From Archaeoglobaceae archaeon (GTDB lineage Archaea; Halobacteriota; Archaeoglobi; Archaeoglobales; Archaeoglobaceae): DNA of 48,305 bases. Numbering within the stretch: the stretch's first letter is position 1; every line of letters starts with the position of its first letter. Positions 1-48,305 of the stretch are shown here, piece by piece. The position numbers and the translations under genes were made by a program. The stretch is from assembly GCA_026985525.1 (NCBI GenBank), contig JALSQI010000022.1, positions 1-48,305 of the forward strand. The letters are read 5' to 3'. The notes under the pieces were generated by a model. It had not been told where the DNA came from. It made no database searches and was given only the letters and a program-made list of their open reading frames with translations.

Positions 1-235
1 CAACTACTACATCACCATCTCCAACAACTCCAGATTCCTCGCTAACTACCTTTAAATCGTAATTAGAAAGGACGCTTAAAGCGGCATTTTCAGCTATCCT
101 ATCGACTTTTTTCGTTGGAGTGCCATCCTTGCCCATTCCAACTTCTATTCCCGCTTCTTTTTTACCAGCAATTTTACTCACTTCCTCTCTAACAACTTCT
201 GCTACTTCTCTCGAAATCTTTAAAGCATTTAGCAA
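1..235 (-). CDS. Inositol-1-monophosphatase / fructose-1,6-bisphosphatase, N-terminal part (cut by window edge)
   Basis: Only the first 78 residues are present; the gene runs off the left edge. The visible part reads as the helical N-terminus of the archaeal inositol monophosphatase/FBPase family (Mg-dependent, lithium-sensitive phosphatases), including GMGKDGTPTKKVDRIAE and the EESG segment whose Glu helps bind the catalytic metal. It closely resembles what I remember of the dual-activity Archaeoglobus enzyme, which serves gluconeogenesis and inositol synthesis. The start chosen is TTG at 235 because a GGGGGTGA site lies just upstream and overlaps the aroE stop codon; no ATG is available. 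It follows aroE by four bases and is probably co-transcribed with it. The catalytic core (DPLDGT region) lies outside the window. Confidence 0.85.
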   Translation of the reverse strand, partial: MLNALKISREVAEVVREEVSKIAGKKEAGIEVGMGKDGTPTKKVDRIAENAALSVLSNYDLKVVSEESGVVGDGDVVV

Positions 236-239
236 GTAA

Positions 240-1055
240 TCACCCCCTTAAGGCATTTAGAGCCGCTTTTTTCATAACATCAATTGGTGGAGTTACACCA
301 GTCCAAATCTCAAAAGATTTTGCTCCTTGATACACCAACATGTCTATTCCGTAAACTACTTTACAACCCCTCATCTTTGCAAGCCTTATTAGAGCTGTTT
401 CCATTGGGTTGTAAACTGTGTCAAAAACGACTATTCCTTCTCTTACTATTCTTTCGTCAACAGGTAATTTTCCCGGCATGTACCCACTCATACCAACTGG
501 TGTCGCGTTAATTAATATGTCAAATTTGACGTTTTCGAGATCGTTTATTGGAACAAAAACGCAGTTTCCATATTTTCTAACGTCTTGTGTAAGTTTCAAC
601 CCCCTCTGTTCAGTTCTGTTTGTTATAACAACAGTGGCTCCTCTATCTACGAGTGCAAATGCTATTGCTCTTGCAGCTCCTCCAGCCCCTACTATTAAAG
701 CCACTTTACCGGAAACACCAACTCCTGCTTTTTCAAGAGCTTTAATAGCTCCGTAAGCATCTGTATTGTATGCAAGAATTTCTTCTTCAATTTTTAAAGT
801 GTTTGCAGCACCTATTTTCGCTGTTAACTCATCTGGTTTTGAAAACTTTAATACCTCTTCTTTGTGGGGTATAGTAACGTTTAAACCTTTAATCCCAAGA
901 GCTTTAGCTCCTTTTAAAGCTATTTCAACGTTTTCTGGCTTCACTTCAAATTTCGCGTAAACAGCCTCTATACCGAGAGCTTTAAACGCTGCGTTGTGCA
1001 TAGCTGGTGAAACTGAGTGCTTTACAGGATAACCCATAATTCCATAACAGTCCAT
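240..1055 (-). CDS. aroE: Shikimate dehydrogenase (NADP)
   Basis: Reduces 3-dehydroshikimate to shikimate in aromatic amino acid synthesis, in the cytoplasm. The 271-residue length is normal for AroE. The N-terminal substrate domain carries the YPVKHSVSPAMHN shikimate-binding loop and VTIPHKE, whose Lys is the catalytic base; NTDAYG supplies the paired Asp. The cofactor domain has the glycine-rich GAGGAARA loop near residue 125 and the NRT motif that favours NADPH. It starts at ATG 1055 with no Shine-Dalgarno site but with a TTAAATA box about 27 bases upstream, so the mRNA is probably leaderless. It leads a short minus-strand operon with the phosphatase gene to its left. Confidence 0.95.
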   Translation of the reverse strand: MDCYGIMGYPVKHSVSPAMHNAAFKALGIEAVYAKFEVKPENVEIALKGAKALGIKGLNVTIPHKEEVLKFSKPDELTAKIGAANTLKIEEEILAYNTDAYGAIKALEKAGVGVSGKVALIVGAGGAARAIAFALVDRGATVVITNRTEQRGLKLTQDVRKYGNCVFVPINDLENVKFDILINATPVGMSGYMPGKLPVDERIVREGIVVFDTVYNPMETALIRLAKMRGCKVVYGIDMLVYQGAKSFEIWTGVTPPIDVMKKAALNALRG

Positions 1056-1128
1056 AAAAACAGTATTTTAGCAAGTATTTAAGGTTTCTCGAACAGAAAA
1101 GCTTTTATTCATTCTGCCAACTTTTAGC
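1056..1128. promoter_or_regulatory. Divergent promoter region, aroE / isochorismatase-fold gene
   Basis: The 73-base gap holds two back-to-back archaeal promoters. On the minus strand a CCTTAAATACTT box (about 1069-1083) lies 25-28 bases before the aroE ATG. On the plus strand GCTTTTATTC (1101-1110) lies about 25 bases before the ATG at 1129. Both spacings place the transcription start at or next to the start codon, so both messages are predicted leaderless. Confidence 0.5.
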
Positions 1129-1644
1129 ATGCACCTCGTTGTCATAGACATGCAAGAAAAGCTGTTACCGCACGTCCAAGAGAAGGATAAAGTTTTGCTT
1201 AATACTTATAAGATAGTTAAAGCGTTTAAAATTCTAAACCTACCAATTACTTTTACGGAACAAGTGAAGCTTGGAAAAACAGTTTCACCGCTATCGGAGT
1301 TCGTTAGTAAGGTTGTCGAAAAAACGAGCTTCAGTTGTATGGGTGAAGACGAATTTCTGAGAAAAATTATGGGCGACAGGAAATTTGTGCTTACTGGAAT
1401 AGAGACGCACATATGCGTTTTACAAACGGCAATTGATATGTTAAAATATGGATTCGAAGTCTTCTTAGCTGCCGACTGTACATCGTCAAGAAACGATTAC
1501 GATAGAGAAATAGCGATAGAGAGAATGATTCAAGAAGGGGTTAAAGTTGCTACAGCAGAATCAATTATCTACGAACTTTTGAGAGATGCGAAGCACGAAA
1601 AGTTTAAGGAAGTATTGAATATCGTTAAAATGAAGAGTTTGTAA
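1129..1644 (+). CDS. Isochorismatase-fold cysteine hydrolase (nicotinamidase-like)
   Basis: A 171-residue cytoplasmic hydrolase of the isochorismatase superfamily. The triad can be read: Asp in VIDMQEKL near residue 7, Lys in TEQVKLGKT (or the nearby KT), and Cys in TGIETHICVLQTAIDML near residue 97. Enzymes of this fold hydrolyse amides or vinyl ethers (nicotinamide, isochorismate, ureidoacrylate and others), and the sequence does not settle the substrate. The stop codon TAA shares one base with the ATG of the following amidohydrolase, so the two are translationally coupled; a hydrolase plus an amidohydrolase suggests breakdown of an amide or nucleobase-type compound, which is inference only. 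Confidence 0.85.
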   Translation: MHLVVIDMQEKLLPHVQEKDKVLLNTYKIVKAFKILNLPITFTEQVKLGKTVSPLSEFVSKVVEKTSFSCMGEDEFLRKIMGDRKFVLTGIETHICVLQTAIDMLKYGFEVFLAADCTSSRNDYDREIAIERMIQEGVKVATAESIIYELLRDAKHEKFKEVLNIVKMKSL

Positions 1645-2636
1645 TGTATTCGTGTGAATTTTTCTTTTGGGACGACTTTAAAGTTGAGTCGAGAAATGGA
1701 GTGATATACGCTGGAGATAGTGAAGGAGTTATTTTTGAAGAATCAAACAAAAAATCGGCTTACGTAGCCTGTCCAGCGTTTGTAAACTACCACACTCACT
1801 TGGGTGATAGTGTAGCAAAAGACCCTCCTTTTTCTGGAATAGAGATCGTTATGCCAAAAGGATACAAGTTCAGAGTGCTGAAAGAATACGAAGATAATAT
1901 AGTTCAGGCTATGGAGAAAGCTATAAAGCATATGATATTATCAGGCGTTTTGAAAGCTTTTGACTTTAGAGAAGGAGGAATTAGTGGAATTAAAGCTTTG
2001 AGAAGTGCTGACAAAGCGGGAATATGCGTTGCACTCGGAAGACCTGAAGAGAACGAGCTGGAAGAATTGTTAAAAGTGTCAGATGGATTCGGTATAAGCA
2101 GTGTTAGAGATGTTGGATTTGAGAAAGCGAGTGAAATGAGAGAGTTTGCAAAGAAAAGAAAGAAACTCTTCTTCGTTCACGCTGGAGAAGTTGATTCAAA
2201 AGATGTAGATCAAGCTGTAGAATTGAGACCAGACGCAATAGTTCACATGAACATGGCGGAAATAAAACAGATAAAGAGGGCGATGGACGAAAGAATAAAG
2301 ATAGTTAGCTGCATAAGGTCTAACATGTTTTTCGACGTAGCGAGAATTGAAAACTATAGGTTTTTGAAAGAGTACGAAGGATGGCGCATCGGAACGGATA
2401 ACGTTATGCTTTCTTCCCCTTCAATGCTTGAAGAGATGCACTTTGCATCTTACGTAACGAGAGATGTTGAAAATGTTTTCAGAGCTGCAACTTGTGAAGG
2501 AATGAAGTATGGTGTAGTTATATTCCACAAACGCCTCAATTTTTCAAACAGCAATAACGCCTTAGCCACTCTCGTTAGGAGAGCTGGGATGGAGGATATA
2601 GAGTGCGTAATTCCGGGAGAAGTTAAGATTGAATAA
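1644..2636 (+). CDS. Amidohydrolase-superfamily protein (cytosine-deaminase/chlorohydrolase-like)
   Basis: A 330-residue metal-dependent amidohydrolase. NYHTHLGDS near residue 50 is the HxH metal motif at the end of the first strand; FFVHAGE (about 177) and IVHMNMAE (about 202) supply the later His ligands, and GTDNVMLSSPS (about 251) carries the conserved metal-binding Asp. The short N-terminal beta segment and C-terminal tail are those of deaminase-type members, but the protein is shorter than the 420-450 residues usual for the ATZ/TRZ group. It probably deaminates or hydrolyses a heterocycle; the substrate cannot be read from the sequence. Its ATG overlaps the preceding stop (TAATG), with no separate promoter. 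Confidence 0.8.
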   Translation: MYSCEFFFWDDFKVESRNGVIYAGDSEGVIFEESNKKSAYVACPAFVNYHTHLGDSVAKDPPFSGIEIVMPKGYKFRVLKEYEDNIVQAMEKAIKHMILSGVLKAFDFREGGISGIKALRSADKAGICVALGRPEENELEELLKVSDGFGISSVRDVGFEKASEMREFAKKRKKLFFVHAGEVDSKDVDQAVELRPDAIVHMNMAEIKQIKRAMDERIKIVSCIRSNMFFDVARIENYRFLKEYEGWRIGTDNVMLSSPSMLEEMHFASYVTRDVENVFRAATCEGMKYGVVIFHKRLNFSNSNNALATLVRRAGMEDIECVIPGEVKIE

Positions 2637-2664
2637 ACTTTGAATAAACAAACAAAACAAAAAA

Positions 2665-2922
2665 TCAAGAAACGTAATCGTCTTCTACTCCATAACTCAT
2701 GTCTTGAAGCATTTTTGTTGCTAAACCTCTTAGCACTTCGTCGTCCTCTACAAGTTCTTTTATTAGCGTTAGAGATGCCGCCTCTCTTATCTCGTAACTC
2801 TTTATTTCATTGAGTAACTTTACAAGCTTGTTAGCGAGCTTGAATATTTCTGCAAGAGCCTCTTCTTCCTCTATTTCTTCTTCCTCTTCAATTAACTCCG
2901 AAATTATTTCTTCAATGTCCAT
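2665..2922 (-). CDS. Small acidic helical protein, function unknown
   Basis: I do not recognise a family. The chosen start, ATG 2922, follows a GGAGTG site at spacing nine and gives 85 residues; an in-frame start seven codons upstream has no better site. Residues 1-25 are almost only Glu/Ile/Leu (a run of glutamates in the middle), followed by two predicted helices with regular Leu/Ile spacing (LAEIFKLANKLVKLLNEI), so an all-helical, possibly oligomeric cytoplasmic protein is likely. There is no Cys and no metal motif. It lies downstream of the oxygen-defence genes on the same strand, with a TTATTTAAAG TATA-like box of its own in the 35-base gap, and converges with the amidohydrolase (28-base gap). 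Confidence 0.6.
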   Translation of the reverse strand: MDIEEIISELIEEEEEIEEEEALAEIFKLANKLVKLLNEIKSYEIREAASLTLIKELVEDDEVLRGLATKMLQDMSYGVEDDYVS

Positions 2923-2957
2923 GTTCGAACACTCCTTCCACACTTTAAATAACTTGT

Positions 2958-3119
2958 CTAAATTAGCTCACCGATTTTTTCTCCTAATTCCTTAGCGTTT
3001 GGTTTGAACTTAACTTTTGTTCCCTCCAGCACTTCAAATTCCATCTCTCTAAGGCTTCTGTTATTTCTTCGCATTTCTTCGTATACACCAAATTCCCACC
3101 CATAGCTACAAAAAAAATA
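2958..3119 (-). pseudogene. Remnant of flavodiiron protein (FprA) C-terminus
   Basis: Directly behind the superoxide reductase stop (TAATAA), in the same frame, is an open stretch of 53 codons without a usable start, ending TAG at 2960-2958. It reads CSYGWEFGVYEEM near its beginning and MEFEVLEGTKVKFKPNAKEL then GEKIGELI at its end. This matches the closing segment of flavodoxin domains in F420H2/rubredoxin-dependent flavodiiron proteins: the SYGW loop, the helix, the 'FEV' strand, 'KFKP' and the final 'ELGEKI' helix. About 350 upstream residues are missing. A second frame over the middle (GGNLVYTKKCEEITEAL) also looks family-like, suggesting compensating indels. Known biology: flavodiiron genes often sit beside rubrerythrin and superoxide reductase. 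The homology call is from memory. Confidence 0.5.
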
Positions 3120-3122
3120 TTA

Positions 3123-3458
3123 TTAAACCACTTTAACTTCTTTTTCACCCTCCCAAAGTCCGTGCTTGTTGCAGTAAGCTAAGGCAACGATTTTTCCGCT
3201 TCTCTCTAGCTTAACTTTTAAAGTTACGTCTGGGCTTACAAATTCCGAAAAAGCAGATCTGGAAAGCATTATTGGGTTGAAATCTCTACCCTCCTCCTCA
3301 AAGTAAACTTCTATCCACCTTATAGAATGTTCCGTTTTATTCGGATGTCCACTGACGTAAACTCTCAATTCGAACTCTTCACCAGCTTTAACTTCCTCTG
3401 GGCATTCAATAACTGGCTTGTGATTTTTTGCCTTCTCACCTTCAGAATAAATCATCAT
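3123..3458 (-). CDS. Superoxide reductase, one-iron type (neelaredoxin)
   Basis: Reduces superoxide to hydrogen peroxide at a mononuclear iron centre, normally with rubredoxin as donor. At 111-112 residues it has only the SOR domain and lacks the N-terminal desulforedoxin domain of two-iron desulfoferrodoxins. Ligands are visible: EGEKAKNHKP gives the Glu/Lys pair and the first His, GHPNKTEHSIRW two further His, and YCNKHGLW the Cys and last His. The start is ATG 3458 (followed by a second ATG), preceded by GGAGGTG at six bases; further upstream codons run into the rubrerythrin gene and are not family-like. It lies 26 bases after rubrerythrin and is probably in the same transcript. Confidence 0.93.
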   Translation of the reverse strand: MMIYSEGEKAKNHKPVIECPEEVKAGEEFELRVYVSGHPNKTEHSIRWIEVYFEEEGRDFNPIMLSRSAFSEFVSPDVTLKVKLERSGKIVALAYCNKHGLWEGEKEVKVV

Positions 3459-3484
3459 TTTCAACACCTCCTTAATACTCAAAT

Positions 3485-4048
3485 TTATATACTCAACAGA
3501 TCCATAGCTACGTAATACGCTTTTGGATGACCACAACTTGGACACTTTTCTGGTGGTTCTTTACCGTAGTGAACGTAACCACATTCCAAGCAAACCCAAG
3601 CGACCTCTTCATCTCTTTTGAAGAATCCCTTCTCAATCGTTTCGAGTACTTTCTTATACCTCTCTTCGTGGTGAACTTCTGCTTTGGCTATAGCCCTAAG
3701 CCTCTCTGCTATTTCGCTGTACCCTTCCTCTTCAGCAATTTTTGCGAATTCGGGATACATCTTAGTGTGTTCGTAATTTTCTCCCTCTATTGCCGTTTTT
3801 AGGTTTTCAACCGTGTTTCCAAGCTTAATGGGTAATTCTGCTTCAATTTTTACTACATTTCCCTCAAATTCCTGCATCATTTCCATCAAAGTTTCTGCGT
3901 GTTCTTTTTCATTTTCAGCCGTTTCCAGAAACAGCTTAGATACAAAAACGTACCCCTCTTCTTTTGCAACTTTGGCGTAGAAAGTGTACCTATTTCTCGC
4001 CATACTTTCTCCGGCAAAAGCCGTTGCGAGACTCTCAAGCGTCTTCAA
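3485..4048 (-). CDS. Rubrerythrin
   Basis: Non-heme diiron peroxidase that detoxifies hydrogen peroxide, taking electrons from rubredoxin or NAD(P)H reductases. The diiron domain shows the expected Glu/His pattern: [38 protein letters not shown] and EVHHEERYK. The C-terminal rubredoxin-like domain carries [21 protein letters not shown], four Cys for one iron. I chose TTG 4048 (187 residues) because AAGGGGTG lies six bases upstream and the protein then begins [15 protein letters not shown], like family members; GTG 4057 would overlap the ribosome site. It follows the peroxiredoxin by about 80 bases and precedes the superoxide reductase, forming one oxygen-defence group. Confidence 0.95.
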
Positions 4049-4130
4049 ACACAACACCCCTTAATTAATTTTTGTTCACGTACAAAAAATGCACCAAATA
4101 CCCCTCATCATCAAAAAATTAGTTAAGTAG

Positions 4131-4787
4131 TTAAAGTTTCTTGAAGCAGAGCCACCAATCGTAACACTCTATTTCTCCTGCTTTTGCTTTTTCTAATCTT
4201 TCTTTAGCCGTTTTCTCGTCAGTAGCGGGTGGTATAATCACTTTGTTTCCAATTAGCTCGTTGTTAGGCCAGTTTGCAGGTAAAGCGACTCCGTTCTCGT
4301 CACTAACTTGCAAACCTTTAACCATTCTCAGTATCTCATCCATGTTTCTTCCAAGTTCTTGCGGGTAGTAAAGCATAGCTCTAACTATACCTCTCGGGTC
4401 GATTATGAAAACGGCTCTTACTGTATTCGTACCCTTGTTGGGGTGAATCATACCGTACATCTCAGCTATTTTACCTCTGTCGTCTGCTATTATGGGGAAA
4501 GGAATCTCGACTCCAAGTTTTTCTTTTATCCACTCAGCCCACTTTATGTGGCTAAATACTTGGTCTATGCTAAGCCCTATAAGCTCGCAGTTCAGTTTTT
4601 TGAACTCTTCGTATCTCTTTGCAAAAGCGACGAATTCAGTTGTACAAACTGGCGTGAAATCTGCGGGATGAGAGAATAGTACGACCCACTTACCCTCGTA
4701 ATCCTTTGGAAACTCTATCATGCCCTTAGTCGTTAGAGCTTTGAATTCTGGTGCTTTTTCACCTAACAACGGCATACCTACACACAT
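4131..4787 (-). CDS. Peroxiredoxin (archaeal Prx6-type thioredoxin peroxidase)
   Basis: Reduces hydrogen peroxide and alkyl hydroperoxides. The peroxidatic Cys is C48 in DFTPVCTTE; two further Cys, C208 and C214 (ECYDWWLC), sit in the C-terminal tail, the same arrangement as in the well-studied decameric archaeal enzymes where they act as resolving residues. Conserved Arg/Trp positions and the FIIDPRG strand are present, and the 218-residue length is typical of archaeal Prx6-like proteins. ATG 4787 has no Shine-Dalgarno site and an AT-rich box about 25 bases away, so a leaderless message is likely. It is divergent from an Lrp-type regulator across an 87-base region with palindromes, which makes that regulator a candidate controller. 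Confidence 0.95.
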
Positions 4788-4820
4788 GTTTTGAACTTAT
4801 TACTAATAAAATAAAAAAGT

Positions 4821-4857
4821 TTCGTACGATTTTCGAACAAATAGTATATATACTCAA
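4821..4857. promoter_or_regulatory. Palindromes in the shared Prx / Lrp promoter region
   Basis: Between the two divergent genes are TCGTACGA (4822-4829, perfect palindrome), TTCGAA (4832-4837) and AGTATATATACT (about 4843-4854, perfect 12-base palindrome). The last one is also the TATA box for the regulator gene, about 25 bases before its ATG at 4875. A dimeric Lrp-type protein bound here could block its own promoter and affect the peroxiredoxin promoter. The palindromes are seen; the regulatory role is inferred. Confidence 0.45.
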
Positions 4858-4874
4858 GTGTAAATTGTTGCTTA

Positions 4875-5291
4875 ATGGACAGTAGAGATAAAACGATACT
4901 AAAAATATTAATGGAAAATGCCAGAACACCAAAAACGAAGATAGCAAAAACTTTAAAGATTACTGAAACTGCTGTAAGGAAGAGAATAGCTAAATTAGAG
5001 AAAAATAAGGTTATTTTAGGTTACAAAGCAATTATCAATTACAAAACTACAGGTTTGTCTGCGTCAATAACTGGTATCGATGTTGAACCTGAAAAACTGT
5101 GGAGGGTTATATCGGAACTAAAAGAAATAGAGGAAATAAAGTCTATAATGCTGACTACGGGAGATCACATGATAATGTTAGAAATTGTATCTGAATCTGT
5201 TGACGATTTGAGCGAAATACACAAAAAGATAGAAAAGATGGACGGCGTAAAAAGAATATGTCCGGCTATAATCCTTGACGTCTTGAAGTAA
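4875..5291 (+). CDS. Lrp/AsnC-family transcriptional regulator
   Basis: A 138-residue regulator with the full two-domain Lrp plan: an N-terminal winged helix (DKTILKILMENARTPKTKIA, then ITETAVRKRIAKLEKN as recognition helix) and a C-terminal RAM ligand/oligomer domain (ASITGIDVEP...TGDHMIMLEIVSES...KRICPAII). Such proteins usually form octamers that sense amino acids or related small molecules, but several archaeal ones control redox genes. It is divergent from peroxiredoxin, and AGTATATATACT about 25 bases before the ATG suggests a leaderless message with possible autoregulation. Which effector it binds cannot be told. Confidence 0.9.
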   Translation: MDSRDKTILKILMENARTPKTKIAKTLKITETAVRKRIAKLEKNKVILGYKAIINYKTTGLSASITGIDVEPEKLWRVISELKEIEEIKSIMLTTGDHMIMLEIVSESVDDLSEIHKKIEKMDGVKRICPAIILDVLK

Positions 5292-5308
5292 TCCAGTATA
5301 AAGTATAA

Positions 5309-5827
5309 TCAGATAAAACCCAACTCTCTCGCCTTTTTCAAAACAGCTTCAACTTCCTCCTCGACGCTCATTTCATTTGTGTTTAACTTCAGCTCTGGAT
5401 TCTCTGGTTCTTCGTATTCGCCATCAAAACCTGTTAGCCCTTTAATCTCACCACTAATTGCTTTTTTGTATAAGCCCTTTGGATCTCTCTTAACTCTCAC
5501 TTCGAGAGGGCAGGTTAAGTAAACTTCCATAAATTTCTCTATTTCTCTTCTTGCATACTCTCTAAAAGACTTGTATGGGGCTATAACAGAAACAATTGTT
5601 ACAATTCCATTCCTCGCTAAGGTTTCTGCCATGTGAACGACAACTCTGTTGTGCATTTCTCTCTCTTCTCTGCTAAAACCTAAGTCTGGGTAAAGCTTAC
5701 TTCTTACGCTATCTCCATCTAAGATTTCAACGTTGAATCCCATTTCCTCCAACTTTTCGTGTAACGCTTTAGCGAGAGTAGATTTACCCACACCACTTGG
5801 ACCAGTGATCCATATTACGAAGCTCAT
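5309..5827 (-). CDS. cysC: Adenylylsulfate (APS) kinase
   Basis: Phosphorylates adenosine 5'-phosphosulfate on the 3' hydroxyl to give PAPS. The P-loop GPSGVGKST lies near residue 8, ILDGDSVRS is the APS/Mg loop, LYPDLGFSREEREMHNRVV is the signature APS-binding segment and KGLYKKAISGEIKGLTG the lid region with the Lys-Gly-Leu-Tyr motif. Length (172 residues) is normal for a stand-alone CysC. The start is ATG 5827, overlapping the upstream stop as ATGA, with GGGGAG as ribosome site; longer in-frame forms run into the upstream gene. It ends a five-gene operon. In a sulfate reducer APS is normally reduced directly, so PAPS production here points to biosynthetic sulfation or another PAPS use (inference). 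Confidence 0.93.
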   Translation of the reverse strand: MSFVIWITGPSGVGKSTLAKALHEKLEEMGFNVEILDGDSVRSKLYPDLGFSREEREMHNRVVVHMAETLARNGIVTIVSVIAPYKSFREYARREIEKFMEVYLTCPLEVRVKRDPKGLYKKAISGEIKGLTGFDGEYEEPENPELKLNTNEMSVEEEVEAVLKKARELGFI

Positions 5828-7179
5828 AAGATTGCTCCCCTCAGTCCAAACTTTTCGGGGTTTAATCCAAACAACCTTAGTACGGTTGGACAAAATTTGT
5901 ATATGTCAGTTACAATTTCTCTTCCTTCAACTTCATTCAGCTTTAAAGAGAAAACTCCGTATTCGGAATGAACTGCATCGTCTGGCCCCGTATCGTTCTC
6001 TAATAGGTAAGGTGTTTCGTAACCGAGAGTGCCGGCTGATCTCCAGTATAAGTCATCAAAGTAAACGATCATGTCTGGTTTATCCCCTCTGCATTCTGGG
6101 TATATTTCTTCTGGATAGAAAACCTTCGTGTTCCACTTTTCTCCGTTTGGTCCCTTTATACTCTTAACCATCTCTGTTATCTCGTCTCTAACCTTCTCGT
6201 ATTCGGATTTCCTAATTATTCCTTCTTTTTCTCTTCCTTTAACGTTCAGAAATATCCTTGCGTAATACCCTCCCCAAGCCCAAGCAACTGTTTTACTCCA
6301 ATCAACGTCAAGTTGTTCGAATTTTGTGGGTTTATCTATACTGCCCCTCACTTTGAGCAATCCCTCTTCTATCAACCACTGGTTTATTGCAAAACAACCT
6401 TTCATCTTTTTTATTCCGTGATCTGAAACGATTAAAACTGCAGTATCTTCATCCAAAAGCTTTAGAGTTTTTCCAATTTCTCTATCCAGCAACTTGTAGT
6501 ATTCTGGTATTACCTTGCTAAACTCGTTTTTTACATGTAGGTGATGAGTCTCATCAAAGTACTTCCAGAAAGCATGGTGAATTCTGTCAAGTCCAATTTC
6601 CACGAATTCAAAGTAATCCCAGTCTTTCGTTTCTATCATGTATCTTATTAATTCAAACCTTTTTTTTGTCATTTCCCAAACTTCTTCAACTACTGCACTT
6701 CTATCCTCTTTTCTGAATACGACGTCGAAAACGTAACCGCCTGTAACTTTTTCCACTTCTCTTTTGAGCTCTTTTGGATACGTGTAGTTGACACTGCTGT
6801 CGGGAGTTATAAAGCAGGAAACCAACCATCCGTTAACTTTTTTTGGAGGATATGACGGAGGCACACCTATCAAAACAGACTTTTTTGGGGAAATGTAATC
6901 CCAAACTGCTTTTTCCTTAACCATGAGGCTGTGAGCTATCCATATGTCCTTATACGAATAACCTTTTCTGTGTCTAAATCCGTAAAGTCCAAGCTCTCCC
7001 GGTGTTTTTCCAGTTGCCATGCACATCCAAGCAGGAATAGTTATTGCAGGAATAGAACTCTTCATTGGGCCATGAATTGAGTTTTCAACGATTTTCCTTA
7101 TGTTTGGTAAATCTTTCAAAAACTTTCCAAATAGAAGTTCTGGTGGTGCGGAATCCAAACCTATTACAAAAACTTTCAT
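5824..7179 (-). CDS. Alkaline-phosphatase-superfamily phosphohydrolase (nucleotide pyrophosphatase/phosphodiesterase type)
   Basis: A 451-residue member of the AP superfamily. FVIGLDSAPPELL holds the first metal Asp, SIPAITIPAWMCMATGKTPGELGLYGF holds the nucleophile Thr (about residue 47) in the pattern of NPP enzymes, GLDRIHHAFW the second-metal Asp/His and VSDHG the Asp-His pair; a final His is in DDAVHSEYG. There is no signal peptide and no membrane segment, so it is cytoplasmic. Family members cleave phosphodiesters, phosphonates or sulfates; the exact substrate is open. Its ATG overlaps the DHH gene stop (ATGA) and its stop overlaps the APS kinase ATG, so it is coupled to both. A role with APS, PAPS or a lipid head group fits the context but is not proved. 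Confidence 0.8.
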   Translation of the reverse strand: MKVFVIGLDSAPPELLFGKFLKDLPNIRKIVENSIHGPMKSSIPAITIPAWMCMATGKTPGELGLYGFRHRKGYSYKDIWIAHSLMVKEKAVWDYISPKKSVLIGVPPSYPPKKVNGWLVSCFITPDSSVNYTYPKELKREVEKVTGGYVFDVVFRKEDRSAVVEEVWEMTKKRFELIRYMIETKDWDYFEFVEIGLDRIHHAFWKYFDETHHLHVKNEFSKVIPEYYKLLDREIGKTLKLLDEDTAVLIVSDHGIKKMKGCFAINQWLIEEGLLKVRGSIDKPTKFEQLDVDWSKTVAWAWGGYYARIFLNVKGREKEGIIRKSEYEKVRDEITEMVKSIKGPNGEKWNTKVFYPEEIYPECRGDKPDMIVYFDDLYWRSAGTLGYETPYLLENDTGPDDAVHSEYGVFSLKLNEVEGREIVTDIYKFCPTVLRLFGLNPEKFGLRGAIL

Positions 7180-8126
7180 TCTACCACCTCTGAATTCAAA
7201 AATTTCTCTATCTCCTCTACAACGAGCTTCAACTTGTCTTCTCCCTCAAAAACGCTACCTAAGACTTCAGCTTTTCCTCCAGCGTTTACACCAATAAGCC
7301 TTAACTTTTCTATTAAGTTTTTCATTTTCTCGTTTCCTTTAGAAATTCTAAGGTAAACTTGATACTTCCCGTTAAATCCCCTATTAATTGCTAAGCATGC
7401 TTTTGCTCCTTTATTCCAAACGAGCTCTCTCGCAACTCTCGATATTATTGAATTAGGTGAGTAAAATTCTACTCTTGCTATTCCTCTTTCTATTCTTGCT
7501 GATTTAACGATTCTACTTACTTCGCTCTCTATATCCCTAAGTTTCTCTATCCACTCATCTCTACTTAATATGTCGTCTATCTCTGCATTCAGTAAGTAAA
7601 AAACAGCTTCTTCAACTCCATATCTGTCGAGAGTTAAGTGGTTACAATCTACGAGTTTTACTGCTTTAATTATTTCTTTTTTGCTAATTCCTTCTATATC
7701 CAATATTTTCTCAGCTCTTTCTCCAAAATCCTCGACTTCGAATAGTTTCTCTCCCAAATCTCCCACTCCACCAAGCACGGTTAAGTAGGATTCGTGGTTA
7801 AATAGCTCCGAAACGAGGAAACTTGCAGATGGGTAGGGTTTGTTATAATACTCTATTTTTTCGTGTTTTATTGGTTTTTGTATATGATGATCTATAAAAA
7901 TGGCTTTAGATATTATTCCTCTATTGGCTAAATCTACGACAGCTTCAGGCATGTTTAAATCGATAAAGTATGATAGCTTAGACGAATATACACCGCTTTC
8001 TATTCTGGGATCAAACTTGAACTCTCCTATTGGCGGTGTGAAAGCTGGCAACCTACCCCTTTCTTTCATAACTATTGCTGCAGAGCTAATTCCATCTGCA
8101 TCCCAGTGATGTACTACTATTTCCAT
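7176..8126 (-). CDS. DHH-family phosphoesterase (RecJ/NrnA-like, with DHHA1 domain)
   Basis: A 316-residue Mn-dependent phosphoesterase. Domain 1 carries VHHWDADGISSAA (motif I), YFIDLNMPE (motif II), FIDHHI (the DHH motif) and GGVGDLGEK (motif IV). The C-terminal DHHA1 domain ends with NAGGKAEVLGS, where the usual GGH of RNases reads GGK. Family members degrade short oligoribonucleotides, act as single-strand exonucleases, or dephosphorylate pAp (3'-phosphoadenosine 5'-phosphate). It sits in an operon with APS kinase, so a pAp-recycling activity is an attractive guess, but the sequence alone does not separate this from an RNase. It abuts the phosphatidyltransferase gene and overlaps the next gene by four bases. 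Confidence 0.85.
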   Translation of the reverse strand: MEIVVHHWDADGISSAAIVMKERGRLPAFTPPIGEFKFDPRIESGVYSSKLSYFIDLNMPEAVVDLANRGIISKAIFIDHHIQKPIKHEKIEYYNKPYPSASFLVSELFNHESYLTVLGGVGDLGEKLFEVEDFGERAEKILDIEGISKKEIIKAVKLVDCNHLTLDRYGVEEAVFYLLNAEIDDILSRDEWIEKLRDIESEVSRIVKSARIERGIARVEFYSPNSIISRVARELVWNKGAKACLAINRGFNGKYQVYLRISKGNEKMKNLIEKLRLIGVNAGGKAEVLGSVFEGEDKLKLVVEEIEKFLNSEVVE

Positions 8127-8681
8127 TCAACCACCTCTTTTCAGAGTGTAAGCAGTTCTGTGAACTGCAGTTATATGGGCTATTATAGCTACGACTATTA
8201 AAGAATAATATACGTATCCACTCAACAATCCCAAAACTACTATTAATAGTCTTTCACTCCTCTCTCCTATTCCTACGTCACACTTATCTATTACGTGTTC
8301 AGCCCTCGCTCTTGTATAACTGACGAGTAATGCTCCGGTAACCGCTAACATAGCTACAAGCCACTTTCCAGTATAATAACCCAAAGCTGTGAATATTGCA
8401 ACGTCAACATATCTATCAAAAACGGAGTCGAGAAAACCACCAAGTGGAGAAACTTTTCCACAATTCCTGGCTAAAGCTCCGTCAAGCATGTCCATGAAAC
8501 CGCTAAGCAGTATAAAGACCGAACCCAGAAATGGTTTAGAGTTCGCAATCATTAAAGCTGATGCAATTCCTAATAAAAGTCCCGCAAGCGTGAGGTGATT
8601 TGGTTTAACGCCTGCAGAACATAAAAACTTAGTTAAAGGCTTTAAAAATCTCGTCGTGTGAACTTTAATTCTGCTCAACAT
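8127..8681 (-). CDS. CDP-alcohol phosphatidyltransferase (archaetidylinositol-phosphate-synthase-like)
   Basis: An integral membrane enzyme that moves a phospho-archaeol group from CDP-archaeol to an alcohol. The diagnostic motif reads DMLDGALARNCGKVSPLGGF followed by LDSVFDRYVD, matching DG(x)2AR(x)8G(x)3D(x)3D and placing the four metal-binding Asp. About six hydrophobic helices follow in 184 residues. Archaeal members of this size use L-myo-inositol 1-phosphate or glycerophosphate; the inositol phosphate version is likely in an organism rich in inositol lipids and solutes, which I infer from the presumed Archaeoglobales origin. The start ATG 8681 follows the regulator gene at three bases. 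It is the only membrane protein of the operon. Confidence 0.85.
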   Translation of the reverse strand: MLSRIKVHTTRFLKPLTKFLCSAGVKPNHLTLAGLLLGIASALMIANSKPFLGSVFILLSGFMDMLDGALARNCGKVSPLGGFLDSVFDRYVDVAIFTALGYYTGKWLVAMLAVTGALLVSYTRARAEHVIDKCDVGIGERSERLLIVVLGLLSGYVYYSLIVVAIIAHITAVHRTAYTLKRGG

Positions 8682-8684
8682 GTT

Positions 8685-9257
8685 TTATTTCCATATTTTA
8701 CCCCTGTAATGCCCCGTGACGGGGCATCCAAGACAGAGTTCGTTTATCCAGTAATCGCACTCACTGCAGTTTGATCCACAAGAAGGTTTTTCAGCTCTTT
8801 CTATGTGAATCTTCATTGGAATTATCGTGTCTCTCTCAGCCCTTACAACTATTCCCACGTCTATATCGTAAACATCTGGACTTGGCCTGATGTGTTGATC
8901 GACTATCGCTTCAAGAGTTGACAGATCTTCGCCTATGAAAAGCATCATGAGGTTTCTATTACCTGCAACCACAAATCCATTTAAAAAGAATGGGCACCCC
9001 TCAAAGAGTTTTAACAGCTCTCTTGGCTGTCTGCACTTTATGTCCACTTTCAAAATGTATAAGCCCGGATTTTTTATATTTATGCCATAAGCGTGATTTA
9101 TTATTCCAAGTTCCTTCATCTTCTTTATTCTTGCACCCACCGAAGGTTGTGATAGTCCTACTATTTTTGCTATTTCGTTCTGAGACATTTCGGGGTTTTC
9201 TTCAAGAATTTCCAGAATCATCTTATCTTTTTCATCAAGTTCAAACATGCCAGCCAT
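8685..9257 (-). CDS. Lrp/AsnC-family regulator with C-terminal cysteine cluster
   Basis: 190 residues. An N-terminal winged helix (DEKDKMILEILEENPEMSQ, recognition helix in LSQPSVGARIKKMKELGI) is followed by an Lrp-type alpha/beta domain. The unusual part is the tail: PSCGSNCSECDYWINELC followed by LGCPVTGHYRG, five Cys in a C-x3-C-x2-C-x7-C-x2-C pattern that could hold zinc or an Fe-S cluster. This makes a metal-, sulfur- or redox-sensing regulator likely. The start is ATG 9257, with GGGGAT six bases upstream; TTTATAATTTAA upstream looks like the operon TATA box. It heads the operon that ends in APS kinase and so may control sulfate activation or lipid genes. Confidence 0.85.
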   Translation of the reverse strand: MAGMFELDEKDKMILEILEENPEMSQNEIAKIVGLSQPSVGARIKKMKELGIINHAYGINIKNPGLYILKVDIKCRQPRELLKLFEGCPFFLNGFVVAGNRNLMMLFIGEDLSTLEAIVDQHIRPSPDVYDIDVGIVVRAERDTIIPMKIHIERAEKPSCGSNCSECDYWINELCLGCPVTGHYRGKIWK

Positions 9258-9434
9258 ACTTATCCCCAAAAAAATCAGCACGATTAAATTATAAAAAATT
9301 AGCGAAATTACAACTTTCCACGATTCACGTCTTTAATTGCAAGCTCGTATAATTAAATCCTAAACCACACAATTTTTATCCATCACCACATTTAAGAAAA
9401 CGATATATTCAAGTTTAAGCTTCGAATTTTTAGC

Positions 9435-11048
9435 ATGACGCTTAAGCCGGGATTCTTCTTCCCATTGCTGAGAAAGTACGTGAAATCTGAGAATCTAAAT
9501 TTACTTGAAGATTGGAAGTTAAAGGAAGATGAGGAAGTAATCAGAGAGTACTGGATATCCAAGCCATTTCTTAAAGTCGTGATAACTTTCAATAAAAATT
9601 CTTCAGAAAAAGTTTATGTTGCGATAGAGCCGATGCTTGTCGAGGAAGAAGTCAAACTTCTCGATGAGATATACAAAGATATGGAAGATATTTTACTTTT
9701 AAAAGATCTGTCTGTAAGTGTTGAAACTAAAGCTGAGATTCTCGTTAGAACTTACAAAGAAATAGTTGATGAGTATGGAGTTAAGATTTCTGAAAAGTTA
9801 AACACTAAATTCATGTACTACCTCTTTAGGGATTTCTTAGGAATAGGCGTTATAGAACCGATAATGGACGACCCGTACATAGAAGATATACATTGCGACG
9901 GTTACGACATACCGGTTTACGTTTATCATAAGGAATTTGGAAACATAAAAACTTACTTGAAGTTTGATCAGGAATCTCTCGATAGATACGTTCAAGCCCT
10001 CGTACAAATATGCGATAAGCACATAAGCCATGGAAATCCCATAGTTGACGCTACATTGCCAGATGGTAGTAGGCTACAAGCAACATACGGTAGAGATATT
10101 ACACCGAGAGGCTCATCGTTTACGATAAGGAAGTTTAGCGAAGATCCTTTAACGCCAGTTGACTTGCTTAGATTGGGCACTTACACGGCAGAGCAGCTTG
10201 CATACTTCTGGATGGCAATAGAAAGTAAACTGAGCATGCTAATTATTGGAGAAACTGCTAGTGGTAAAACGACAACTCTCAACTCTCTACTTATGTTCGT
10301 ACCCCCAGAGGCGAAGATAGTCTCCATAGAAGATACGAGAGAAATAGCATTGATGCACGAAAACTGGGTCGCTGAAGTTACGAGACAAGCTGTTGGAGAG
10401 GAGGAAAAGGAAATAGACATGTACGATTTGCTGAAAACCTCTCTCAGGCAAAGACCGGACTACATAGTTGTTGGTGAAGTTAGAGGTAAAGAAGCACAAA
10501 CACTCTTTCAGGCTATGAGCACAGGACATGCGGCTTACGCAACTTTGCATGCGGGAGATATTCAACAGGCGATATACAGGTTAGAAAACGAGCCTTTAAA
10601 CGTTCCAAGAAGCATGATACAATTTCTCGACATAATCCTTGTTCAAATTCAGTGGACTAAAGGTGGTGTTAAGAAGAGAAGGGCAAGAGGCGTTTACGAA
10701 GTTTTGGGAATAGATCCTACTGACAAAAACTTACTGATAAACGAAGTTTACATATGGGATCCTTACAGCGATACATACATTTTAACGGGAGTTATAAAGA
10801 AACTGGAAAAAATTGCAATGATAAACGGTGAAGAGCTTGAAGATACTATGAGAGAGTTAAAGAAAAGAGAAGCGTTTATTAATAAACTAAACGAAATTGG
10901 AATAAGAAATTACAGAGATGTTACAAAGATGATTCACGCTTACTACAGGAATCCGGATGTAGAAATAGATGAAATAATAGAAGATACTCTCGAAAAGATT
11001 AGTAAGGAGGAAAAAAGTGAGGTAGAAATATACAGCCGCTATTCATAG
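9435..11048 (+). CDS. Type II/IV secretion-system ATPase (GspE/TadA/ArlI family)
   Basis: A hexameric motor ATPase of archaeal pilus, archaellum or secretion systems, 537 residues. The N-terminal two-thirds of the first half is the substrate/platform-facing domain; the core has Walker A GETASGKTT (about residue 272), the Asp box SIEDTREIAL, the Walker-B-type DYIVVGEVRG and the His box GHAAYATLHAGD. There is no membrane segment, so it acts at the inner face of the membrane. Its normal partner, a polytopic TadC/ArlJ platform protein, is not next to it; TBP follows directly. A CGATATATT box about 30 bases before ATG 9435 suggests its own promoter. The system it drives cannot be named from this window. 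Confidence 0.9.
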   Translation: MTLKPGFFFPLLRKYVKSENLNLLEDWKLKEDEEVIREYWISKPFLKVVITFNKNSSEKVYVAIEPMLVEEEVKLLDEIYKDMEDILLLKDLSVSVETKAEILVRTYKEIVDEYGVKISEKLNTKFMYYLFRDFLGIGVIEPIMDDPYIEDIHCDGYDIPVYVYHKEFGNIKTYLKFDQESLDRYVQALVQICDKHISHGNPIVDATLPDGSRLQATYGRDITPRGSSFTIRKFSEDPLTPVDLLRLGTYTAEQLAYFWMAIESKLSMLIIGETASGKTTTLNSLLMFVPPEAKIVSIEDTREIALMHENWVAEVTRQAVGEEEKEIDMYDLLKTSLRQRPDYIVVGEVRGKEAQTLFQAMSTGHAAYATLHAGDIQQAIYRLENEPLNVPRSMIQFLDIILVQIQWTKGGVKKRRARGVYEVLGIDPTDKNLLINEVYIWDPYSDTYILTGVIKKLEKIAMINGEELEDTMRELKKREAFINKLNEIGIRNYRDVTKMIHAYYRNPDVEIDEIIEDTLEKISKEEKSEVEIYSRYS

Positions 11049-11111
11049 GGTTTGCCAGTGTTATGCAAAGATATTTATATAGTTTATAAATACCCTGATG
11101 TGGGGGTTGCA

Positions 11112-11666
11112 ATGGAGAAAGACTACAAGATAAAAATAGAAAACGTCGTCGCGTCCACTCAGATTGGAGAGAACATAGATTTGAACAAAATTGCGAGAGA
11201 GGTTCCGGATGCGGAGTACAAGCCTAAGCAGTTTCCCGGACTTGTTTTGAGAACTAAGGAGCCAAAAGCTGCTGCTTTGATATTTAGAAGTGGAAAAGTC
11301 GTTTGTACTGGGTCTAAATCAGTAGAAGATGCCAATAAAGCTGTTAGACAGGTTGTAAAAACTATAAAAAAGCTTGGAATTCCTGTCATCGATGAACCAG
11401 AAGTTAAAGTTCAGAATATAGTTGCTTCTGCCGACTTAGGTGTTGACTTAAACTTAAACGCAATAGCTATAGGTTTGGGACTTGAAAACATAGAGTACGA
11501 GCCGGAGCAATTTCCTGGACTTGTTTACAGGCTTGACAATCCGAGAGTTGTAGTACTTATATTCGGTTCTGGAAAAATGGTCGTTACGGGAGGTAAAAAT
11601 CCGGAGGATGCAGTAAAAGCTGTAGAGAGAATAGCTGAAGAACTGTCGGTTTTGGGTTTGATGTAA
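11112..11666 (+). CDS. tbp: TATA-box-binding protein (TBP)
   Basis: General transcription factor that binds and bends TATA boxes and recruits TFB and RNA polymerase. The 184-residue protein is two imperfect repeats: [11 protein letters not shown]...[30 protein letters not shown] and [11 protein letters not shown]...[30 protein letters not shown], the saddle halves with the paired intercalating phenylalanines. The start ATG 11112 is supported by the GGGGGTTGCA site; the frame extends further 5' but that stretch contains the promoter (TTTATATAG, about 11071-11079) and does not look like TBP. A T-rich stretch after the stop probably ends transcription. It sits between a secretion ATPase and thioredoxin without shared function. 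Confidence 0.97.
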
Positions 11667-11742
11667 TTTGTATGCAACTTGGTTTTGAATATTTTTGTAA
11701 AAACCAGTAAAAGTTATATACTGTGAGCGTTTCGAAACTTTT

Positions 11743-12060
11743 ATGATGGAGTTAAATTCCAAAACGTTTGAAGAAGTGATAAACGACGACCGCCTTGTTG
11801 TAGTTGACTTCTATGCAGACTGGTGTGGACCTTGCAGATATCTATCTCCAGTACTGGAGAAGTTAGAGAGGGAGTACGAAGGAAAGGTGAGGTTTTACAA
11901 AGTGAACGTAGATAGAAATCCAGAACTGGCAAACTACTTTGGAATAACGAGTATTCCTGCTGTGCTTATGTTTAAAAAAGGTAAGTTGGTTAACGGATTC
12001 ATAGGGGCTTTACCTGAGTCGAACGTAAGGGAGGAAATAGAAAAAGCTTTGAGAGCATGA
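11743..12060 (+). CDS. Thioredoxin
   Basis: A 105-residue cytoplasmic disulfide reductase. FYADWCGPCRYLSP has the classic WCGPC active site, GITSIPAVLMFKKGK the cis-Pro strand and the Gly-rich turn of true thioredoxins, with Asp (VVVDFYAD) buried behind the active site. It may supply the peroxiredoxin encoded earlier in the window (inference). A TTATATACT box lies about 28 bases before the ATG, and a perfect 10-base palindrome GTTTCGAAAC (11729-11738) overlaps the expected transcription start, a possible operator. The stop codon overlaps the next gene's ATG as ATGA, so it is coupled to a helix-turn-helix protein. Confidence 0.95.
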   Translation: MMELNSKTFEEVINDDRLVVVDFYADWCGPCRYLSPVLEKLEREYEGKVRFYKVNVDRNPELANYFGITSIPAVLMFKKGKLVNGFIGALPESNVREEIEKALRA

Positions 12061-12431
12061 TCCGTTCTATCAGAGAAGCAATATCAGCTTTAAAGTGTGA
12101 TAACGTTTTAGAGTGTTTTTTTGGTTTAAATGAGTTGGAAGTACTTATTTACAGGTGCTTAGTCGGTAAAGCTATGAAAATTCAAGAAATAGCGAAAGAA
12201 GTTGGTAGAGGAGAAAACGCCGTTTACAAATCTTTGCAAAAGTTAACGGCTTGCGGTCTTGTTTTTAGAGAAAAAAAGTGCTTTGAGTGTGGAGGGTACT
12301 ACTACGTTTACAGGGCTGTAAGTCCAGATAAAGTAGCAGAAGAAATGAAAAAAGAAGTGAAAAAACTGAACGAAAGGCTATTGGATGCAATAGGAGAATT
12401 TGAGAAGAACTTTAGTAACTTCCGTATTTAG
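12057..12431 (+). CDS. Winged-helix transcriptional regulator (TrmB/MarR-like) paired with thioredoxin
   Basis: A 124-residue protein with a winged-helix domain (GLNELEVLIYRCLVGKAM, IQEIAKEVGRGENAVYKSLQKL) of the TrmB type, followed by a short beta hairpin carrying two Cys (KCFECGGYYYVYRA) and a C-terminal coiled-coil helix likely to make a dimer. Further Cys are at residues about 14 and 20 (KCDNVLEC). Cys pairs in a regulator overlapping thioredoxin (ATGA) suggest a redox-responsive switch whose disulfide thioredoxin could reduce; this is inference. Its 3' end overlaps the convergent hypD gene by 20 bases. It is not the long sugar-binding TrmB form. Confidence 0.75.
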   Translation: MIRSIREAISALKCDNVLECFFGLNELEVLIYRCLVGKAMKIQEIAKEVGRGENAVYKSLQKLTACGLVFREKKCFECGGYYYVYRAVSPDKVAEEMKKEVKKLNERLLDAIGEFEKNFSNFRI

Positions 12432-13500
12432 CCCATATACTGCACGTACCTTCGTAGCTTACCATACATGGCCCCACAGGATCTCTCGGCGTGCAAACTT
12501 TCATGAAAAGCGGGCATTCTTCTGGGGTTATAATTCCCCTCAAAACATCCCCACACCTACAAGCCCTCTTTTTTTTGTCTTCCAACGGCGTAAAATCTTT
12601 GAATGCATCTTCAAACACTTTACAGGCATCGTACTCTGAAAACTCCTCTTTTATGCTTGCACCTGAGTTGGGTATAACTCCAAGCCCCCTCCATTCCCAG
12701 TCTTCTCTACCAAACACTTTTTTTATCACTTCTTGTGCTTTGACGTTTCCTTCGTAGCTTACGGCTCTCGTGTACTCGTTTAGCAGCAACTCTTCTTTTT
12801 CAAGTTTTTCGCCACTTCTCAACTTTTTAATAGTTCTTACTAAGAGGTAAACTGCTGTAAGCACATCCATCGGTTCGAACCCAGCTATTACCTGAGGCAC
12901 TCCATACTTTTCGACTAAGAACTCGTAAGCCTTCACGCCGACTATGGTCGAAACGTGTCCCGGATTTATGAATCCGTCTATTTTAACTTCTCCAAGAGAT
13001 AGGAGATAATCCATTGCTGGAATAAAGTACCTGTGCGAGGAAAAGACGCTGAAGTTTTCTACTTTATCCAATACTGCGAGAGCTGTTGAAGGCATAGTAG
13101 TTTCAAACCCAATTGCAAAGTGGACAACTTTTTTTCCTTTTTTAGCTATCTTTAGAGCGTCAAAAATGCTGTAAACTATTCTAACGTCTTTTTTTCCTCT
13201 AAAACTGAATAGAGACTTACCCATGTACGGCACTCTTGCCATATCTCCAAAAGTTGTGAGAACTACGTTTTTCTTCTCTAAGAGGTGAAACACTTTTTGG
13301 AGGTCAACATCTGGAGTTATACAAACTGGGCATCCCGGGCCACTTAGCAACTTGAGGTTCTTTGGTAGAAGAGTTCTCAGGGCATACCTTGTTATAGTGT
13401 CCTCGTGTGTTCCGCATAAGTGCATAAGCCTTATTTCTTCTTCTCCTTTCATTTCTTCTCTTATTAAGCTGACTATTTTATCGACTTTATATACACTCAT
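12412..13500 (-). CDS. hypD: [NiFe]-hydrogenase maturation protein HypD
   Basis: Scaffold for assembly of the Fe(CN)2CO unit of [NiFe]-hydrogenases, working with HypC and HypE. The conserved features are present: MHLCGTHEDTI with the catalytic Cys near residue 40, SGPGCPVCITP, GFETTMP, and the C-terminal Cys set CRCGDVLRGIITPEECPLF and VCTPRDPVGPCMVSYEGTC that hold the [4Fe-4S] cluster and disulfide. Length 362 is standard. The ATG at 13500 shares its A with the hypC stop TGA; a TTG one codon earlier is possible but less likely. It is the last gene of hypA-B-C-D, and hypE and hypF are not in the window. Confidence 0.96.
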   Translation of the reverse strand: MSVYKVDKIVSLIREEMKGEEEIRLMHLCGTHEDTITRYALRTLLPKNLKLLSGPGCPVCITPDVDLQKVFHLLEKKNVVLTTFGDMARVPYMGKSLFSFRGKKDVRIVYSIFDALKIAKKGKKVVHFAIGFETTMPSTALAVLDKVENFSVFSSHRYFIPAMDYLLSLGEVKIDGFINPGHVSTIVGVKAYEFLVEKYGVPQVIAGFEPMDVLTAVYLLVRTIKKLRSGEKLEKEELLLNEYTRAVSYEGNVKAQEVIKKVFGREDWEWRGLGVIPNSGASIKEEFSEYDACKVFEDAFKDFTPLEDKKKRACRCGDVLRGIITPEECPLFMKVCTPRDPVGPCMVSYEGTCSIWAKYGSY

Positions 13501-13718
13501 CAACTGACCCCTGCAAATTCTTCGAGAACTCTTTCTATTTGCTTAGCTTCGTCCTCTTCAACTTTTTGAATTGCAAAACCCACGTGAACGAGAACGTAAT
13601 CTCCCGGTTTCACGTCTTCGATCAAATCTACTCTCACTTCTCTCCTCGCTCCTTTAAAGTCAACTATGGCAGTGGGGTAATTCACCTCCACAACTCTACC
13701 GGGAATAGCGAGACACAT
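13500..13718 (-). CDS. hypC: Hydrogenase maturation chaperone HypC
   Basis: Small OB-fold chaperone (72 residues) that carries the iron unit with HypD and docks it on the hydrogenase large subunit. The start was set at ATG 13718 so that the protein begins MCLAIPG, because mature HypC needs Cys next to the initiator Met; AAAGGTG seven bases upstream supports this. The PGDYVLVHVGFAI strand and the C-terminal helix (IERVLEEF) are typical. An in-frame start seven codons upstream would bury the essential Cys and is rejected. The stop overlaps hypD, and hypB is 13 bases upstream. Confidence 0.95.
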   Translation of the reverse strand: MCLAIPGRVVEVNYPTAIVDFKGARREVRVDLIEDVKPGDYVLVHVGFAIQKVEEDEAKQIERVLEEFAGVS

Positions 13719-13731
13719 TTCAAAACACCTT

Positions 13732-14403
13732 TCAAACACTTTTGTACTTTTTAGCTCTCTCTACAGCGTCGAAAAACCATTCAAGCCAATTTTCAACACC
13801 TATATCGTTTTTCAAATCCATCTTAATTACGGGAGCTTTGGCATTTAGCCTCCTTGCATCTCTTAGCATAATATCGACATCGCATCCAACCGCATCTGCA
13901 AGAGAAATCTTGTTTATGAGTATTGCATCAGCCAGCCTGAATATTTCAGGGTGTTTTCTTATTACGTCATCTCCTTCTGTAACGCTAACAACTACTACTC
14001 TGTAATCTTCACCCAAATCGAAGTCAACAGGACAAACGAGGTTACCTACGTTTTCCATGAACAAAACGTCAACATCTGCGAATTCTTCTACTGCGTGGTG
14101 TATAAAGTGGGCATCTAAGTGACATTCTTTACCAGTATTTACCATTTTCGCCTTAACGCCGTGTTTTGTTACTCTTTTGAAGTCATCATCTCCAGCGACA
14201 TCTCCAAGTATTGCACCTATCTTCAGTTTATCGCTTACCAAATCCGCTGTTTTTTCTATTAACATGGTTTTTCCACTACCAGTCGCACCCATTAAGTTGA
14301 AAGCTACCACTCCGTGTTCTCTCAAAAATTCTCTGTTCTCTCCCGCATATTTTCTGTTTTCTTCGAGTAAACTCAACTGGACATCAGCCTCTATTTTATG
14401 CAT
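13732..14403 (-). CDS. hypB: Hydrogenase nickel-incorporation GTPase HypB
   Basis: GTPase that, with HypA, inserts nickel into [NiFe]-hydrogenase. The P-loop is GATGSGKTMLIEK (about residue 39); metal-site residues are visible in GKECHLDAHFI and ENVGNLVCPVDFD, where the Cys and His bind nickel or zinc at the dimer interface; NKISLAD is the guanine-specificity motif. The N-terminus has no CxxCGC nickel motif and no His-rich stretch, so it is the simple archaeal form with 223 residues. ATG 14403 follows GGAGGTG at seven bases. The gene lies 13 bases after hypA. Confidence 0.96.
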   Translation of the reverse strand: MHKIEADVQLSLLEENRKYAGENREFLREHGVVAFNLMGATGSGKTMLIEKTADLVSDKLKIGAILGDVAGDDDFKRVTKHGVKAKMVNTGKECHLDAHFIHHAVEEFADVDVLFMENVGNLVCPVDFDLGEDYRVVVVSVTEGDDVIRKHPEIFRLADAILINKISLADAVGCDVDIMLRDARRLNAKAPVIKMDLKNDIGVENWLEWFFDAVERAKKYKSV

Positions 14404-14416
14404 AAAAAAACACCTC

Positions 14417-14749
14417 CTAAACTTCCATTTCTATTTTCCTTATCACCGCATCTTTACCTCCTTCTACGGTAACAACTCCTCCGCAATCACATATAGCGAA
14501 TGGAGCGTCAAATTCCTTTCCACAAACAGAACACCTTATTTTGGGTTTTATCTCTACAATGTTTAATTCCGAGTTTTCAGCTATCGTTCCTTTTGAAACA
14601 ACCTCATAGCAAAACGTTAACTGTTCGGGATTTAACATGAGGAGTGTACCTATTTCAACTACAACTCTTTTTACTTTCTTAGCACCTTTTTCTTCAGCTA
14701 CTCTTAACACGTTTTCCAACAGTGATTGGGCGAAGCTCATTTCGTGCAC
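14417..14749 (-). CDS. hypA: Hydrogenase nickel metallochaperone HypA
   Basis: Delivers nickel to the hydrogenase large subunit with HypB. The N-terminus MHEMS places His2 and Glu3 for nickel binding, and this fixes the start at GTG 14749. The zinc domain has CSVCGKEF and then CDCGG: the second pair is C-x-C, one residue shorter than the usual CPxC, a point treated under findings. Length (110) is otherwise normal. No ribosome site precedes the GTG; AAAATATATACA about 27 bases upstream gives a leaderless message. It heads the hypABCD operon, and the region before it is shared with the divergent CBS-domain gene. Confidence 0.94.
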   Translation of the reverse strand: MHEMSFAQSLLENVLRVAEEKGAKKVKRVVVEIGTLLMLNPEQLTFCYEVVSKGTIAENSELNIVEIKPKIRCSVCGKEFDAPFAICDCGGVVTVEGGKDAVIRKIEMEV

Positions 14750-14922
14750 GTTTAAAATTCTCGTAAGTGTGTATATATTTTCATCGCTGATTTACTGATG
14801 GAATTAAACTTCATCGTATTACTAAACTGTTTTAAATTAATATTAAATAATACTAAAAATTTTATTAGTAATAACGACAGAAACCGAAAATTGTTTATCC
14901 TTTCAAAATTACAGCGGAAATC
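14750..14922. promoter_or_regulatory. Divergent promoter region between hypA and CBS-domain gene
   Basis: This 173-base AT-rich stretch has the hypA TATA box (ATATATAC, about 14772-14781) on the minus strand. Around 14861-14880 the sequence TACTAAAAATTTTATTAGTA forms an inverted repeat (arms TACTAA / TTAGTA), and a related ATTACTAAA occurs near 14818. These could be binding sites for a regulator of the hyp operon. No RNA gene or protein was recognised. Confidence 0.4.
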
Positions 14923-15312
14923 ATGAAAATTGGTGAAGCTATGGTAAAGGATGTTGTATCCGTGGATTACAAAACGCCAGTATCCGAAGTTTGTAAATTA
15001 ATGGGTGAAAAGAAAATTGGCTGCGTGCTGGTTACTAAGGAAGGTAAACCATACGGAATTTTTACTGAGAGAGATTTACTGTCCAAGGTTTTAATGGAAG
15101 GTAGCTTAGATGAGGAAGTTGGAAAGTACTGTTCAACACCGCTAATAGTAGTTACACCAGACTACGACATAGTAGAATCTGCGAGGATAATGGCAGAAAT
15201 GAAAATAAAAAGGTTGGTAGTAGTGGATGAAGAAAGCGAGGAAGTTAAAGGAATTTTTACAGCCTCGGACCTCGCTAAGGTTTTAGCAGAAAAAGGAGTT
15301 CTGTTGGAGTAA
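14923..15312 (+). CDS. Two-CBS-domain protein
   Basis: 129 residues consisting of one tandem CBS pair (Bateman module): first repeat from VKDVVSVDYKTPVSEVCKLM to GIFTERDLLSK, second from CSTPLIVVTPDYDIVESARIM to GIFTASDLAKVL. Both repeats keep the GxFTxxDL adenosine-ligand loop, so binding of AMP, ATP, SAM or a similar ligand is likely. There is no attached enzyme domain, so it acts as a free sensor or partner protein. It is followed after 11 bases by a small zinc protein gene with a good ribosome site, suggesting one transcript that also includes TrmY. The partner is unknown. Confidence 0.9.
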   Translation: MKIGEAMVKDVVSVDYKTPVSEVCKLMGEKKIGCVLVTKEGKPYGIFTERDLLSKVLMEGSLDEEVGKYCSTPLIVVTPDYDIVESARIMAEMKIKRLVVVDEESEEVKGIFTASDLAKVLAEKGVLLE

Positions 15313-15323
15313 AGGTGATTGCG

Positions 15324-15533
15324 ATGGTTGAGTGCGGTGTATGCGGTAAAGAGCTTAGAGAAAAAGATGAAGGAAAGACTTGGAGGAGATGCTCAATATG
15401 TAAAAAACCAACTTGCTTTGAACACTTACACTACATGGGTGTGTGGAGAAGAGGTATGTACAGGAATTACGTGGAAGTAGTTCCGGTATGCGAGAAGTGT
15501 ATGCCAAAGAAGAGGAGAAAACCAGTAGAGTAA
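15324..15533 (+). CDS. Small zinc-finger protein
   Basis: 69 residues with seven to eight potential zinc ligands: CGVCGKEL, RRCSICKKPTCFEHLHYMG and VCEKCMPKK. The spacing suggests two interleaved zinc sites as in RING/ZF-AN1-like or treble-clef fingers. It is basic at the C-terminus (KKRRKP), so nucleic acid or ribosome binding is possible. The start is ATG 15324, four bases after AAAGGTGA; the earlier GTG overlaps that site. It lies 11 bases behind the CBS gene and its 3' end overlaps the start of trmY. I do not recognise a named family. Confidence 0.75.
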   Translation: MVECGVCGKELREKDEGKTWRRCSICKKPTCFEHLHYMGVWRRGMYRNYVEVVPVCEKCMPKKRRKPVE

Positions 15534-16129
15534 CACCTGAAAGGGTCTTTGTTGTAGTAGGTAACAAAGCAAAAACCGAGCCTTTCAATCTTAACGACTT
15601 AGCCGGTAGTGCAGGGAGAATGGATATACTGTGTAGGTGTATAGCTCAAACTCTTTTTATTTCTCATGGTGTTAGAAAGAATTCTGCGGTTATAATTGTG
15701 CTTAGAGGTGAACCTTCTCCTCCAAAATCTGTAATGGTGGTGGGTAGCGAAGTCAAGTATATGTCCCCTGACGAGAGAAATATAGGAGGTATAATAAGAA
15801 AAGCTTTAAGTATAAAAGTTGGTAAGGAATGGGTTAAAAGCACGCCCGGAGTTTATGTAGCAAAAAAAGACTTAAAAGACGTTTTAGAGGAGCTTAAAGA
15901 CTACGAAAAAGTTTACTTAAAAGAATGTGGAGAAGACATAAGAAAAGTCAAATTCGGTAGAAAAGTTGCCTTTTTCTTGGGAGATCACATAGGATTAAGC
16001 GAAGAAGACGAAAAGTTAATAATGTCCTTAGCAGATAGAGTTGTTAGTGTAAGTCCTCTAAGCCTTCAGGCAGACCAATGCATAGTTATAGTGCATAACG
16101 AGCTTGACAGAGTTTTGCTTGAAGAATAA
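15488..16129 (+). CDS. trmY: tRNA (pseudouridine54-N1)-methyltransferase TrmY
   Basis: SPOUT-fold enzyme that methylates N1 of pseudouridine 54 in the T-loop of archaeal tRNAs. Family features: an N-terminal strand followed by KTEPFNLNDLAGSAGRMDILCRC, SHGVRKNSAVIIVLRG, and the knotted SAM-binding part FFLGDHIGLSEEDEKLI with VSPLSLQADQCIVIVHNELD at the end. The conserved part begins at RVFVVVGNKAKTE (about 15543), and there is no ATG, GTG or TTG directly before it. I used ATG 15488 (213 residues), giving a 46-base overlap with the zinc protein; GTG 15497 is an alternative. The catalytic function is secure, the start is not. Confidence 0.9.
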   Translation: MREVYAKEEEKTSRVTPERVFVVVGNKAKTEPFNLNDLAGSAGRMDILCRCIAQTLFISHGVRKNSAVIIVLRGEPSPPKSVMVVGSEVKYMSPDERNIGGIIRKALSIKVGKEWVKSTPGVYVAKKDLKDVLEELKDYEKVYLKECGEDIRKVKFGRKVAFFLGDHIGLSEEDEKLIMSLADRVVSVSPLSLQADQCIVIVHNELDRVLLEE

Positions 16130-16243
16130 GGAAATATTTTAATTTAAATTTTTCTCACACTTGAAAAGATTTTATTTTAAAAGATTTACAATTTTAACGC
16201 ATACAAACGCAAAACTGTTAACTCCCGGCTACAATTGGGTTTG

Positions 16244-16708
16244 ATGATATCGATAATAGGAATTGGAAATCCAGTACTAAAAGATGATGCCGTTGGATTA
16301 AAAGTTGCAGAAATAGCCGTTGAAAAACTTAAAGCTAAGGGGATAGAAGTAAAATTAGAGCTTATGACCACGACTGACTTCGACGTAATAGGAAAGCTAT
16401 TAGGTGTAAAAAAAGCGGTTGTAGTTGACGGAATTCTTGGGGAAAGTCCGGGAAACGTTAGAGTTATAAAAGCGGATGAGTTAAGTCCAAAAATTAGCTT
16501 TTCTGGAACTCACAGCTTAACGCTGGCAACGTCTATAAAACTTGGTTACGAACTTTTTGGGGAGGAGATGCCAGAAGAATTAGTAATAGTTGCAGTTGAA
16601 GTAGAGGATCCCTACACTTTCAGCACTGAGTATTCTGAGAGTGTTAAAAAGGCTATACCGCTCGCAGTAAAAAAAGTCGTTGAAATAGTTGAGGGTTGGA
16701 TTAGCTAA
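16244..16708 (+). CDS. Hydrogenase maturation endopeptidase (HycI/HyaD family)
   Basis: Removes the C-terminal extension of the [NiFe]-hydrogenase large subunit after nickel insertion. The nickel-sensing residues are visible: IGNPVLKDDAVG at the N-terminus with the conserved Asp/Glu position, VVVDGILGESPG with the second Asp, and SGTHSLTL with the His. The length of 154 residues is standard. The start is ATG 16244; an in-frame TTG three codons earlier is possible. A 105-base AT-rich gap precedes it, so it probably has its own promoter, although it sits near hypABCD. The target hydrogenase is not encoded here. It ends eight bases into the convergent rpiA gene. Confidence 0.9.
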   Translation: MISIIGIGNPVLKDDAVGLKVAEIAVEKLKAKGIEVKLELMTTTDFDVIGKLLGVKKAVVVDGILGESPGNVRVIKADELSPKISFSGTHSLTLATSIKLGYELFGEEMPEELVIVAVEVEDPYTFSTEYSESVKKAIPLAVKKVVEIVEGWIS

Positions 16709-17390
16709 TTTCGTAAGTTTCTCCACCATCTACTCCCACTATTACTCTGTCAGCTACATCTGTGAATATTCCACACTCCACAACGCCTGGTATAGAGTTT
16801 AGTTCAATTTCTAATTCTCCTGGATCGTAAATTTCTCCAAAATCGCAATCGAGTATGAAGTTTCCGTTGTCAGTTACAACTGGTCCAAGCTTACCAGTTC
16901 CTTGACGAATTCTTGGTAAAGCGAAAGAGCCACACTCTTTCATTAGCTCTTCCAGTTTTTTCAAAACAAAGCCTAAGGAGAAAGGTATTACTTCAACTGG
17001 AACTGGATGGCTTAGAGTTTCAACTACTTTTCTTTCTTCAACTATAAACACTACTTCGTTAGAAGCGTGAGCGACAACTTTTTCTCTTGTCATAGCTCCT
17101 CCACCGCCTTTTACTGCGTTTAAATTTCTATCAACCTCGTCAGCCCCATCTATGCACATGTCCAAAGTAGGACATTCTAATAAATCGACAAGTCCAATTC
17201 CTGCCTCTACTGCAAGAAGCTTTGACTGATACGAGGAAGGGACTCCGAGTATTTCTAACCCTTCTGATTCTATTCTCTTCTTTAGCTCTGTTAGGAACAG
17301 TTCTACTGTTGTACCGCTTCCAATTCCTATTATCATACCATCTTCTACTAACTCAGAAGCTCTCTTGGCAGCAGCTATTTTTGCGTTCAA
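16701..17390 (-). CDS. rpiA: Ribose-5-phosphate isomerase A
   Basis: Interconverts ribose 5-phosphate and ribulose 5-phosphate, supplying PRPP and nucleotides. The phosphate loop IGIGSGTTVE, the catalytic DGADEVD and the KGGGGAMTREK signature are all present; length 229 is normal. The start is TTG 17390 because GGAGGTGAT lies five bases upstream, giving MNAKIAAAKRASE. It follows the PUA-domain gene by four bases and is coupled with it. A 3' overlap of eight bases with the convergent protease gene is seen. The link to purF across the divergent promoter (purine synthesis needs PRPP) is a reasonable functional tie. Confidence 0.96.
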   Translation of the reverse strand: MNAKIAAAKRASELVEDGMIIGIGSGTTVELFLTELKKRIESEGLEILGVPSSYQSKLLAVEAGIGLVDLLECPTLDMCIDGADEVDRNLNAVKGGGGAMTREKVVAHASNEVVFIVEERKVVETLSHPVPVEVIPFSLGFVLKKLEELMKECGSFALPRIRQGTGKLGPVVTDNGNFILDCDFGEIYDPGELEIELNSIPGVVECGIFTDVADRVIVGVDGGETYEIS

Positions 17391-17394
17391 CTGA

Positions 17395-17868
17395 TCACCT
17401 CCCAAAAAATTCGTTCCATATCTTGTCTTTTAAGTGGTGAACGTTTTTTACAGCTTTTCCTTTACCCTTCCTCATTTCAGTACCATCGCACAAGGCTATT
17501 CCTACTGCTATTGGACTTTCCTTATTCTCTACTAAAACGTAAACGAAATCTCCTCTTTTTATCTCTTCATCAGCGTAAACTATGCCCGGTTTCATAACGT
17601 CAGCTCCATTTATTATGTAAGGCATAGCACCTTCATCAACTACTACTTTCCACTTTTCAGGCTTAAACATCATAACCCCATATACAGTAAAGTAAATTCT
17701 ACCGTCTATTTCCAGAAAAGCTGGTTTTCCATTGTAGAGTAAAACAACTGTGTTGTCTATCAATGCTTTATCTACTTCTCCTTTCTCCACTTTTACACCA
17801 TATTTACTCACTTCTTCGATTACTTTTTTCGCCTCCTTTTTTCTCAACCTCTGAACTTTGAACGACAT
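17395..17868 (-). CDS. PUA-domain RNA-binding protein (MCT-1/Tma20-like)
   Basis: 157 residues. The N-terminal half is an alpha/beta pre-PUA domain and the C-terminal half a PUA domain: GAMPYIINGADVMKPGIVYAD is the family signature, followed by GDFVYVLVENKESPIAVGIAL. Archaeal members are related to MCT-1/Tma20 and to the PUA parts of archaeosine transglycosylase, and are thought to bind tRNA or ribosomes. The start ATG 17868 has no clear ribosome site and is divergent from the lsm operon, with a promoter-type gap of about 80 bases. It is the first gene of an operon with rpiA. Confidence 0.85.
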   Translation of the reverse strand: MSFKVQRLRKKEAKKVIEEVSKYGVKVEKGEVDKALIDNTVVLLYNGKPAFLEIDGRIYFTVYGVMMFKPEKWKVVVDEGAMPYIINGADVMKPGIVYADEEIKRGDFVYVLVENKESPIAVGIALCDGTEMRKGKGKAVKNVHHLKDKIWNEFFGR

Positions 17869-17903
17869 GTTCTGCCATAACCTCCGATATTTTTAAATAT
17901 TGA

Positions 17904-18179
<276 letters not shown>

Positions 18180-18189
18180 GGTGGTATAG

Positions 18190-18369
18190 ATGTCAGACGG
18201 AACAGCTGCGATGGGTAAAAAGGGTAGGAAAAGAGTACACATAAAGTGTAGAAGGTGTGGCAGAGTTGCATTTCACAGAAGGAAGGGCTATTGTGCAGCT
18301 TGTGGTTTTGGTAGGAGCAAAAGGCTCAGAAGTTATAACTGGCTAAAAAAGAAGAAAAATAGGTGTTGA
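18190..18369 (+). CDS. rpl37e: Ribosomal protein eL37 (L37e)
   Basis: A 59-residue zinc-binding protein of the large ribosomal subunit. It starts at ATG 18190 after a GAGGTGG site that overlaps the lsm stop, and ends at TGA 18367-18369. The zinc ligands are CRRCGR and CAACGFG, followed by the basic tail [18 protein letters not shown]. The GRSKRxRSYxW segment is diagnostic of the family. It sits between lsm and purF, ten bases from each. Confidence 0.96.
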
Positions 18370-18379
18370 ACAATAACTT

Positions 18380-19747
18380 ATGTGTGGTATTGCAGGAGTT
18401 TATAGCGAAGATGAAAATCTGACAACTGAGCTTATTTACTGCACTCTTTTTGCTCTTCAACATAGAGGACAGGAATCAGCGGGAATAGCTATAAGCGATG
18501 GCAATAGCGTTAAATTGCATAGAGGGATGGGTTTAGTCACAAGAGTTTTCTCGCCAAAAGTAATGAAGCTTCTCGGAAAGGGGAAAGTAGCAATAGGGCA
18601 TGTTAGATATTCTACGACTGGAGAGTCGAGTATTGAGAACGCTCAACCACTTTTAGTTCACTCCAAAGTTGGCAGCATTGCCGTCGCTCACAACGGAAAC
18701 TTAGTCAACTACTGGGGACTTAGAAGCGTTTTAGAAAGTGAAGGCAGAGCTTTTTTGACGAACTCAGATACGGAAGTTATAGCTCAGCTCTTATCTACTA
18801 TACTTATGAACAACGATATAGTAAACGCTTTGAGAATACTCGATTCAAAAATAGTCGGTAGTTACTCCTTAGCAATACTCTACAACGACACGTTGATAGC
18901 GTATAGAGATCCTCTTGGCATAAGACCTCTTTGCGTGGGGGAAATGGATGGAGGATACGTAATTGCTAGTGAAAGCTGTGCTTTAGATGCAATTGGAGCT
19001 AATTTAATAAGAGATGTTAAACCGGGGGAAGCAGCAATAATCGAGAAAGGTGAGCTTGACTTCGTTCAAGTGTGTGAGTGTAAAAAAAAGGCTTTCTGCG
19101 TTTTTGAGTACATATACTTTGCCAGACCAGATTCAATTATAGACGGCAGAAGTGTTTACAGAATAAGGTACGACATAGGAAGAGAGCTTGCAAAGGAGAG
19201 CTATATAGAAGCAGATATAGTTTCACCCGTTCCAGATAGTGGAACTACTTCTTCTATTGGATTTTCTCAGGAATCTGGAATACCCTATTTGGAAGCTTTG
19301 ATAAAGAACAGATACGTTGGCAGAACTTTTATAATGCCTGAGCAGAGGCTTAGAGAACATTCAGTAAGGCTAAAAATGAATGCTGTTAAAGACAACGTTA
19401 AAGGGAAAAGAGTGGTTTTAGTTGATGACAGCATAGTTAGAGGGACTACTTCAAGAAAAATAGTTGACATGGTGAGAAACGCTGGAGCTAAGGAAGTTCA
19501 CTTCAGAGTCGGAAGTCCTCCCATAATAGCTCCGTGCTACATGGGTATAGACATGTCAACGAGAGAAGAATTAATAGCGAGTAACTTGAGCTTGGATGAG
19601 ATAAGGAGGACTATTAATGCCGACTCCTTAGCTTATTTAAGTCTTGAAGGTCTGTTAAAAGCAGTTAAAGCTAATGAAAACGAGCTGTGTTTAGCTTGTT
19701 TGACTGGAAAATATCCGCTATACGTTCCGGGAGAAGAGCTCGTTTAA
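18380..19747 (+). CDS. purF: Amidophosphoribosyltransferase
   Basis: Catalyses the first committed step of purine synthesis: PRPP + glutamine to phosphoribosylamine. The N-terminal Ntn-hydrolase domain begins MCGIAGVYS with the catalytic Cys2 and no propeptide; ALQHRGQESAG and HNGNLVN are the glutaminase signatures. The PRTase domain has VVLVDDSIVRGTT for PRPP. Four Cys (CVFEYIYF, APCYMGIDM and CLACLTGKYP) match the [4Fe-4S] ligands of the Bacillus-type enzyme, so an oxygen-labile cluster is expected. Length 455 is normal. It is the last gene of the lsm-rpl37e-purF operon; a hairpin covers its stop codon. Confidence 0.97.
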   Translation: MCGIAGVYSEDENLTTELIYCTLFALQHRGQESAGIAISDGNSVKLHRGMGLVTRVFSPKVMKLLGKGKVAIGHVRYSTTGESSIENAQPLLVHSKVGSIAVAHNGNLVNYWGLRSVLESEGRAFLTNSDTEVIAQLLSTILMNNDIVNALRILDSKIVGSYSLAILYNDTLIAYRDPLGIRPLCVGEMDGGYVIASESCALDAIGANLIRDVKPGEAAIIEKGELDFVQVCECKKKAFCVFEYIYFARPDSIIDGRSVYRIRYDIGRELAKESYIEADIVSPVPDSGTTSSIGFSQESGIPYLEALIKNRYVGRTFIMPEQRLREHSVRLKMNAVKDNVKGKRVVLVDDSIVRGTTSRKIVDMVRNAGAKEVHFRVGSPPIIAPCYMGIDMSTREELIASNLSLDEIRRTINADSLAYLSLEGLLKAVKANENELCLACLTGKYPLYVPGEELV

Positions 19748-19760
19748 GGCTTTCGCCTTA
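19745..19760 (+). terminator. Hairpin at purF stop codon
   Basis: TAAGGC-TTTC-GCCTTA is a perfect 6-base-pair stem with a four-base loop that starts in the purF stop codon. A T-rich run (GTTTTAAT) follows about ten bases later. It may protect or end the purF message; the TTTAATATT box at 19771-19779 belongs to the next promoter. Confidence 0.35.
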
Positions 19761-19800
19761 GCCGTTAGGTTTTAATATTGAGAAGTCTCTCGTTTTTGAG

Positions 19801-20460
19801 ATGCTGGAAACTTTAAAGCAGTTAGCTCTAATGGGGGGTACGAGAAAAGTTTTGAAACTTAGTTCGAGGGATATATCGGAGAGAATAAACCAGTCCGTTC
19901 AAACTGCTGCGAGAAAATTGAAAGAGTTGGAAGAAAACGAATTGATTGAGAGAACTCTAACTAAGGACAAGCAATTTGTTGTGATAACTGAAAAAGGAAT
20001 AGAGTTATTGCATAAAGAGTACTTGGACTACAAAAAAATCTTTGAAGAGTTGCCGGATACCGTTGTAATAAAAGGTACTGTTACGAGTGGAGTGGGAGAA
20101 GGAGCTTACTACGTATCTCTTGAAGGCTACAGGAGACAGTTCAAAGAAAGGCTCGGTTTTGACCCTTTTCCCGGAACTTTAAACCTTAAAATTCCAAAAG
20201 AACAGATGTTTTTTAGAAGGTTGCTGGATAAAGAGGAAGGAATAAAAATAGATGGATTTTCAGCTGAAAATAGAACTTTTGGAGATGTAAAAGCTTTTAA
20301 GAGTAAAGTAAATGGTATAGATTCGGCAATAGTAATCCCGCAAAGAACGCACTATCCCCCAGATGTGTTAGAAGTAATTTCGGCTGTGAAGCTTAGAGAT
20401 GTGTTGGGGTTAACTGATGGAGACACTGTGGAAGTAGAAGTATTTTTGAGTTGGAGGTGA
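19801..20460 (+). CDS. ribK: Archaeal riboflavin kinase with N-terminal winged helix (RbkR-type)
   Basis: 219 residues with two parts. Residues 1-80 are a winged helix (SSRDISERINQSVQTAARKLKEL, then a wing with ITEKGIELL). Residues 90-219 match the archaeal CTP-dependent riboflavin kinase domain (formerly DUF120): KGTVTSGVGEGAYYVSLEGY, GFDPFPGTLNLKI and VIPQRTHYPPDVLEVI are its signatures. The protein makes FMN and probably also represses riboflavin genes, as shown for RbkR proteins in other archaea. ATG 19801 is about 26 bases after a TTTAATATT box, so the message is likely leaderless. GAGAAGTCTCTC just before the start could be its own operator. ribB follows directly. Confidence 0.93.
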   Translation: MLETLKQLALMGGTRKVLKLSSRDISERINQSVQTAARKLKELEENELIERTLTKDKQFVVITEKGIELLHKEYLDYKKIFEELPDTVVIKGTVTSGVGEGAYYVSLEGYRRQFKERLGFDPFPGTLNLKIPKEQMFFRRLLDKEEGIKIDGFSAENRTFGDVKAFKSKVNGIDSAIVIPQRTHYPPDVLEVISAVKLRDVLGLTDGDTVEVEVFLSWR

Positions 20461-20464
20461 TTAC

Positions 20465-21178
20465 TTGTCCGAAAACGTTGAAGAGGCTTTAAAAGCATTT
20501 AGAAAGGGAGAGCCAGTTCTTATATACGATTTTGACGATAGAGAAGGTGAAACGGACATAGCAATACCGGCTGAAAGTGTAGAGTGGAGAGACGTAGCTT
20601 TAATGAGAAAGGACGGTGGAGGTTTAATTTGCGTGGCGATACATCCCTTAGCAGCTGATAGGCTTGGACTTCCATTTATGCACGATGTACTCTCATTTGC
20701 GAGTGAGAAGTTTGATAAATTAAAATCTGTTGTGCATTTCGACATAAAGTATGATTCACGCTCTTCTTTTTCGCTGTGGGTAAATCACAGAGATACTTTT
20801 ACTGGAATAACGGATATCGATAGGGCTTTAACGATAAAAAGAATTGGAGAAGTTGTTAACCACGTAATGCTTGGAAAGGAGTTCGACTTTGGAAGCGAAT
20901 TCAGAAGTCCCGGGCATGTAGCGTTACTAAGGGCTGCGAGCAACCTGACTTACGATAGAGTAGGTCAAACGGAGTTGAGCGTAGCTTTAGCCCAGATGGC
21001 AGGAATATCTCCGGCTGTTGCCATATGTGAGATGTTAGACGACAGGACTGGAAAAGCTTTGAGCAAGAAAGACGCAATTGAGTACGCTGAAAAGAGAGGT
21101 TTTCCTTTCGTAGAAGGTAAAGAAATAGTTTCTTTCTACTCAGGTTTCAAAGAGATAGAAGAAAAACTTTTTATATAA
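20465..21178 (+). CDS. ribB: 3,4-dihydroxy-2-butanone-4-phosphate synthase
   Basis: Converts ribulose 5-phosphate into the four-carbon precursor of riboflavin. Signature regions are YDFDDREGETDIAIPAE (Mg and substrate loop), RKDGGGLICVAI, DTFTGITDIDRALTI and FRSPGHVALLRA, with the catalytic Glu/His residues. Length 237 is usual for archaeal RibB. The start is TTG 20465 with GGAGGTG five bases upstream; the first ATG in frame is far inside the conserved part. The gene lies four bases behind ribK, so kinase/repressor and synthase are made together. Its substrate comes from rpiA chemistry earlier in the window. Confidence 0.96.
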   Translation: MSENVEEALKAFRKGEPVLIYDFDDREGETDIAIPAESVEWRDVALMRKDGGGLICVAIHPLAADRLGLPFMHDVLSFASEKFDKLKSVVHFDIKYDSRSSFSLWVNHRDTFTGITDIDRALTIKRIGEVVNHVMLGKEFDFGSEFRSPGHVALLRAASNLTYDRVGQTELSVALAQMAGISPAVAICEMLDDRTGKALSKKDAIEYAEKRGFPFVEGKEIVSFYSGFKEIEEKLFI

Positions 21179-21180
21179 AC

Positions 21181-21200
21181 TTTCGAATAATTTTTCGAAA
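21181..21200. promoter_or_regulatory. Inverted repeat upstream of LysR-type gene
   Basis: TTTCGAATAATTTTTCGAAA is a perfect inverted repeat (TTTCGAA / TTCGAAA with a six-base spacer) between ribB and the LysR gene. It fits the T-N11-A layout of LysR boxes and ends about 45 bases before the regulator ATG, so it is a candidate autoregulatory site. Confidence 0.45.
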
Positions 21201-21244
21201 TACTCTATCAAAAAATTTAAAAATTGAACTCATTCGCTATCTCC

Positions 21245-22177
21245 ATGGTCAGAATAGACTTCATGAAAACTTTTCTAACTGTGGTGGATAAGGGAAGTCT
21301 CAAAAAAGCGGCAAAAGAGCTTGGAATGTCAATAAGTTCTGTTAGCTTTCAGATTAATTCCTTAGAAGAATTTTACGGAGCTAAATTGCTGAAAAGAGGA
21401 GTAAATGGAGTAACTCTAACAGAAGAAGGAAAAATAGCATTGAAGAACATGGAAAACGTTTTGGACAGCATAGAAGAAACGAAAAAGTTAATTTCGAATC
21501 TCAGGGGAGAGAAGATAACCATAGCTTCAGGAATGGTAGGGATTTACGTAGTTCCTCAAATACAAACGCTTTTCAAAGCTAAATATCCGAACATAGACAT
21601 AAAAGTAGTTTTGAGAGGGGCTCACGATTGCTTGAAAAAACTGGGGGGTAGTGAGGCTGATTTTGCAATAGTAGGCGATTTGCCAGAAAGCGATCTTGAA
21701 AGGTTTTACTACACGGAAATTGGTAAAGACTGCCTCGTTTTAATAGTACCACCGGATCACCCGCTAAGCAAAAAGCCGAGGGTTACTTTTGAAGATATAA
21801 TGGAATATCCACTAGTAATGCTTACAGAGGATTACGGAATAACGAGCAGTCTAAAAAAGGCTTTGGAAATCAGTGGCGTAAGTTTAAACGACTTTGAAAT
21901 AGGTTATACTGTAAGCGACTTTTTCTCTCAGCTACATGGGGTTTCGAATGGAATAGGGGTTGCGATTACATCGTTAATAGCGTCTTGGAGAGCTTGCGAA
22001 GTAGGGTTAGTTAGGGCGAGGAGAATAGAAGGTTTCAAAAGTGACAGAAGCGTTTACTTCGTTACGACAAAAACGCTGATGGAAAGCGAAAAGATGAGAG
22101 AATACGCAAAATTCATAGTAGAAAACAGTAGAAAAATATTTTCAGAGTTTCTTGCTGAGTGTGAACTGAGTTTGTAA
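21245..22177 (+). CDS. LysR-family transcriptional regulator
   Basis: 310 residues. The N-terminal winged helix is clear (FMKTFLTVVDKGSLKKAAKEL and MSISSVSFQINSLEEFYGAKLL), followed by a linker helix and a two-lobed periplasmic-binding-type effector domain (KITIASGMVGIYVVPQIQ onward, DHPLSKKPRVTFEDI, GIGVAITSLIASW). This is full-length LysR architecture. LysR proteins are common in bacteria and rarer in archaea, so an old transfer is possible. The start ATG 21245 was preferred over an in-frame ATG seven codons upstream because residues from MVRIDFMKTF on fit the family. The effector and targets are unknown; no metabolic gene is divergent from it. Confidence 0.9.
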   Translation: MVRIDFMKTFLTVVDKGSLKKAAKELGMSISSVSFQINSLEEFYGAKLLKRGVNGVTLTEEGKIALKNMENVLDSIEETKKLISNLRGEKITIASGMVGIYVVPQIQTLFKAKYPNIDIKVVLRGAHDCLKKLGGSEADFAIVGDLPESDLERFYYTEIGKDCLVLIVPPDHPLSKKPRVTFEDIMEYPLVMLTEDYGITSSLKKALEISGVSLNDFEIGYTVSDFFSQLHGVSNGIGVAITSLIASWRACEVGLVRARRIEGFKSDRSVYFVTTKTLMESEKMREYAKFIVENSRKIFSEFLAECELSL

Positions 22178-22235
22178 GAGTTTTGTGAGAGTTAATTCTG
22201 TAGTATTTTTATAACTTCCGTAGGCCGTGAAATTT

Positions 22236-22502
22236 ATGCACGAATTCGTATGCAAGTTTGTTTACTTGGGAGAAAAAGAGTTTGGTGAGTGCATAGACGT
22301 CGATAACGGAAAGATAATTGTAAAGTTCAGAGACAAGTTCTACGCAGTGCCTATGGACAAGGTGGAAAGAGTTGAAAGAGATAGGGTAATTCTAAGAGAG
22401 TTTGATAAAAGAAAAGCTGAAAAAGATGGTACAAAGTGGATTGAAGAGAAGTCAAAACCCGTTACCTTAGAAGAGTTGAAAAAGTACGGATTTGAAGATT
22501 AG
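22236..22502 (+). CDS. Small conserved beta-rich protein (possibly DUF5749-like)
   Basis: 88 residues. The first 55 residues alternate hydrophobic and charged positions (VCKFVYLGEKEFGECI, KIIVKFRDKFYAVPMDKVERVE), typical of a small beta barrel of the PRC or SH3 type; the last 30 are helical and charged (PVTLEELKKYGFED). It resembles a small archaeal domain of unknown function that I think is DUF5749, but I am not certain. ATG 22236 is about 25 bases after TTTTTATAA, suggesting a leaderless message; GTG 22227 is the alternative start. pth2 follows after one base, so the two are co-transcribed and a translation-related role is possible. Confidence 0.65.
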   Translation: MHEFVCKFVYLGEKEFGECIDVDNGKIIVKFRDKFYAVPMDKVERVERDRVILREFDKRKAEKDGTKWIEEKSKPVTLEELKKYGFED

Positions 22503-22503
22503 T

Positions 22504-22848
22504 ATGTACAAACAAGTTATAGTCCTTAGAGCTGATCTAAAGCTTTCGAGAGGAAAACTCGCAGTACAAGCTGCACATGCAGCGATTATTGGATACGAAC
22601 TGTCGGATAAGAGGATATTGGAAAAGTGGAAAATGGAGGGACAGAAAAAGATAGCTTTAAAAGCTAACAGTGAAAAGGAATTGTTCGAGCTAAGGGAGAA
22701 GGCGAGAAAGTTGGGCTTAGTTGCTGAAGTCGTTAGAGATGCAGGTCTAACAGAAGTAGCACCGGGAACGGTTACCGCCTTAGTTATAGGTCCAGACGAA
22801 GAGAGTAAAATAGACAGAGTTACTGGCAACTTACCCCTTTTCAAGTAA
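22504..22848 (+). CDS. pth2: Peptidyl-tRNA hydrolase, archaeal/eukaryal type
   Basis: Releases tRNA from peptidyl-tRNAs that fall off the ribosome. The 114-residue sequence matches the Pth2 family throughout: KQVIVLRADLKLSRGKLAVQAAHAA (catalytic Lys and the KxAxQxxHA helix), KIALKANSEKEL, and the closing DAGLTEVAPGTVTALVIGPDEE. The start is ATG 22504, two bases after the preceding stop; an in-frame TTG overlaps the upstream gene. Its 3' end overlaps the convergent radical SAM gene by 18 bases. Confidence 0.96.
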   Translation: MYKQVIVLRADLKLSRGKLAVQAAHAAIIGYELSDKRILEKWKMEGQKKIALKANSEKELFELREKARKLGLVAEVVRDAGLTEVAPGTVTALVIGPDEESKIDRVTGNLPLFK

Positions 22849-24273
22849 TATTTCGTATTCTTTTCTCAGCTTTTTAAAACTGTAACCGTGATCTAAAAAT
22901 TCCCAGTGCTTTCTTTCTAAGTCTAACTCTTTTAAAAGTTCTGGAAATTTTCTCAACACCGCTTTCTTACCGAATTTTAGATGTTCTCCAACTTCTCTAT
23001 TACCTCTCGAAAGAATTGTTTGAACAGCAAAATCTTCGACTTTTTCTACACTTACTTTTATACCTAACTTCCTAAGCCTGAGCAATTGTCGTAATCGTTT
23101 TTTTAGTGTGTTAACGACATCACAAAAGTCTGCGTTAAACCCACCGAATGGTGCAAATTGTAGAGGTGTGTGGGGTTTTGGTACGAGTGGATTTACTGAA
23201 ACAGTTACTTTAAAACCATCCTTTTTTACTTTTTTCGTCAGCTCTACTATTGAAGATATGTCTTCTTCACTTTCTTTTGGAATTCCAACCATGTAGTAAA
23301 GCTTAACGTTGTTTAGCTTTCCTTTTACTAATTCCAAAGCTCTAAATACGTCTTCATCACTTATACCTTTTCTAAGCACTTTTCTTAATCTTTCACTTGT
23401 TTCTGGAGCAACTGTGAAACTTTTCTGACCACATAGGTAGAGGAGTTCCGCTATTTCTTCGTCTATCGTATCAGCTCTTATAGAGGAAGGTGAAACTTCA
23501 AAACCCATGTTGATTAACTCCCACATAAGTTCTTTTATATTTGGATAATCCGTTACAGAAGGAGAAATCAAAGCTATTTTGTTGCAAACTTTTTTGCAGT
23601 TTTCCGCAACTTCGAGGAGTAAGTTAAGATTTCTCCACCTGCAGGGCTTGTATATCTGCCTTACGACGCAAAAACTGCATGCTCTATGGCAACCCCTCCC
23701 TATTTCCAGTAAGAAGCTTTTACCGTAAACACTCTCGCCAATTATTTCTTCGCATAAATGATAAGAGAGCTCGGCTTTTCTGACTTTTACACTGCTTTCA
23801 CTTTCAGAAATGTCTAAAATAGTTTCGGCTTTCAACACGTTTTTATCCTCGTTCTTGGACAATACTGTTTCGAGTAACTTCTCTACATCTCCATCGATTT
23901 CGCCGATGTAGAAGTAATCGAAGTGTGGTGTTAATGGTAGTGGATTTTCCATTACGCAAGGTCCTCCGGCTACTTTTATTGCTTTTAAGTCTTTAAATTT
24001 GGCAATTTTGAAGTAATCCTCTTCGAACTGTACTGAAAACAGCAAAACGTCAAAATCTTCAATTCTCGTTCCAGTTTCCACGCTCCTCCTACAGTTAAAA
24101 ACGTCTCCGTAAAACCTCTCGCAAACAAAACCTTCGAGTAAGTTTACTTCAGCGTATATCTGCTGAATTCCTACATTGGCTATTCCACTTTTATAGGTGT
24201 TAGGATAAACTAATCCTACTCTTATATCTCCTTTTTTCCACCTTTTGAAGAGGGGGTTGTGTTCTTTGTTCAT
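22831..24273 (-). CDS. Radical SAM protein with N-terminal B12-binding-like domain
   Basis: 480 residues. An N-terminal Rossmann-like part (VGLVYPNTYKSGIANVGIQQ, GGPCVMENP) resembles the cobalamin-binding fold that precedes many radical SAM domains, but the B12 His motif is not clear. The radical SAM cluster motif is GRGCHRACSFCVV (CxxxCxxC) near residue 195, followed by the beta strands of the barrel (IALISPSVTDYP, YYMVGIPKESEEDI). The class resembles MiaB/elongator-distant B12-radical SAM proteins of archaea with no assigned reaction. Its ATG is only 12 bases downstream of the SRP RNA 3' end and has no ribosome site. The 3' end overlaps pth2. Confidence 0.85.
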   Translation of the reverse strand: MNKEHNPLFKRWKKGDIRVGLVYPNTYKSGIANVGIQQIYAEVNLLEGFVCERFYGDVFNCRRSVETGTRIEDFDVLLFSVQFEEDYFKIAKFKDLKAIKVAGGPCVMENPLPLTPHFDYFYIGEIDGDVEKLLETVLSKNEDKNVLKAETILDISESESSVKVRKAELSYHLCEEIIGESVYGKSFLLEIGRGCHRACSFCVVRQIYKPCRWRNLNLLLEVAENCKKVCNKIALISPSVTDYPNIKELMWELINMGFEVSPSSIRADTIDEEIAELLYLCGQKSFTVAPETSERLRKVLRKGISDEDVFRALELVKGKLNNVKLYYMVGIPKESEEDISSIVELTKKVKKDGFKVTVSVNPLVPKPHTPLQFAPFGGFNADFCDVVNTLKKRLRQLLRLRKLGIKVSVEKVEDFAVQTILSRGNREVGEHLKFGKKAVLRKFPELLKELDLERKHWEFLDHGYSFKKLRKEYEILLEKG

Positions 24274-24285
24274 AGCTATCTAAAA

Positions 24286-24602
24286 TGGAGGTGGGCACGC
24301 CTCGGGTCGACCCGCCTTACGGGGGGCGCCTCTGCCCAACTCCTCCTCCCCGCTACCCTGAAAGCGCCGAACGTTCGGGGTTAGCCTGCTCCCTTCCGGG
24401 CCTGAGCCGGTTCCCCCGACAAATACGGCGGACAGTCCCTCCGGACAGCCCAGCCGTAACCGCCGGCCCTTCAGGACGGGGACTCTACGGAGTCGGGCAG
24501 AGGAAGACCCCCCGCTTGACGGGCCTTCCCTCGGCTTCGGCCCCCGCATATCGACGGTTTCGGGTTACAGGGGACGCCGAACCCCCCGGCCTAGCCCACC
24601 AC
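24286..24602 (-). ncRNA. ffs: Signal recognition particle RNA (7S RNA)
   Basis: An extremely GC-rich segment of about 317 bases in AT-rich surroundings. Read on the minus strand it begins GGTGGGCTAGGCCGGGGGGT and contains CCTGTAACCCGAAACCG (Alu-domain loops) and, in the middle, GGCTCAGGCCCGGAAGGGAG followed by CAG, the conserved SRP54-binding S-domain. Its ends pair: GGTGGGC at 24600-24594 with GCCCACC at 24296-24290 (helix 1, typical of Archaea). A T-rich ATTTTAG follows the 3' end. The SRP RNA scaffolds SRP19 and SRP54 for co-translational targeting. The exact ends are estimated to within a few bases. Confidence 0.95.
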
Positions 24603-24616
24603 TTAAATTACTAACT

Positions 24617-24632
24617 TTCTATATTAATACTT
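24617..24632 (-). promoter_or_regulatory. SRP RNA promoter (TATA box)
   Basis: On the minus strand GAAAGTATTAATATAG lies about 25-30 bases before the predicted 5' end of the SRP RNA: GTATTAATAT is the TATA element and GAAA the TFB-recognition side. It overlaps the last codons of the aldolase gene, whose stop is at 24624, so the stable RNA promoter is embedded in a protein-coding 3' end. Confidence 0.55.
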
Positions 24633-25166
24633 TCTGCTGTAAAGTTTGTAAATTAGCTCGCATGAATGTTCTAAGTAACTTGCAAGTCTGTATGCTTCAT
24701 CTAAATCTTCTCCAGCACAGTATATACCGTGTCCTCTGACTAATACCGCTTTACTTTTCTTCAAAGATTCTGCTATAACTTTTGCACCTTTCAGAGTTGA
24801 ATAGGGTGCAATGACGATTTTCACTTCTCCTAAGAAGTGTCTCCCTTCTAAATCCATAGGAATAATAGAATTTCTTAGGAAAGAAAGAACTACCGCATAA
24901 ACACCATGGCAGTGTAGAACAGCTTTGTGATTGCTGTTTTTGTAAACTTCTCTGTGTATCAGCTGGTCACTCGAAGCTCTCCTATCGTATTCCTCACTAA
25001 AAATTTTTATTTTGACGAAAGAGTTTTCATCTACTTCGTCTAACATCACTCCGGTTTTAGTTATGTAGAATTCGTCTCCAACCCTAAAGCTCATATTACC
25101 ACTTGCACCGTCTATCAATCTCTGAACGAGTAACTTTTTCCCTATTGCTTTCGCTCTTTCAAACAT
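24624..25166 (-). CDS. Class II aldolase (L-fuculose-1-phosphate-aldolase type)
   Basis: A 180-residue zinc aldolase of the AraD/FucA family. GASGNMSFRVGDEF is the phosphate-binding N-terminal loop, HCHGVYAVVLSF provides two zinc His (HxH) and LVRGHGIYCAG the third; the acid/base Glu is in the IHREVYKN helix. Length matches the short archaeal members. In methanogens an enzyme of this kind makes lactaldehyde from fuculose 1-phosphate, which feeds lactate for coenzyme F420; the operon with cofE here supports that role, but ring-opened deoxyribose salvage is an alternative. Its ATG lies inside the end of the ATP-grasp gene (25-base overlap). Confidence 0.87.
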   Translation of the reverse strand: MFERAKAIGKKLLVQRLIDGASGNMSFRVGDEFYITKTGVMLDEVDENSFVKIKIFSEEYDRRASSDQLIHREVYKNSNHKAVLHCHGVYAVVLSFLRNSIIPMDLEGRHFLGEVKIVIAPYSTLKGAKVIAESLKKSKAVLVRGHGIYCAGEDLDEAYRLASYLEHSCELIYKLYSRKY

Positions 25167-26239
25167 CGCACCACCTCAAGAAATTTTTTTTCCAATACTT
25201 TTTTTCTAAGCTTAAACTTGTCCAAAACACGTCCGCTCGCGAGTATTGAGGTAATGGGTTGCTTAAACTCAAAAAACTCACCTCTCTCAGGTATATCTGC
25301 AAAAAAAGGGTTGCAAAGGGGTATGTATGCTTTAACTTTTTCCGGAGAGTAGTATATAGCTCTCAACCCCTGCGTTCTGAATTTTAATTTTGAATCTATT
25401 TTTGAGAAAAAAGCTTTGCAGTGTAGTTTGAAAAGGCTTTCACCAGTGCAGATCTCAAAGCTGTCAAGACTTCCGGGAATTCTTGGATTCAACTCCAATA
25501 CGTAAACATCGTCTGAAATTATGAGGTCTATGCCAGCACATCCTTCAACTTCAAACAAAAAGGCGACATCCTCAGCTATTTTTACCGCTTTTTTTAAGAG
25601 TTCATCGTTAACTTTAATGGAAAAAAGTTTCTCGGCGTAAAATTTGCTAAAAGGAGTTATATTTCCAGAATACAGGAAACCATCTGCGTTGACTTCACTC
25701 CATCCAGATAGAAGAATGTTAAGTGTTGACAAACAATTTTTTCCATCGCAGAGAATTGTTGCTGAGGAAGTTATACCTTCAACATATTCTTGAACTATGT
25801 ACTCCTTAGTTTTATCAATTTTATCGATTCTATTATTAGTCGTTACGTTAACTCCTCCTCCTCCAAAACGGGGTTTTAAAATAACCCTTTTACCTTCACA
25901 ACTCTTTAAAATTTCGGGACAATTTATTCCGGCTTTTTCCATTCTTCTGTAAAACTTAAGCTTATCTATGCAGCTATAATCGTAATTTCCGATCAATTCC
26001 ACTCTTTTCTTTAATTTACTTGCTTCGTATTCGAATCCAGTAGAGATTACAGCAGGAGCGTTGTAAGTTTCGCAAAACTCAACTACTTTTTCTACATCAC
26101 CTCTTTCAGCTCTATCTGAGTACAGCTTTAAGTCCCTATCTAAGTACTTAGCTACGCTGTAAACTTTAAATCCAGCTATTTTTGCAGACCTCGCGATATT
26201 TCTCGCATTTATTCCTGCTACAACTACTCTTTTCTCCAT
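25142..26239 (-). CDS. ATP-grasp ligase, substrate unknown
   Basis: 365 residues. An N-terminal Rossmann-like preATP-grasp domain (VVVAGINARNIARSAKIAGF) is followed by the ATP-grasp core: GKRVILKPRFGGGGVNV (lysine plus glycine-rich loop), YIVQEYVEG (adenine-binding hinge) and VYVLELNPRIPGS with the Mg-binding Glu/Asn. These enzymes join a carboxylate to an amine or thiol through an acyl phosphate. It resembles archaeal proteins annotated as predicted carboligases related to biotin carboxylase (COG2232-like). It overlaps cofE by 16 bases upstream and the aldolase by 25 downstream, so a role in F420 or another archaeal coenzyme (for example a glutamate or tyramine ligation) is plausible but unproved. 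Confidence 0.8.
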   Translation of the reverse strand: MEKRVVVAGINARNIARSAKIAGFKVYSVAKYLDRDLKLYSDRAERGDVEKVVEFCETYNAPAVISTGFEYEASKLKKRVELIGNYDYSCIDKLKFYRRMEKAGINCPEILKSCEGKRVILKPRFGGGGVNVTTNNRIDKIDKTKEYIVQEYVEGITSSATILCDGKNCLSTLNILLSGWSEVNADGFLYSGNITPFSKFYAEKLFSIKVNDELLKKAVKIAEDVAFLFEVEGCAGIDLIISDDVYVLELNPRIPGSLDSFEICTGESLFKLHCKAFFSKIDSKLKFRTQGLRAIYYSPEKVKAYIPLCNPFFADIPERGEFFEFKQPITSILASGRVLDKFKLRKKVLEKKFLEVVRCLKERKQ

Positions 26240-26973
26240 TCTTTTATTATCCTCCTTATGACGTCCTCATTATCATTTCTGTAAACTGAACTCATGTTAT
26301 CCTCTCCTTCGACTTTAAGCCCTCTAAAAACCACTGCGGGTATGGAGTCGTTACCTTCACCCATCAATAGGTTCGCAAAAGCTGCAATTTCATCAACTAT
26401 GCACTCCTGAGTTTTCTTCAAGTAATTTCCAAATAAATCAGGAGAGTTTATCCAGTTTCTCATAACCTTTATACCCGAACAACCAATAGCAAAGCCAGTA
26501 ACGCCTTTTCTGAAACACCTGCCGTTAGAATCTGTAATAATTACTGCCGTTTTAATTCCACGCTTTTCAATAGCCTTTCTAAGCATTTCCGCACTTTTAT
26601 CCGGATTCTCAGGTGGTAGAAGCAGACAGTTTTTTTCAACGTTGGATCTATCTATTCCCGCATTAACGCAGACATTTCCAAACTTGGCTTTAACGAGGAG
26701 AAACGGATAATCTAAGAGGACTTCGTCACTTTCTTCGAGAACTGCTTGAATAAACCTTGCGTCCTCTCCAAGCTTTTCCGCAATTTTAACAGCTTTTACA
26801 GATGGATCGTATTCATCCAACTTCCTAATTCTATCTTCAGCTCTCGAAATTATTGAAGAACAAACGGCAATTACGTCACCATCCTTAGCAAATCTGCATA
26901 TATGTTTAGCTATTTCATCAAAGCTCGTTTTCTCTAACCTTGGAAACTTTACCGCTATAACTTCGACTTTCAC
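26224..26973 (-). CDS. cofE: Coenzyme F420:L-glutamate ligase
   Basis: Adds the glutamate residues to F420-0 in a GTP-dependent reaction. The sequence follows the known Archaeoglobus CofE closely as I recall it: FLLVKAKFGNVCVNAGID, VIITDSNGRCFRKGVTGFAIG and DEIAAFANLLMGEG are the GTP/metal and substrate signatures. The start is GTG 26973, giving VKVEVIAVKFPRLEK at the N-terminus and 249 residues as in the family; longer in-frame starts add a non-conserved tail that overlaps the promoter. No ribosome site precedes it, so it is probably leaderless. It is the first gene of the cofE / ATP-grasp / aldolase operon. Confidence 0.95.
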   Translation of the reverse strand: MKVEVIAVKFPRLEKTSFDEIAKHICRFAKDGDVIAVCSSIISRAEDRIRKLDEYDPSVKAVKIAEKLGEDARFIQAVLEESDEVLLDYPFLLVKAKFGNVCVNAGIDRSNVEKNCLLLPPENPDKSAEMLRKAIEKRGIKTAVIITDSNGRCFRKGVTGFAIGCSGIKVMRNWINSPDLFGNYLKKTQECIVDEIAAFANLLMGEGNDSIPAVVFRGLKVEGEDNMSSVYRNDNEDVIRRIIKEWRKE

Positions 26974-27034
26974 GATTTTTAAAGATGTAAACCGAAAATA
27001 ATGTTTTTGGCTGAATGGATACTTAAACAAAAAA

Positions 27035-29719
27035 TTAAAGTAATTCTTCCAGTTTTTTCTTCAAAGCTTCTAAGTCCGGCTCTCTGTTTAAAATTCCCTG
27101 AGCTATATCCTTTTTACCTCCACCACTGCCACCGAACATTTCTATTGCCACTCTCGCTATTTCTTTTGCATCTACGTCTTTACCTGAAAAAGCGACGAAC
27201 CTTGTTTTACCGTTTTTACCATCCTTGCATATTAAAATACCGGCATATCCCATTTCCGCCAGCTTTAAAGCGAGCTTTTGAACTTCACTCGAATTAGCGA
27301 ATTCGACTACGAAACCCTTAGCTTTCTCCGCTATCCTCTCAGCTTTAATTTTTGAGATTTCTTCGATTAGTTTCTCTATCGTCTTTTTCTGTTCTTTCCA
27401 TTCTTCGAAGAATCTCTTAACGGTCTTTGGTAGTAACTTTTCCTCCACTCTGAGTATTCCGCTAGCTTCTTTCAACAACTTCTCTTTTTCTGCAATTTGT
27501 TCTAAAGCAGCCTCTCCAGCAGCGAATTCAAACCTTATAACTCCGTCCTGTATGGATTCAACTCTCAACAGCTTTATAACTCCTATTTCACCCGTAGAGT
27601 TGCAGTGAGTTCCCGCACAAGCTTGAACGTCATCTCCAACTTTAACTACTCTTATCTCCCTTCCCGGGGGTACGCCACCCTGATACAGTTTAAACCCGTA
27701 CTTCTTCTCCGCCTCAATTCTGTCCATCCACATGCACTCTACTGGCTTATTTGCCATAACTTCTCTGTTTGCCAACAACTCTATCTCTCTTATCTGCTCT
27801 TCACTCGGCTTTACGTAGTGAGTTACGTCAAGCCTCGCTTTGCTAAATTCTTTCTTCGCCCCAGCCTGCCAGATGTGGTTTCCAAGAACTCTTCTTATTG
27901 AGTGGAGTAAAACGTGAGTGGCGGAGTGGTGCCTCGTGTGCCTTAGCCTTCTTTCTCTATCGACAATGCCTTTAACGATATCTCCAACTTTCCCATCGAA
28001 CTCTTTCAATACGTGGGCAATTACTCCATTTTCGATGAACACGTCAATAACTTCAAATTTCTTGTTGTTTACGATTATCTGCCCCCTATCGCAGTCCTGT
28101 CCCCCACTTTCGGGATAAAATGCTGTCCTGTCTAAGATTAAGTAGTAGTAATCGTTTCTTTCAATTCCAACAACCTTAGCCTCAAATTCAAATATAGGCG
28201 AGTAGTAAAGTTTTTTCGTTTCAGGATACTCAGCTTTAAGTTTTTTCTCCCTCTTTTTCTTTTCCGCTTTCGAGTGCTTTTCTGCAAGTTTTGAGTAGAA
28301 GTTATCCGATTCCACTTCAACTCCTTTTTCCTTTGCTATCTTTATTGCCATTTCTGGCGGTATTCCATGCGAATCGTAAAGCTCCACGAGGTCATCTACA
28401 CTTAGCCTCTTTTTTCTGCAAACAATTCTTTCAACTATTCTTTCACCTCTCTTTATCGTAGCTTTGTACCTCTTTTCTTCGAGTTCAAGTATTTCCTGAA
28501 TAGTTTCCATTGGAACTTCGAAATCAAAACTTTTCATCAACTCTCTGTGAAGGCTTAAAATTTCAAAGAGTGGTATTGAAAGTTCAAGCTCTTCTGCCAA
28601 TCTGAGAGCTCTTCTTATCATTAACCTTGCTAAGTATCCCCCTCCAGCATTTGATGGTATCAATCCGTCTCCAAGCATGAAGAGTATAGCTCTTGAGTGA
28701 TCTGCGAGAGCGTAAACTTTTTCGAGAGGAGTTACAATTCTAAGCAACTCTTCAACTTCAATGCCTATTTTGTCGGCTGTTTTTCTTCTAAACTCATCGA
28801 GAGCTTTTCCTTTGAGAGAACCCATAACTCCAGCTAACTTAGAACTCTCTGCGATTATTTCTTTTACTTGTTCATCTTTGCGGGAAAATTCTATGTTACT
28901 GTTATCTTCTATTTTATCTAAGACTGAAGGAAATACAGCATCGTAAACGGTTGGTGTTCCCTGACTCGCCCAAACGAACCTCTCAAGTCCGTATCCAGTG
29001 TCAACGATGTATCTATCCATTTTTCTGTATCTCTCACCTTTTATGACAATATCCCCCTTCTCATCAGCGACGAGGTTCATAAAAACAAGGGTTGCGAGTT
29101 CAATTCCACTAACTATCGCTTCCAAGCAAGGACCTGCGTTACCACCTCCAGCCCAAGGCTCTTCTTTGTAAACTATATCTTCCACTTTAACTCCAAGCTC
29201 TTCGAGTAGCTCTGTACATAGCTTAACTGTTTCACTTTTCCAGTATATTTTCTCTTCTTTGCTGTTGAAAGCGTGATGTGCCATCATTTCGAATAGAGTT
29301 AAGTGCCTTCCAGTCTTTCCAACTGAATCTAAGTCGTCCATTCTTATGCAAGGCTGAGAAATCGTTAAAGGATTGGCTGGAGGTGGGACTACTCCAGAAG
29401 TTACAAAAGGCTGAAAATCTGCTATGGATGCGATTGTCAAGTATATATCGTCTCTCCACCTCGCAACTACGGGGTATCTGTTTATTCTCCTGTGTCCTCT
29501 CTTTTCAAAGAAAGAAAGGTACTTTTCTCTCATTTCGTCTAAGGTGTATTTTCTGCTGAAGACTGGATTTCCTATGAATTCGTAACTTCCGCAAGGAGGA
29601 TCGCCGCAAATATCTCTATCCCCAATAGTCCAGAAGTACTTTCCACATTTGGGACACTTTTTTCTACGGAAACCCCTCTCCCTGAGGTAATCTATGTCAA
29701 GGTATTCTTCCTCAAGCAT
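27035..29719 (-). CDS. alaS: Alanyl-tRNA synthetase
   Basis: Charges tRNA-Ala. The 894-residue enzyme has the archaeal N-terminal zinc segment (KKCPKCGKYFWTIGDRDICG), motif 1-2 region (ARWRDDIYLTIASIADFQP, RMDDLDSVGKTGRHLTLFEMM), motif 3 (DTGYGLERFVWASQGTP), the editing domain with zinc ligands HHSATHVLLH and CAGTHC, and a C-terminal DHHA1-type domain with glycine-rich GGSGGGKKD. It matches the structurally known Archaeoglobus enzyme in all remembered landmarks. ATG 29719 was used; a TTG five codons upstream is in frame without support. Two tandem promoter repeats precede it. Confidence 0.97.
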   Translation of the reverse strand: MLEEEYLDIDYLRERGFRRKKCPKCGKYFWTIGDRDICGDPPCGSYEFIGNPVFSRKYTLDEMREKYLSFFEKRGHRRINRYPVVARWRDDIYLTIASIADFQPFVTSGVVPPPANPLTISQPCIRMDDLDSVGKTGRHLTLFEMMAHHAFNSKEEKIYWKSETVKLCTELLEELGVKVEDIVYKEEPWAGGGNAGPCLEAIVSGIELATLVFMNLVADEKGDIVIKGERYRKMDRYIVDTGYGLERFVWASQGTPTVYDAVFPSVLDKIEDNSNIEFSRKDEQVKEIIAESSKLAGVMGSLKGKALDEFRRKTADKIGIEVEELLRIVTPLEKVYALADHSRAILFMLGDGLIPSNAGGGYLARLMIRRALRLAEELELSIPLFEILSLHRELMKSFDFEVPMETIQEILELEEKRYKATIKRGERIVERIVCRKKRLSVDDLVELYDSHGIPPEMAIKIAKEKGVEVESDNFYSKLAEKHSKAEKKKREKKLKAEYPETKKLYYSPIFEFEAKVVGIERNDYYYLILDRTAFYPESGGQDCDRGQIIVNNKKFEVIDVFIENGVIAHVLKEFDGKVGDIVKGIVDRERRLRHTRHHSATHVLLHSIRRVLGNHIWQAGAKKEFSKARLDVTHYVKPSEEQIREIELLANREVMANKPVECMWMDRIEAEKKYGFKLYQGGVPPGREIRVVKVGDDVQACAGTHCNSTGEIGVIKLLRVESIQDGVIRFEFAAGEAALEQIAEKEKLLKEASGILRVEEKLLPKTVKRFFEEWKEQKKTIEKLIEEISKIKAERIAEKAKGFVVEFANSSEVQKLALKLAEMGYAGILICKDGKNGKTRFVAFSGKDVDAKEIARVAIEMFGGSGGGKKDIAQGILNREPDLEALKKKLEELL

Positions 29720-29740
29720 CGTTTGGAGTTGCAAAAAAGA

Positions 29741-29768
29741 TTTAAAAAGGTTTATTTAAAAAGGTTTA
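29741..29768 (-). repeat. Tandem 14-base promoter duplication upstream of alaS
   Basis: TTTAAAAAGGTTTA occurs twice without a gap (29741-29754 and 29755-29768). On the minus strand each unit reads TAAACCTTTTTAAA, which looks like a TFB-recognition element plus TATA box, giving two overlapping promoters 14 bases apart for alaS. The stretch fills the gap to the upstream DUF505 gene stop. Confidence 0.6.
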
Positions 29769-29769
29769 A

Positions 29770-31431
29770 CTAAGTCGAGTTATAAAGTTCAACTAACTTC
29801 TTTCCAGCTTCAGTTATACTTCTCCTTCCGAGCAATCCAGTAACTCTGAGTAAAGTCAGAGCCTTCTTTATTTCTTCATCGCTAAGACTTAACCTCTTCT
29901 TTATGAAGTCAACTTCGTCTTGTTTGTAATTTCTCTCTTCTGTGCTTTCCTTCCACATCTTGTTAAATATTTGCAAGTTCTCGTGAATTACTTTTAAAAC
30001 GTTGTAAGTCGTCGGAGTTACTGGAAACTTTACTGCAAGCATCTCCTCCGTTTTTGCAAGTTCTACGACATTTTTTACTTCTCTGCCTAATTCAGTTAAC
30101 CCTACTGTCCCGTTTTGCAATTCTTCCACTAAACCCTTTGCCTCACATTCGCATATAGCTACGCTTATTTCTTCCAGCTCTTTTCTGTGTACATACTTCC
30201 TCGGCATTTTTGTTAGAAGGATAACGTCGTACTTCGTTAAAAACGGTTTTCTCTTATAGTTTTTTGCAAAATCTATCACAGCTTTACCCTTAGCGGTAAT
30301 TCCATTTTTTATAAGTCCCTCCTCTTTTGCTTTTCTAACCCACTCAACAGCTGGCACGTCGTTGCTCAAAGCGAAAGTTATTGCTTTAACACCATCACTC
30401 GTGAAGCAACCCATAGAAGCCAGTTTTTTCCATTCAGTAAGCCAATAAGTGTCCTTACCTTCCATGTACTTTCTTCTAACGATTTCTTTGGATTCAAGCA
30501 AGTGAAGTAAAGCTCCCAAGTCTTCTACTTTTGCTCTTTTCTCTATTTCACTGTATGTCGGCAAAATCGAAGGTGTATTTTTGTGTATTCTTTCGATTTC
30601 CGCGATTGCGTTTATAACCCTTATTTCTTCATCAAGCAAGTAAACTGGAGATAGTCTTTTCTTTTCAACTCCCATTGCGTCGTAAGTTTCGAGAGCGAGC
30701 TTTCCTAACTCTGTTACCCCACCATCCCACATTCCTTTTTCTTCGACTTTTTTTATTACTTCCTCTTTACCTCTTTCACTTTTCAGCAATTCTGCTTCTT
30801 CTGCTGAAAGAATTACTGAACCACTGACGTAATTTGAAAGTTTAAGTGCAAGTCTTGCAGCTTCAGTTATGGAAAACGCTTTTCCACTAGTAAATGGGGA
30901 AATTAAAAGCATTCTCATAGCTTGAAGTGCGTTGAGAACATTATCACCTACTCCAACTCTATCTTTGATAGCTACGAGTTCTTTGATTTCTCCTACTTCT
31001 GGTAAAACGCTTAGGAGTTTTAGTATATCTTGAGTTACGTATAGCATAGGATGAGTTTCTTTGTATATCTCCAGTAATTTTTTACCCGACTCGTTAACTT
31101 TTCCATTTTCAGCTAAGCCCCTTTCTTCGAGTGTTTCACTCCAGTTCTCTAATAAATAATCTGTTTTTATACCAAGTTCTACCATTTTTATTATTTCCGT
31201 ATCGGCGAATATCTCTGGTAAATCCTCTATTTTCTTTTTTAGTCCTGTGATAAGCTCTACTAACTTTTTACCGCTCTCGCTCAGCTTGAAATCAGAATCT
31301 ACAAATCCAAGTATGTAAAGTTCAAGCAAACACGTGTCAAATTCTTCGGGAAATGCTCTCTCAGTCTCCTCCTTAGTTTTCGAGTTAGCTATATAAGACA
31401 GTATTTCTAAATGCCTTTTCTTTAAGAACAT
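29770..31431 (-). CDS. DUF505-like protein made of repeated winged helices
   Basis: 553 residues, cytoplasmic, no catalytic motif seen. At least four segments end in the same way: SESGKKLVELI, NESGKKLLEIY, TELGKLALETY, TAKGKAVIDFA, TELGREVKNVV and TEAGKKLVELY are the 'wing' and last helix of repeated winged-helix units, each preceded by a helix-turn-helix-like part. This is the layout I associate with the archaeal family DUF505, of unknown function. ATG 31431 lies ten bases inside the end of the prefoldin-beta-like gene, so it is coupled to that gene. A role in protein-protein or nucleic-acid contacts together with the prefoldin-like pair is inferred from the operon only. Confidence 0.75.
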   Translation of the reverse strand: MFLKKRHLEILSYIANSKTKEETERAFPEEFDTCLLELYILGFVDSDFKLSESGKKLVELITGLKKKIEDLPEIFADTEIIKMVELGIKTDYLLENWSETLEERGLAENGKVNESGKKLLEIYKETHPMLYVTQDILKLLSVLPEVGEIKELVAIKDRVGVGDNVLNALQAMRMLLISPFTSGKAFSITEAARLALKLSNYVSGSVILSAEEAELLKSERGKEEVIKKVEEKGMWDGGVTELGKLALETYDAMGVEKKRLSPVYLLDEEIRVINAIAEIERIHKNTPSILPTYSEIEKRAKVEDLGALLHLLESKEIVRRKYMEGKDTYWLTEWKKLASMGCFTSDGVKAITFALSNDVPAVEWVRKAKEEGLIKNGITAKGKAVIDFAKNYKRKPFLTKYDVILLTKMPRKYVHRKELEEISVAICECEAKGLVEELQNGTVGLTELGREVKNVVELAKTEEMLAVKFPVTPTTYNVLKVIHENLQIFNKMWKESTEERNYKQDEVDFIKKRLSLSDEEIKKALTLLRVTGLLGRRSITEAGKKLVELYNST

Positions 31432-31718
31432 TTGATCACCTTACCTATTTCTCTTTCGAGTTTCGAAATCTCTTCTCTCAGCTTTTCTATTTGCGTTTTG
31501 AACAGATTCTCACTTTTCTCGATATAATCCATAGCCTCTTCTCTACTCACTTCCAACATTAAACCTCCGAGCAGCCTATAAACTGACCTATTTTTTCTGT
31601 TTAGAATTTCTTTAGCAGTAGATAACTCGGCTAACTTTACTTCATACTTTGAAAGAGTATCTTTTAAAAATTTTAATTTATCTTTAAATTCTAAAAATTT
31701 GTAAATTTCCTCGCTCAT
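31422..31718 (-). CDS. Prefoldin beta-subunit-like protein
   Basis: 98 residues: two long coiled-coil helices joined by a beta hairpin. The hairpin reads SVYRLLGGLMLEVSREEAMDYI, matching the prefoldin beta pattern 'VYKxVGxLxVKxxKEEA', but the usual PDD acidic turn before it is replaced by NRKNR. Prefoldins are hexameric (alpha2 beta4) holdases that pass unfolded proteins to the thermosome. It overlaps the alpha-like gene by four bases upstream and DUF505 by ten downstream. The changed turn suggests a divergent paralogue rather than the housekeeping subunit, but I cannot exclude the latter. Confidence 0.75.
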   Translation of the reverse strand: MSEEIYKFLEFKDKLKFLKDTLSKYEVKLAELSTAKEILNRKNRSVYRLLGGLMLEVSREEAMDYIEKSENLFKTQIEKLREEISKLEREIGKVIKCS

Positions 31719-32143
31719 TCTTTCACCTGACCTCCAAGCTTTTTAATTTCCTCGAGAAGCTTGTTTACTTTTCTGCTATCTTCTTCTATGTTTCTGAGTA
31801 GAGTTAGCCTTAGATCCATGAGTTTGCTAATTTTTCTCTCTATTTCATCTTTGACTTCGTCTATGTTAGCTCCTATAACGATTCCAGCTCCAACGTCCAT
31901 GATTAAGTCGTTCACATCCTCTATTTTTCCTTTTATAGATATTCCAGCTCCTATGGGTATGTAGATGTTTCTACCTTCTCCTTTTTCTTTTAGATAGTTT
32001 AGCGTCGAGTCCACTGATCTAAGCTCCGAAATCATTACGTCTATTGTAGAAACTTGTTCTCTAAGGTATTCTATCTCGCCGAGAATGCTTCTCAACTCGT
32101 CCTGAAGTTTTTCCATTTTCTTGCCATTCTCAGCGACCTCCAA
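31715..32143 (-). CDS. Prefoldin alpha-subunit-like protein
   Basis: 142 residues. N-terminal and C-terminal coiled-coil helices flank the alpha-type double hairpin: IYIPIGAGISIKGKIED and LIMDVGAGIVIGANIDEV correspond to the 'ILVPIGAGSFLKG' and 'VSVGSGYAVE' strands of prefoldin alpha. The start is TTG 32143, six bases after GGAGGTG, the same spacing seen for other genes here; GTG 32149 and 32152 overlap or touch that site. It is the first gene of the prefoldin-like / DUF505 operon. Confidence 0.8.
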   Translation of the reverse strand: MEVAENGKKMEKLQDELRSILGEIEYLREQVSTIDVMISELRSVDSTLNYLKEKGEGRNIYIPIGAGISIKGKIEDVNDLIMDVGAGIVIGANIDEVKDEIERKISKLMDLRLTLLRNIEEDSRKVNKLLEEIKKLGGQVKE

Positions 32144-32373
32144 ACTCACCACCTCCTAACTTAATTTTACTTACTTACTACTACTTAGTTTATTTTACTA
32201 ATTTAAAGTTATTTAAATTTTTTGATGGTAGCTGATAAAATAGTTGAGATTAAACTAAAAAACAAATATCAAAATTTTAAATTTAATAATAGTCTGGCAC
32301 AAACTTAACGACAAAAATCGACTAATAGTCCGTCAATCCACAAATTTTATATTCATAAGATCAAACGCAGGTC
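32144..32373. promoter_or_regulatory. Divergent AT-rich promoter region, prefoldin-like operon / HTH regulator
   Basis: About 230 bases without a gene. The plus-strand TATA box TTTTATATT (about 32344-32352) lies about 25 bases before ATG 32374. A perfect odd palindrome GACTAATAGTC is at 32320-32330, and its half TAATAGTC recurs at 32287-32294, 36 bases away: candidate operators for the regulator. The left part is a run of ACTT/ACTA repeats (TTACTTACTACTACTTAG) with no recognisable signal besides the prefoldin ribosome site. Confidence 0.45.
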
Positions 32374-33075
32374 ATGGATTCCGCTGCAAAAGCCTTAGCT
32401 AACAAGATATGTGGAGAAGTCGTTTTTGCTGAATATCCGGGTAAGACTTTAAAGAAGTGGAGACAAATTTTTGAAGTTTCGCAAAAGGAACTTGCGAGTA
32501 GATTAAACGTTTCACCTTCAGTAATAAGTGACTATGAAGGGGATAGAAGAAAATCACCCGGCATAGCGTTTATAAGAAAAATAATAGAAGCTCTTTTAGA
32601 AATAGATAGAGAGAGGGGTTATAAAACGGTTTCTAAGTATAGGGACTTGTTGGATAGCTTTCAGATGGATGTCATATTAGACATGAAAGAGTACGAAATT
32701 TCCGTAAGCTCGTCTAAATTGAGGGATATAGTTGAAGGAGAGGATGTCGTGTTCAACGAGAGAAACGTTAGCGGTCATACAGTCATAGACAGTATAAAAG
32801 CAATACTCTCTCTCAACTCTTACGACTTTTACAGACTTTACGGCTTTACTACGGAGAGAGCTTTGATATTCACCAAAGTTAGCTCAGGTAGGTCTCCTAT
32901 GATAGCAGTTAGAGTTGCAAACCTCAAGCCAGCAGTAGTTGTTTTAAATAGCATTAGTGCTGACAAAGTCGATGAAATTGCCGCAAAAATAGCGGAAATC
33001 GAAAAAATACATTTGATAGCAACAGAAATGGATGTTAATGACCTGATAAAAGTTTTGAGAAAAAACCTTAGGTAG
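32374..33075 (+). CDS. Archaeal helix-turn-helix (XRE-type) regulator upstream of mevalonate genes
   Basis: 233 residues. Residues 24-75 form an XRE/Cro-type helix-turn-helix ([33 protein letters not shown]). The rest is an alpha/beta domain typical of a conserved archaeal regulator (COG1709-like) that usually lies directly upstream of HMG-CoA synthase. It is eight bases from that gene and on the same strand, so it very likely belongs to the mevalonate operon and may control lipid precursor supply. Possible operators lie in the gap before it. Ligand unknown. Confidence 0.85.
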
Positions 33076-33083
33076 GTGAGTTT

Positions 33084-34124
33084 ATGGCTGGTATCGTTTC
33101 TTACGGAACGTACATACCAATTTATAGAATAAAGGCTGAAGAAATAGCCAGAATATGGGGCGAAGATGGGGAGAGCATATCGAGAGGATTGGGAATAAAA
33201 CAAAAATCTATACCGGATATTGACGAGGATACAGCAACTATAGCGGTTGAAGCTGCGAGGGAAGCTATTTTCAGAGCTAAAATAGATCCTGAGCAAGTAG
33301 ATGCCATTTACGTTGGAAGCGAAAGTCATCCCTACGCAGTAAAGCCAACCGCAACCATAGTTGGAGAAGCGATAGGGGCTGGAAACTACTACTTTGCGGC
33401 GGATTTAGAATTCGCTTGTAAAGCCGGAACTGCTGGAATGCAGATATGCTACGCGATGGTCAAATCGAAAATGATTAGATATGGCCTCGCAATAGGTGCG
33501 GATACGAGCCAAGGAGCTCCGGGTGATGCTTTAGAGTATTCCGCTTCTGCTGGAGGAGCTGCTTACGTAATTGGGGATAAAGGAGTTATAGCTGAAATAG
33601 AATGCACACTTTCCTTCACGTCAGACACGCCTGATTTCTGGAGAAGAGAAGGACAACCTTATCCGAAGCATGGTGGTAGATTTACCGGACAGCCGGCGTA
33701 TTTTAGGCACATAACGTCGGCGGCAAAGAAGATTATGGAGATTACTGAGTTAAAACCATCGGATTTCAGCTACGCTGTATTCCACCAGCCAAACGGAAAG
33801 TTTCCAGCGAGAGTAGCTAAGATGTTGGGATTTTCTAAGGAACAGATCTCTCCCGGACTTGTTGTACCTTACATTGGCAATACTTATTCCGGTTCATCAC
33901 TCTTAGGGCTTGCAGCAACTCTCGATGTTGCGAAAGAAGGAGACTTAATACTACTCGTATCTTTTGGTTCTGGGGCTGGAAGTGACGCTTTCGTTTTAAG
34001 AGTGACGGATAGAATAGAGGATATTGAGAGGAAACCGGGAGTCTGGGAGAAAATAGAGAAGGGAATTTTCGTGGATTACGGAATGTATGTCAAGTTGAGA
34101 AGAAAAATAAAGATGCCAGGGTGA
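33084..34124 (+). CDS. Hydroxymethylglutaryl-CoA synthase
   Basis: Condenses acetoacetyl-CoA and acetyl-CoA to HMG-CoA, the second step of the mevalonate route to archaeal isoprenoid lipids. The thiolase-fold protein has 346 residues, the archaeal size. [13 protein letters not shown] carries the nucleophilic Cys, [14 protein letters not shown] the N-terminal active-site Glu region, and [18 protein letters not shown] the catalytic His. ATG 33084 has a TAGGTGAG site. The gene is followed after four bases by thiolase and then a DUF35 protein; in methanogens these three proteins form one complex that channels acetoacetyl-CoA. Confidence 0.96.
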
Positions 34125-34128
34125 TAGG

Positions 34129-35289
34129 ATGAGAAAAGTGGCTGTAATAGGAGTTGGACAGAGTAAATTCGGAGAGCTTTGGGACTACAGTTTTAGAGAC
34201 ATAGTTCTTTCAGCTGGTATTGAAGCTATAGAAGATGCTGGGTTAGAAGGGAGAGAAATAGAAGCTATGTACGTAGGAAACATGAGCGGTGGTAGGTTTT
34301 TAGCTCAAGAACACATAGCCGCTTTGATAGCTGATTACTCAGGCTTAGCTGAGTTGCACATACCGTGCACGAGAGTTGAAGGTGCTGATGCGAGCGGTGG
34401 TTTAGCTTTGAGGCAGGCTTACTTAGCCGTAGCTTCGGGTTTGCACGACATAGTCATAGCAGCTGGAGCTGAAAAAGTTACGGATGTTGGTGAAAAAGCC
34501 GTAGAGATACTCTCTTCAGGAGTTGATAGAGAGTGGGAAGTTTTTAACGGAGCAACTCTCGCATCTCTTTTTGCAATGATGGCAAGAATGCACATGGAGA
34601 AGTACGGGACAAGAGCTGAGGACTTGGCTATGGTAAGCGTGAAAAATCATAAAAATGCTACAAAAAATCCAAAAGCTCAGTTTAGGAGGGAAATAAGCAT
34701 AGACGTAGTTATGAACTCTCCTTACGTAGCAGAACCTCTCAGAATGTTCGACTGTGCACCAGTTTCAGATGGGGCTGCGGTTGTGATTTTGGCGAGTGAG
34801 GAAGTCGCAAAGAATTACACGGACACGCCAATTTACATTTCTTCAAGTGCTCAGGCTTGCGATTACATCGCTTTGAGTAGTAGGAGGGATCCAACTACTA
34901 TGGACGCAATCGTTTTTGCGGCAAGAGAGGCTTATAAAAAAGCTGGTGTAGAAGCTAAGGACATAGATGTAGCAGAAGTTCACGACTCTTACACCATAGC
35001 AGAAATAATGGCTTACGAGGACTTGGGATTCGTTGAAAAAGGTAGAGGTGCTGAATTAATAAGAGAGGGCGTTACTGAATTGGATGGAGACATTCCAGTA
35101 AACCCTTCGGGGGGGTTAAAAGCCTGCGGACACGCCGCTGGAGCAACTGGTATAAGACAGGCTGTGGAAATCGTACTACAGCTTAGAGGAGACGCTAAGG
35201 AGAGACAAGTCGATGCCGAAACGGGCTTAACTCTCAACATTGGTGGAACGGGTGCAACTGCCGTAGTTACCGTATTCAGGAGGGATTGA
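34129..35289 (+). CDS. Acetyl-CoA C-acetyltransferase (archaeal thiolase)
   Basis: Makes acetoacetyl-CoA from two acetyl-CoA for the mevalonate pathway. 386 residues, thiolase fold of the SCP2-thiolase-like archaeal class: [17 protein letters not shown] with the nucleophilic Cys, [16 protein letters not shown] with the His-Asp pair, and [17 protein letters not shown] with the second Cys/His. It is placed between HMG-CoA synthase (four bases) and the DUF35 protein (one base), as in the characterised thiolase/HMGCS complex, so it is assigned to biosynthesis, not fatty-acid breakdown. Confidence 0.94.
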
Positions 35290-35290
35290 A

Positions 35291-35677
35291 TTGCTACCCA
35301 GATTCTGGAGGAAGATAAAGTATAGGTACAATTTAATAGGTACGAAGTGTGAAAACTGCGGTACTTACTACTATCCACCAAGGAATTTTTGCACAAAGTG
35401 CAGGAGAAAGAGCAAGATCGTGGAAGTTAAGTTTAGTGGAAGGGGTGAAGTCGTAAGCTATTCAGTCGTTCACGAAGTGCCGGAAAACATGAAAGAACAA
35501 AAACCTTACGTCATAGCATTAGTAAAGCTTGAAGAGGGGCCAATGATAACAGCCCAGCTCGTATGCAGACCAGAAGAAGTTAGAGTTGGAATGAAAGTCA
35601 AAGCTGCTTTTAGAAAGTGTGGAGAAGAAGGCGAATCGGGAATAATATACTACTGCACGAAGTTCGTACCTGAGTGA
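35291..35677 (+). CDS. Zn-ribbon OB-fold protein (DUF35), thiolase/HMG-CoA synthase bridge
   Basis: 128 residues. A rubredoxin-like zinc ribbon (GTKCENCGTYYYPPRNFCTKC) is followed by an OB fold (GRGEVVSYSVVHEVPE...YVIALVKLEEGPMI). In methanogens the corresponding protein holds thiolase and HMG-CoA synthase together and forms a shared CoA-binding channel. The start is TTG 35291 with GGAGGGATTGAA upstream; no ATG lies before the zinc ribbon. The 3' end overlaps the convergent methyltransferase gene by 28 bases. Confidence 0.92.
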   Translation: MLPRFWRKIKYRYNLIGTKCENCGTYYYPPRNFCTKCRRKSKIVEVKFSGRGEVVSYSVVHEVPENMKEQKPYVIALVKLEEGPMITAQLVCRPEEVRVGMKVKAAFRKCGEEGESGIIYYCTKFVPE

Positions 35678-36834
35678 GGTAAACAGCCAACGAACAAATC
35701 GCCAATTTTGAAGATGTGAAACTTTTTTTCTCCTTTTAAATCTTTTTCAAGCTTTTTTCTGAGCTCCCAGTACTTGTTTGGGGATATCTGAAATCTAATT
35801 GTTGCTTTTCCCGCTCCTTCTTTTTTCAATTCCTTCGCGCACTCGGAAATGCTATTAGCTGTAAAAATTACCTCGTAATACCTCAAAAAAGCAGATTCTA
35901 CTACATTTCTTACAGATAGAAGAGTTCTCCTTCCGTCGGAATGGATTATTTCAGCCTCAAGTCCGAGTTTTCCAGCGAGATTTTCTAATAATCCTGAGTG
36001 CGTTACAGTTCTATCAACTTCTGCAATTGTGTCTCCAACTCTACCCTTTCTTAGTTTTAATTTTTCGTCATCGCTCGTAACTCTCTCCCTCGATGGAAGG
36101 GATACGGCAGAGACGTCACAACTTCCAAGTTCTCCAGTGTAAAGTGCTAACCTGTTTAGCCTAAAGCTTAAAGAAGTGTACTCTTTCTCTCCTTCGATGT
36201 TTACTCTTTCCGGAGGCATCTGAGGTGGCAACTCAAAGACGAATTGTTTTTTACTAAACCTCTCTATTAACTTTAAAGGATTGGGTTTTAAGCTTGAAAG
36301 GGTTCTAACTTCTTCACTTTCTGGCCTTGCGGGATCGGAAAATACGATTTCCATAGAAGTTTTGAATTCAAAAGCGTCACCCCAGTAAACCGTAGCGTTG
36401 GAGTTGAGGGATTGAACGTTCATTGCCGCTAAAAAAGCTCTCTTCTTGTCAATTTCTACGCCCTCACTAAAACCTTTAAATCCAAAAAAAGCAAGTTGCA
36501 TTCCAGCACCACAGCTAACGTCAGCAACCCCACATTTAATTCTATCAGCCCTATACTCCGCAACGATGGATGGAGTGGAATACCTGTATCCACTTTCGTC
36601 GAAAAAAAGTCTTTCCGCCAAAATACCAAACTTTTCTTTTGCTTTCAATCTTATCCTTGCCGCAATGTAAGCGTCCTTAGCCGAAAAAGGAATATTGATT
36701 TTTTTAATAATTTTTTTAACTTTTTGAACAACTTGTTTTTCCTGATATCCCTTTTTTATCAATTCTTGAGCTACTTTTACTGCAGAATCGGCGATTTTTA
36801 ATTCTTTTTCGCTTACGAATACTTCTATTGGCAT
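35650..36834 (-). CDS. Class I SAM methyltransferase with THUMP-like domain
   Basis: 394 residues. A helical N-terminal part is followed by a Rossmann methyltransferase core with motif I VADVSCGAGMQLAFFGF and the acidic end VEIDKKRAF, and a motif IV-like FSDPARPESEEV (DPARP in place of NPPY). The C-terminal 90 residues (YEVIFTANSISECAKELKKEGA, RKKLEKDL) look like the THUMP-like domain found in archaeal and some bacterial proteins. RNA is the likely substrate, but position and base are unknown. It follows mbf1 by one base, so the two are co-transcribed; its 3' end overlaps the DUF35 gene. Confidence 0.8.
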   Translation of the reverse strand: MPIEVFVSEKELKIADSAVKVAQELIKKGYQEKQVVQKVKKIIKKINIPFSAKDAYIAARIRLKAKEKFGILAERLFFDESGYRYSTPSIVAEYRADRIKCGVADVSCGAGMQLAFFGFKGFSEGVEIDKKRAFLAAMNVQSLNSNATVYWGDAFEFKTSMEIVFSDPARPESEEVRTLSSLKPNPLKLIERFSKKQFVFELPPQMPPERVNIEGEKEYTSLSFRLNRLALYTGELGSCDVSAVSLPSRERVTSDDEKLKLRKGRVGDTIAEVDRTVTHSGLLENLAGKLGLEAEIIHSDGRRTLLSVRNVVESAFLRYYEVIFTANSISECAKELKKEGAGKATIRFQISPNKYWELRKKLEKDLKGEKKFHIFKIGDLFVGCLPHSGTNFVQ

Positions 36835-36835
36835 G

Positions 36836-37297
36836 TTATCTCTTTTTCTTTCTTATCACTACAACATCTCCAAGAGTTGGCTTGAGATTGCTTTTTTTCA
36901 GTTCGACTTTAACTTCTGGAACTTTTTCCCTCAGCTTTATGTCGAACAGCTTTTCGAGCTTTTCAACTACGTCTGGTTCTGGCGTTATTTCTCCATTTTC
37001 TATTTTTCTGATAAGAGACTCTTTTTCTTGAATTTTTTTAGCTAATTCTGCTTGACTCCAGCCTCTCTTTTCTCTTTCTCTTCTTATGACTTGGCTAAAG
37101 TTTTCTATTAGCTCTTCTACAAATTCTATTGGCTTTTGTTCCTTAACTTTTTTCTTTATTGTTATCTTTTTAACTTCTGTATAAGGTTTTTCTGACCCAT
37201 ATTCTTTGCACTTGGCACACACCACCATTTCGCTTCCTTCAACTATTATAGTGTAACTTCTGCCTTTAATTTCTCTTCCGCAAATCTCACACTCCAT
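36836..37297 (-). CDS. Multiprotein bridging factor 1 homologue (MBF1)
   Basis: 153 residues with an N-terminal zinc ribbon (CEICGREI and [10 protein letters not shown]) and a C-terminal Cro-type helix-turn-helix ([38 protein letters not shown]). This is the archaeal MBF1 layout, conserved across Archaea; the protein is associated with ribosomes and stress responses rather than classical TBP bridging. The start is ATG 37297 with GGGGAT upstream. It is divergent from PAN and heads a two-gene operon with the methyltransferase. Confidence 0.93.
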
Positions 37298-37392
37298 CAC
37301 GATCCCCGAAAGTAATGGAGATGCAAAACGTATATACTTTTTTAAGGTGTTGTAAAATCGGCAGAAACTTAATAAAAGGGGAAGGTTTAAAA

Positions 37393-38658
37393 ATGATAAA
37401 ACCTGAAAGAATTGGGGGTATGAGAGTGGATAGTGACGATGACGTGATTAAAGAATATCCTAAGGACGTTAACGTTTCGGAATACTTGTTGGACAGGCTC
37501 AAACAGCTTGAAGAAGAATACGTAAGGCTTAAGGAACTTTACAGAAAACTTGAAGATGAAAAAAGATTTGTTGAATCCGAAAGAATAAGGTATGAGAGAG
37601 AAGTTAGAAGGCTTAGAAGTGAAATCGAAAGGTTGAGATCTCCACCTTTACTCGTTGGTGTTATCTCCGATGTATTGGATGACGGAAGAGTTGTAGTTAA
37701 ATCTTCTACTGGCCCGAAGTTCGTCGTTCACACGTCTAATAGCATAGGAAAAGAAGATTTGAAACCGGGAGTAAGAGTTGCGATGAACCAGCAAACCCTT
37801 GCCGTCGTAAGCGTATTGCCATCTCCAAAAGACCCAGCAGTTTACGGATTTGAAGTAGAAGAGAAGCCAAACGTTACTTACGAGGACATAGGCGGATTGG
37901 AAAGCCAAATTGAGGAGATAAGGGAGGCTATAGAACTACCACTTCTTAAGCCAGATTTATTTAAAGAAGTTGGCATAGAACCGCCAAAAGGTGTTTTGCT
38001 CTACGGACCACCGGGTACTGGTAAAACTTTGCTTGCAAAAGCTGTCGCGAATCAGACGAATGCTACATTTATAAGAGTTGTTGGAAGTGAGTTCGTTCAG
38101 AAGTACATAGGTGAAGGGGCGAGGCTTGTTAGAGAAGTATTCCAGTTAGCGAAAGAGAAAGCCCCATCTATAATATTCATAGACGAAATAGATGCAATAG
38201 CAGCAAAAAGAACTAATAGCGATACAAGTGGCGATAGAGAAGTGCAAAGAACTCTTATGCAGTTGTTAGCTGAAATGGATGGATTTGATCCGAGAGGCGA
38301 TATAAAAATAATAGGAGCAACTAACAGGATAGACATACTCGATCCAGCAATACTTAGGCCGGGTAGGTTCGATAGAATAATAGAAACTCCGTTACCAAAT
38401 CACGAAGGAAGATTGGCTATATTTAAGATTCACACGAGAGGCATGAAAATAGATAGTGATGTAGATTTAAATGAACTGGCAAGTATAACTGAGGGAGCGA
38501 GTGGAGCGGACATAAAAGCAATAGTTACTGAGGCAGGAATGCTGGCTATAAGGGATAATAGAACTAAGGTATGCATGAAGGACTTCGTAAAAGCGGTTGA
38601 GAAAGTTATGAAGAAGCAAAGCAAACCCTTCGAGCTAAAAGGAGTTATGTTTGTTTAA
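37393..38658 (+). CDS. pan: Proteasome-activating nucleotidase PAN
   Basis: Hexameric AAA+ ATPase that unfolds proteins for the 20S proteasome. 421 residues: N-terminal coiled coil ([20 protein letters not shown] and following), OB domain ([19 protein letters not shown]), Walker A GPPGTGKT, Walker [11 protein letters not shown], and arginine fingers in LRPGRFDR. The C-terminus is VMFV, where PANs usually show hydrophobic-Tyr-any (HbYX); here Phe replaces Tyr. The start is ATG 37393 after GGGGAAGG; the frame extends upstream but that part covers the promoter (CGTATATACT, about 37328-37337). Confidence 0.95.
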
Positions 38659-38896
38659 GTTTTGTTTTTTTAAATATTCTATCCTTATTATTTAATTTAA
38701 TTTGTATTGTAAATTATGATATGATGTCTTTCAAATTAAATTTGAAATTAAAGACACCTAACACCAAATAATTAGAAAAATTGCGATTATTAGAGTCTCT
38801 AAGTTCGCTTTGATGATATTAATCATACCTGCCATTCTCGGACAAACAATAAACAGAGCGAAAGCAATATAAACATAAAACGTATCATTCGTTCTT
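38659..38896. other. AT-rich intergenic region with a long imperfect hairpin and a hydrophobic mini-frame
   Basis: This 238-base stretch between convergent pan and the metallo-hydrolase gene has no clear gene. Near 38727-38758 the sequence from TGTCTTTCAAATT to AAATTAAAGACA makes an inverted repeat (TGTCTTT / AAAGACA arms with CAAAT / ATTTG inside), possibly the terminator of one or both genes. On the minus strand, from the metallo-hydrolase stop codon to about 38762, one frame stays open for roughly 46 codons and would encode two hydrophobic segments (YIAFALFIVC and LIIAIFLIIWC), but has no ATG/GTG/TTG before its middle. A short ATG frame (22 codons) also exists. Neither is called a gene. 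Confidence 0.35.
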
Positions 38897-39607
38897 CTAC
38901 CCCCTTATAAACCACTCTAAGTCAGAAACTACTTTTCCAAATCCAATTTTTTTTATGACTTCATCTATTTTTTCGAGAGTTTGGGGATAAATGTGTGTAA
39001 AGTAAACTATTTTATCTTTTAGCAGATCTGAAAACTGCACCAAGTTGTCAGGAGTTGTGTGGGTTGTAGAAAATCCTGAGGGAAGAGAAAGCTCGTGAAT
39101 TACAACTTCAAAGTCCTTTTCGTAGAGTTCTTTGAAGGGGGAAGTGTCTCCCGTAACGAGAACTCCATCTACTATGTATCCTCTACTCTCGACAGAGTGC
39201 TTAGTGATAACGCTCTCTACTTTAAACCCACAAACTTCAAATTTTTCTTCTCCGACTTCGATTATCTCGTATCTCAACTTTTCTCTTAAGTACGGATTCG
39301 ATTCAAGCTGGGACTGAAACCAGTTTTTAAAACCGTAGGGTGCAAATATCACTAATTCTTCTTTTACTCCACTTAACCACCTTGCTTTTAAAAGGGGTAG
39401 TAAATCTCCCGTGTGATCTATGTGTGTGTGGGTAACCAGAACTGCTTTGACATCGAATGGTTTTTTGTTTACTTCTCCCAATCTCAAAAGGCATCCGTTT
39501 CCAACATCGACGATTATACAATCTGATTTGTGTTTTTCGAACATTACACAACTCTGAGCCTTTTCAAAACTGTCAGCAGTTCCCGTACCCAGAAACGTCA
39601 CTTTCAA
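38897..39607 (-). CDS. Metallo-beta-lactamase-fold hydrolase (RNase Z-like)
   Basis: 236 residues. The metal motif HTHIDHTGD lies near residue 60, with LGTGTADSFEKAQSC at the N-terminus as in RNase Z/arylsulfatase-type proteins, VTGDTSPFKEL and VIHELSL giving further ligands, and YFTHIYP the last His. It lacks the flexible exosite arm of true RNase Z, so it is best called RNase Z-like. The start is TTG 39607 with GAGGTGA six bases upstream. It overlaps the methylthiotransferase gene by 35 bases, so it is the last gene of that operon; the link to tRNA metabolism is plausible. Confidence 0.85.
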   Translation of the reverse strand: MKVTFLGTGTADSFEKAQSCVMFEKHKSDCIIVDVGNGCLLRLGEVNKKPFDVKAVLVTHTHIDHTGDLLPLLKARWLSGVKEELVIFAPYGFKNWFQSQLESNPYLREKLRYEIIEVGEEKFEVCGFKVESVITKHSVESRGYIVDGVLVTGDTSPFKELYEKDFEVVIHELSLPSGFSTTHTTPDNLVQFSDLLKDKIVYFTHIYPQTLEKIDEVIKKIGFGKVVSDLEWFIRG

Positions 39608-40913
39608 CTAATTCACCTCTTAGGTGCGTTGAAGTGCAATCAACTACTTTTACTTTAATCTTTTTACCAATTTTAAACTTATCACGCTCAATTTCACTCT
39701 CACTTTTCAAAACAACGGGTCTGTAAGATAAATACCTCGTTAGGACTTTCGAACCTAACTTCGTTACGAGGACGTTTATAGTTTTACCAACTATTCTTTT
39801 GTTTCTCTTCTCTTTTATTTTTTCTGCAAGCCTCGTTATAGCCCTCGACCTATCTTTTTTTATCCAATCTGGCATATCCTTTAGCCTGTATGCGGGAGTT
39901 CCTTTTCTCGCAGAATACCTTGTGACGTTAACTAAATCAGGTTTGCTATCTTTAATTAGGTTTAAACTCTTGTGAAAAGCCTCATCGTCTTCTCCCGGAA
40001 ATCCTACTATTATGTCAGTTGAAATCATAGAATCTGTTTTGTCAAACTCTTTTCTAAAAGCAGAAACCACTTCGAAGTACTCTTCTACGCCGTGACTTCT
40101 GTTCATAGCCTCCAATATTTTCTCATCACCACTTTGTACTGGTACATGCATAAATTTGTAGATCTTATCACTCGCATAGGCATTTATCAAATCGTCAAGC
40201 ATTTCATAGGCATGGCGAGGATTCATCATACCAACTCTTACCATAAACTCTCCGTCAATAGACGCTATTTTTTCAAGTAACTCCGGTAAAGCGTACTTGT
40301 TGTACTTATCGAGACCGTAAGCACCTGTATCTTGAGAAGTTAGCTGTATTTCAACGAAACCTTGTTTAACAGCTTTCTTCACTTCTTCGACTATTGATTC
40401 GATTCTATAGGACTTCAGCTTTCCCCTCGCAAATCTGGTGGCACAAAAAGTACATTTGCCCGTACACCCTTCTGCTATTGAAACGATTGCTATTCCCGTA
40501 ACAGCCCCGCTTCTATCGGTTTTAAGCCTGTACTTGCACAAGTTTGCTTTTTCTAATTCCGTTTTGGCTATGTTGAAATACTTCTCATCCTTAACAGCTG
40601 CTATAACAGCGTTACATACGTCTAATACGTTGTCAGGGCTTATAGCTGAATCTGCGACTTCTCTAACCTTTTTACTCGAAATTCTGGGAAGACAGCCTGC
40701 AATTACTACTTTTTTTCCTCTTTTTTTCAATTCAATCGCTCTTTTAATTATCTTTTTTTCAGTATATTCCACTACTCCACAAGAGTTCAAAACTACTACT
40801 TCTGCTTCTTCAACTGGAACGATTTCGAATCCCTGCCTAAACAGTTCACACCTCATTATATCAGAATCCGCTTGATTCATCGTACAGCCGTACGTCTCTA
40901 TGGCAACTTTCAT
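39573..40913 (-). CDS. tRNA t6A37 methylthiotransferase (archaeal MiaB/CDKAL1 family)
   Basis: Converts N6-threonylcarbamoyladenosine 37 in tRNA to its 2-methylthio derivative, using two [4Fe-4S] clusters and SAM. The N-terminal UPF0004 domain has three cluster Cys (YGCTMNQAD, NSCGVVEYT and AGCLPRIS), the radical SAM domain has EGCTGKCTFCATRFARG, and a TRAM domain (INVLVTKLGSKVLTRYLSY...IKVKVVDCTSTHLRGE) closes the protein. 446 residues is normal. The start is ATG 40913, overlapping the DUF504 stop as ATGA; a GTG four codons earlier is possible. Confidence 0.93.
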   Translation of the reverse strand: MKVAIETYGCTMNQADSDIMRCELFRQGFEIVPVEEAEVVVLNSCGVVEYTEKKIIKRAIELKKRGKKVVIAGCLPRISSKKVREVADSAISPDNVLDVCNAVIAAVKDEKYFNIAKTELEKANLCKYRLKTDRSGAVTGIAIVSIAEGCTGKCTFCATRFARGKLKSYRIESIVEEVKKAVKQGFVEIQLTSQDTGAYGLDKYNKYALPELLEKIASIDGEFMVRVGMMNPRHAYEMLDDLINAYASDKIYKFMHVPVQSGDEKILEAMNRSHGVEEYFEVVSAFRKEFDKTDSMISTDIIVGFPGEDDEAFHKSLNLIKDSKPDLVNVTRYSARKGTPAYRLKDMPDWIKKDRSRAITRLAEKIKEKRNKRIVGKTINVLVTKLGSKVLTRYLSYRPVVLKSESEIERDKFKIGKKIKVKVVDCTSTHLRGELVESDVSGYGNC

Positions 40914-41146
40914 ACCTTTTTCCACACGACTTTTCCAGCATATCTAATTTCTACTACTCTGTGCATGGGAATCATTACGTCTCCTTTGAGAAATAAAAAC
41001 TTGTGACCTATATCCTCTATCTCAAAACCGTATATCTTCGCCAGACCTGTTGCTCTGTCAACGTAAACAACTTCTACTTCCGAAAAATCAAAATTGCTAT
41101 CCCACTTAAGCCTGTTCAAAACATCTCTCAGGTTTTTTTCCTTCAT
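40910..41146 (-). CDS. DUF504 protein (UPF0248)
   Basis: 78 residues. RDVLNRLKWDSNFDFSEVEVVYVDR and GDVMIPMHRVVEIRYAGKVVW match the archaeal DUF504 family end to end. The fold is thought to be a small MJ1316-like domain found with RNA-ligase or nucleotidyltransferase-type proteins, but its function is unknown. It overlaps the methylthiotransferase by four bases and follows the regulator gene by three, so it travels with tRNA modification genes here. Confidence 0.9.
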   Translation of the reverse strand: MKEKNLRDVLNRLKWDSNFDFSEVEVVYVDRATGLAKIYGFEIEDIGHKFLFLKGDVMIPMHRVVEIRYAGKVVWKKV

Positions 41147-41149
41147 TTC

Positions 41150-41665
41150 TTAAAGTTCTTCTTCTTTCGCGAGCTCCACTAACTGTCCTTTAACGTTTAG
41201 CTTTAAAGACCTCTTTGCTGCAGCCCTTATTACTAATCCCTCCAGTCCTAAGCTTCTGCTTATGTGTGGTACTGACATCCTTCCAGCTTTGATCTCTTCT
41301 ATTATGTCGTTTACGATCTTTTCAAACTCGTCATCTGGCATGAACACCACCTCTAGTATTTTGTTAAAGTCTTTTAGAGATATGTAAAAGTTAGCACTTA
41401 GGTGAGTGTAGCTAACGTGGTACTCTTTCTTTGGTTGTTCTGAAGGTGAGGAGGGCATTCTCCACTTCATGTTTAGCATTCCAGCACTCTTTAGTATTTT
41501 CAACGCTTCCTCTACACCTTCACCAAACCTTTCCACTAGTTCATCCATCGTCAGCCACTCACTAAGCAGAGTTTCGTAAACGTCTCTGTAGAGCTTAGTT
41601 GAAAACAAATACAGTATTGGCACAAGCTCGACTATGTCGTTAACTAGTTTCGCTCGTTTGACCAT
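41150..41665 (-). CDS. ArsR-like winged-helix regulator (DUF2250-type)
   Basis: 171 residues. A winged-helix part is visible in YETLLSEWLTMDELVERFGEGVEEALKILKSAGM followed by a two-strand wing (KEYHVSYTHLSANFYIS), then a helical region and a second helix-turn-helix-like stretch (AGRMSVPHISRSLGLEGLVIRAAAKRSLKL). I recognise it as an archaeal family usually annotated ArsR-type; there is no metal Cys motif. ATG 41665 follows AGGTGATG. It heads the operon with DUF504 and the methylthiotransferase, so control of these or autoregulation is possible. The gap of 117 bases upstream carries an AT-rich promoter. Confidence 0.75.
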   Translation of the reverse strand: MVKRAKLVNDIVELVPILYLFSTKLYRDVYETLLSEWLTMDELVERFGEGVEEALKILKSAGMLNMKWRMPSSPSEQPKKEYHVSYTHLSANFYISLKDFNKILEVVFMPDDEFEKIVNDIIEEIKAGRMSVPHISRSLGLEGLVIRAAAKRSLKLNVKGQLVELAKEEEL

Positions 41666-41782
41666 GGTTCATCACCTTTCAGAACAGATAATTGCTAATC
41701 CAACGCGATATATCTAATTTTCTGTCTTCTCATAATTAAACTGAGCATTATTACTAAAATTCATAAAATAGAATCTATAAAA

Positions 41783-43237
41783 CTACTCGACGAGAAGGAG
41801 GATCATAATAGAGCTTACAATGGGTAACCACACGACAATTGAGAAGACGTAATGCATGCTATCAACGAAACCACTAACGAGAGATATTAGAGGTAGAGGG
41901 TTGCTTTTAGTCATAACTTTGAGCAAGTTCATCGTTCCCGGATCTGGAAGAAAGTTTCCGTAACCAGTTAATTCGTCCATTCTGTTAGCTATTAAAACGC
42001 CTCCAACTGCTACTCCCATTGCTTGGGAGAGTGTGTTTATCGACCTAACAGTGCCGTTTGCCATTCCTACTTTCTCTCTCGGCACAGAACCCATCATGAC
42101 GTTGTAAGATGGTGACATTAGCAATCCCATGCCAATACCCATAGGTATCAACTCGAAGAAGAAAGTCCAGTAATTCACGTCAATCCCCACGTTTCTCAGA
42201 AAGTGAAGGCTTAAAGCAAAGAATAAAGGGCCTAAGCACATTAAATACTTTGGATTTATCTCATCACTTAGCCTTCCGGCGAGTGGAGCAAAAAGTGTGT
42301 TTAGCAGAGGTATAGATACCATCCAGTATCCCGACTCTTCAGCTGTTAACGACTTTATTCCCTGTAAAAAGTAAGGTAAAACGAAGAGAGATGCCGATAA
42401 ACCGAAGAAAAGGATAGAAATTGCTAATATACTCACGCTAAAATTTCTAACTTTAAAAAGGCTTAAATCTAATATTGGGTAGTCGCAATTCAGCTCTCTA
42501 ATAAGAAAAGCGAAGGCGTAGGGTATAGAAACTATAAAACAGGCGATAGTTTTTCTGCTCCACCAACCCCAAACTCTGCCATTAGTTATTCCGAGAGTTA
42601 TCAAAGCCAGACTTATGCCGAGAAGAACAGCTCCAGAGAAATCTATAGGCACTCTCTCCTTAGCTTCGAGAGGTGGTAAAAGAGTTGAAGCGAGGATTAT
42701 AGATATTATACCCACTGGAACGTTTATGTAAAAAACCCAGTGCCAGCTCAAGTTAGTTGTTAACCATCCACCTATTATTGGTCCAAGAGTAAAACTCGAC
42801 GCAGTCATAACCGAGTTTATTCCCATAGCCATTCCTCTTTTTCCCGGAGGGAATAGTTCTGTAATTATTGCAAGTACGTTACTGCTTAGCATAGCCCCTC
42901 CCACAGCTTGAATAGCTCTGAAAAAAATTAGAGATGCCACGTTCCACGCCTGAGCGCACAGAAAACTGCTAAACGTAAAAATAGCCATAGCAGATATAAA
43001 ATATTTATCTCTTCTAACGACATCTCCTATTCTGCCTGCAAGTACTAATAGCGAAACCATAGTGAGCGTGTAGGAATTCGAAATCCACTGGACATCTGAC
43101 ATCGTTGCGTGGAAGTCCTGAGTTATCTTTGGTAGAGCCACTCTTAAAACACTTGCATCAAGTAATACCATGAAAAGCCCCATTCCAACGGGTATCAGTG
43201 CTAACCAGCTATCTTTCTCGCTTACTTTTTCTTTCAC
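41783..43237 (-). CDS. MFS multidrug exporter, 14-TM DHA2 (EmrB/QacA) family
   Basis: 484 residues with about 14 hydrophobic helices. FMVLLDASVLRVALPKI is motif D1 of the DHA2 family with the membrane Asp, LAGRIGDVVRRDKYF motif A, and LGPIIGGWLTTNLSWHWVFYINVPVG motif C of drug:H+ antiporters. The start is GTG 43237. The promoter (minus strand CTTTTATATG, about 43260-43269) is embraced by two operator-like palindromes, so it is likely repressed until a substrate appears. The repressor is not adjacent in an obvious way. Related proteins export toxic organic compounds; substrates here are unknown. Upstream hdrA is in a separate transcript. Confidence 0.92.
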   Translation of the reverse strand: MKEKVSEKDSWLALIPVGMGLFMVLLDASVLRVALPKITQDFHATMSDVQWISNSYTLTMVSLLVLAGRIGDVVRRDKYFISAMAIFTFSSFLCAQAWNVASLIFFRAIQAVGGAMLSSNVLAIITELFPPGKRGMAMGINSVMTASSFTLGPIIGGWLTTNLSWHWVFYINVPVGIISIILASTLLPPLEAKERVPIDFSGAVLLGISLALITLGITNGRVWGWWSRKTIACFIVSIPYAFAFLIRELNCDYPILDLSLFKVRNFSVSILAISILFFGLSASLFVLPYFLQGIKSLTAEESGYWMVSIPLLNTLFAPLAGRLSDEINPKYLMCLGPLFFALSLHFLRNVGIDVNYWTFFFELIPMGIGMGLLMSPSYNVMMGSVPREKVGMANGTVRSINTLSQAMGVAVGGVLIANRMDELTGYGNFLPDPGTMNLLKVMTKSNPLPLISLVSGFVDSMHYVFSIVVWLPIVSSIMILLLVE

Positions 43238-43244
43238 GCATCCG

Positions 43245-43284
43245 TTCGGTAACCGAATAACATATAAAAGTATCGATAACCGAA
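43245..43284 (-). promoter_or_regulatory. Double operator around MFS exporter promoter
   Basis: TTCGGTAACCGAA (43245-43257) is a perfect odd palindrome between the TATA box and the start codon. A second copy, ATCGATAACCGAA (43272-43284), agrees at 11 of 13 positions and lies on the far side of the TATA box, centres 27 bases apart. A dimeric repressor bound to both sites would cover the promoter. Confidence 0.6.
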
Positions 43285-43299
43285 TAGGTAAAAATAAAT

Positions 43300-45294
43300 T
43301 TAATCTTTTACGAGTGCTGTTATTTCAGCTATAATTTCTTCTCTACTGAATAGGTGTTGGTTTATGGCTTTACTCGGACAAGCAGCGACGCAAGTTCCGC
43401 ATCCCTGACACAATGCTGGGTTTATCTCAGATCTAAGCTTTCCGTTTTCATCCATCTTCAAACTTATTGCATTAAATGGGCAGAGCGGTACGCAAATACC
43501 ACATCCAGTACACTTTTCTTTTTCAACGTAAGCAACGTTTGGTTCGAGCTCAATTTCTCCTCTTTGTATTAGGGAAAGAACTTCTCCAGCAGCTGCCTGT
43601 GCCTGAGCTACTGTCTCAGGTATATCTTTTGGCCCCTGAGCGCACCCAGCTATGAATATACCTTCAGTATTCGTGGCTACAGGAGCTAACTTTGGATGCC
43701 TTTCGGCAAACCATCCATCAGCTGAGCAGGAAAGCTTTAAGACCTTCTTTATGTATTCCCCACCTTCCGATGGTTCCAAGCCTACTGAAAGAACGACCAT
43801 ATCTACTGGTATCCTTCTTACTTTGCCAAGTAAAGTGTCTTCAACGACTACTATCAATCTACCTTTCTCAACCTCTTTTTCTTCTTCTTCGCTTTCAGGT
43901 ATATCTGTAACGTACGCAACTCTTCCTCTAACGAAGTAAACGCCTTCGCTAAGCACTCTCTTGTAAAATTCTTCGTAAGCTTTTCCAGCAGCTCTCACGT
44001 CTATGTAGAAGTTAAATACTTCTGCTCCACTTCTCTCTTTTATCAGGTGTGCGAGCTTTATTGAGTACATGCAGCAAACCTTAGAACAATACCTGTTGTA
44101 GTTTTCATCTCTGCTACCAACGCAGTGAATTATTGCAACCCTTTCTGGTTTTCTACCATCTTTCAGTAAAACCTCACCACCCGTAGGCCCAGTAGAGCTG
44201 AGCATCCTCTCAACTTGTAGGGATGTGTAAACGTTATCGTAAATTCCGTAGCCGTACTGAGGTATTTTAGATGGATCAAATGGTTTGTATCCAGTAGCTA
44301 CTATTATAGCACCAACGTCGAATTCAACTACTTCCATTCCCATGTTAAAGTCTACTGCATTGGGTTCACAAGCCTCTACGCAGTACTTGGGACATTTTCT
44401 TGCGGAGAGCCACATACACATGCTTCCATCGATTGTCGGAACGAGAGGTACTGCTTGGGGAAAAGGTATGTGTACTGGTTTTCTCTTACCAATTCCTTCG
44501 TCGAATTCGGACGGAAAAACGGGTTCTGTAAACAAGCAGTCTTCTACGCATTGATAACATCCAGTGCATAAGTCTTCTCTAACGTAACGTGGCTTCTTTA
44601 TAACTCTAACGTGAAAATTACCTACATAACCTTCAACTTTTGCGACTTCACTGTAAGTCAGCAGGGTTATGTTTGGATGTGCTTTAACGGACGTCATCTT
44701 AGGCGTTAGTATGCAAGCTGAACAGTCGAGGGTTGGAAAAGTTTTGTCGAATTTTGCCATGTTCCCTCCTATGCTTGGCTGTCTTTCAACGAGGTAAACG
44801 TGAACTCCTGCATCTGCTAATGTTAAAGCTGCAGATATTCCAGCAATACCTCCACCAATTACGAGGACACTTGATTTTATTTTCGTTTTACCAACTTCAA
44901 GCTCTTTCTGAAGCTTTACTCTGTTAACTACGGCTTTTATAAATCTCTTGGCTTTCTCAGTAGCTTTTTTTGGATCTTCAGTGACCCAAGCGTCGAGTTC
45001 TCTTATGTTAGCCATGTAAAAAAGGAAGGGGTTTAAGCCCGCTCTTTTGCACGCATTTCTGAAAGTTTTTTCGTGTAGATTTGGGCTACATGCCGCAACT
45101 ACAACTCTGTTGAGTTTGTACTCTTTTACGTCTTTGACTATTAAATCCTGTCCCGGATCAGAGCACATGTACTTGTAATCTCTCGCAACAACAACTCCAT
45201 CAAGCTTTTTAGCGAATTCTACAACTTCTTTAATGTTCACTTTATCCGCTATGTTTCTACCGCAGTGACAGACGTAAACGCCTATCCTCAGCAA
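43300..45294 (-). CDS. hdrA: HdrA-like FAD/iron-sulfur protein
   Basis: 664 residues, the usual HdrA length. Order: N-terminal Fe-S region (VCHCGRNI, YMCSDPGQ, AACSPNLHEKTF), thioredoxin-reductase-like FAD domain (VLVIGGGIAGISAALTLA, VERQPSIGGNM, LDCSACILTPKM), an inserted ferredoxin (CTGCYQCVEDC), FAD domain end (GIFIAGCAQGPKDIPETVAQA) and two C-terminal 4Fe-4S motifs (CTGCGICVPLCPFNAI, CQGCGTCVAACPSKAI). HdrA is the flavin-based electron-bifurcating subunit of heterodisulfide reductases. TTG 45294 with GGAGGG is the start. It follows etfA after two bases, which suggests electron exchange with the Etf pair. Confidence 0.94.
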   Translation of the reverse strand: MLRIGVYVCHCGRNIADKVNIKEVVEFAKKLDGVVVARDYKYMCSDPGQDLIVKDVKEYKLNRVVVAACSPNLHEKTFRNACKRAGLNPFLFYMANIRELDAWVTEDPKKATEKAKRFIKAVVNRVKLQKELEVGKTKIKSSVLVIGGGIAGISAALTLADAGVHVYLVERQPSIGGNMAKFDKTFPTLDCSACILTPKMTSVKAHPNITLLTYSEVAKVEGYVGNFHVRVIKKPRYVREDLCTGCYQCVEDCLFTEPVFPSEFDEGIGKRKPVHIPFPQAVPLVPTIDGSMCMWLSARKCPKYCVEACEPNAVDFNMGMEVVEFDVGAIIVATGYKPFDPSKIPQYGYGIYDNVYTSLQVERMLSSTGPTGGEVLLKDGRKPERVAIIHCVGSRDENYNRYCSKVCCMYSIKLAHLIKERSGAEVFNFYIDVRAAGKAYEEFYKRVLSEGVYFVRGRVAYVTDIPESEEEEKEVEKGRLIVVVEDTLLGKVRRIPVDMVVLSVGLEPSEGGEYIKKVLKLSCSADGWFAERHPKLAPVATNTEGIFIAGCAQGPKDIPETVAQAQAAAGEVLSLIQRGEIELEPNVAYVEKEKCTGCGICVPLCPFNAISLKMDENGKLRSEINPALCQGCGTCVAACPSKAINQHLFSREEIIAEITALVKD

Positions 45295-45296
45295 CT

Positions 45297-46202
45297 TTAA
45301 CCCTCCTTGATCTCTTTTATCTTGTCTATGAGTACGGGTAACAGCTCGTTTACGTCTGCTACGACACCATATCGAGAAATTCTGAAAATCGGAGCAGTTT
45401 TATCTGTGTTAACTGCTAAAACGTTCTTGGCTTTAACTCCTTCTACATGCTCCGTAGCTCCGCTTATACCCAGCGCGAGGTAAAGTTTGCCCGTAACCGT
45501 TTTTCCACTTCTACCAACCTGCCTTGTCTTAGGTAACCATCCCTGATCTATTACTGGTCTCGAACCAGCAACTACTCCTCCGAGTAGTTCTGCAAGTTCT
45601 TCAGCCATTTCTATGTTAGCTTCGTCTCCAATACCTCTTCCTACTGAAACTACTATTTCAGCTTTTGATATGTCAACATCCTCTTCTGCCGGCTTTATGT
45701 AACCAATGAACTCGGAGTCCTTTTCAACTTCTATTTCTAACTCCTCTACGCTCGCTTTACCCTTGCCTTCCTCGGCATCGTAACTACCAGAGTTTAGAAC
45801 TACGATGGCAGGTGTTTCAAGCTTTAACTCGACTATTACTTTTCCACCGTAAGATAGAGATTTTACTTTAATACTACCATCTTCACTTTCGACTTCGTAA
45901 GCAGAAGTTGCAACTGGCATGTTCGCTGAAAGCTGAGATGCTATATCAACGCCACAAGAAGTGTTGCCAAAAAGTATTACATCCGGTTTTTCTTTTTCAA
46001 TAACTTTCTCGACTATTCTGTAATGCCACGGACTTATCTCTCCGGCGTTAACTTTTATTACTCTTCCATCTATGTTGCTAACGTCTGCATCACTCGTTAT
46101 TAGAGTTACTGGCTCTCCAAGCTTTTTTGCACACGCAACTAACTCGTAAGTTATGTTCTGCACTTCCCCATCAATTACTTCGCCGAAAACGAGGACTTTC
46201 AT
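45297..46202 (-). CDS. etfA: Electron transfer flavoprotein alpha subunit
   Basis: 301 residues. The C-terminal FAD domain shows GSRPVIDQGWLPKTRQVGRSGKTV and LYLALGISGATEHVEG (FAD pyrophosphate and flavin contacts), followed by VNTDKTAPIFRISRYGVVAD, all typical of EtfA. The N-terminal domain is of the Etf Rossmann-like type. ATG 46202 follows GAGGTG at six bases. It accepts electrons from acyl-CoA dehydrogenases or similar enzymes together with EtfB. It lies 10 bases after etfB and two before hdrA. Confidence 0.94.
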   Translation of the reverse strand: MKVLVFGEVIDGEVQNITYELVACAKKLGEPVTLITSDADVSNIDGRVIKVNAGEISPWHYRIVEKVIEKEKPDVILFGNTSCGVDIASQLSANMPVATSAYEVESEDGSIKVKSLSYGGKVIVELKLETPAIVVLNSGSYDAEEGKGKASVEELEIEVEKDSEFIGYIKPAEEDVDISKAEIVVSVGRGIGDEANIEMAEELAELLGGVVAGSRPVIDQGWLPKTRQVGRSGKTVTGKLYLALGISGATEHVEGVKAKNVLAVNTDKTAPIFRISRYGVVADVNELLPVLIDKIKEIKEG

Positions 46203-46212
46203 TATTACCACC

Positions 46213-46968
46213 TCACAGAACTGATATTTCTTTCAGAGCTTCTATCAGTTTGTCTGCAACCTCTTCAACATCTCCTTCAATTAGGGTTATTTCTGGTTCT
46301 GGTGGCACTTCGTATCTAACGACTTCTATGCCTTCAAATTCTGGAAGCTCCAGTTCTACTTCCTCTATCTCTGCCTTCTTCATCGCCTGTCTGAGCTTGG
46401 TGAAAGGAACGAACTTCAATGGTCTTTCAGCTGAAACTATGCTCACAACTGCAGGAGTCGAAAGCCTGTATTCAGCCAGCAACCCTCCACCCAACTCCTT
46501 TTTTACTACTACTTCTCCATCTGAGATGTTTACTTCTACTACTCCTCCGATGTAAGGTATTCCCAAATTCTTAGCGAGCATACCACCTAAGTTTCCAGCA
46601 AAGGAATCTATAGCTTGAATTCCAGTTAAAATCAAGTCGTAATTCTTGTCTGACAGAAATTCTGCCAGAGCTTTTGCCAATTCTGCCCTTTTATAGCTTG
46701 GCCTATCTAAGATTACTTTGTACAACTTGTCAGCTCCTTTAGCAGCAGCCATCCCAAGTCCTTCATCTATATCAGCCTCGTTATCGGGATCAGCTATCCC
46801 CAAAACCTCAACTTCAGCTCCAGTTTTCTCTTTTAAGATTAAAGCTTCTTCCACAGCGTGCTCGTCTCTCTCGTTTGGCATGTATCTAAAAGGAATTACT
46901 TCATTCTCCTCAACTTCAAGCTCTTCCACGAGGTCTGGAACAAGTCTTAGCACTGCACAGATCCTCAT
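46213..46968 (-). CDS. etfB: Electron transfer flavoprotein beta subunit
   Basis: 251 residues, normal for EtfB. DLILTGIQAIDSFAGNLGGMLA is the nucleotide (AMP or second FAD) loop and AVEEALILKEK the conserved helix; RLSTPAVVSIVSAERPLKF is the family's middle signature. In bifurcating Etfs the loop reads about 'GxQAxDGDTAQVGP'; here it is GIQAIDSFAGNLGG, an archaeal variant, so bifurcation cannot be decided. ATG 46968 has GGAGGTG at five bases. It lies 15 bases after the HdrD-like gene. Confidence 0.94.
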   Translation of the reverse strand: MRICAVLRLVPDLVEELEVEENEVIPFRYMPNERDEHAVEEALILKEKTGAEVEVLGIADPDNEADIDEGLGMAAAKGADKLYKVILDRPSYKRAELAKALAEFLSDKNYDLILTGIQAIDSFAGNLGGMLAKNLGIPYIGGVVEVNISDGEVVVKKELGGGLLAEYRLSTPAVVSIVSAERPLKFVPFTKLRQAMKKAEIEEVELELPEFEGIEVVRYEVPPEPEITLIEGDVEEVADKLIEALKEISVL

Positions 46969-46983
46969 AACAACACCTCCAAC

Positions 46984-48165
46984 TTAACTTTCTATAGCTT
47001 CAAGAACTATTTCGGAAATGTCTTTAACTTCAAGCTGTCCTTCAAGTCCGGTAACTTTTAGAGCGTCTTCAAACATAGGAACGTCGAGAGTACAGGCTGT
47101 TACGAGGACTTCAGCTCCAACAGAAGCGGCCTCTTTAACTCTGCTCTCTGCTGGCCTCTCCTTTATGTGTTCTTTGATAAACGAGTCGAGCCAAACTCCT
47201 CCTCCCCCTCCTCCACAGCACAGTGCATTTTCTTTAATTCTCCTCATCTCAACGAACTTAACTCCCGGTATAGCTTTCAACACTTCTCTCGGCTCTTCGT
47301 AAATTCCGTTTCTTCTACCAACGTAGCAGGAGTCGTGATACGTTACAGTGTAGTCTAATTTTCCAAACAGCTCTTTCAGCTTTTCGAGTTCGTTGTAGAG
47401 AAACTGAGTGTGGTGAACTACTTCTTTTTCAAAACCGAATTTTGGATACTCTCTCAGCAAAGCGTTGTAAGCGTGCGCATCGTGAGTTACTATTTTGTCG
47501 AACTCATACTTTTCGAACACTCTTATGTTTTTCTCCACTAAATCCTCGAAAAGACCGAACTCTCCGCAAAGTCTGACTAAATCTCCAATGCACCTTTCTT
47601 CGTTGCCCAAAATCGCAAAGTCAACTCCCAGTATATGCATAACTTTTGCAAAAGCTTTCGTTATCTCTTTGCACCTCCTGTGGTAAGCTCCAAAACACTC
47701 CGTTACAAAGAGATATTCTGCCTTCTTTTTCTTCGAAATCAAAGGTACTTCGAAGTCAACTTCTTTTATCCACTTATCTCTTTTTCTTGGAGATTCTCTA
47801 AAAGAATTGCCATATCTCGCTATGTTCATTAAAGCTGCAGCTAACTCCTCTGGAGGATTTCCTTCAAGTAGAGAAAGCTCCCTTAAAGCCGGAATTATGG
47901 CGTCAGTAATTGGTATCTGACTTGGACACCTCAAACTGCAAGTGAAGCAAGAAGTGCATAGCCACTGAGCTCCACTACTCAACACTTCATCGACTATTCC
48001 TGCTCTAACTGCAAGAATCATTCTTCTCGGAGTGAAGAGAGTTCCCATTCCGTAAGGACAGGAACCTCCACATGTGCCGCACTGTATGCATTGTATAAAT
48101 CTATCCGAATTCGGTATTTCTCCAATTCTCTCGAAGTAAGTTTCTAACATTTCCTCTACATCCAA
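46984..48165 (-). CDS. HdrD/GlpC-like iron-sulfur oxidoreductase with CCG domains
   Basis: 393 residues. Two 4Fe-4S motifs at the N-terminus (CIQCGTCGGSCPYG, CTSCFTCSLRCPSQ) precede two Cys-rich CCG domains: one with CFGAYHRRC and ERCIGD, in which the CC pair is degenerate, and one complete (DSCYVGRRNG, ALCCGGGGGG, ACTLD). CCG domains hold the non-cubane clusters that reduce heterodisulfides in HdrD/HdrB. There is no membrane helix. The start is TTG 48165, six bases after GGGGGTG; two GTG codons upstream overlap that site. It sits between an MvhD-like gene and etfB in one operon, so it may pass electrons from Etf to a disulfide or quinone. Confidence 0.9.
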   Translation of the reverse strand: MDVEEMLETYFERIGEIPNSDRFIQCIQCGTCGGSCPYGMGTLFTPRRMILAVRAGIVDEVLSSGAQWLCTSCFTCSLRCPSQIPITDAIIPALRELSLLEGNPPEELAAALMNIARYGNSFRESPRKRDKWIKEVDFEVPLISKKKKAEYLFVTECFGAYHRRCKEITKAFAKVMHILGVDFAILGNEERCIGDLVRLCGEFGLFEDLVEKNIRVFEKYEFDKIVTHDAHAYNALLREYPKFGFEKEVVHHTQFLYNELEKLKELFGKLDYTVTYHDSCYVGRRNGIYEEPREVLKAIPGVKFVEMRRIKENALCCGGGGGGVWLDSFIKEHIKERPAESRVKEAASVGAEVLVTACTLDVPMFEDALKVTGLEGQLEVKDISEIVLEAIES

Positions 48166-48178
48166 AAACACCACCCCC

Positions 48179-48305
48179 TTAGAACCCCTTATACGGGTTA
48201 GGCCCTACCTGCTTTATCTCCTCAACAAAGCTGTTAATTATTTCAGGTATTTTGTCGTAATCGGAAATCGCCAGCTCTACTAACTTGACTCTCTCTGGCT
48301 CTAAC
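48179..48305 (-). CDS. MvhD-like hydrogenase/heterodisulfide-reductase iron-sulfur subunit, C-terminal end (cut by window edge)
   Basis: Only the last 41 residues are present: LEPERVKLVELAISDYDKIP, then EIINSFVEEIKQVGPNPYKGF and TAA. The ending 'F(V/I)EEIKxLGPNP' is characteristic of MvhD (delta subunit of F420-non-reducing hydrogenase), which carries a [2Fe-2S] cluster and docks to HdrA. The cluster Cys lie outside the window. It is the most upstream gene seen in the Etf-Hdr operon, with 13 bases to the next start and the ribosome site GGGGGTG in that gap. Confidence 0.75.
   Translation of the reverse strand, partial: LEPERVKLVELAISDYDKIPEIINSFVEEIKQVGPNPYKGF

Follow-up and report, generated by a model that had tools for sequence, protein, structure and literature searches.

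Why would an archaeon that is expected to reduce APS directly also keep genes for converting it to PAPS, the activated-sulfate donor, and for disposing of pAp, the toxic by-product of that donor, and why should these genes be packed together with one for lipid synthesis? The question arises from five minus-strand genes, running from position 9257 to 5309 of a 48,305-nucleotide stretch of DNA (the window, taken as a whole) on contig 22 of an Archaeoglobaceae MAG (1.34 Mb, 95% complete). Family and structure searches identify the genes (Table 1), and all five lie where the first-pass annotation had placed them and are spaced as it described. In 5′ to 3′ gene order the junctions are a 3-nt gap between the stop of the Lrp-type regulator gene and the start of AIPS, direct abutment of AIPS and DHH (0 nt), and a 4-nt ATGA overlap (-4 nt) at both DHH-AP and AP-CysC. 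Purine-rich, Shine-Dalgarno-like stretches (gaggtgg, gaggtgg and gagggga) precede DHH, AP and CysC, respectively, and PADLOC returned nothing relevant. The arrangement had been read as a module for PAPS/pAp turnover or PAPS-dependent sulfation, possibly of lipids. The identities of CysC and DHH, the conserved gene order and the presence of sat argue for the turnover part of that reading, and we hold with a probability of roughly 80% that DHH, AP and CysC form an archaeal PAPS synthesis and pAp-recycling cluster that has been joined to a separate Lrp-AIPS pair.

Table 1. Genes of the five-gene run, in 5′ to 3′ order, with positions in the window
Feature	Position	Strand	Basis
Lrp/AsnC-type HTH regulator with Cys-rich C-terminal tail	8685..9257	-	HTH_24/AsnC-type matches; first half of order-wide Lrp-AIPS pair
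Probable archaetidylinositol-phosphate synthase (AIPS; CDP-alcohol phosphatidyltransferase), membrane protein	8127..8681	-	PF01066, NF040950, motif, PDB relatives
DHH-DHHA1 pAp phosphatase, putative, MtPAPP/PyapApase group	7176..8126	-	PDB 8A8K match, conserved catalytic positions
Alkaline-phosphatase-superfamily type I phosphodiesterase/nucleotide pyrophosphatase (AP), predicted cytosolic	5824..7179	-	PF01663, invariant active-site residues
APS kinase (CysC), 172 aa from ATG at 5827	5309..5827	-	TIGR00455, PDB 7yq0 and 8a8h

Predicted enzymes for PAPS synthesis and pAp recycling

CysC matches APS_kinase (196 bits) and TIGR00455 (228 bits against a cut-off of 138.7), and its nearest solved structures are the archaeal APS kinases 7YQ0 (286 bits) and 8A8H (264 bits). 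The family scores of the DHH protein are lower (28.1 bits for DHH, exactly at the cut-off, and 24.1 bits for DHHA1), and its closest solved structure is PDB 8A8K (220 bits across residues 3-295, ~42% identity), which is MtPAPP, a PAP phosphatase from Methanothermococcus thermolithotrophicus. When aligned with 23 relatives and MtPAPP, the protein keeps the metal-site positions HHWDADG (HxDxD), DLN, DHH and GD, together with a substrate-binding Arg (YLRI/YFRI) and an NAGGK motif. The Arg and GGK match R259, G285 and K287 of the P. yayanosii pApase, which are required for activity and whose mutation inactivates the enzyme (PMC8268124), and pAp phosphatases of this kind have been reported from 168 archaea (PMC10322725). 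By these sequence comparisons, the assignment of the DHH protein as a pAp phosphatase of the MtPAPP/PyapApase group is well supported, in keeping with the pAp hydrolysis proposed by the first-pass annotation. Its label of 'NrnA type' was loosely right, but the group is the archaeal one and not bacterial NrnA. Within the set, it is DHH that has diverged furthest in this genus (32–44% identical to its counterparts in other genera, versus 64–78% for AP and CysC) and, given this divergence, its substrate may have shifted. Replacement by a foreign gene is unproven, and we dropped the idea because the family evolves fast overall (38–54% identity for most genus pairs) and all of the catalytic positions are intact.

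The AP protein belongs to the nucleotide pyrophosphatase/phosphodiesterase family (Phosphodiest, PF01663, 150 bits). Residues D9, T47, D198, H202, D253, H254 and H404, which from knowledge of the family we take to be the metal ligands and nucleophile, are invariant across 29 aligned sequences. Hydropathy analysis predicted no membrane helix, the AP profile gave no match to solved structures, and a search of viral contigs found no AP. Because the AlphaFold model is poor (pLDDT 59), its weak fold matches to ENPP6 and autotaxin serve only as a hint. A protein at the equivalent position of the Thermococcus onnurineus cluster, TON_1705, is reported to be a pyrophosphatase, with a kcat of 2.1 /s and a Km of 18.8 µM on PPi, according to a table in PMC9653972 that cites Lee 2009. 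By analogy of cluster position, the AP protein here probably has PPi or a nucleotide by-product as its substrate. It might instead degrade APS/PAPS or dinucleotides, and not PPi, and would then be a valve that controls PAPS. Membership of PF01663 with the active-site residues intact would suit such a role, as would the ENPP6/autotaxin likeness of the low-confidence model, but the low Km for PPi that the same table gives for TON_1705 points the other way, and we consider the valve unlikely while still a serious candidate.

In the pathway that we infer, from the enzyme activities and the AP substrate through to the fate of PAPS, ATP sulfurylase, encoded elsewhere in the genome, would produce APS and PPi, and CysC would phosphorylate APS to PAPS. 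A PAPS-using enzyme would then consume the PAPS and release pAp, which the DHH protein would convert to AMP and Pi. The AP protein would most likely remove PPi, pulling APS formation, or else some nucleotide by-product related to it. The genes assigned to these steps lie, in this genus, directly downstream of a separate housekeeping pair, Lrp and AIPS.

Gene order in relatives and the lipid question

The order DHH-AP-CysC, or AP-CysC, is found again in relatives with which protein identity is no more than 64–84% (AP, CysC) or 33–74% (DHH), and recurrence among proteins of such moderate identity argues that the gene order is more than chance. Of the relatives' 34 loci, 30 have AP beside CysC (in one case as a remnant) and 23 have DHH. 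The three-gene order is held across the Archaeoglobales, and the genome G172, which belongs to a different order of the class, has a CopG-DHH-AP-CysC-TauE set. Conservation of gene order in relatives had been set by the first-pass annotation as part of a refutation test, and on inspection the synteny held. A hand count across genomes of the order that are at least 85% complete found close AP orthologues and CysC together in 28, AP only in 1, CysC only in 3 and neither in 13 (Fisher p ~1e-7, a value that ignores shared ancestry).

Other genera show a CopG-(Sat)-DHH-AP-CysC-(TauE) arrangement that matches the published cluster of P. yayanosii, Ferroglobus and T. onnurineus. The P. yayanosii genes run sat-DHH-phosphodiesterase-APS kinase, accompanied by a gene for a CopG regulator and a neighbouring TauE gene, and Ferroglobus ferp_2428-2433 and A. 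fulgidus AF_0291 appear in the same figure (PMC8268124). In T. onnurineus, the products of TON_1704-1707 are given as APS kinase, pyrophosphatase, PAP phosphatase and ATP sulfurylase (PMC4463584). The first-pass annotation was right that other archaea have comparable sets of genes near APS kinase, and these are published (PMC8268124). Judged by sequence and order, DHH-AP-CysC (8126-5309) is an already known archaeal gene set, found here in a new occurrence and in a genus-specific arrangement. Sat is not taken to be essential to the cluster, since it is present in only 8 of the 34 loci; the host's own copy is on another contig (G000:C75). A CopG homologue, which we regard as an accessory feature, adjoins or neighbours the cluster at 22 of the 34 loci and at none from this genus.

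The two upstream genes have a distribution of their own. AIPS matches CDP-OH_P_transf (PF01066, 65 bits), scores 179.9 bits for NF040950, just under the cut-off of 180, has hydrophobic helices and, by inspection, a DxxDGxxAR...GxxxDxxxD motif, and finds AF2299/PIPS as relatives in the PDB. The Lrp regulator, whose C-terminal tail has five invariant Cys residues, is 62–96% identical and adjoins AIPS in most Archaeoglobales. AIPS itself is encoded by 56 of the order's 57 genomes, among them those of genera without cysC, and at 22 of the 24 loci examined outside this genus it forms a pair with Lrp at some other place than cysC. Only in this genus does it touch DHH (6/6 genomes; Lrp lies upstream of AIPS in three of the six). 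Because both blocks occur separately across the order, and CopG is missing from this genus, we read the operon as an Lrp-AIPS block joined to a DHH-AP-CysC block. This two-block origin, like the families, catalytic residues and synteny, is established at the level of sequence. With an independent pair sitting upstream in place of CopG, co-transcription with the lipid gene is accounted for by local rearrangement. The proposed lipid link finds no support in this comparison, and the presence of AIPS is no evidence for lipid sulfation. A module that uses PAPS to sulfate the product of AIPS or some other polar lipid, with co-transcription reflecting a shared pathway, would fit the AIPS-DHH adjacency seen throughout the genus, but the near-universal occurrence of AIPS, its pairing with Lrp elsewhere and the lack of a match in the host genome to three sulfotransferase families (see below) make it very improbable. 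A suggestive operon thus settles into a published module and an unrelated lipid-gene pair, an illustration that operon context alone can mislead.

The fate of PAPS

The host genome contains sat together with the adjoining first part of an AprA, at a contig end. Full AprA proteins in two members of the genus (1050–1059 bits against a cut-off of 642) carry the APS-type Gln that matches Gln145 of A. fulgidus, a residue said to clash with the 3′-phosphate of PAPS in APS reductases (PMC10322725). Given sat and aprA, with this Gln in genus members, direct APS reduction is to be expected in the host, and on this point the sequences agree with the first-pass annotation. The PAPS pathway has been kept in Archaeoglobales although sulfate respiration has no need of it, and the same is true of members without a dissimilatory APS reductase. 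No dissimilatory AprA over the cut-off was found in genera g7, g8 and g9, and yet g7 and g8 retain the PAPS cluster together with a sat gene belonging to it. Ferroglobus/Geoglobus-like genomes show this combination, which argues that PAPS in these genomes is not tied to sulfate respiration.

Most Archaeoglobales are without a recognisable PAPS-using enzyme, and since no PAPS consumer was identified, one step of the pathway is missing. Profile searches with the three sulfotransferase families PF13469, PF00685 and PF03567 gave no match in the host genome (95% complete) or the genus, although a sulfotransferase of some other type may be encoded, and no canonical assimilatory APS/PAPS reductase was found in the host genome by equivalog cut-offs. 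We favour sulfation of a surface glycan or of the lipid carrier of N-glycans, in which a sulfotransferase would transfer sulfate from PAPS to a lipid-linked oligosaccharide or exported polysaccharide. An ABC-2 polysaccharide exporter pair comes directly after cysC in a 2,178,400-base genome (inferred to be A. fulgidus) and in two relatives, G006 and G021. Beside it are sulfotransferase-like genes in G006 and dTDP-sugar genes in G021, although the names of the latter, and those of the G006 glycosyltransferases, are our reading of the sequences. The lipid-linked oligosaccharide of A. fulgidus carries zero or one sulfate (PMC8342417). These exporter neighbours, the sulfated oligosaccharide and the retention of the cluster with sat in Ferroglobus/Geoglobus-like genomes make glycan sulfation the leading sink, and it is compatible with our main reading; set against it are the empty sulfotransferase searches and the absence of glycan genes beside the cluster at this locus, and we regard it as tentative, at somewhat less than an even chance.

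Alternatively, a PAPS reductase might convert the PAPS to sulfite for assimilation, as in Methanothermococcus, where an AprAB-like PAPS reductase works alongside a kinase and a pAp phosphatase of the same kinds (PMC10322725). The host encodes a single PF01507-domain protein over the cut-off (G000:C32), but this belongs to PRK08576, a family of hypothetical, uncharacterised proteins, and is far below every APS/PAPS reductase cut-off (cysH, 32 versus 165 bits; APS_reductase, 28 versus 235 bits), so we rejected it as a PAPS reductase. AprAB was rejected in the same role on account of the APS-type Gln in AprA of genus members. A dissimilatory sulfate reducer should, moreover, make sulfide already, and we consider assimilatory reduction improbable. 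We would give slightly longer odds still to a more elaborate scheme, in which a sulfate-reducing archaeon turns part of its APS into PAPS to supply an undescribed family of sulfotransferase, acting on a surface glycan, the lipid carrier of that glycan or an inositol lipid, with the PAPS genes in this genus brought under the Cys-rich Lrp protein that regulates the synthesis of inositol lipids. The identity of the PAPS user is testable, both through the relatives with cysC beside an exporter and through the sulfated oligosaccharide of A. fulgidus.

Comparison with known systems

The closest counterpart of the locus is the sulfate-activation cluster of Thermococcales and Ferroglobus (PYCH_17520-17560; TON_1704-1707; ferp_2428-2433), in which the genes for the DHH pApase, the type I phosphodiesterase and APS kinase are ordered and oriented as they are here. 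The locus described here differs in that it is without sat, CopG and TauE and has Lrp-AIPS upstream instead. Of the individual proteins, CysC resembles 7YQ0 and 8A8H over its full length, including the P-loop and APS-site region, with no notable difference. The DHH protein shares near full-length homology with MtPAPP, as well as the metal ligands, Arg and NAGGK, but at the modest identity given above, and its gene adjoins that for AP in a genome whose sulfate-reduction genes are of the dissimilatory type. Finally, the predicted AIPS (compared with NF040950) and its Lrp partner form the same two-gene pair here as elsewhere in Archaeoglobales, whereas it is in this genus only that the pair lies directly upstream of DHH-AP-CysC.

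The Lrp-type regulator and the genes downstream of cysC

The Lrp-type regulator that adjoins the archaetidylinositol-phosphate synthase (AIPS) gene carries a Cys-rich C-terminal tail, in which five cysteines are invariant in an alignment of 26 sequences. Its identity among relatives is 62-96%, and it is better conserved than its neighbour AIPS. This protein could control inositol-lipid synthesis by sensing metal or redox state. Directly downstream of cysC, the APS kinase gene, lies an oxidative-stress run, together with a second Lrp-type regulator on the opposite strand; these neighbours are also kept in one member of the genus (locus L051).

Coordinates of the features discussed
Feature	Location	Strand
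Lrp-type regulator	window 8685-9257	minus
Oxidative-stress run	window 3123-5291	
Desulfoferrodoxin-like ORF	within window 3123-5291	
Rubrerythrin	within window 3123-5291	
Peroxiredoxin	within window 3123-5291	
Second Lrp-type regulator	within window 3123-5291	opposite
sat and adjoining AprA-like ORF (~520 aa)	G025:C1:94792-97699	
cysC frame at L071	G001:C1:266656-267147	

Sulfate-activation genes in relatives

In genome G025 an AprA-like ORF adjoins the ATP sulfurylase gene, sat, and five further genomes (G023, G026-G029) have equivalents of this pair. The AprA-like ORF scores far under the aprA cut-off, and the genomes carrying the pair are Ferroglobus/Geoglobus-like and otherwise without dissimilatory aprA. 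The ORF may encode a different type of APS or PAPS reductase.

In three genomes (loci L071, L059 and L063), cysC lacks an adjoining gene for an alkaline-phosphatase-superfamily phosphodiesterase and is followed on its 3′ side by an ABC-2 polysaccharide exporter pair. In one of the three, genome G006, the cysC locus holds sulfotransferase-like and glycosyltransferase genes in addition to the exporter pair, and L071 has fragments similar to the C-terminal part of that sulfotransferase-like protein.

The shortened cysC frame at L071

At L071 the cysC frame stops early, at 155 aa, and in-frame stops lie under the cysC profile. The solved archaeal APS kinase chain 7YQ0 is identical in sequence to the L071 product up to this early stop, but extends to 175 residues.

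Follow-up and report, generated by a model that had tools for sequence, protein, structure and literature searches.

Methanofuran (MFR) is the first CO2 carrier in methanogenesis and in the archaeal Wood-Ljungdahl pathway, and its core, bearing one glutamate, is built by MfnA-F. Five archaeal MFR types with different side chains are described in the MFR passages of a 2021 study, at least two gamma-glutamates being common to all, and the archaeal enzymes adding further glutamates are stated there to remain to be identified (PMC8141765). The pathway account in a 2024 paper on MfnB describes the enzymes only up to MfnF (PMC11365854), and no archaeal gene is assigned to the second-glutamate step in the titles or abstracts listed by searches of the open-access literature on methanofuran, ATP-grasp and COG2232. 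On the bacterial side, MyfA (OrfY) is the ATP-grasp glutamate ligase in the synthesis of methylofuran (MYFR). A Methylobacillus flagellatus myfA mutant accumulates MYFR-Glu1 and Glu0, and the exact step of MyfA is uncertain because Glu0 was also accumulated. Orf17 of M. extorquens is HisA/HisF-like, not ATP-grasp, and species are named that carry MyfA plus a separate MfnD-like paralogue (PMC8141765, passages on the bacterial genes).

Here we describe an archaeal ATP-grasp enzyme encoded in the window (the whole 48,305-nucleotide stretch of DNA from a heat-loving member of the Archaeoglobaceae that was analysed), which is probably the counterpart of MyfA and would add the second gamma-glutamate of archaeal MFR. 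The proposal builds on the genes themselves, a full-length relation to MyfA, co-occurrence with MFR across genomes, and the proximity of MFR genes in a small number of them. The activity, the exact substrate and the placement at the second glutamate, not a later one, are predictions from these data.

Organisation of the locus and the ATP-grasp protein

The ATP-grasp ligase gene (25142..26239, reverse strand) starts with an ATG preceded by GGAGGATAA and encodes 365 aa. It is flanked on the same strand by cofE (26224..26973), encoding coenzyme F420-0:L-glutamate ligase, and by a gene for a class II aldolase/adducin-type protein (24624..25166; ATG preceded by GAGGTGG; 180 aa; PF00596 133.9 bits). 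The original prediction that the three genes are linked by overlaps was confirmed from the open reading frames and the DNA, with 16 nt shared between the ATP-grasp gene and cofE and 25 nt between the aldolase and ATP-grasp genes. Upstream in the same reverse-strand string lies alaS, for alanyl-tRNA synthetase (27035..29734; TIGR03683 1235 bits), and an archaeal SRP RNA gene (24289-24601, reverse strand; RF01857 234.5 bits) is located 22 bases downstream of the string. The CofE product scored 272.6 bits with TIGR01916, above the curated cut-off of 180.65. A longer cofE frame extends to a TTG at 27030 (26224-27030, reverse strand); the GTG at 26973, as used in the original prediction, is the better start, since the TIGR01916 alignment begins at residue 23 of the longer frame.

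The ATP-grasp protein matches PF02655 (ATP-grasp_3) with 94.1 bits (cut-off 23.2), placing it in the ATP-grasp superfamily, and we take its archaeal family to be COG2232. Residues K93, K122, G128-G129, E249, N251 and R253 are invariant in 37 of 37 sequences of the family alignment (A2), and presumably correspond to the catalytic residues of the superfamily. An AF2 model of the protein (pLDDT 93.4) matches PurT, biotin carboxylase and PylC at Z 29-30. PylC (3-methylornithine--L-lysine ligase) shares the fold almost from end to end (Z 29.2, rmsd 3.0, 312 aligned), but is 18% identical and ties with PurT, biotin carboxylase and GAR synthetase. As many ATP-grasp enzymes tie at Z 27-30 in the fold searches, the fold reveals no substrate or function; MfnD is absent among the best 50 matches of either search. 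By sequence, the closest solved chain is 3df7 (E 5.6e-26), a 'putative ATP-grasp superfamily protein' that may be an MfnD. A search of viral contigs yielded no relatives of the protein.

Relation to MyfA and MfnD

A profile of the archaeal family (353 positions) matches 11 of 11 MyfA sequences from positions 4-7 to 329-349, and matches archaeal MfnD sequences from 16-83 to 246-280. Conserved residues shared with MyfA occur in both terminal segments (R13, D34, D36, G68 and E70; D315, P317 and P328). Models of these segments recover MyfA (N-terminal 11/11, C-terminal 9/11) but none of 18 MfnD sequences with either segment, the best of 500 decoys reaching E 0.93. When the MyfA model is applied to the 10 archaeal genomes from which both genes were taken, it ranks the ATP-grasp gene above MfnD in all 10, with means over all sequences of 135 and 45 bits, respectively. 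P. phymatum, the one bacterium of the comparison with both genes, possesses a separate MfnD-like paralogue alongside MyfA, as in archaea. In this genome the archaeal profile favours MyfA (131.6 vs 77.2 bits), and the MfnD model favours the MfnD-like protein over MyfA (129 vs 55 bits). With MfnD as the alternative, MyfA and the archaeal ATP-grasp gene are hence each other's best match in both directions. The two do differ in several respects: mean identity of MyfA to the window protein is 20%, a Pro occupies the position of Lys93 in 11 of 11 MyfA sequences, in contrast to the archaeal family and MfnD where this Lys is invariant, and the gene neighbourhoods are distinct. In methylotroph clusters located on plasmids, an ATP-grasp gene, which to judge from gene order is myfA, lies between mtdB and mch.

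MfnD (tyramine--L-glutamate ligase) shares the ATP-grasp_3 core and belongs to the same coenzyme pathway, but is encoded by a separate paralogue in the same genome as the window gene, and most of the C-terminal segment is missing (mean coverage 0.38 vs 0.99). Mean identity of MfnD to the window protein is 22%. The window protein scored 36.8 bits with the MfnD model NF040722, against a cut-off of 400. This cut-off is strict for the lineage, given that the MfnD-like protein of the same genome scores 154 bits. We rejected the assignment of the ATP-grasp protein as MfnD on the basis of the NF040722 score, the shorter profile match to MfnD, the C-terminal segment and the model preferences. A related reading, in which the ATP-grasp enzyme is the true tyramine ligase adding the first glutamate and MfnD has a different role in Archaeoglobaceae, draws on the low NF040722 score of the resident MfnD-like protein and on the ATP-grasp core. 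Taken alone, this core scores up to 129 bits with MfnD but at most 72 bits with MyfA, which also weighs against MyfA as the counterpart, as does the MfnD model, averaging 112 bits for the archaeal gene and 41 bits for MyfA. We consider the tyramine-ligase reading very improbable: the MfnD-like proteins form a group of their own, including those of genomes G000 (L150) and G016 (L185, beside mtd), and fit the MfnD model far better than the ATP-grasp protein does (154 and 163 vs 37 bits).

The split from MfnD is supported by 100/100 in an unrooted tree. In a tree rooted with carbamoyl-phosphate synthase and including 26 of 52 archaeal sequences, the ATP-grasp gene and MfnD are weakly joined (60/78); a grouping of the gene with MyfA is absent from this tree, but is not rejected (p-AU 0.237). 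The bacterial MfnD-like sequence has a very long branch. Nesting of MyfA inside the archaeal family was dropped, as the archaeal family forming one group is equally good (p-AU 0.556).

Genomic distribution and neighbourhood

We surveyed 176 genomes of at least 90% completeness from one archaeal phylum, scoring the ATP-grasp gene at E<1e-80. The ATP-grasp gene and MfnB are both present in 132 genomes and both absent from 37, with 7 discordant (Fisher p 6e-30, kinship ignored); the gene thus follows MfnB/MfnF. Three genomes have the gene without MfnB (G123, G160, G164), and four have MfnB without the gene (G186, G080, G097, G105), with MfnF also present in G186, G080 and G105. Absence of MfnB was named directly for 20 of 40 genomes, and for the other 20 follows from their absence among the 136 matching genomes. 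The joint absences are probably mostly from one clade, the haloarchaea, as judged from Haloferax volcanii, a control for the marker genes rather than for the ATP-grasp gene, and independent events are therefore few.

By contrast, the gene does not follow CofE, which is present in 175 of 176 genomes and retained in 40 of the 41 genomes without the ATP-grasp gene. The neighbourhood was compared in 37 loci, 24 from Archaeoglobaceae (the window plus 23) and 13 from other families. Same-strand cofE adjoins the ATP-grasp gene in 20 of the 24 Archaeoglobaceae loci, and 16 of these have overlapping frames. Of the four loci that deviate, L034 lies at a contig edge. This pairing is more than chance. It does not extend to the 13 loci outside the family, where cofE is never near the ATP-grasp gene; in 12 of these, tfe adjoins the gene or stands one gene on. 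Conservation of the cofE pairing is thus confined to Archaeoglobaceae, and it does not hold for the aldolase, a direct neighbour of the ATP-grasp gene in only 4 of the 37 loci. A further 6-kb search range takes in alaS in 17 of the 37.

While cofE adjacency in Archaeoglobaceae would favour an F420 enzyme, for example one adding further glutamate to the F420 tail, the 40 genomes with cofE that lack the gene, the loci outside the family and the occurrence of a counterpart in bacterial methylofuran clusters speak against it, and the alpha-glutamate ligase of F420 is already described as CofF in the F420 passages of PMC8498797. An F420 role is therefore quite improbable, and was rejected on the retention of cofE in genomes without the gene. 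CofE and the ATP-grasp protein are alike in being adjacent in the genome and in both being proposed to add gamma-glutamates to a coenzyme of the C1 pathway, but they belong to different families (PF01996 vs PF02655) and differ in distribution. The gene had originally been put forward for an unassigned step, either in F420 or in some other archaeal coenzyme; only the latter part stands, and the coenzyme served is most likely MFR. The suggestion that the aldolase yields lactaldehyde could not be sustained. The methanogen L-fuculose phosphate aldolase model (NF040649) gives it 77.4 bits, far from the 250 required, and at E<=1e-30 no member of its nearest family is detected in 42 of the 176 genomes, compared with a single genome for cofE. 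The aldolase, whose best NCBIfam match (PRK08660, 177.6 bits) is below the cut-off of 203, is a lineage-specific neighbour of the ATP-grasp gene.

A role in the synthesis or modification of tetrahydromethanopterin (H4MPT) also has to be weighed, as H4MPT and MFR are used in one pathway and bacterial MyfA lies between mtdB and mch. Two markers were tried, Mch (174/176 genomes) and beta-RFAP synthase (27 of the 28 genomes given to it). Neither discriminates broadly, both being present in the control Haloferax volcanii as well, and they are informative for G070 only. This Archaeoglobaceae genome (99% complete, 2 contigs) encodes CofE, Mch and beta-RFAP synthase (4e-101, 5e-99 and 1e-129, respectively), with MfnB, MfnF and the ATP-grasp gene all missing. 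All six are present in a congener, G016. G070 is a natural deletion favouring the link of the ATP-grasp gene to MFR, and we rejected the H4MPT role on its gene content. The closest partners of the gene in G016, mfnF and mfnB, and the identity of methylofuran as the coenzyme affected by myfA deletion (PMC8141765, passages on the mutant) further argue that an H4MPT role is improbable.

Three of the 37 loci link the ATP-grasp gene directly to MFR or fwd genes. The one in G016 is a C1-pathway island where the gene is oriented divergently from mfnF-mfnB; its contig also encodes an Orf17-like HisA/F protein and carries ftr, mer, fwdCABD, cdhA, mtd and mfnD, and cofE lies on a different contig. In G001, fwdA is about 2.2 kb away, and in G032 the order is trm56-ATP-grasp gene-tfe-ferredoxin-like ORFs-fwdB-fwdA.

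Proposed role in methanofuran biosynthesis

In the proposed reaction, the enzyme would use ATP to convert the side-chain carboxylate of a glutamate into an acyl phosphate. This would then react with the free amino group that the existing glutamate presents on the MFR core (APMF-Glu), yielding MFR-Glu2. MfnD, which links tyramine with the first glutamate, and MfnF, which catalyses the coupling with the furan, would act earlier. The cofE adjacency in Archaeoglobaceae may then be a local association of two enzymes that build glutamate tails, on coenzymes serving the same C1 pathway, and need not signal action on F420. Action elsewhere on the side chain, on a third or later glutamate or on the terminal acid of some methanofurans, shares the distribution and linkage evidence, and the distance from MyfA leaves the choice of acceptor wide. 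We nevertheless regard it as unlikely: MFR side chains vary among the five types, and a gene found in 132 of 136 MfnB-positive genomes fits the universal second glutamate better than later residues.

It is somewhat more probable than its converse that the family is the MFR gamma-glutamate ligase of archaea and the ancestral partner of MfnD, the MfnD/MyfA-like pair predating the split or transfer of the pathway between archaea and methylotrophs. If so, this pair would complete the common core of methanofuran biosynthesis. The case also illustrates that a conserved, overlapping neighbour such as cofE can indicate the wrong coenzyme. Should the family be the missing ligase, the label 'ATP-grasp protein' would give way, in many archaeal genomes, to a named step of coenzyme synthesis.

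The cofE/ATP-grasp gene string

Open reading frames, reading of the DNA and family scores confirmed the three genes that the original prediction had grouped as an operon. The minus strand of the window carries, in order, alaS (27035-29734), cofE (26224-26973; GTG start, 272.6 bits with the CofE model, cut-off 180.65), an ATP-grasp gene (25142-26239; ATP-grasp_3, 94.1 bits) and a class II aldolase gene (24624-25166; Aldolase_II, 133.9 bits). The ATP-grasp gene overlaps cofE by 16 bases and the aldolase gene by 25 bases, and clear ribosome-binding sites are present at the downstream two of the overlapping three. An archaeal SRP RNA gene (24289-24601; RF01857, 234.5 bits) starts 22 bases past the stop codon of the aldolase gene, in the same orientation. 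Upstream of alaS lies a minus-strand DUF505 gene (29770-31431; PF04458, 364 bits), which among the stretches compared recurs there only in G002, a genome of the same genus.

In the Archaeoglobaceae, cofE adjoins the ATP-grasp gene in 20 of 24 loci, with overlapping ORFs in 16 of the 20, as against none of the 13 loci that belong to other families within the phylum; this adjacency is therefore not due to chance. The aldolase gene belongs to the string at just 4 of the 37 loci. Outside the Archaeoglobaceae, tfe (transcription factor E) comes immediately after the ATP-grasp gene, or with one gene between, in 12 of 13 loci (L056-L067), and 6 of these loci have trm56 immediately before the ATP-grasp gene. 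The trm56/tfe surroundings form a stable housekeeping neighbourhood with no obvious functional link.

Distribution across the phylum

We surveyed 176 genomes (at least 90% complete) of the same phylum using a profile built from the 37 family members. Matches fell into two well-separated classes, full-length proteins (weakest 3e-84) versus other ATP-grasp proteins (best 5e-43), placing the gene in 135 genomes, with 41 lacking it. CofE was found in 175 genomes (173 above cut-off), including 40 of the 41 without the ATP-grasp gene, which thus does not track CofE. MfnB, an early enzyme of methanofuran (MFR) synthesis, was found in 136 genomes; of the 40 without it, 20 were named by the search and the other 20 are those outside its 136-genome match list. 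Both genes occur in 132 genomes, neither in 37, the ATP-grasp gene only in 3 and MfnB only in 4 (Fisher p 6e-30, a figure that ignores kinship). The "neither" genomes are probably mostly haloarchaea, judging by genome families and by the control Haloferax volcanii, in which CofE was found and MfnB was not. The original prediction, that the ATP-grasp enzyme serves F420 or another archaeal coenzyme, was half right: the F420 part fails given the CofE-bearing genomes without the gene, and the other-coenzyme part is supported by a distribution that follows MfnB.

The three gene-only genomes (G123, G160 and G164) all contain MfnF, another MFR synthesis enzyme; of these three, G123 is 99% complete. 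Among the MfnB-only genomes, MfnF is present in G186, G080 and G105 and absent from G097, and these four assemblies consist of 90-400 contigs. All seven were counted as exceptions, for which assembly gaps are a possible cause.

A natural deletion is provided by G070, an Archaeoglobaceae genome (2 contigs, 99% complete) with CofE (4e-101), Mch (5e-99) and beta-RFAP synthase of tetrahydromethanopterin (H4MPT) synthesis (1e-129). Searches of G070 for MfnB, MfnF and the ATP-grasp gene found none of the three. MfnB and the ATP-grasp gene are likewise both absent from a second genus member (G187, 72% complete) and both present in a third (G016). The gene is therefore absent where MFR synthesis is absent, though F420 and H4MPT markers remain. 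The single Ftr-family match of G070 scores like the weaker of the two copies found in other genomes; G036 and G046, also without MfnB, each have one match in the same range.

The aldolase was proposed to be a FucA-type source of lactaldehyde for F420. This identity is not supported, as the NCBI model for FucA of methanogens, the enzyme invoked for F420 lactate, scores 77.4 bits against a cut-off of 250. The nearest model is PRK08660 (177.6 bits, below the cut-off of 203). The HCHG...RGHG metal-binding pattern is intact. The PRK08660-type family occurs in 134 of the 176 genomes at E<=1e-30 and is missing from 42, and is also present in the MfnB-lacking genomes G070, G036 and G046; it therefore strictly tracks neither F420 nor MFR. 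At G160:C210:5184-6611 and G164:C13:1609-3036, a gene of this family and mfnF are arranged tail to tail.

Physical linkage to MFR and fwd genes was seen in 3 of the 37 loci and is therefore supporting evidence only. In G016 the ATP-grasp gene is divergent to mfnF (TIGR03123, 299 bits, above the cut-off of 244; 238 versus 520 with the stricter model NF040623) and mfnB (PF04476), with cofE on another contig. The ATP-grasp gene's own contig further encodes, within ~37 kb of it, a HisA/F-related protein (TIGR00734, 179 bits, just below cut-off), ftr, mer, fwdCABD, cdhA, mtd and mfnD; the HisA/F-related protein resembles bacterial Orf17, which is required for methylofuran. This region (G016:C1:82000-131000, L183-L185) is a C1-pathway island including mfnF, mfnB and the ATP-grasp gene, all three of which its congener G070 lacks. 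In G001, fwdA lies ~2.2 kb from the gene on the opposite strand. The order in G032 is trm56, ATP-grasp gene, tfe, two ferredoxin-like ORFs, a fwdD-like ORF, fwdB, fwdA and a fwdC-like ORF (trm56, tfe, fwdB and fwdA by family check, the remaining ORFs by eye).

Relation to bacterial MyfA and to MfnD

Six annotated methylotroph plasmid records (Azospirillum oryzae, A. brasilense, Azoarcus, Thiodictyon, Phyllobacterium and Aquabacterium) bear an 'archaeal-like' cluster of beta-RFAP synthase, mtdB, an ATP-grasp gene and mch, followed by a gene annotated as RimK ligase in 5 of 6 (a hypothetical protein in Azoarcus) and a triphosphoribosyl-dephospho-CoA synthase-like gene. We take the ATP-grasp gene of this cluster to be myfA (orfY), since PMC8141765 has two ATP-grasp genes among the cluster unknowns, MyfB being the MptN/RimK-like one. 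According to that paper, deletion of myfA abolishes methylofuran with accumulation of one-glutamate and glutamate-free forms, MyfA is proposed to add the second glutamate, part of MyfA is similar to archaeal MfnD (tyramine--L-glutamate ligase), and the archaeal enzymes that attach further glutamates have yet to be found. Several Streptomyces plasmids (records H1-H11) carry MfnB homologues that share as much as 48.5% identity with the archaeal protein.

Matches of the archaeal profile to MyfA ran from position 4-7 through 329-349 of 353 in all 11 rows, and those to MfnD rows covered the core only (16-83 through 246-280). A model of the N-terminal 90 residues found 11/11 MyfA and 0/18 MfnD, and one of the C-terminal 70 residues 9/11 and 0/18; the best E among 500 decoys was 0.93. 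The conserved residues R13, D34, D36, G68, E70, H273, D315, P317 and P328 recur in MyfA (in most or all rows), and most MfnD rows lack them. The MyfA model ranks the ATP-grasp gene above MfnD in 10/10 genomes with both available. A single bacterial genome, that of P. phymatum, has both MyfA and an MfnD-like protein; there the archaeal profile favours MyfA and the MfnD model the MfnD-like protein. An unrooted tree splits MfnD from the gene plus MyfA (100/100).

Several observations speak against MyfA orthology. The ATP-grasp core taken alone is closer to MfnD, the MfnD model scores a mean of 112 bits on the archaeal gene and 41 on MyfA, overall identity is ~20% either way, and the archaeal family's Lys93 corresponds to Pro in all 11 MyfA rows. 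A rooted tree does not firmly favour one branching order: it weakly groups the gene with MfnD (60/78) and does not reject grouping with MyfA (p-AU 0.237). We therefore restrict our claim to a reciprocal best profile match and a shared architecture, short of proven orthology.

A putative MFR glutamate ligase

A confident AlphaFold2 model of the window's ATP-grasp protein (pLDDT 93.4, pTM 0.91) can be superposed through residues 1-357 on complete enzymes of the ATP-grasp type, including PurT, biotin carboxylase and PylC, with Z of 27-30 among the 50 matches listed. This predicted fold supports an ATP-dependent carboxylate ligase and is silent on substrate. Most likely, the enzyme would use ATP to phosphorylate the gamma-carboxylate of L-glutamate, and the glutamate already attached to the MFR core would attack the phosphorylated group through its free amino group to yield MFR-Glu2. 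We infer this direction of addition from the gamma-linked archaeal MFR chain and from the role proposed for MyfA in PMC8141765. The presence of the gene in 132 of 136 MfnB-positive genomes suits a glutamate step common to all MFRs better than one in those side-chain parts that vary. The ATP-grasp family is a strong and directly testable candidate for the archaeal MFR glutamate ligase.
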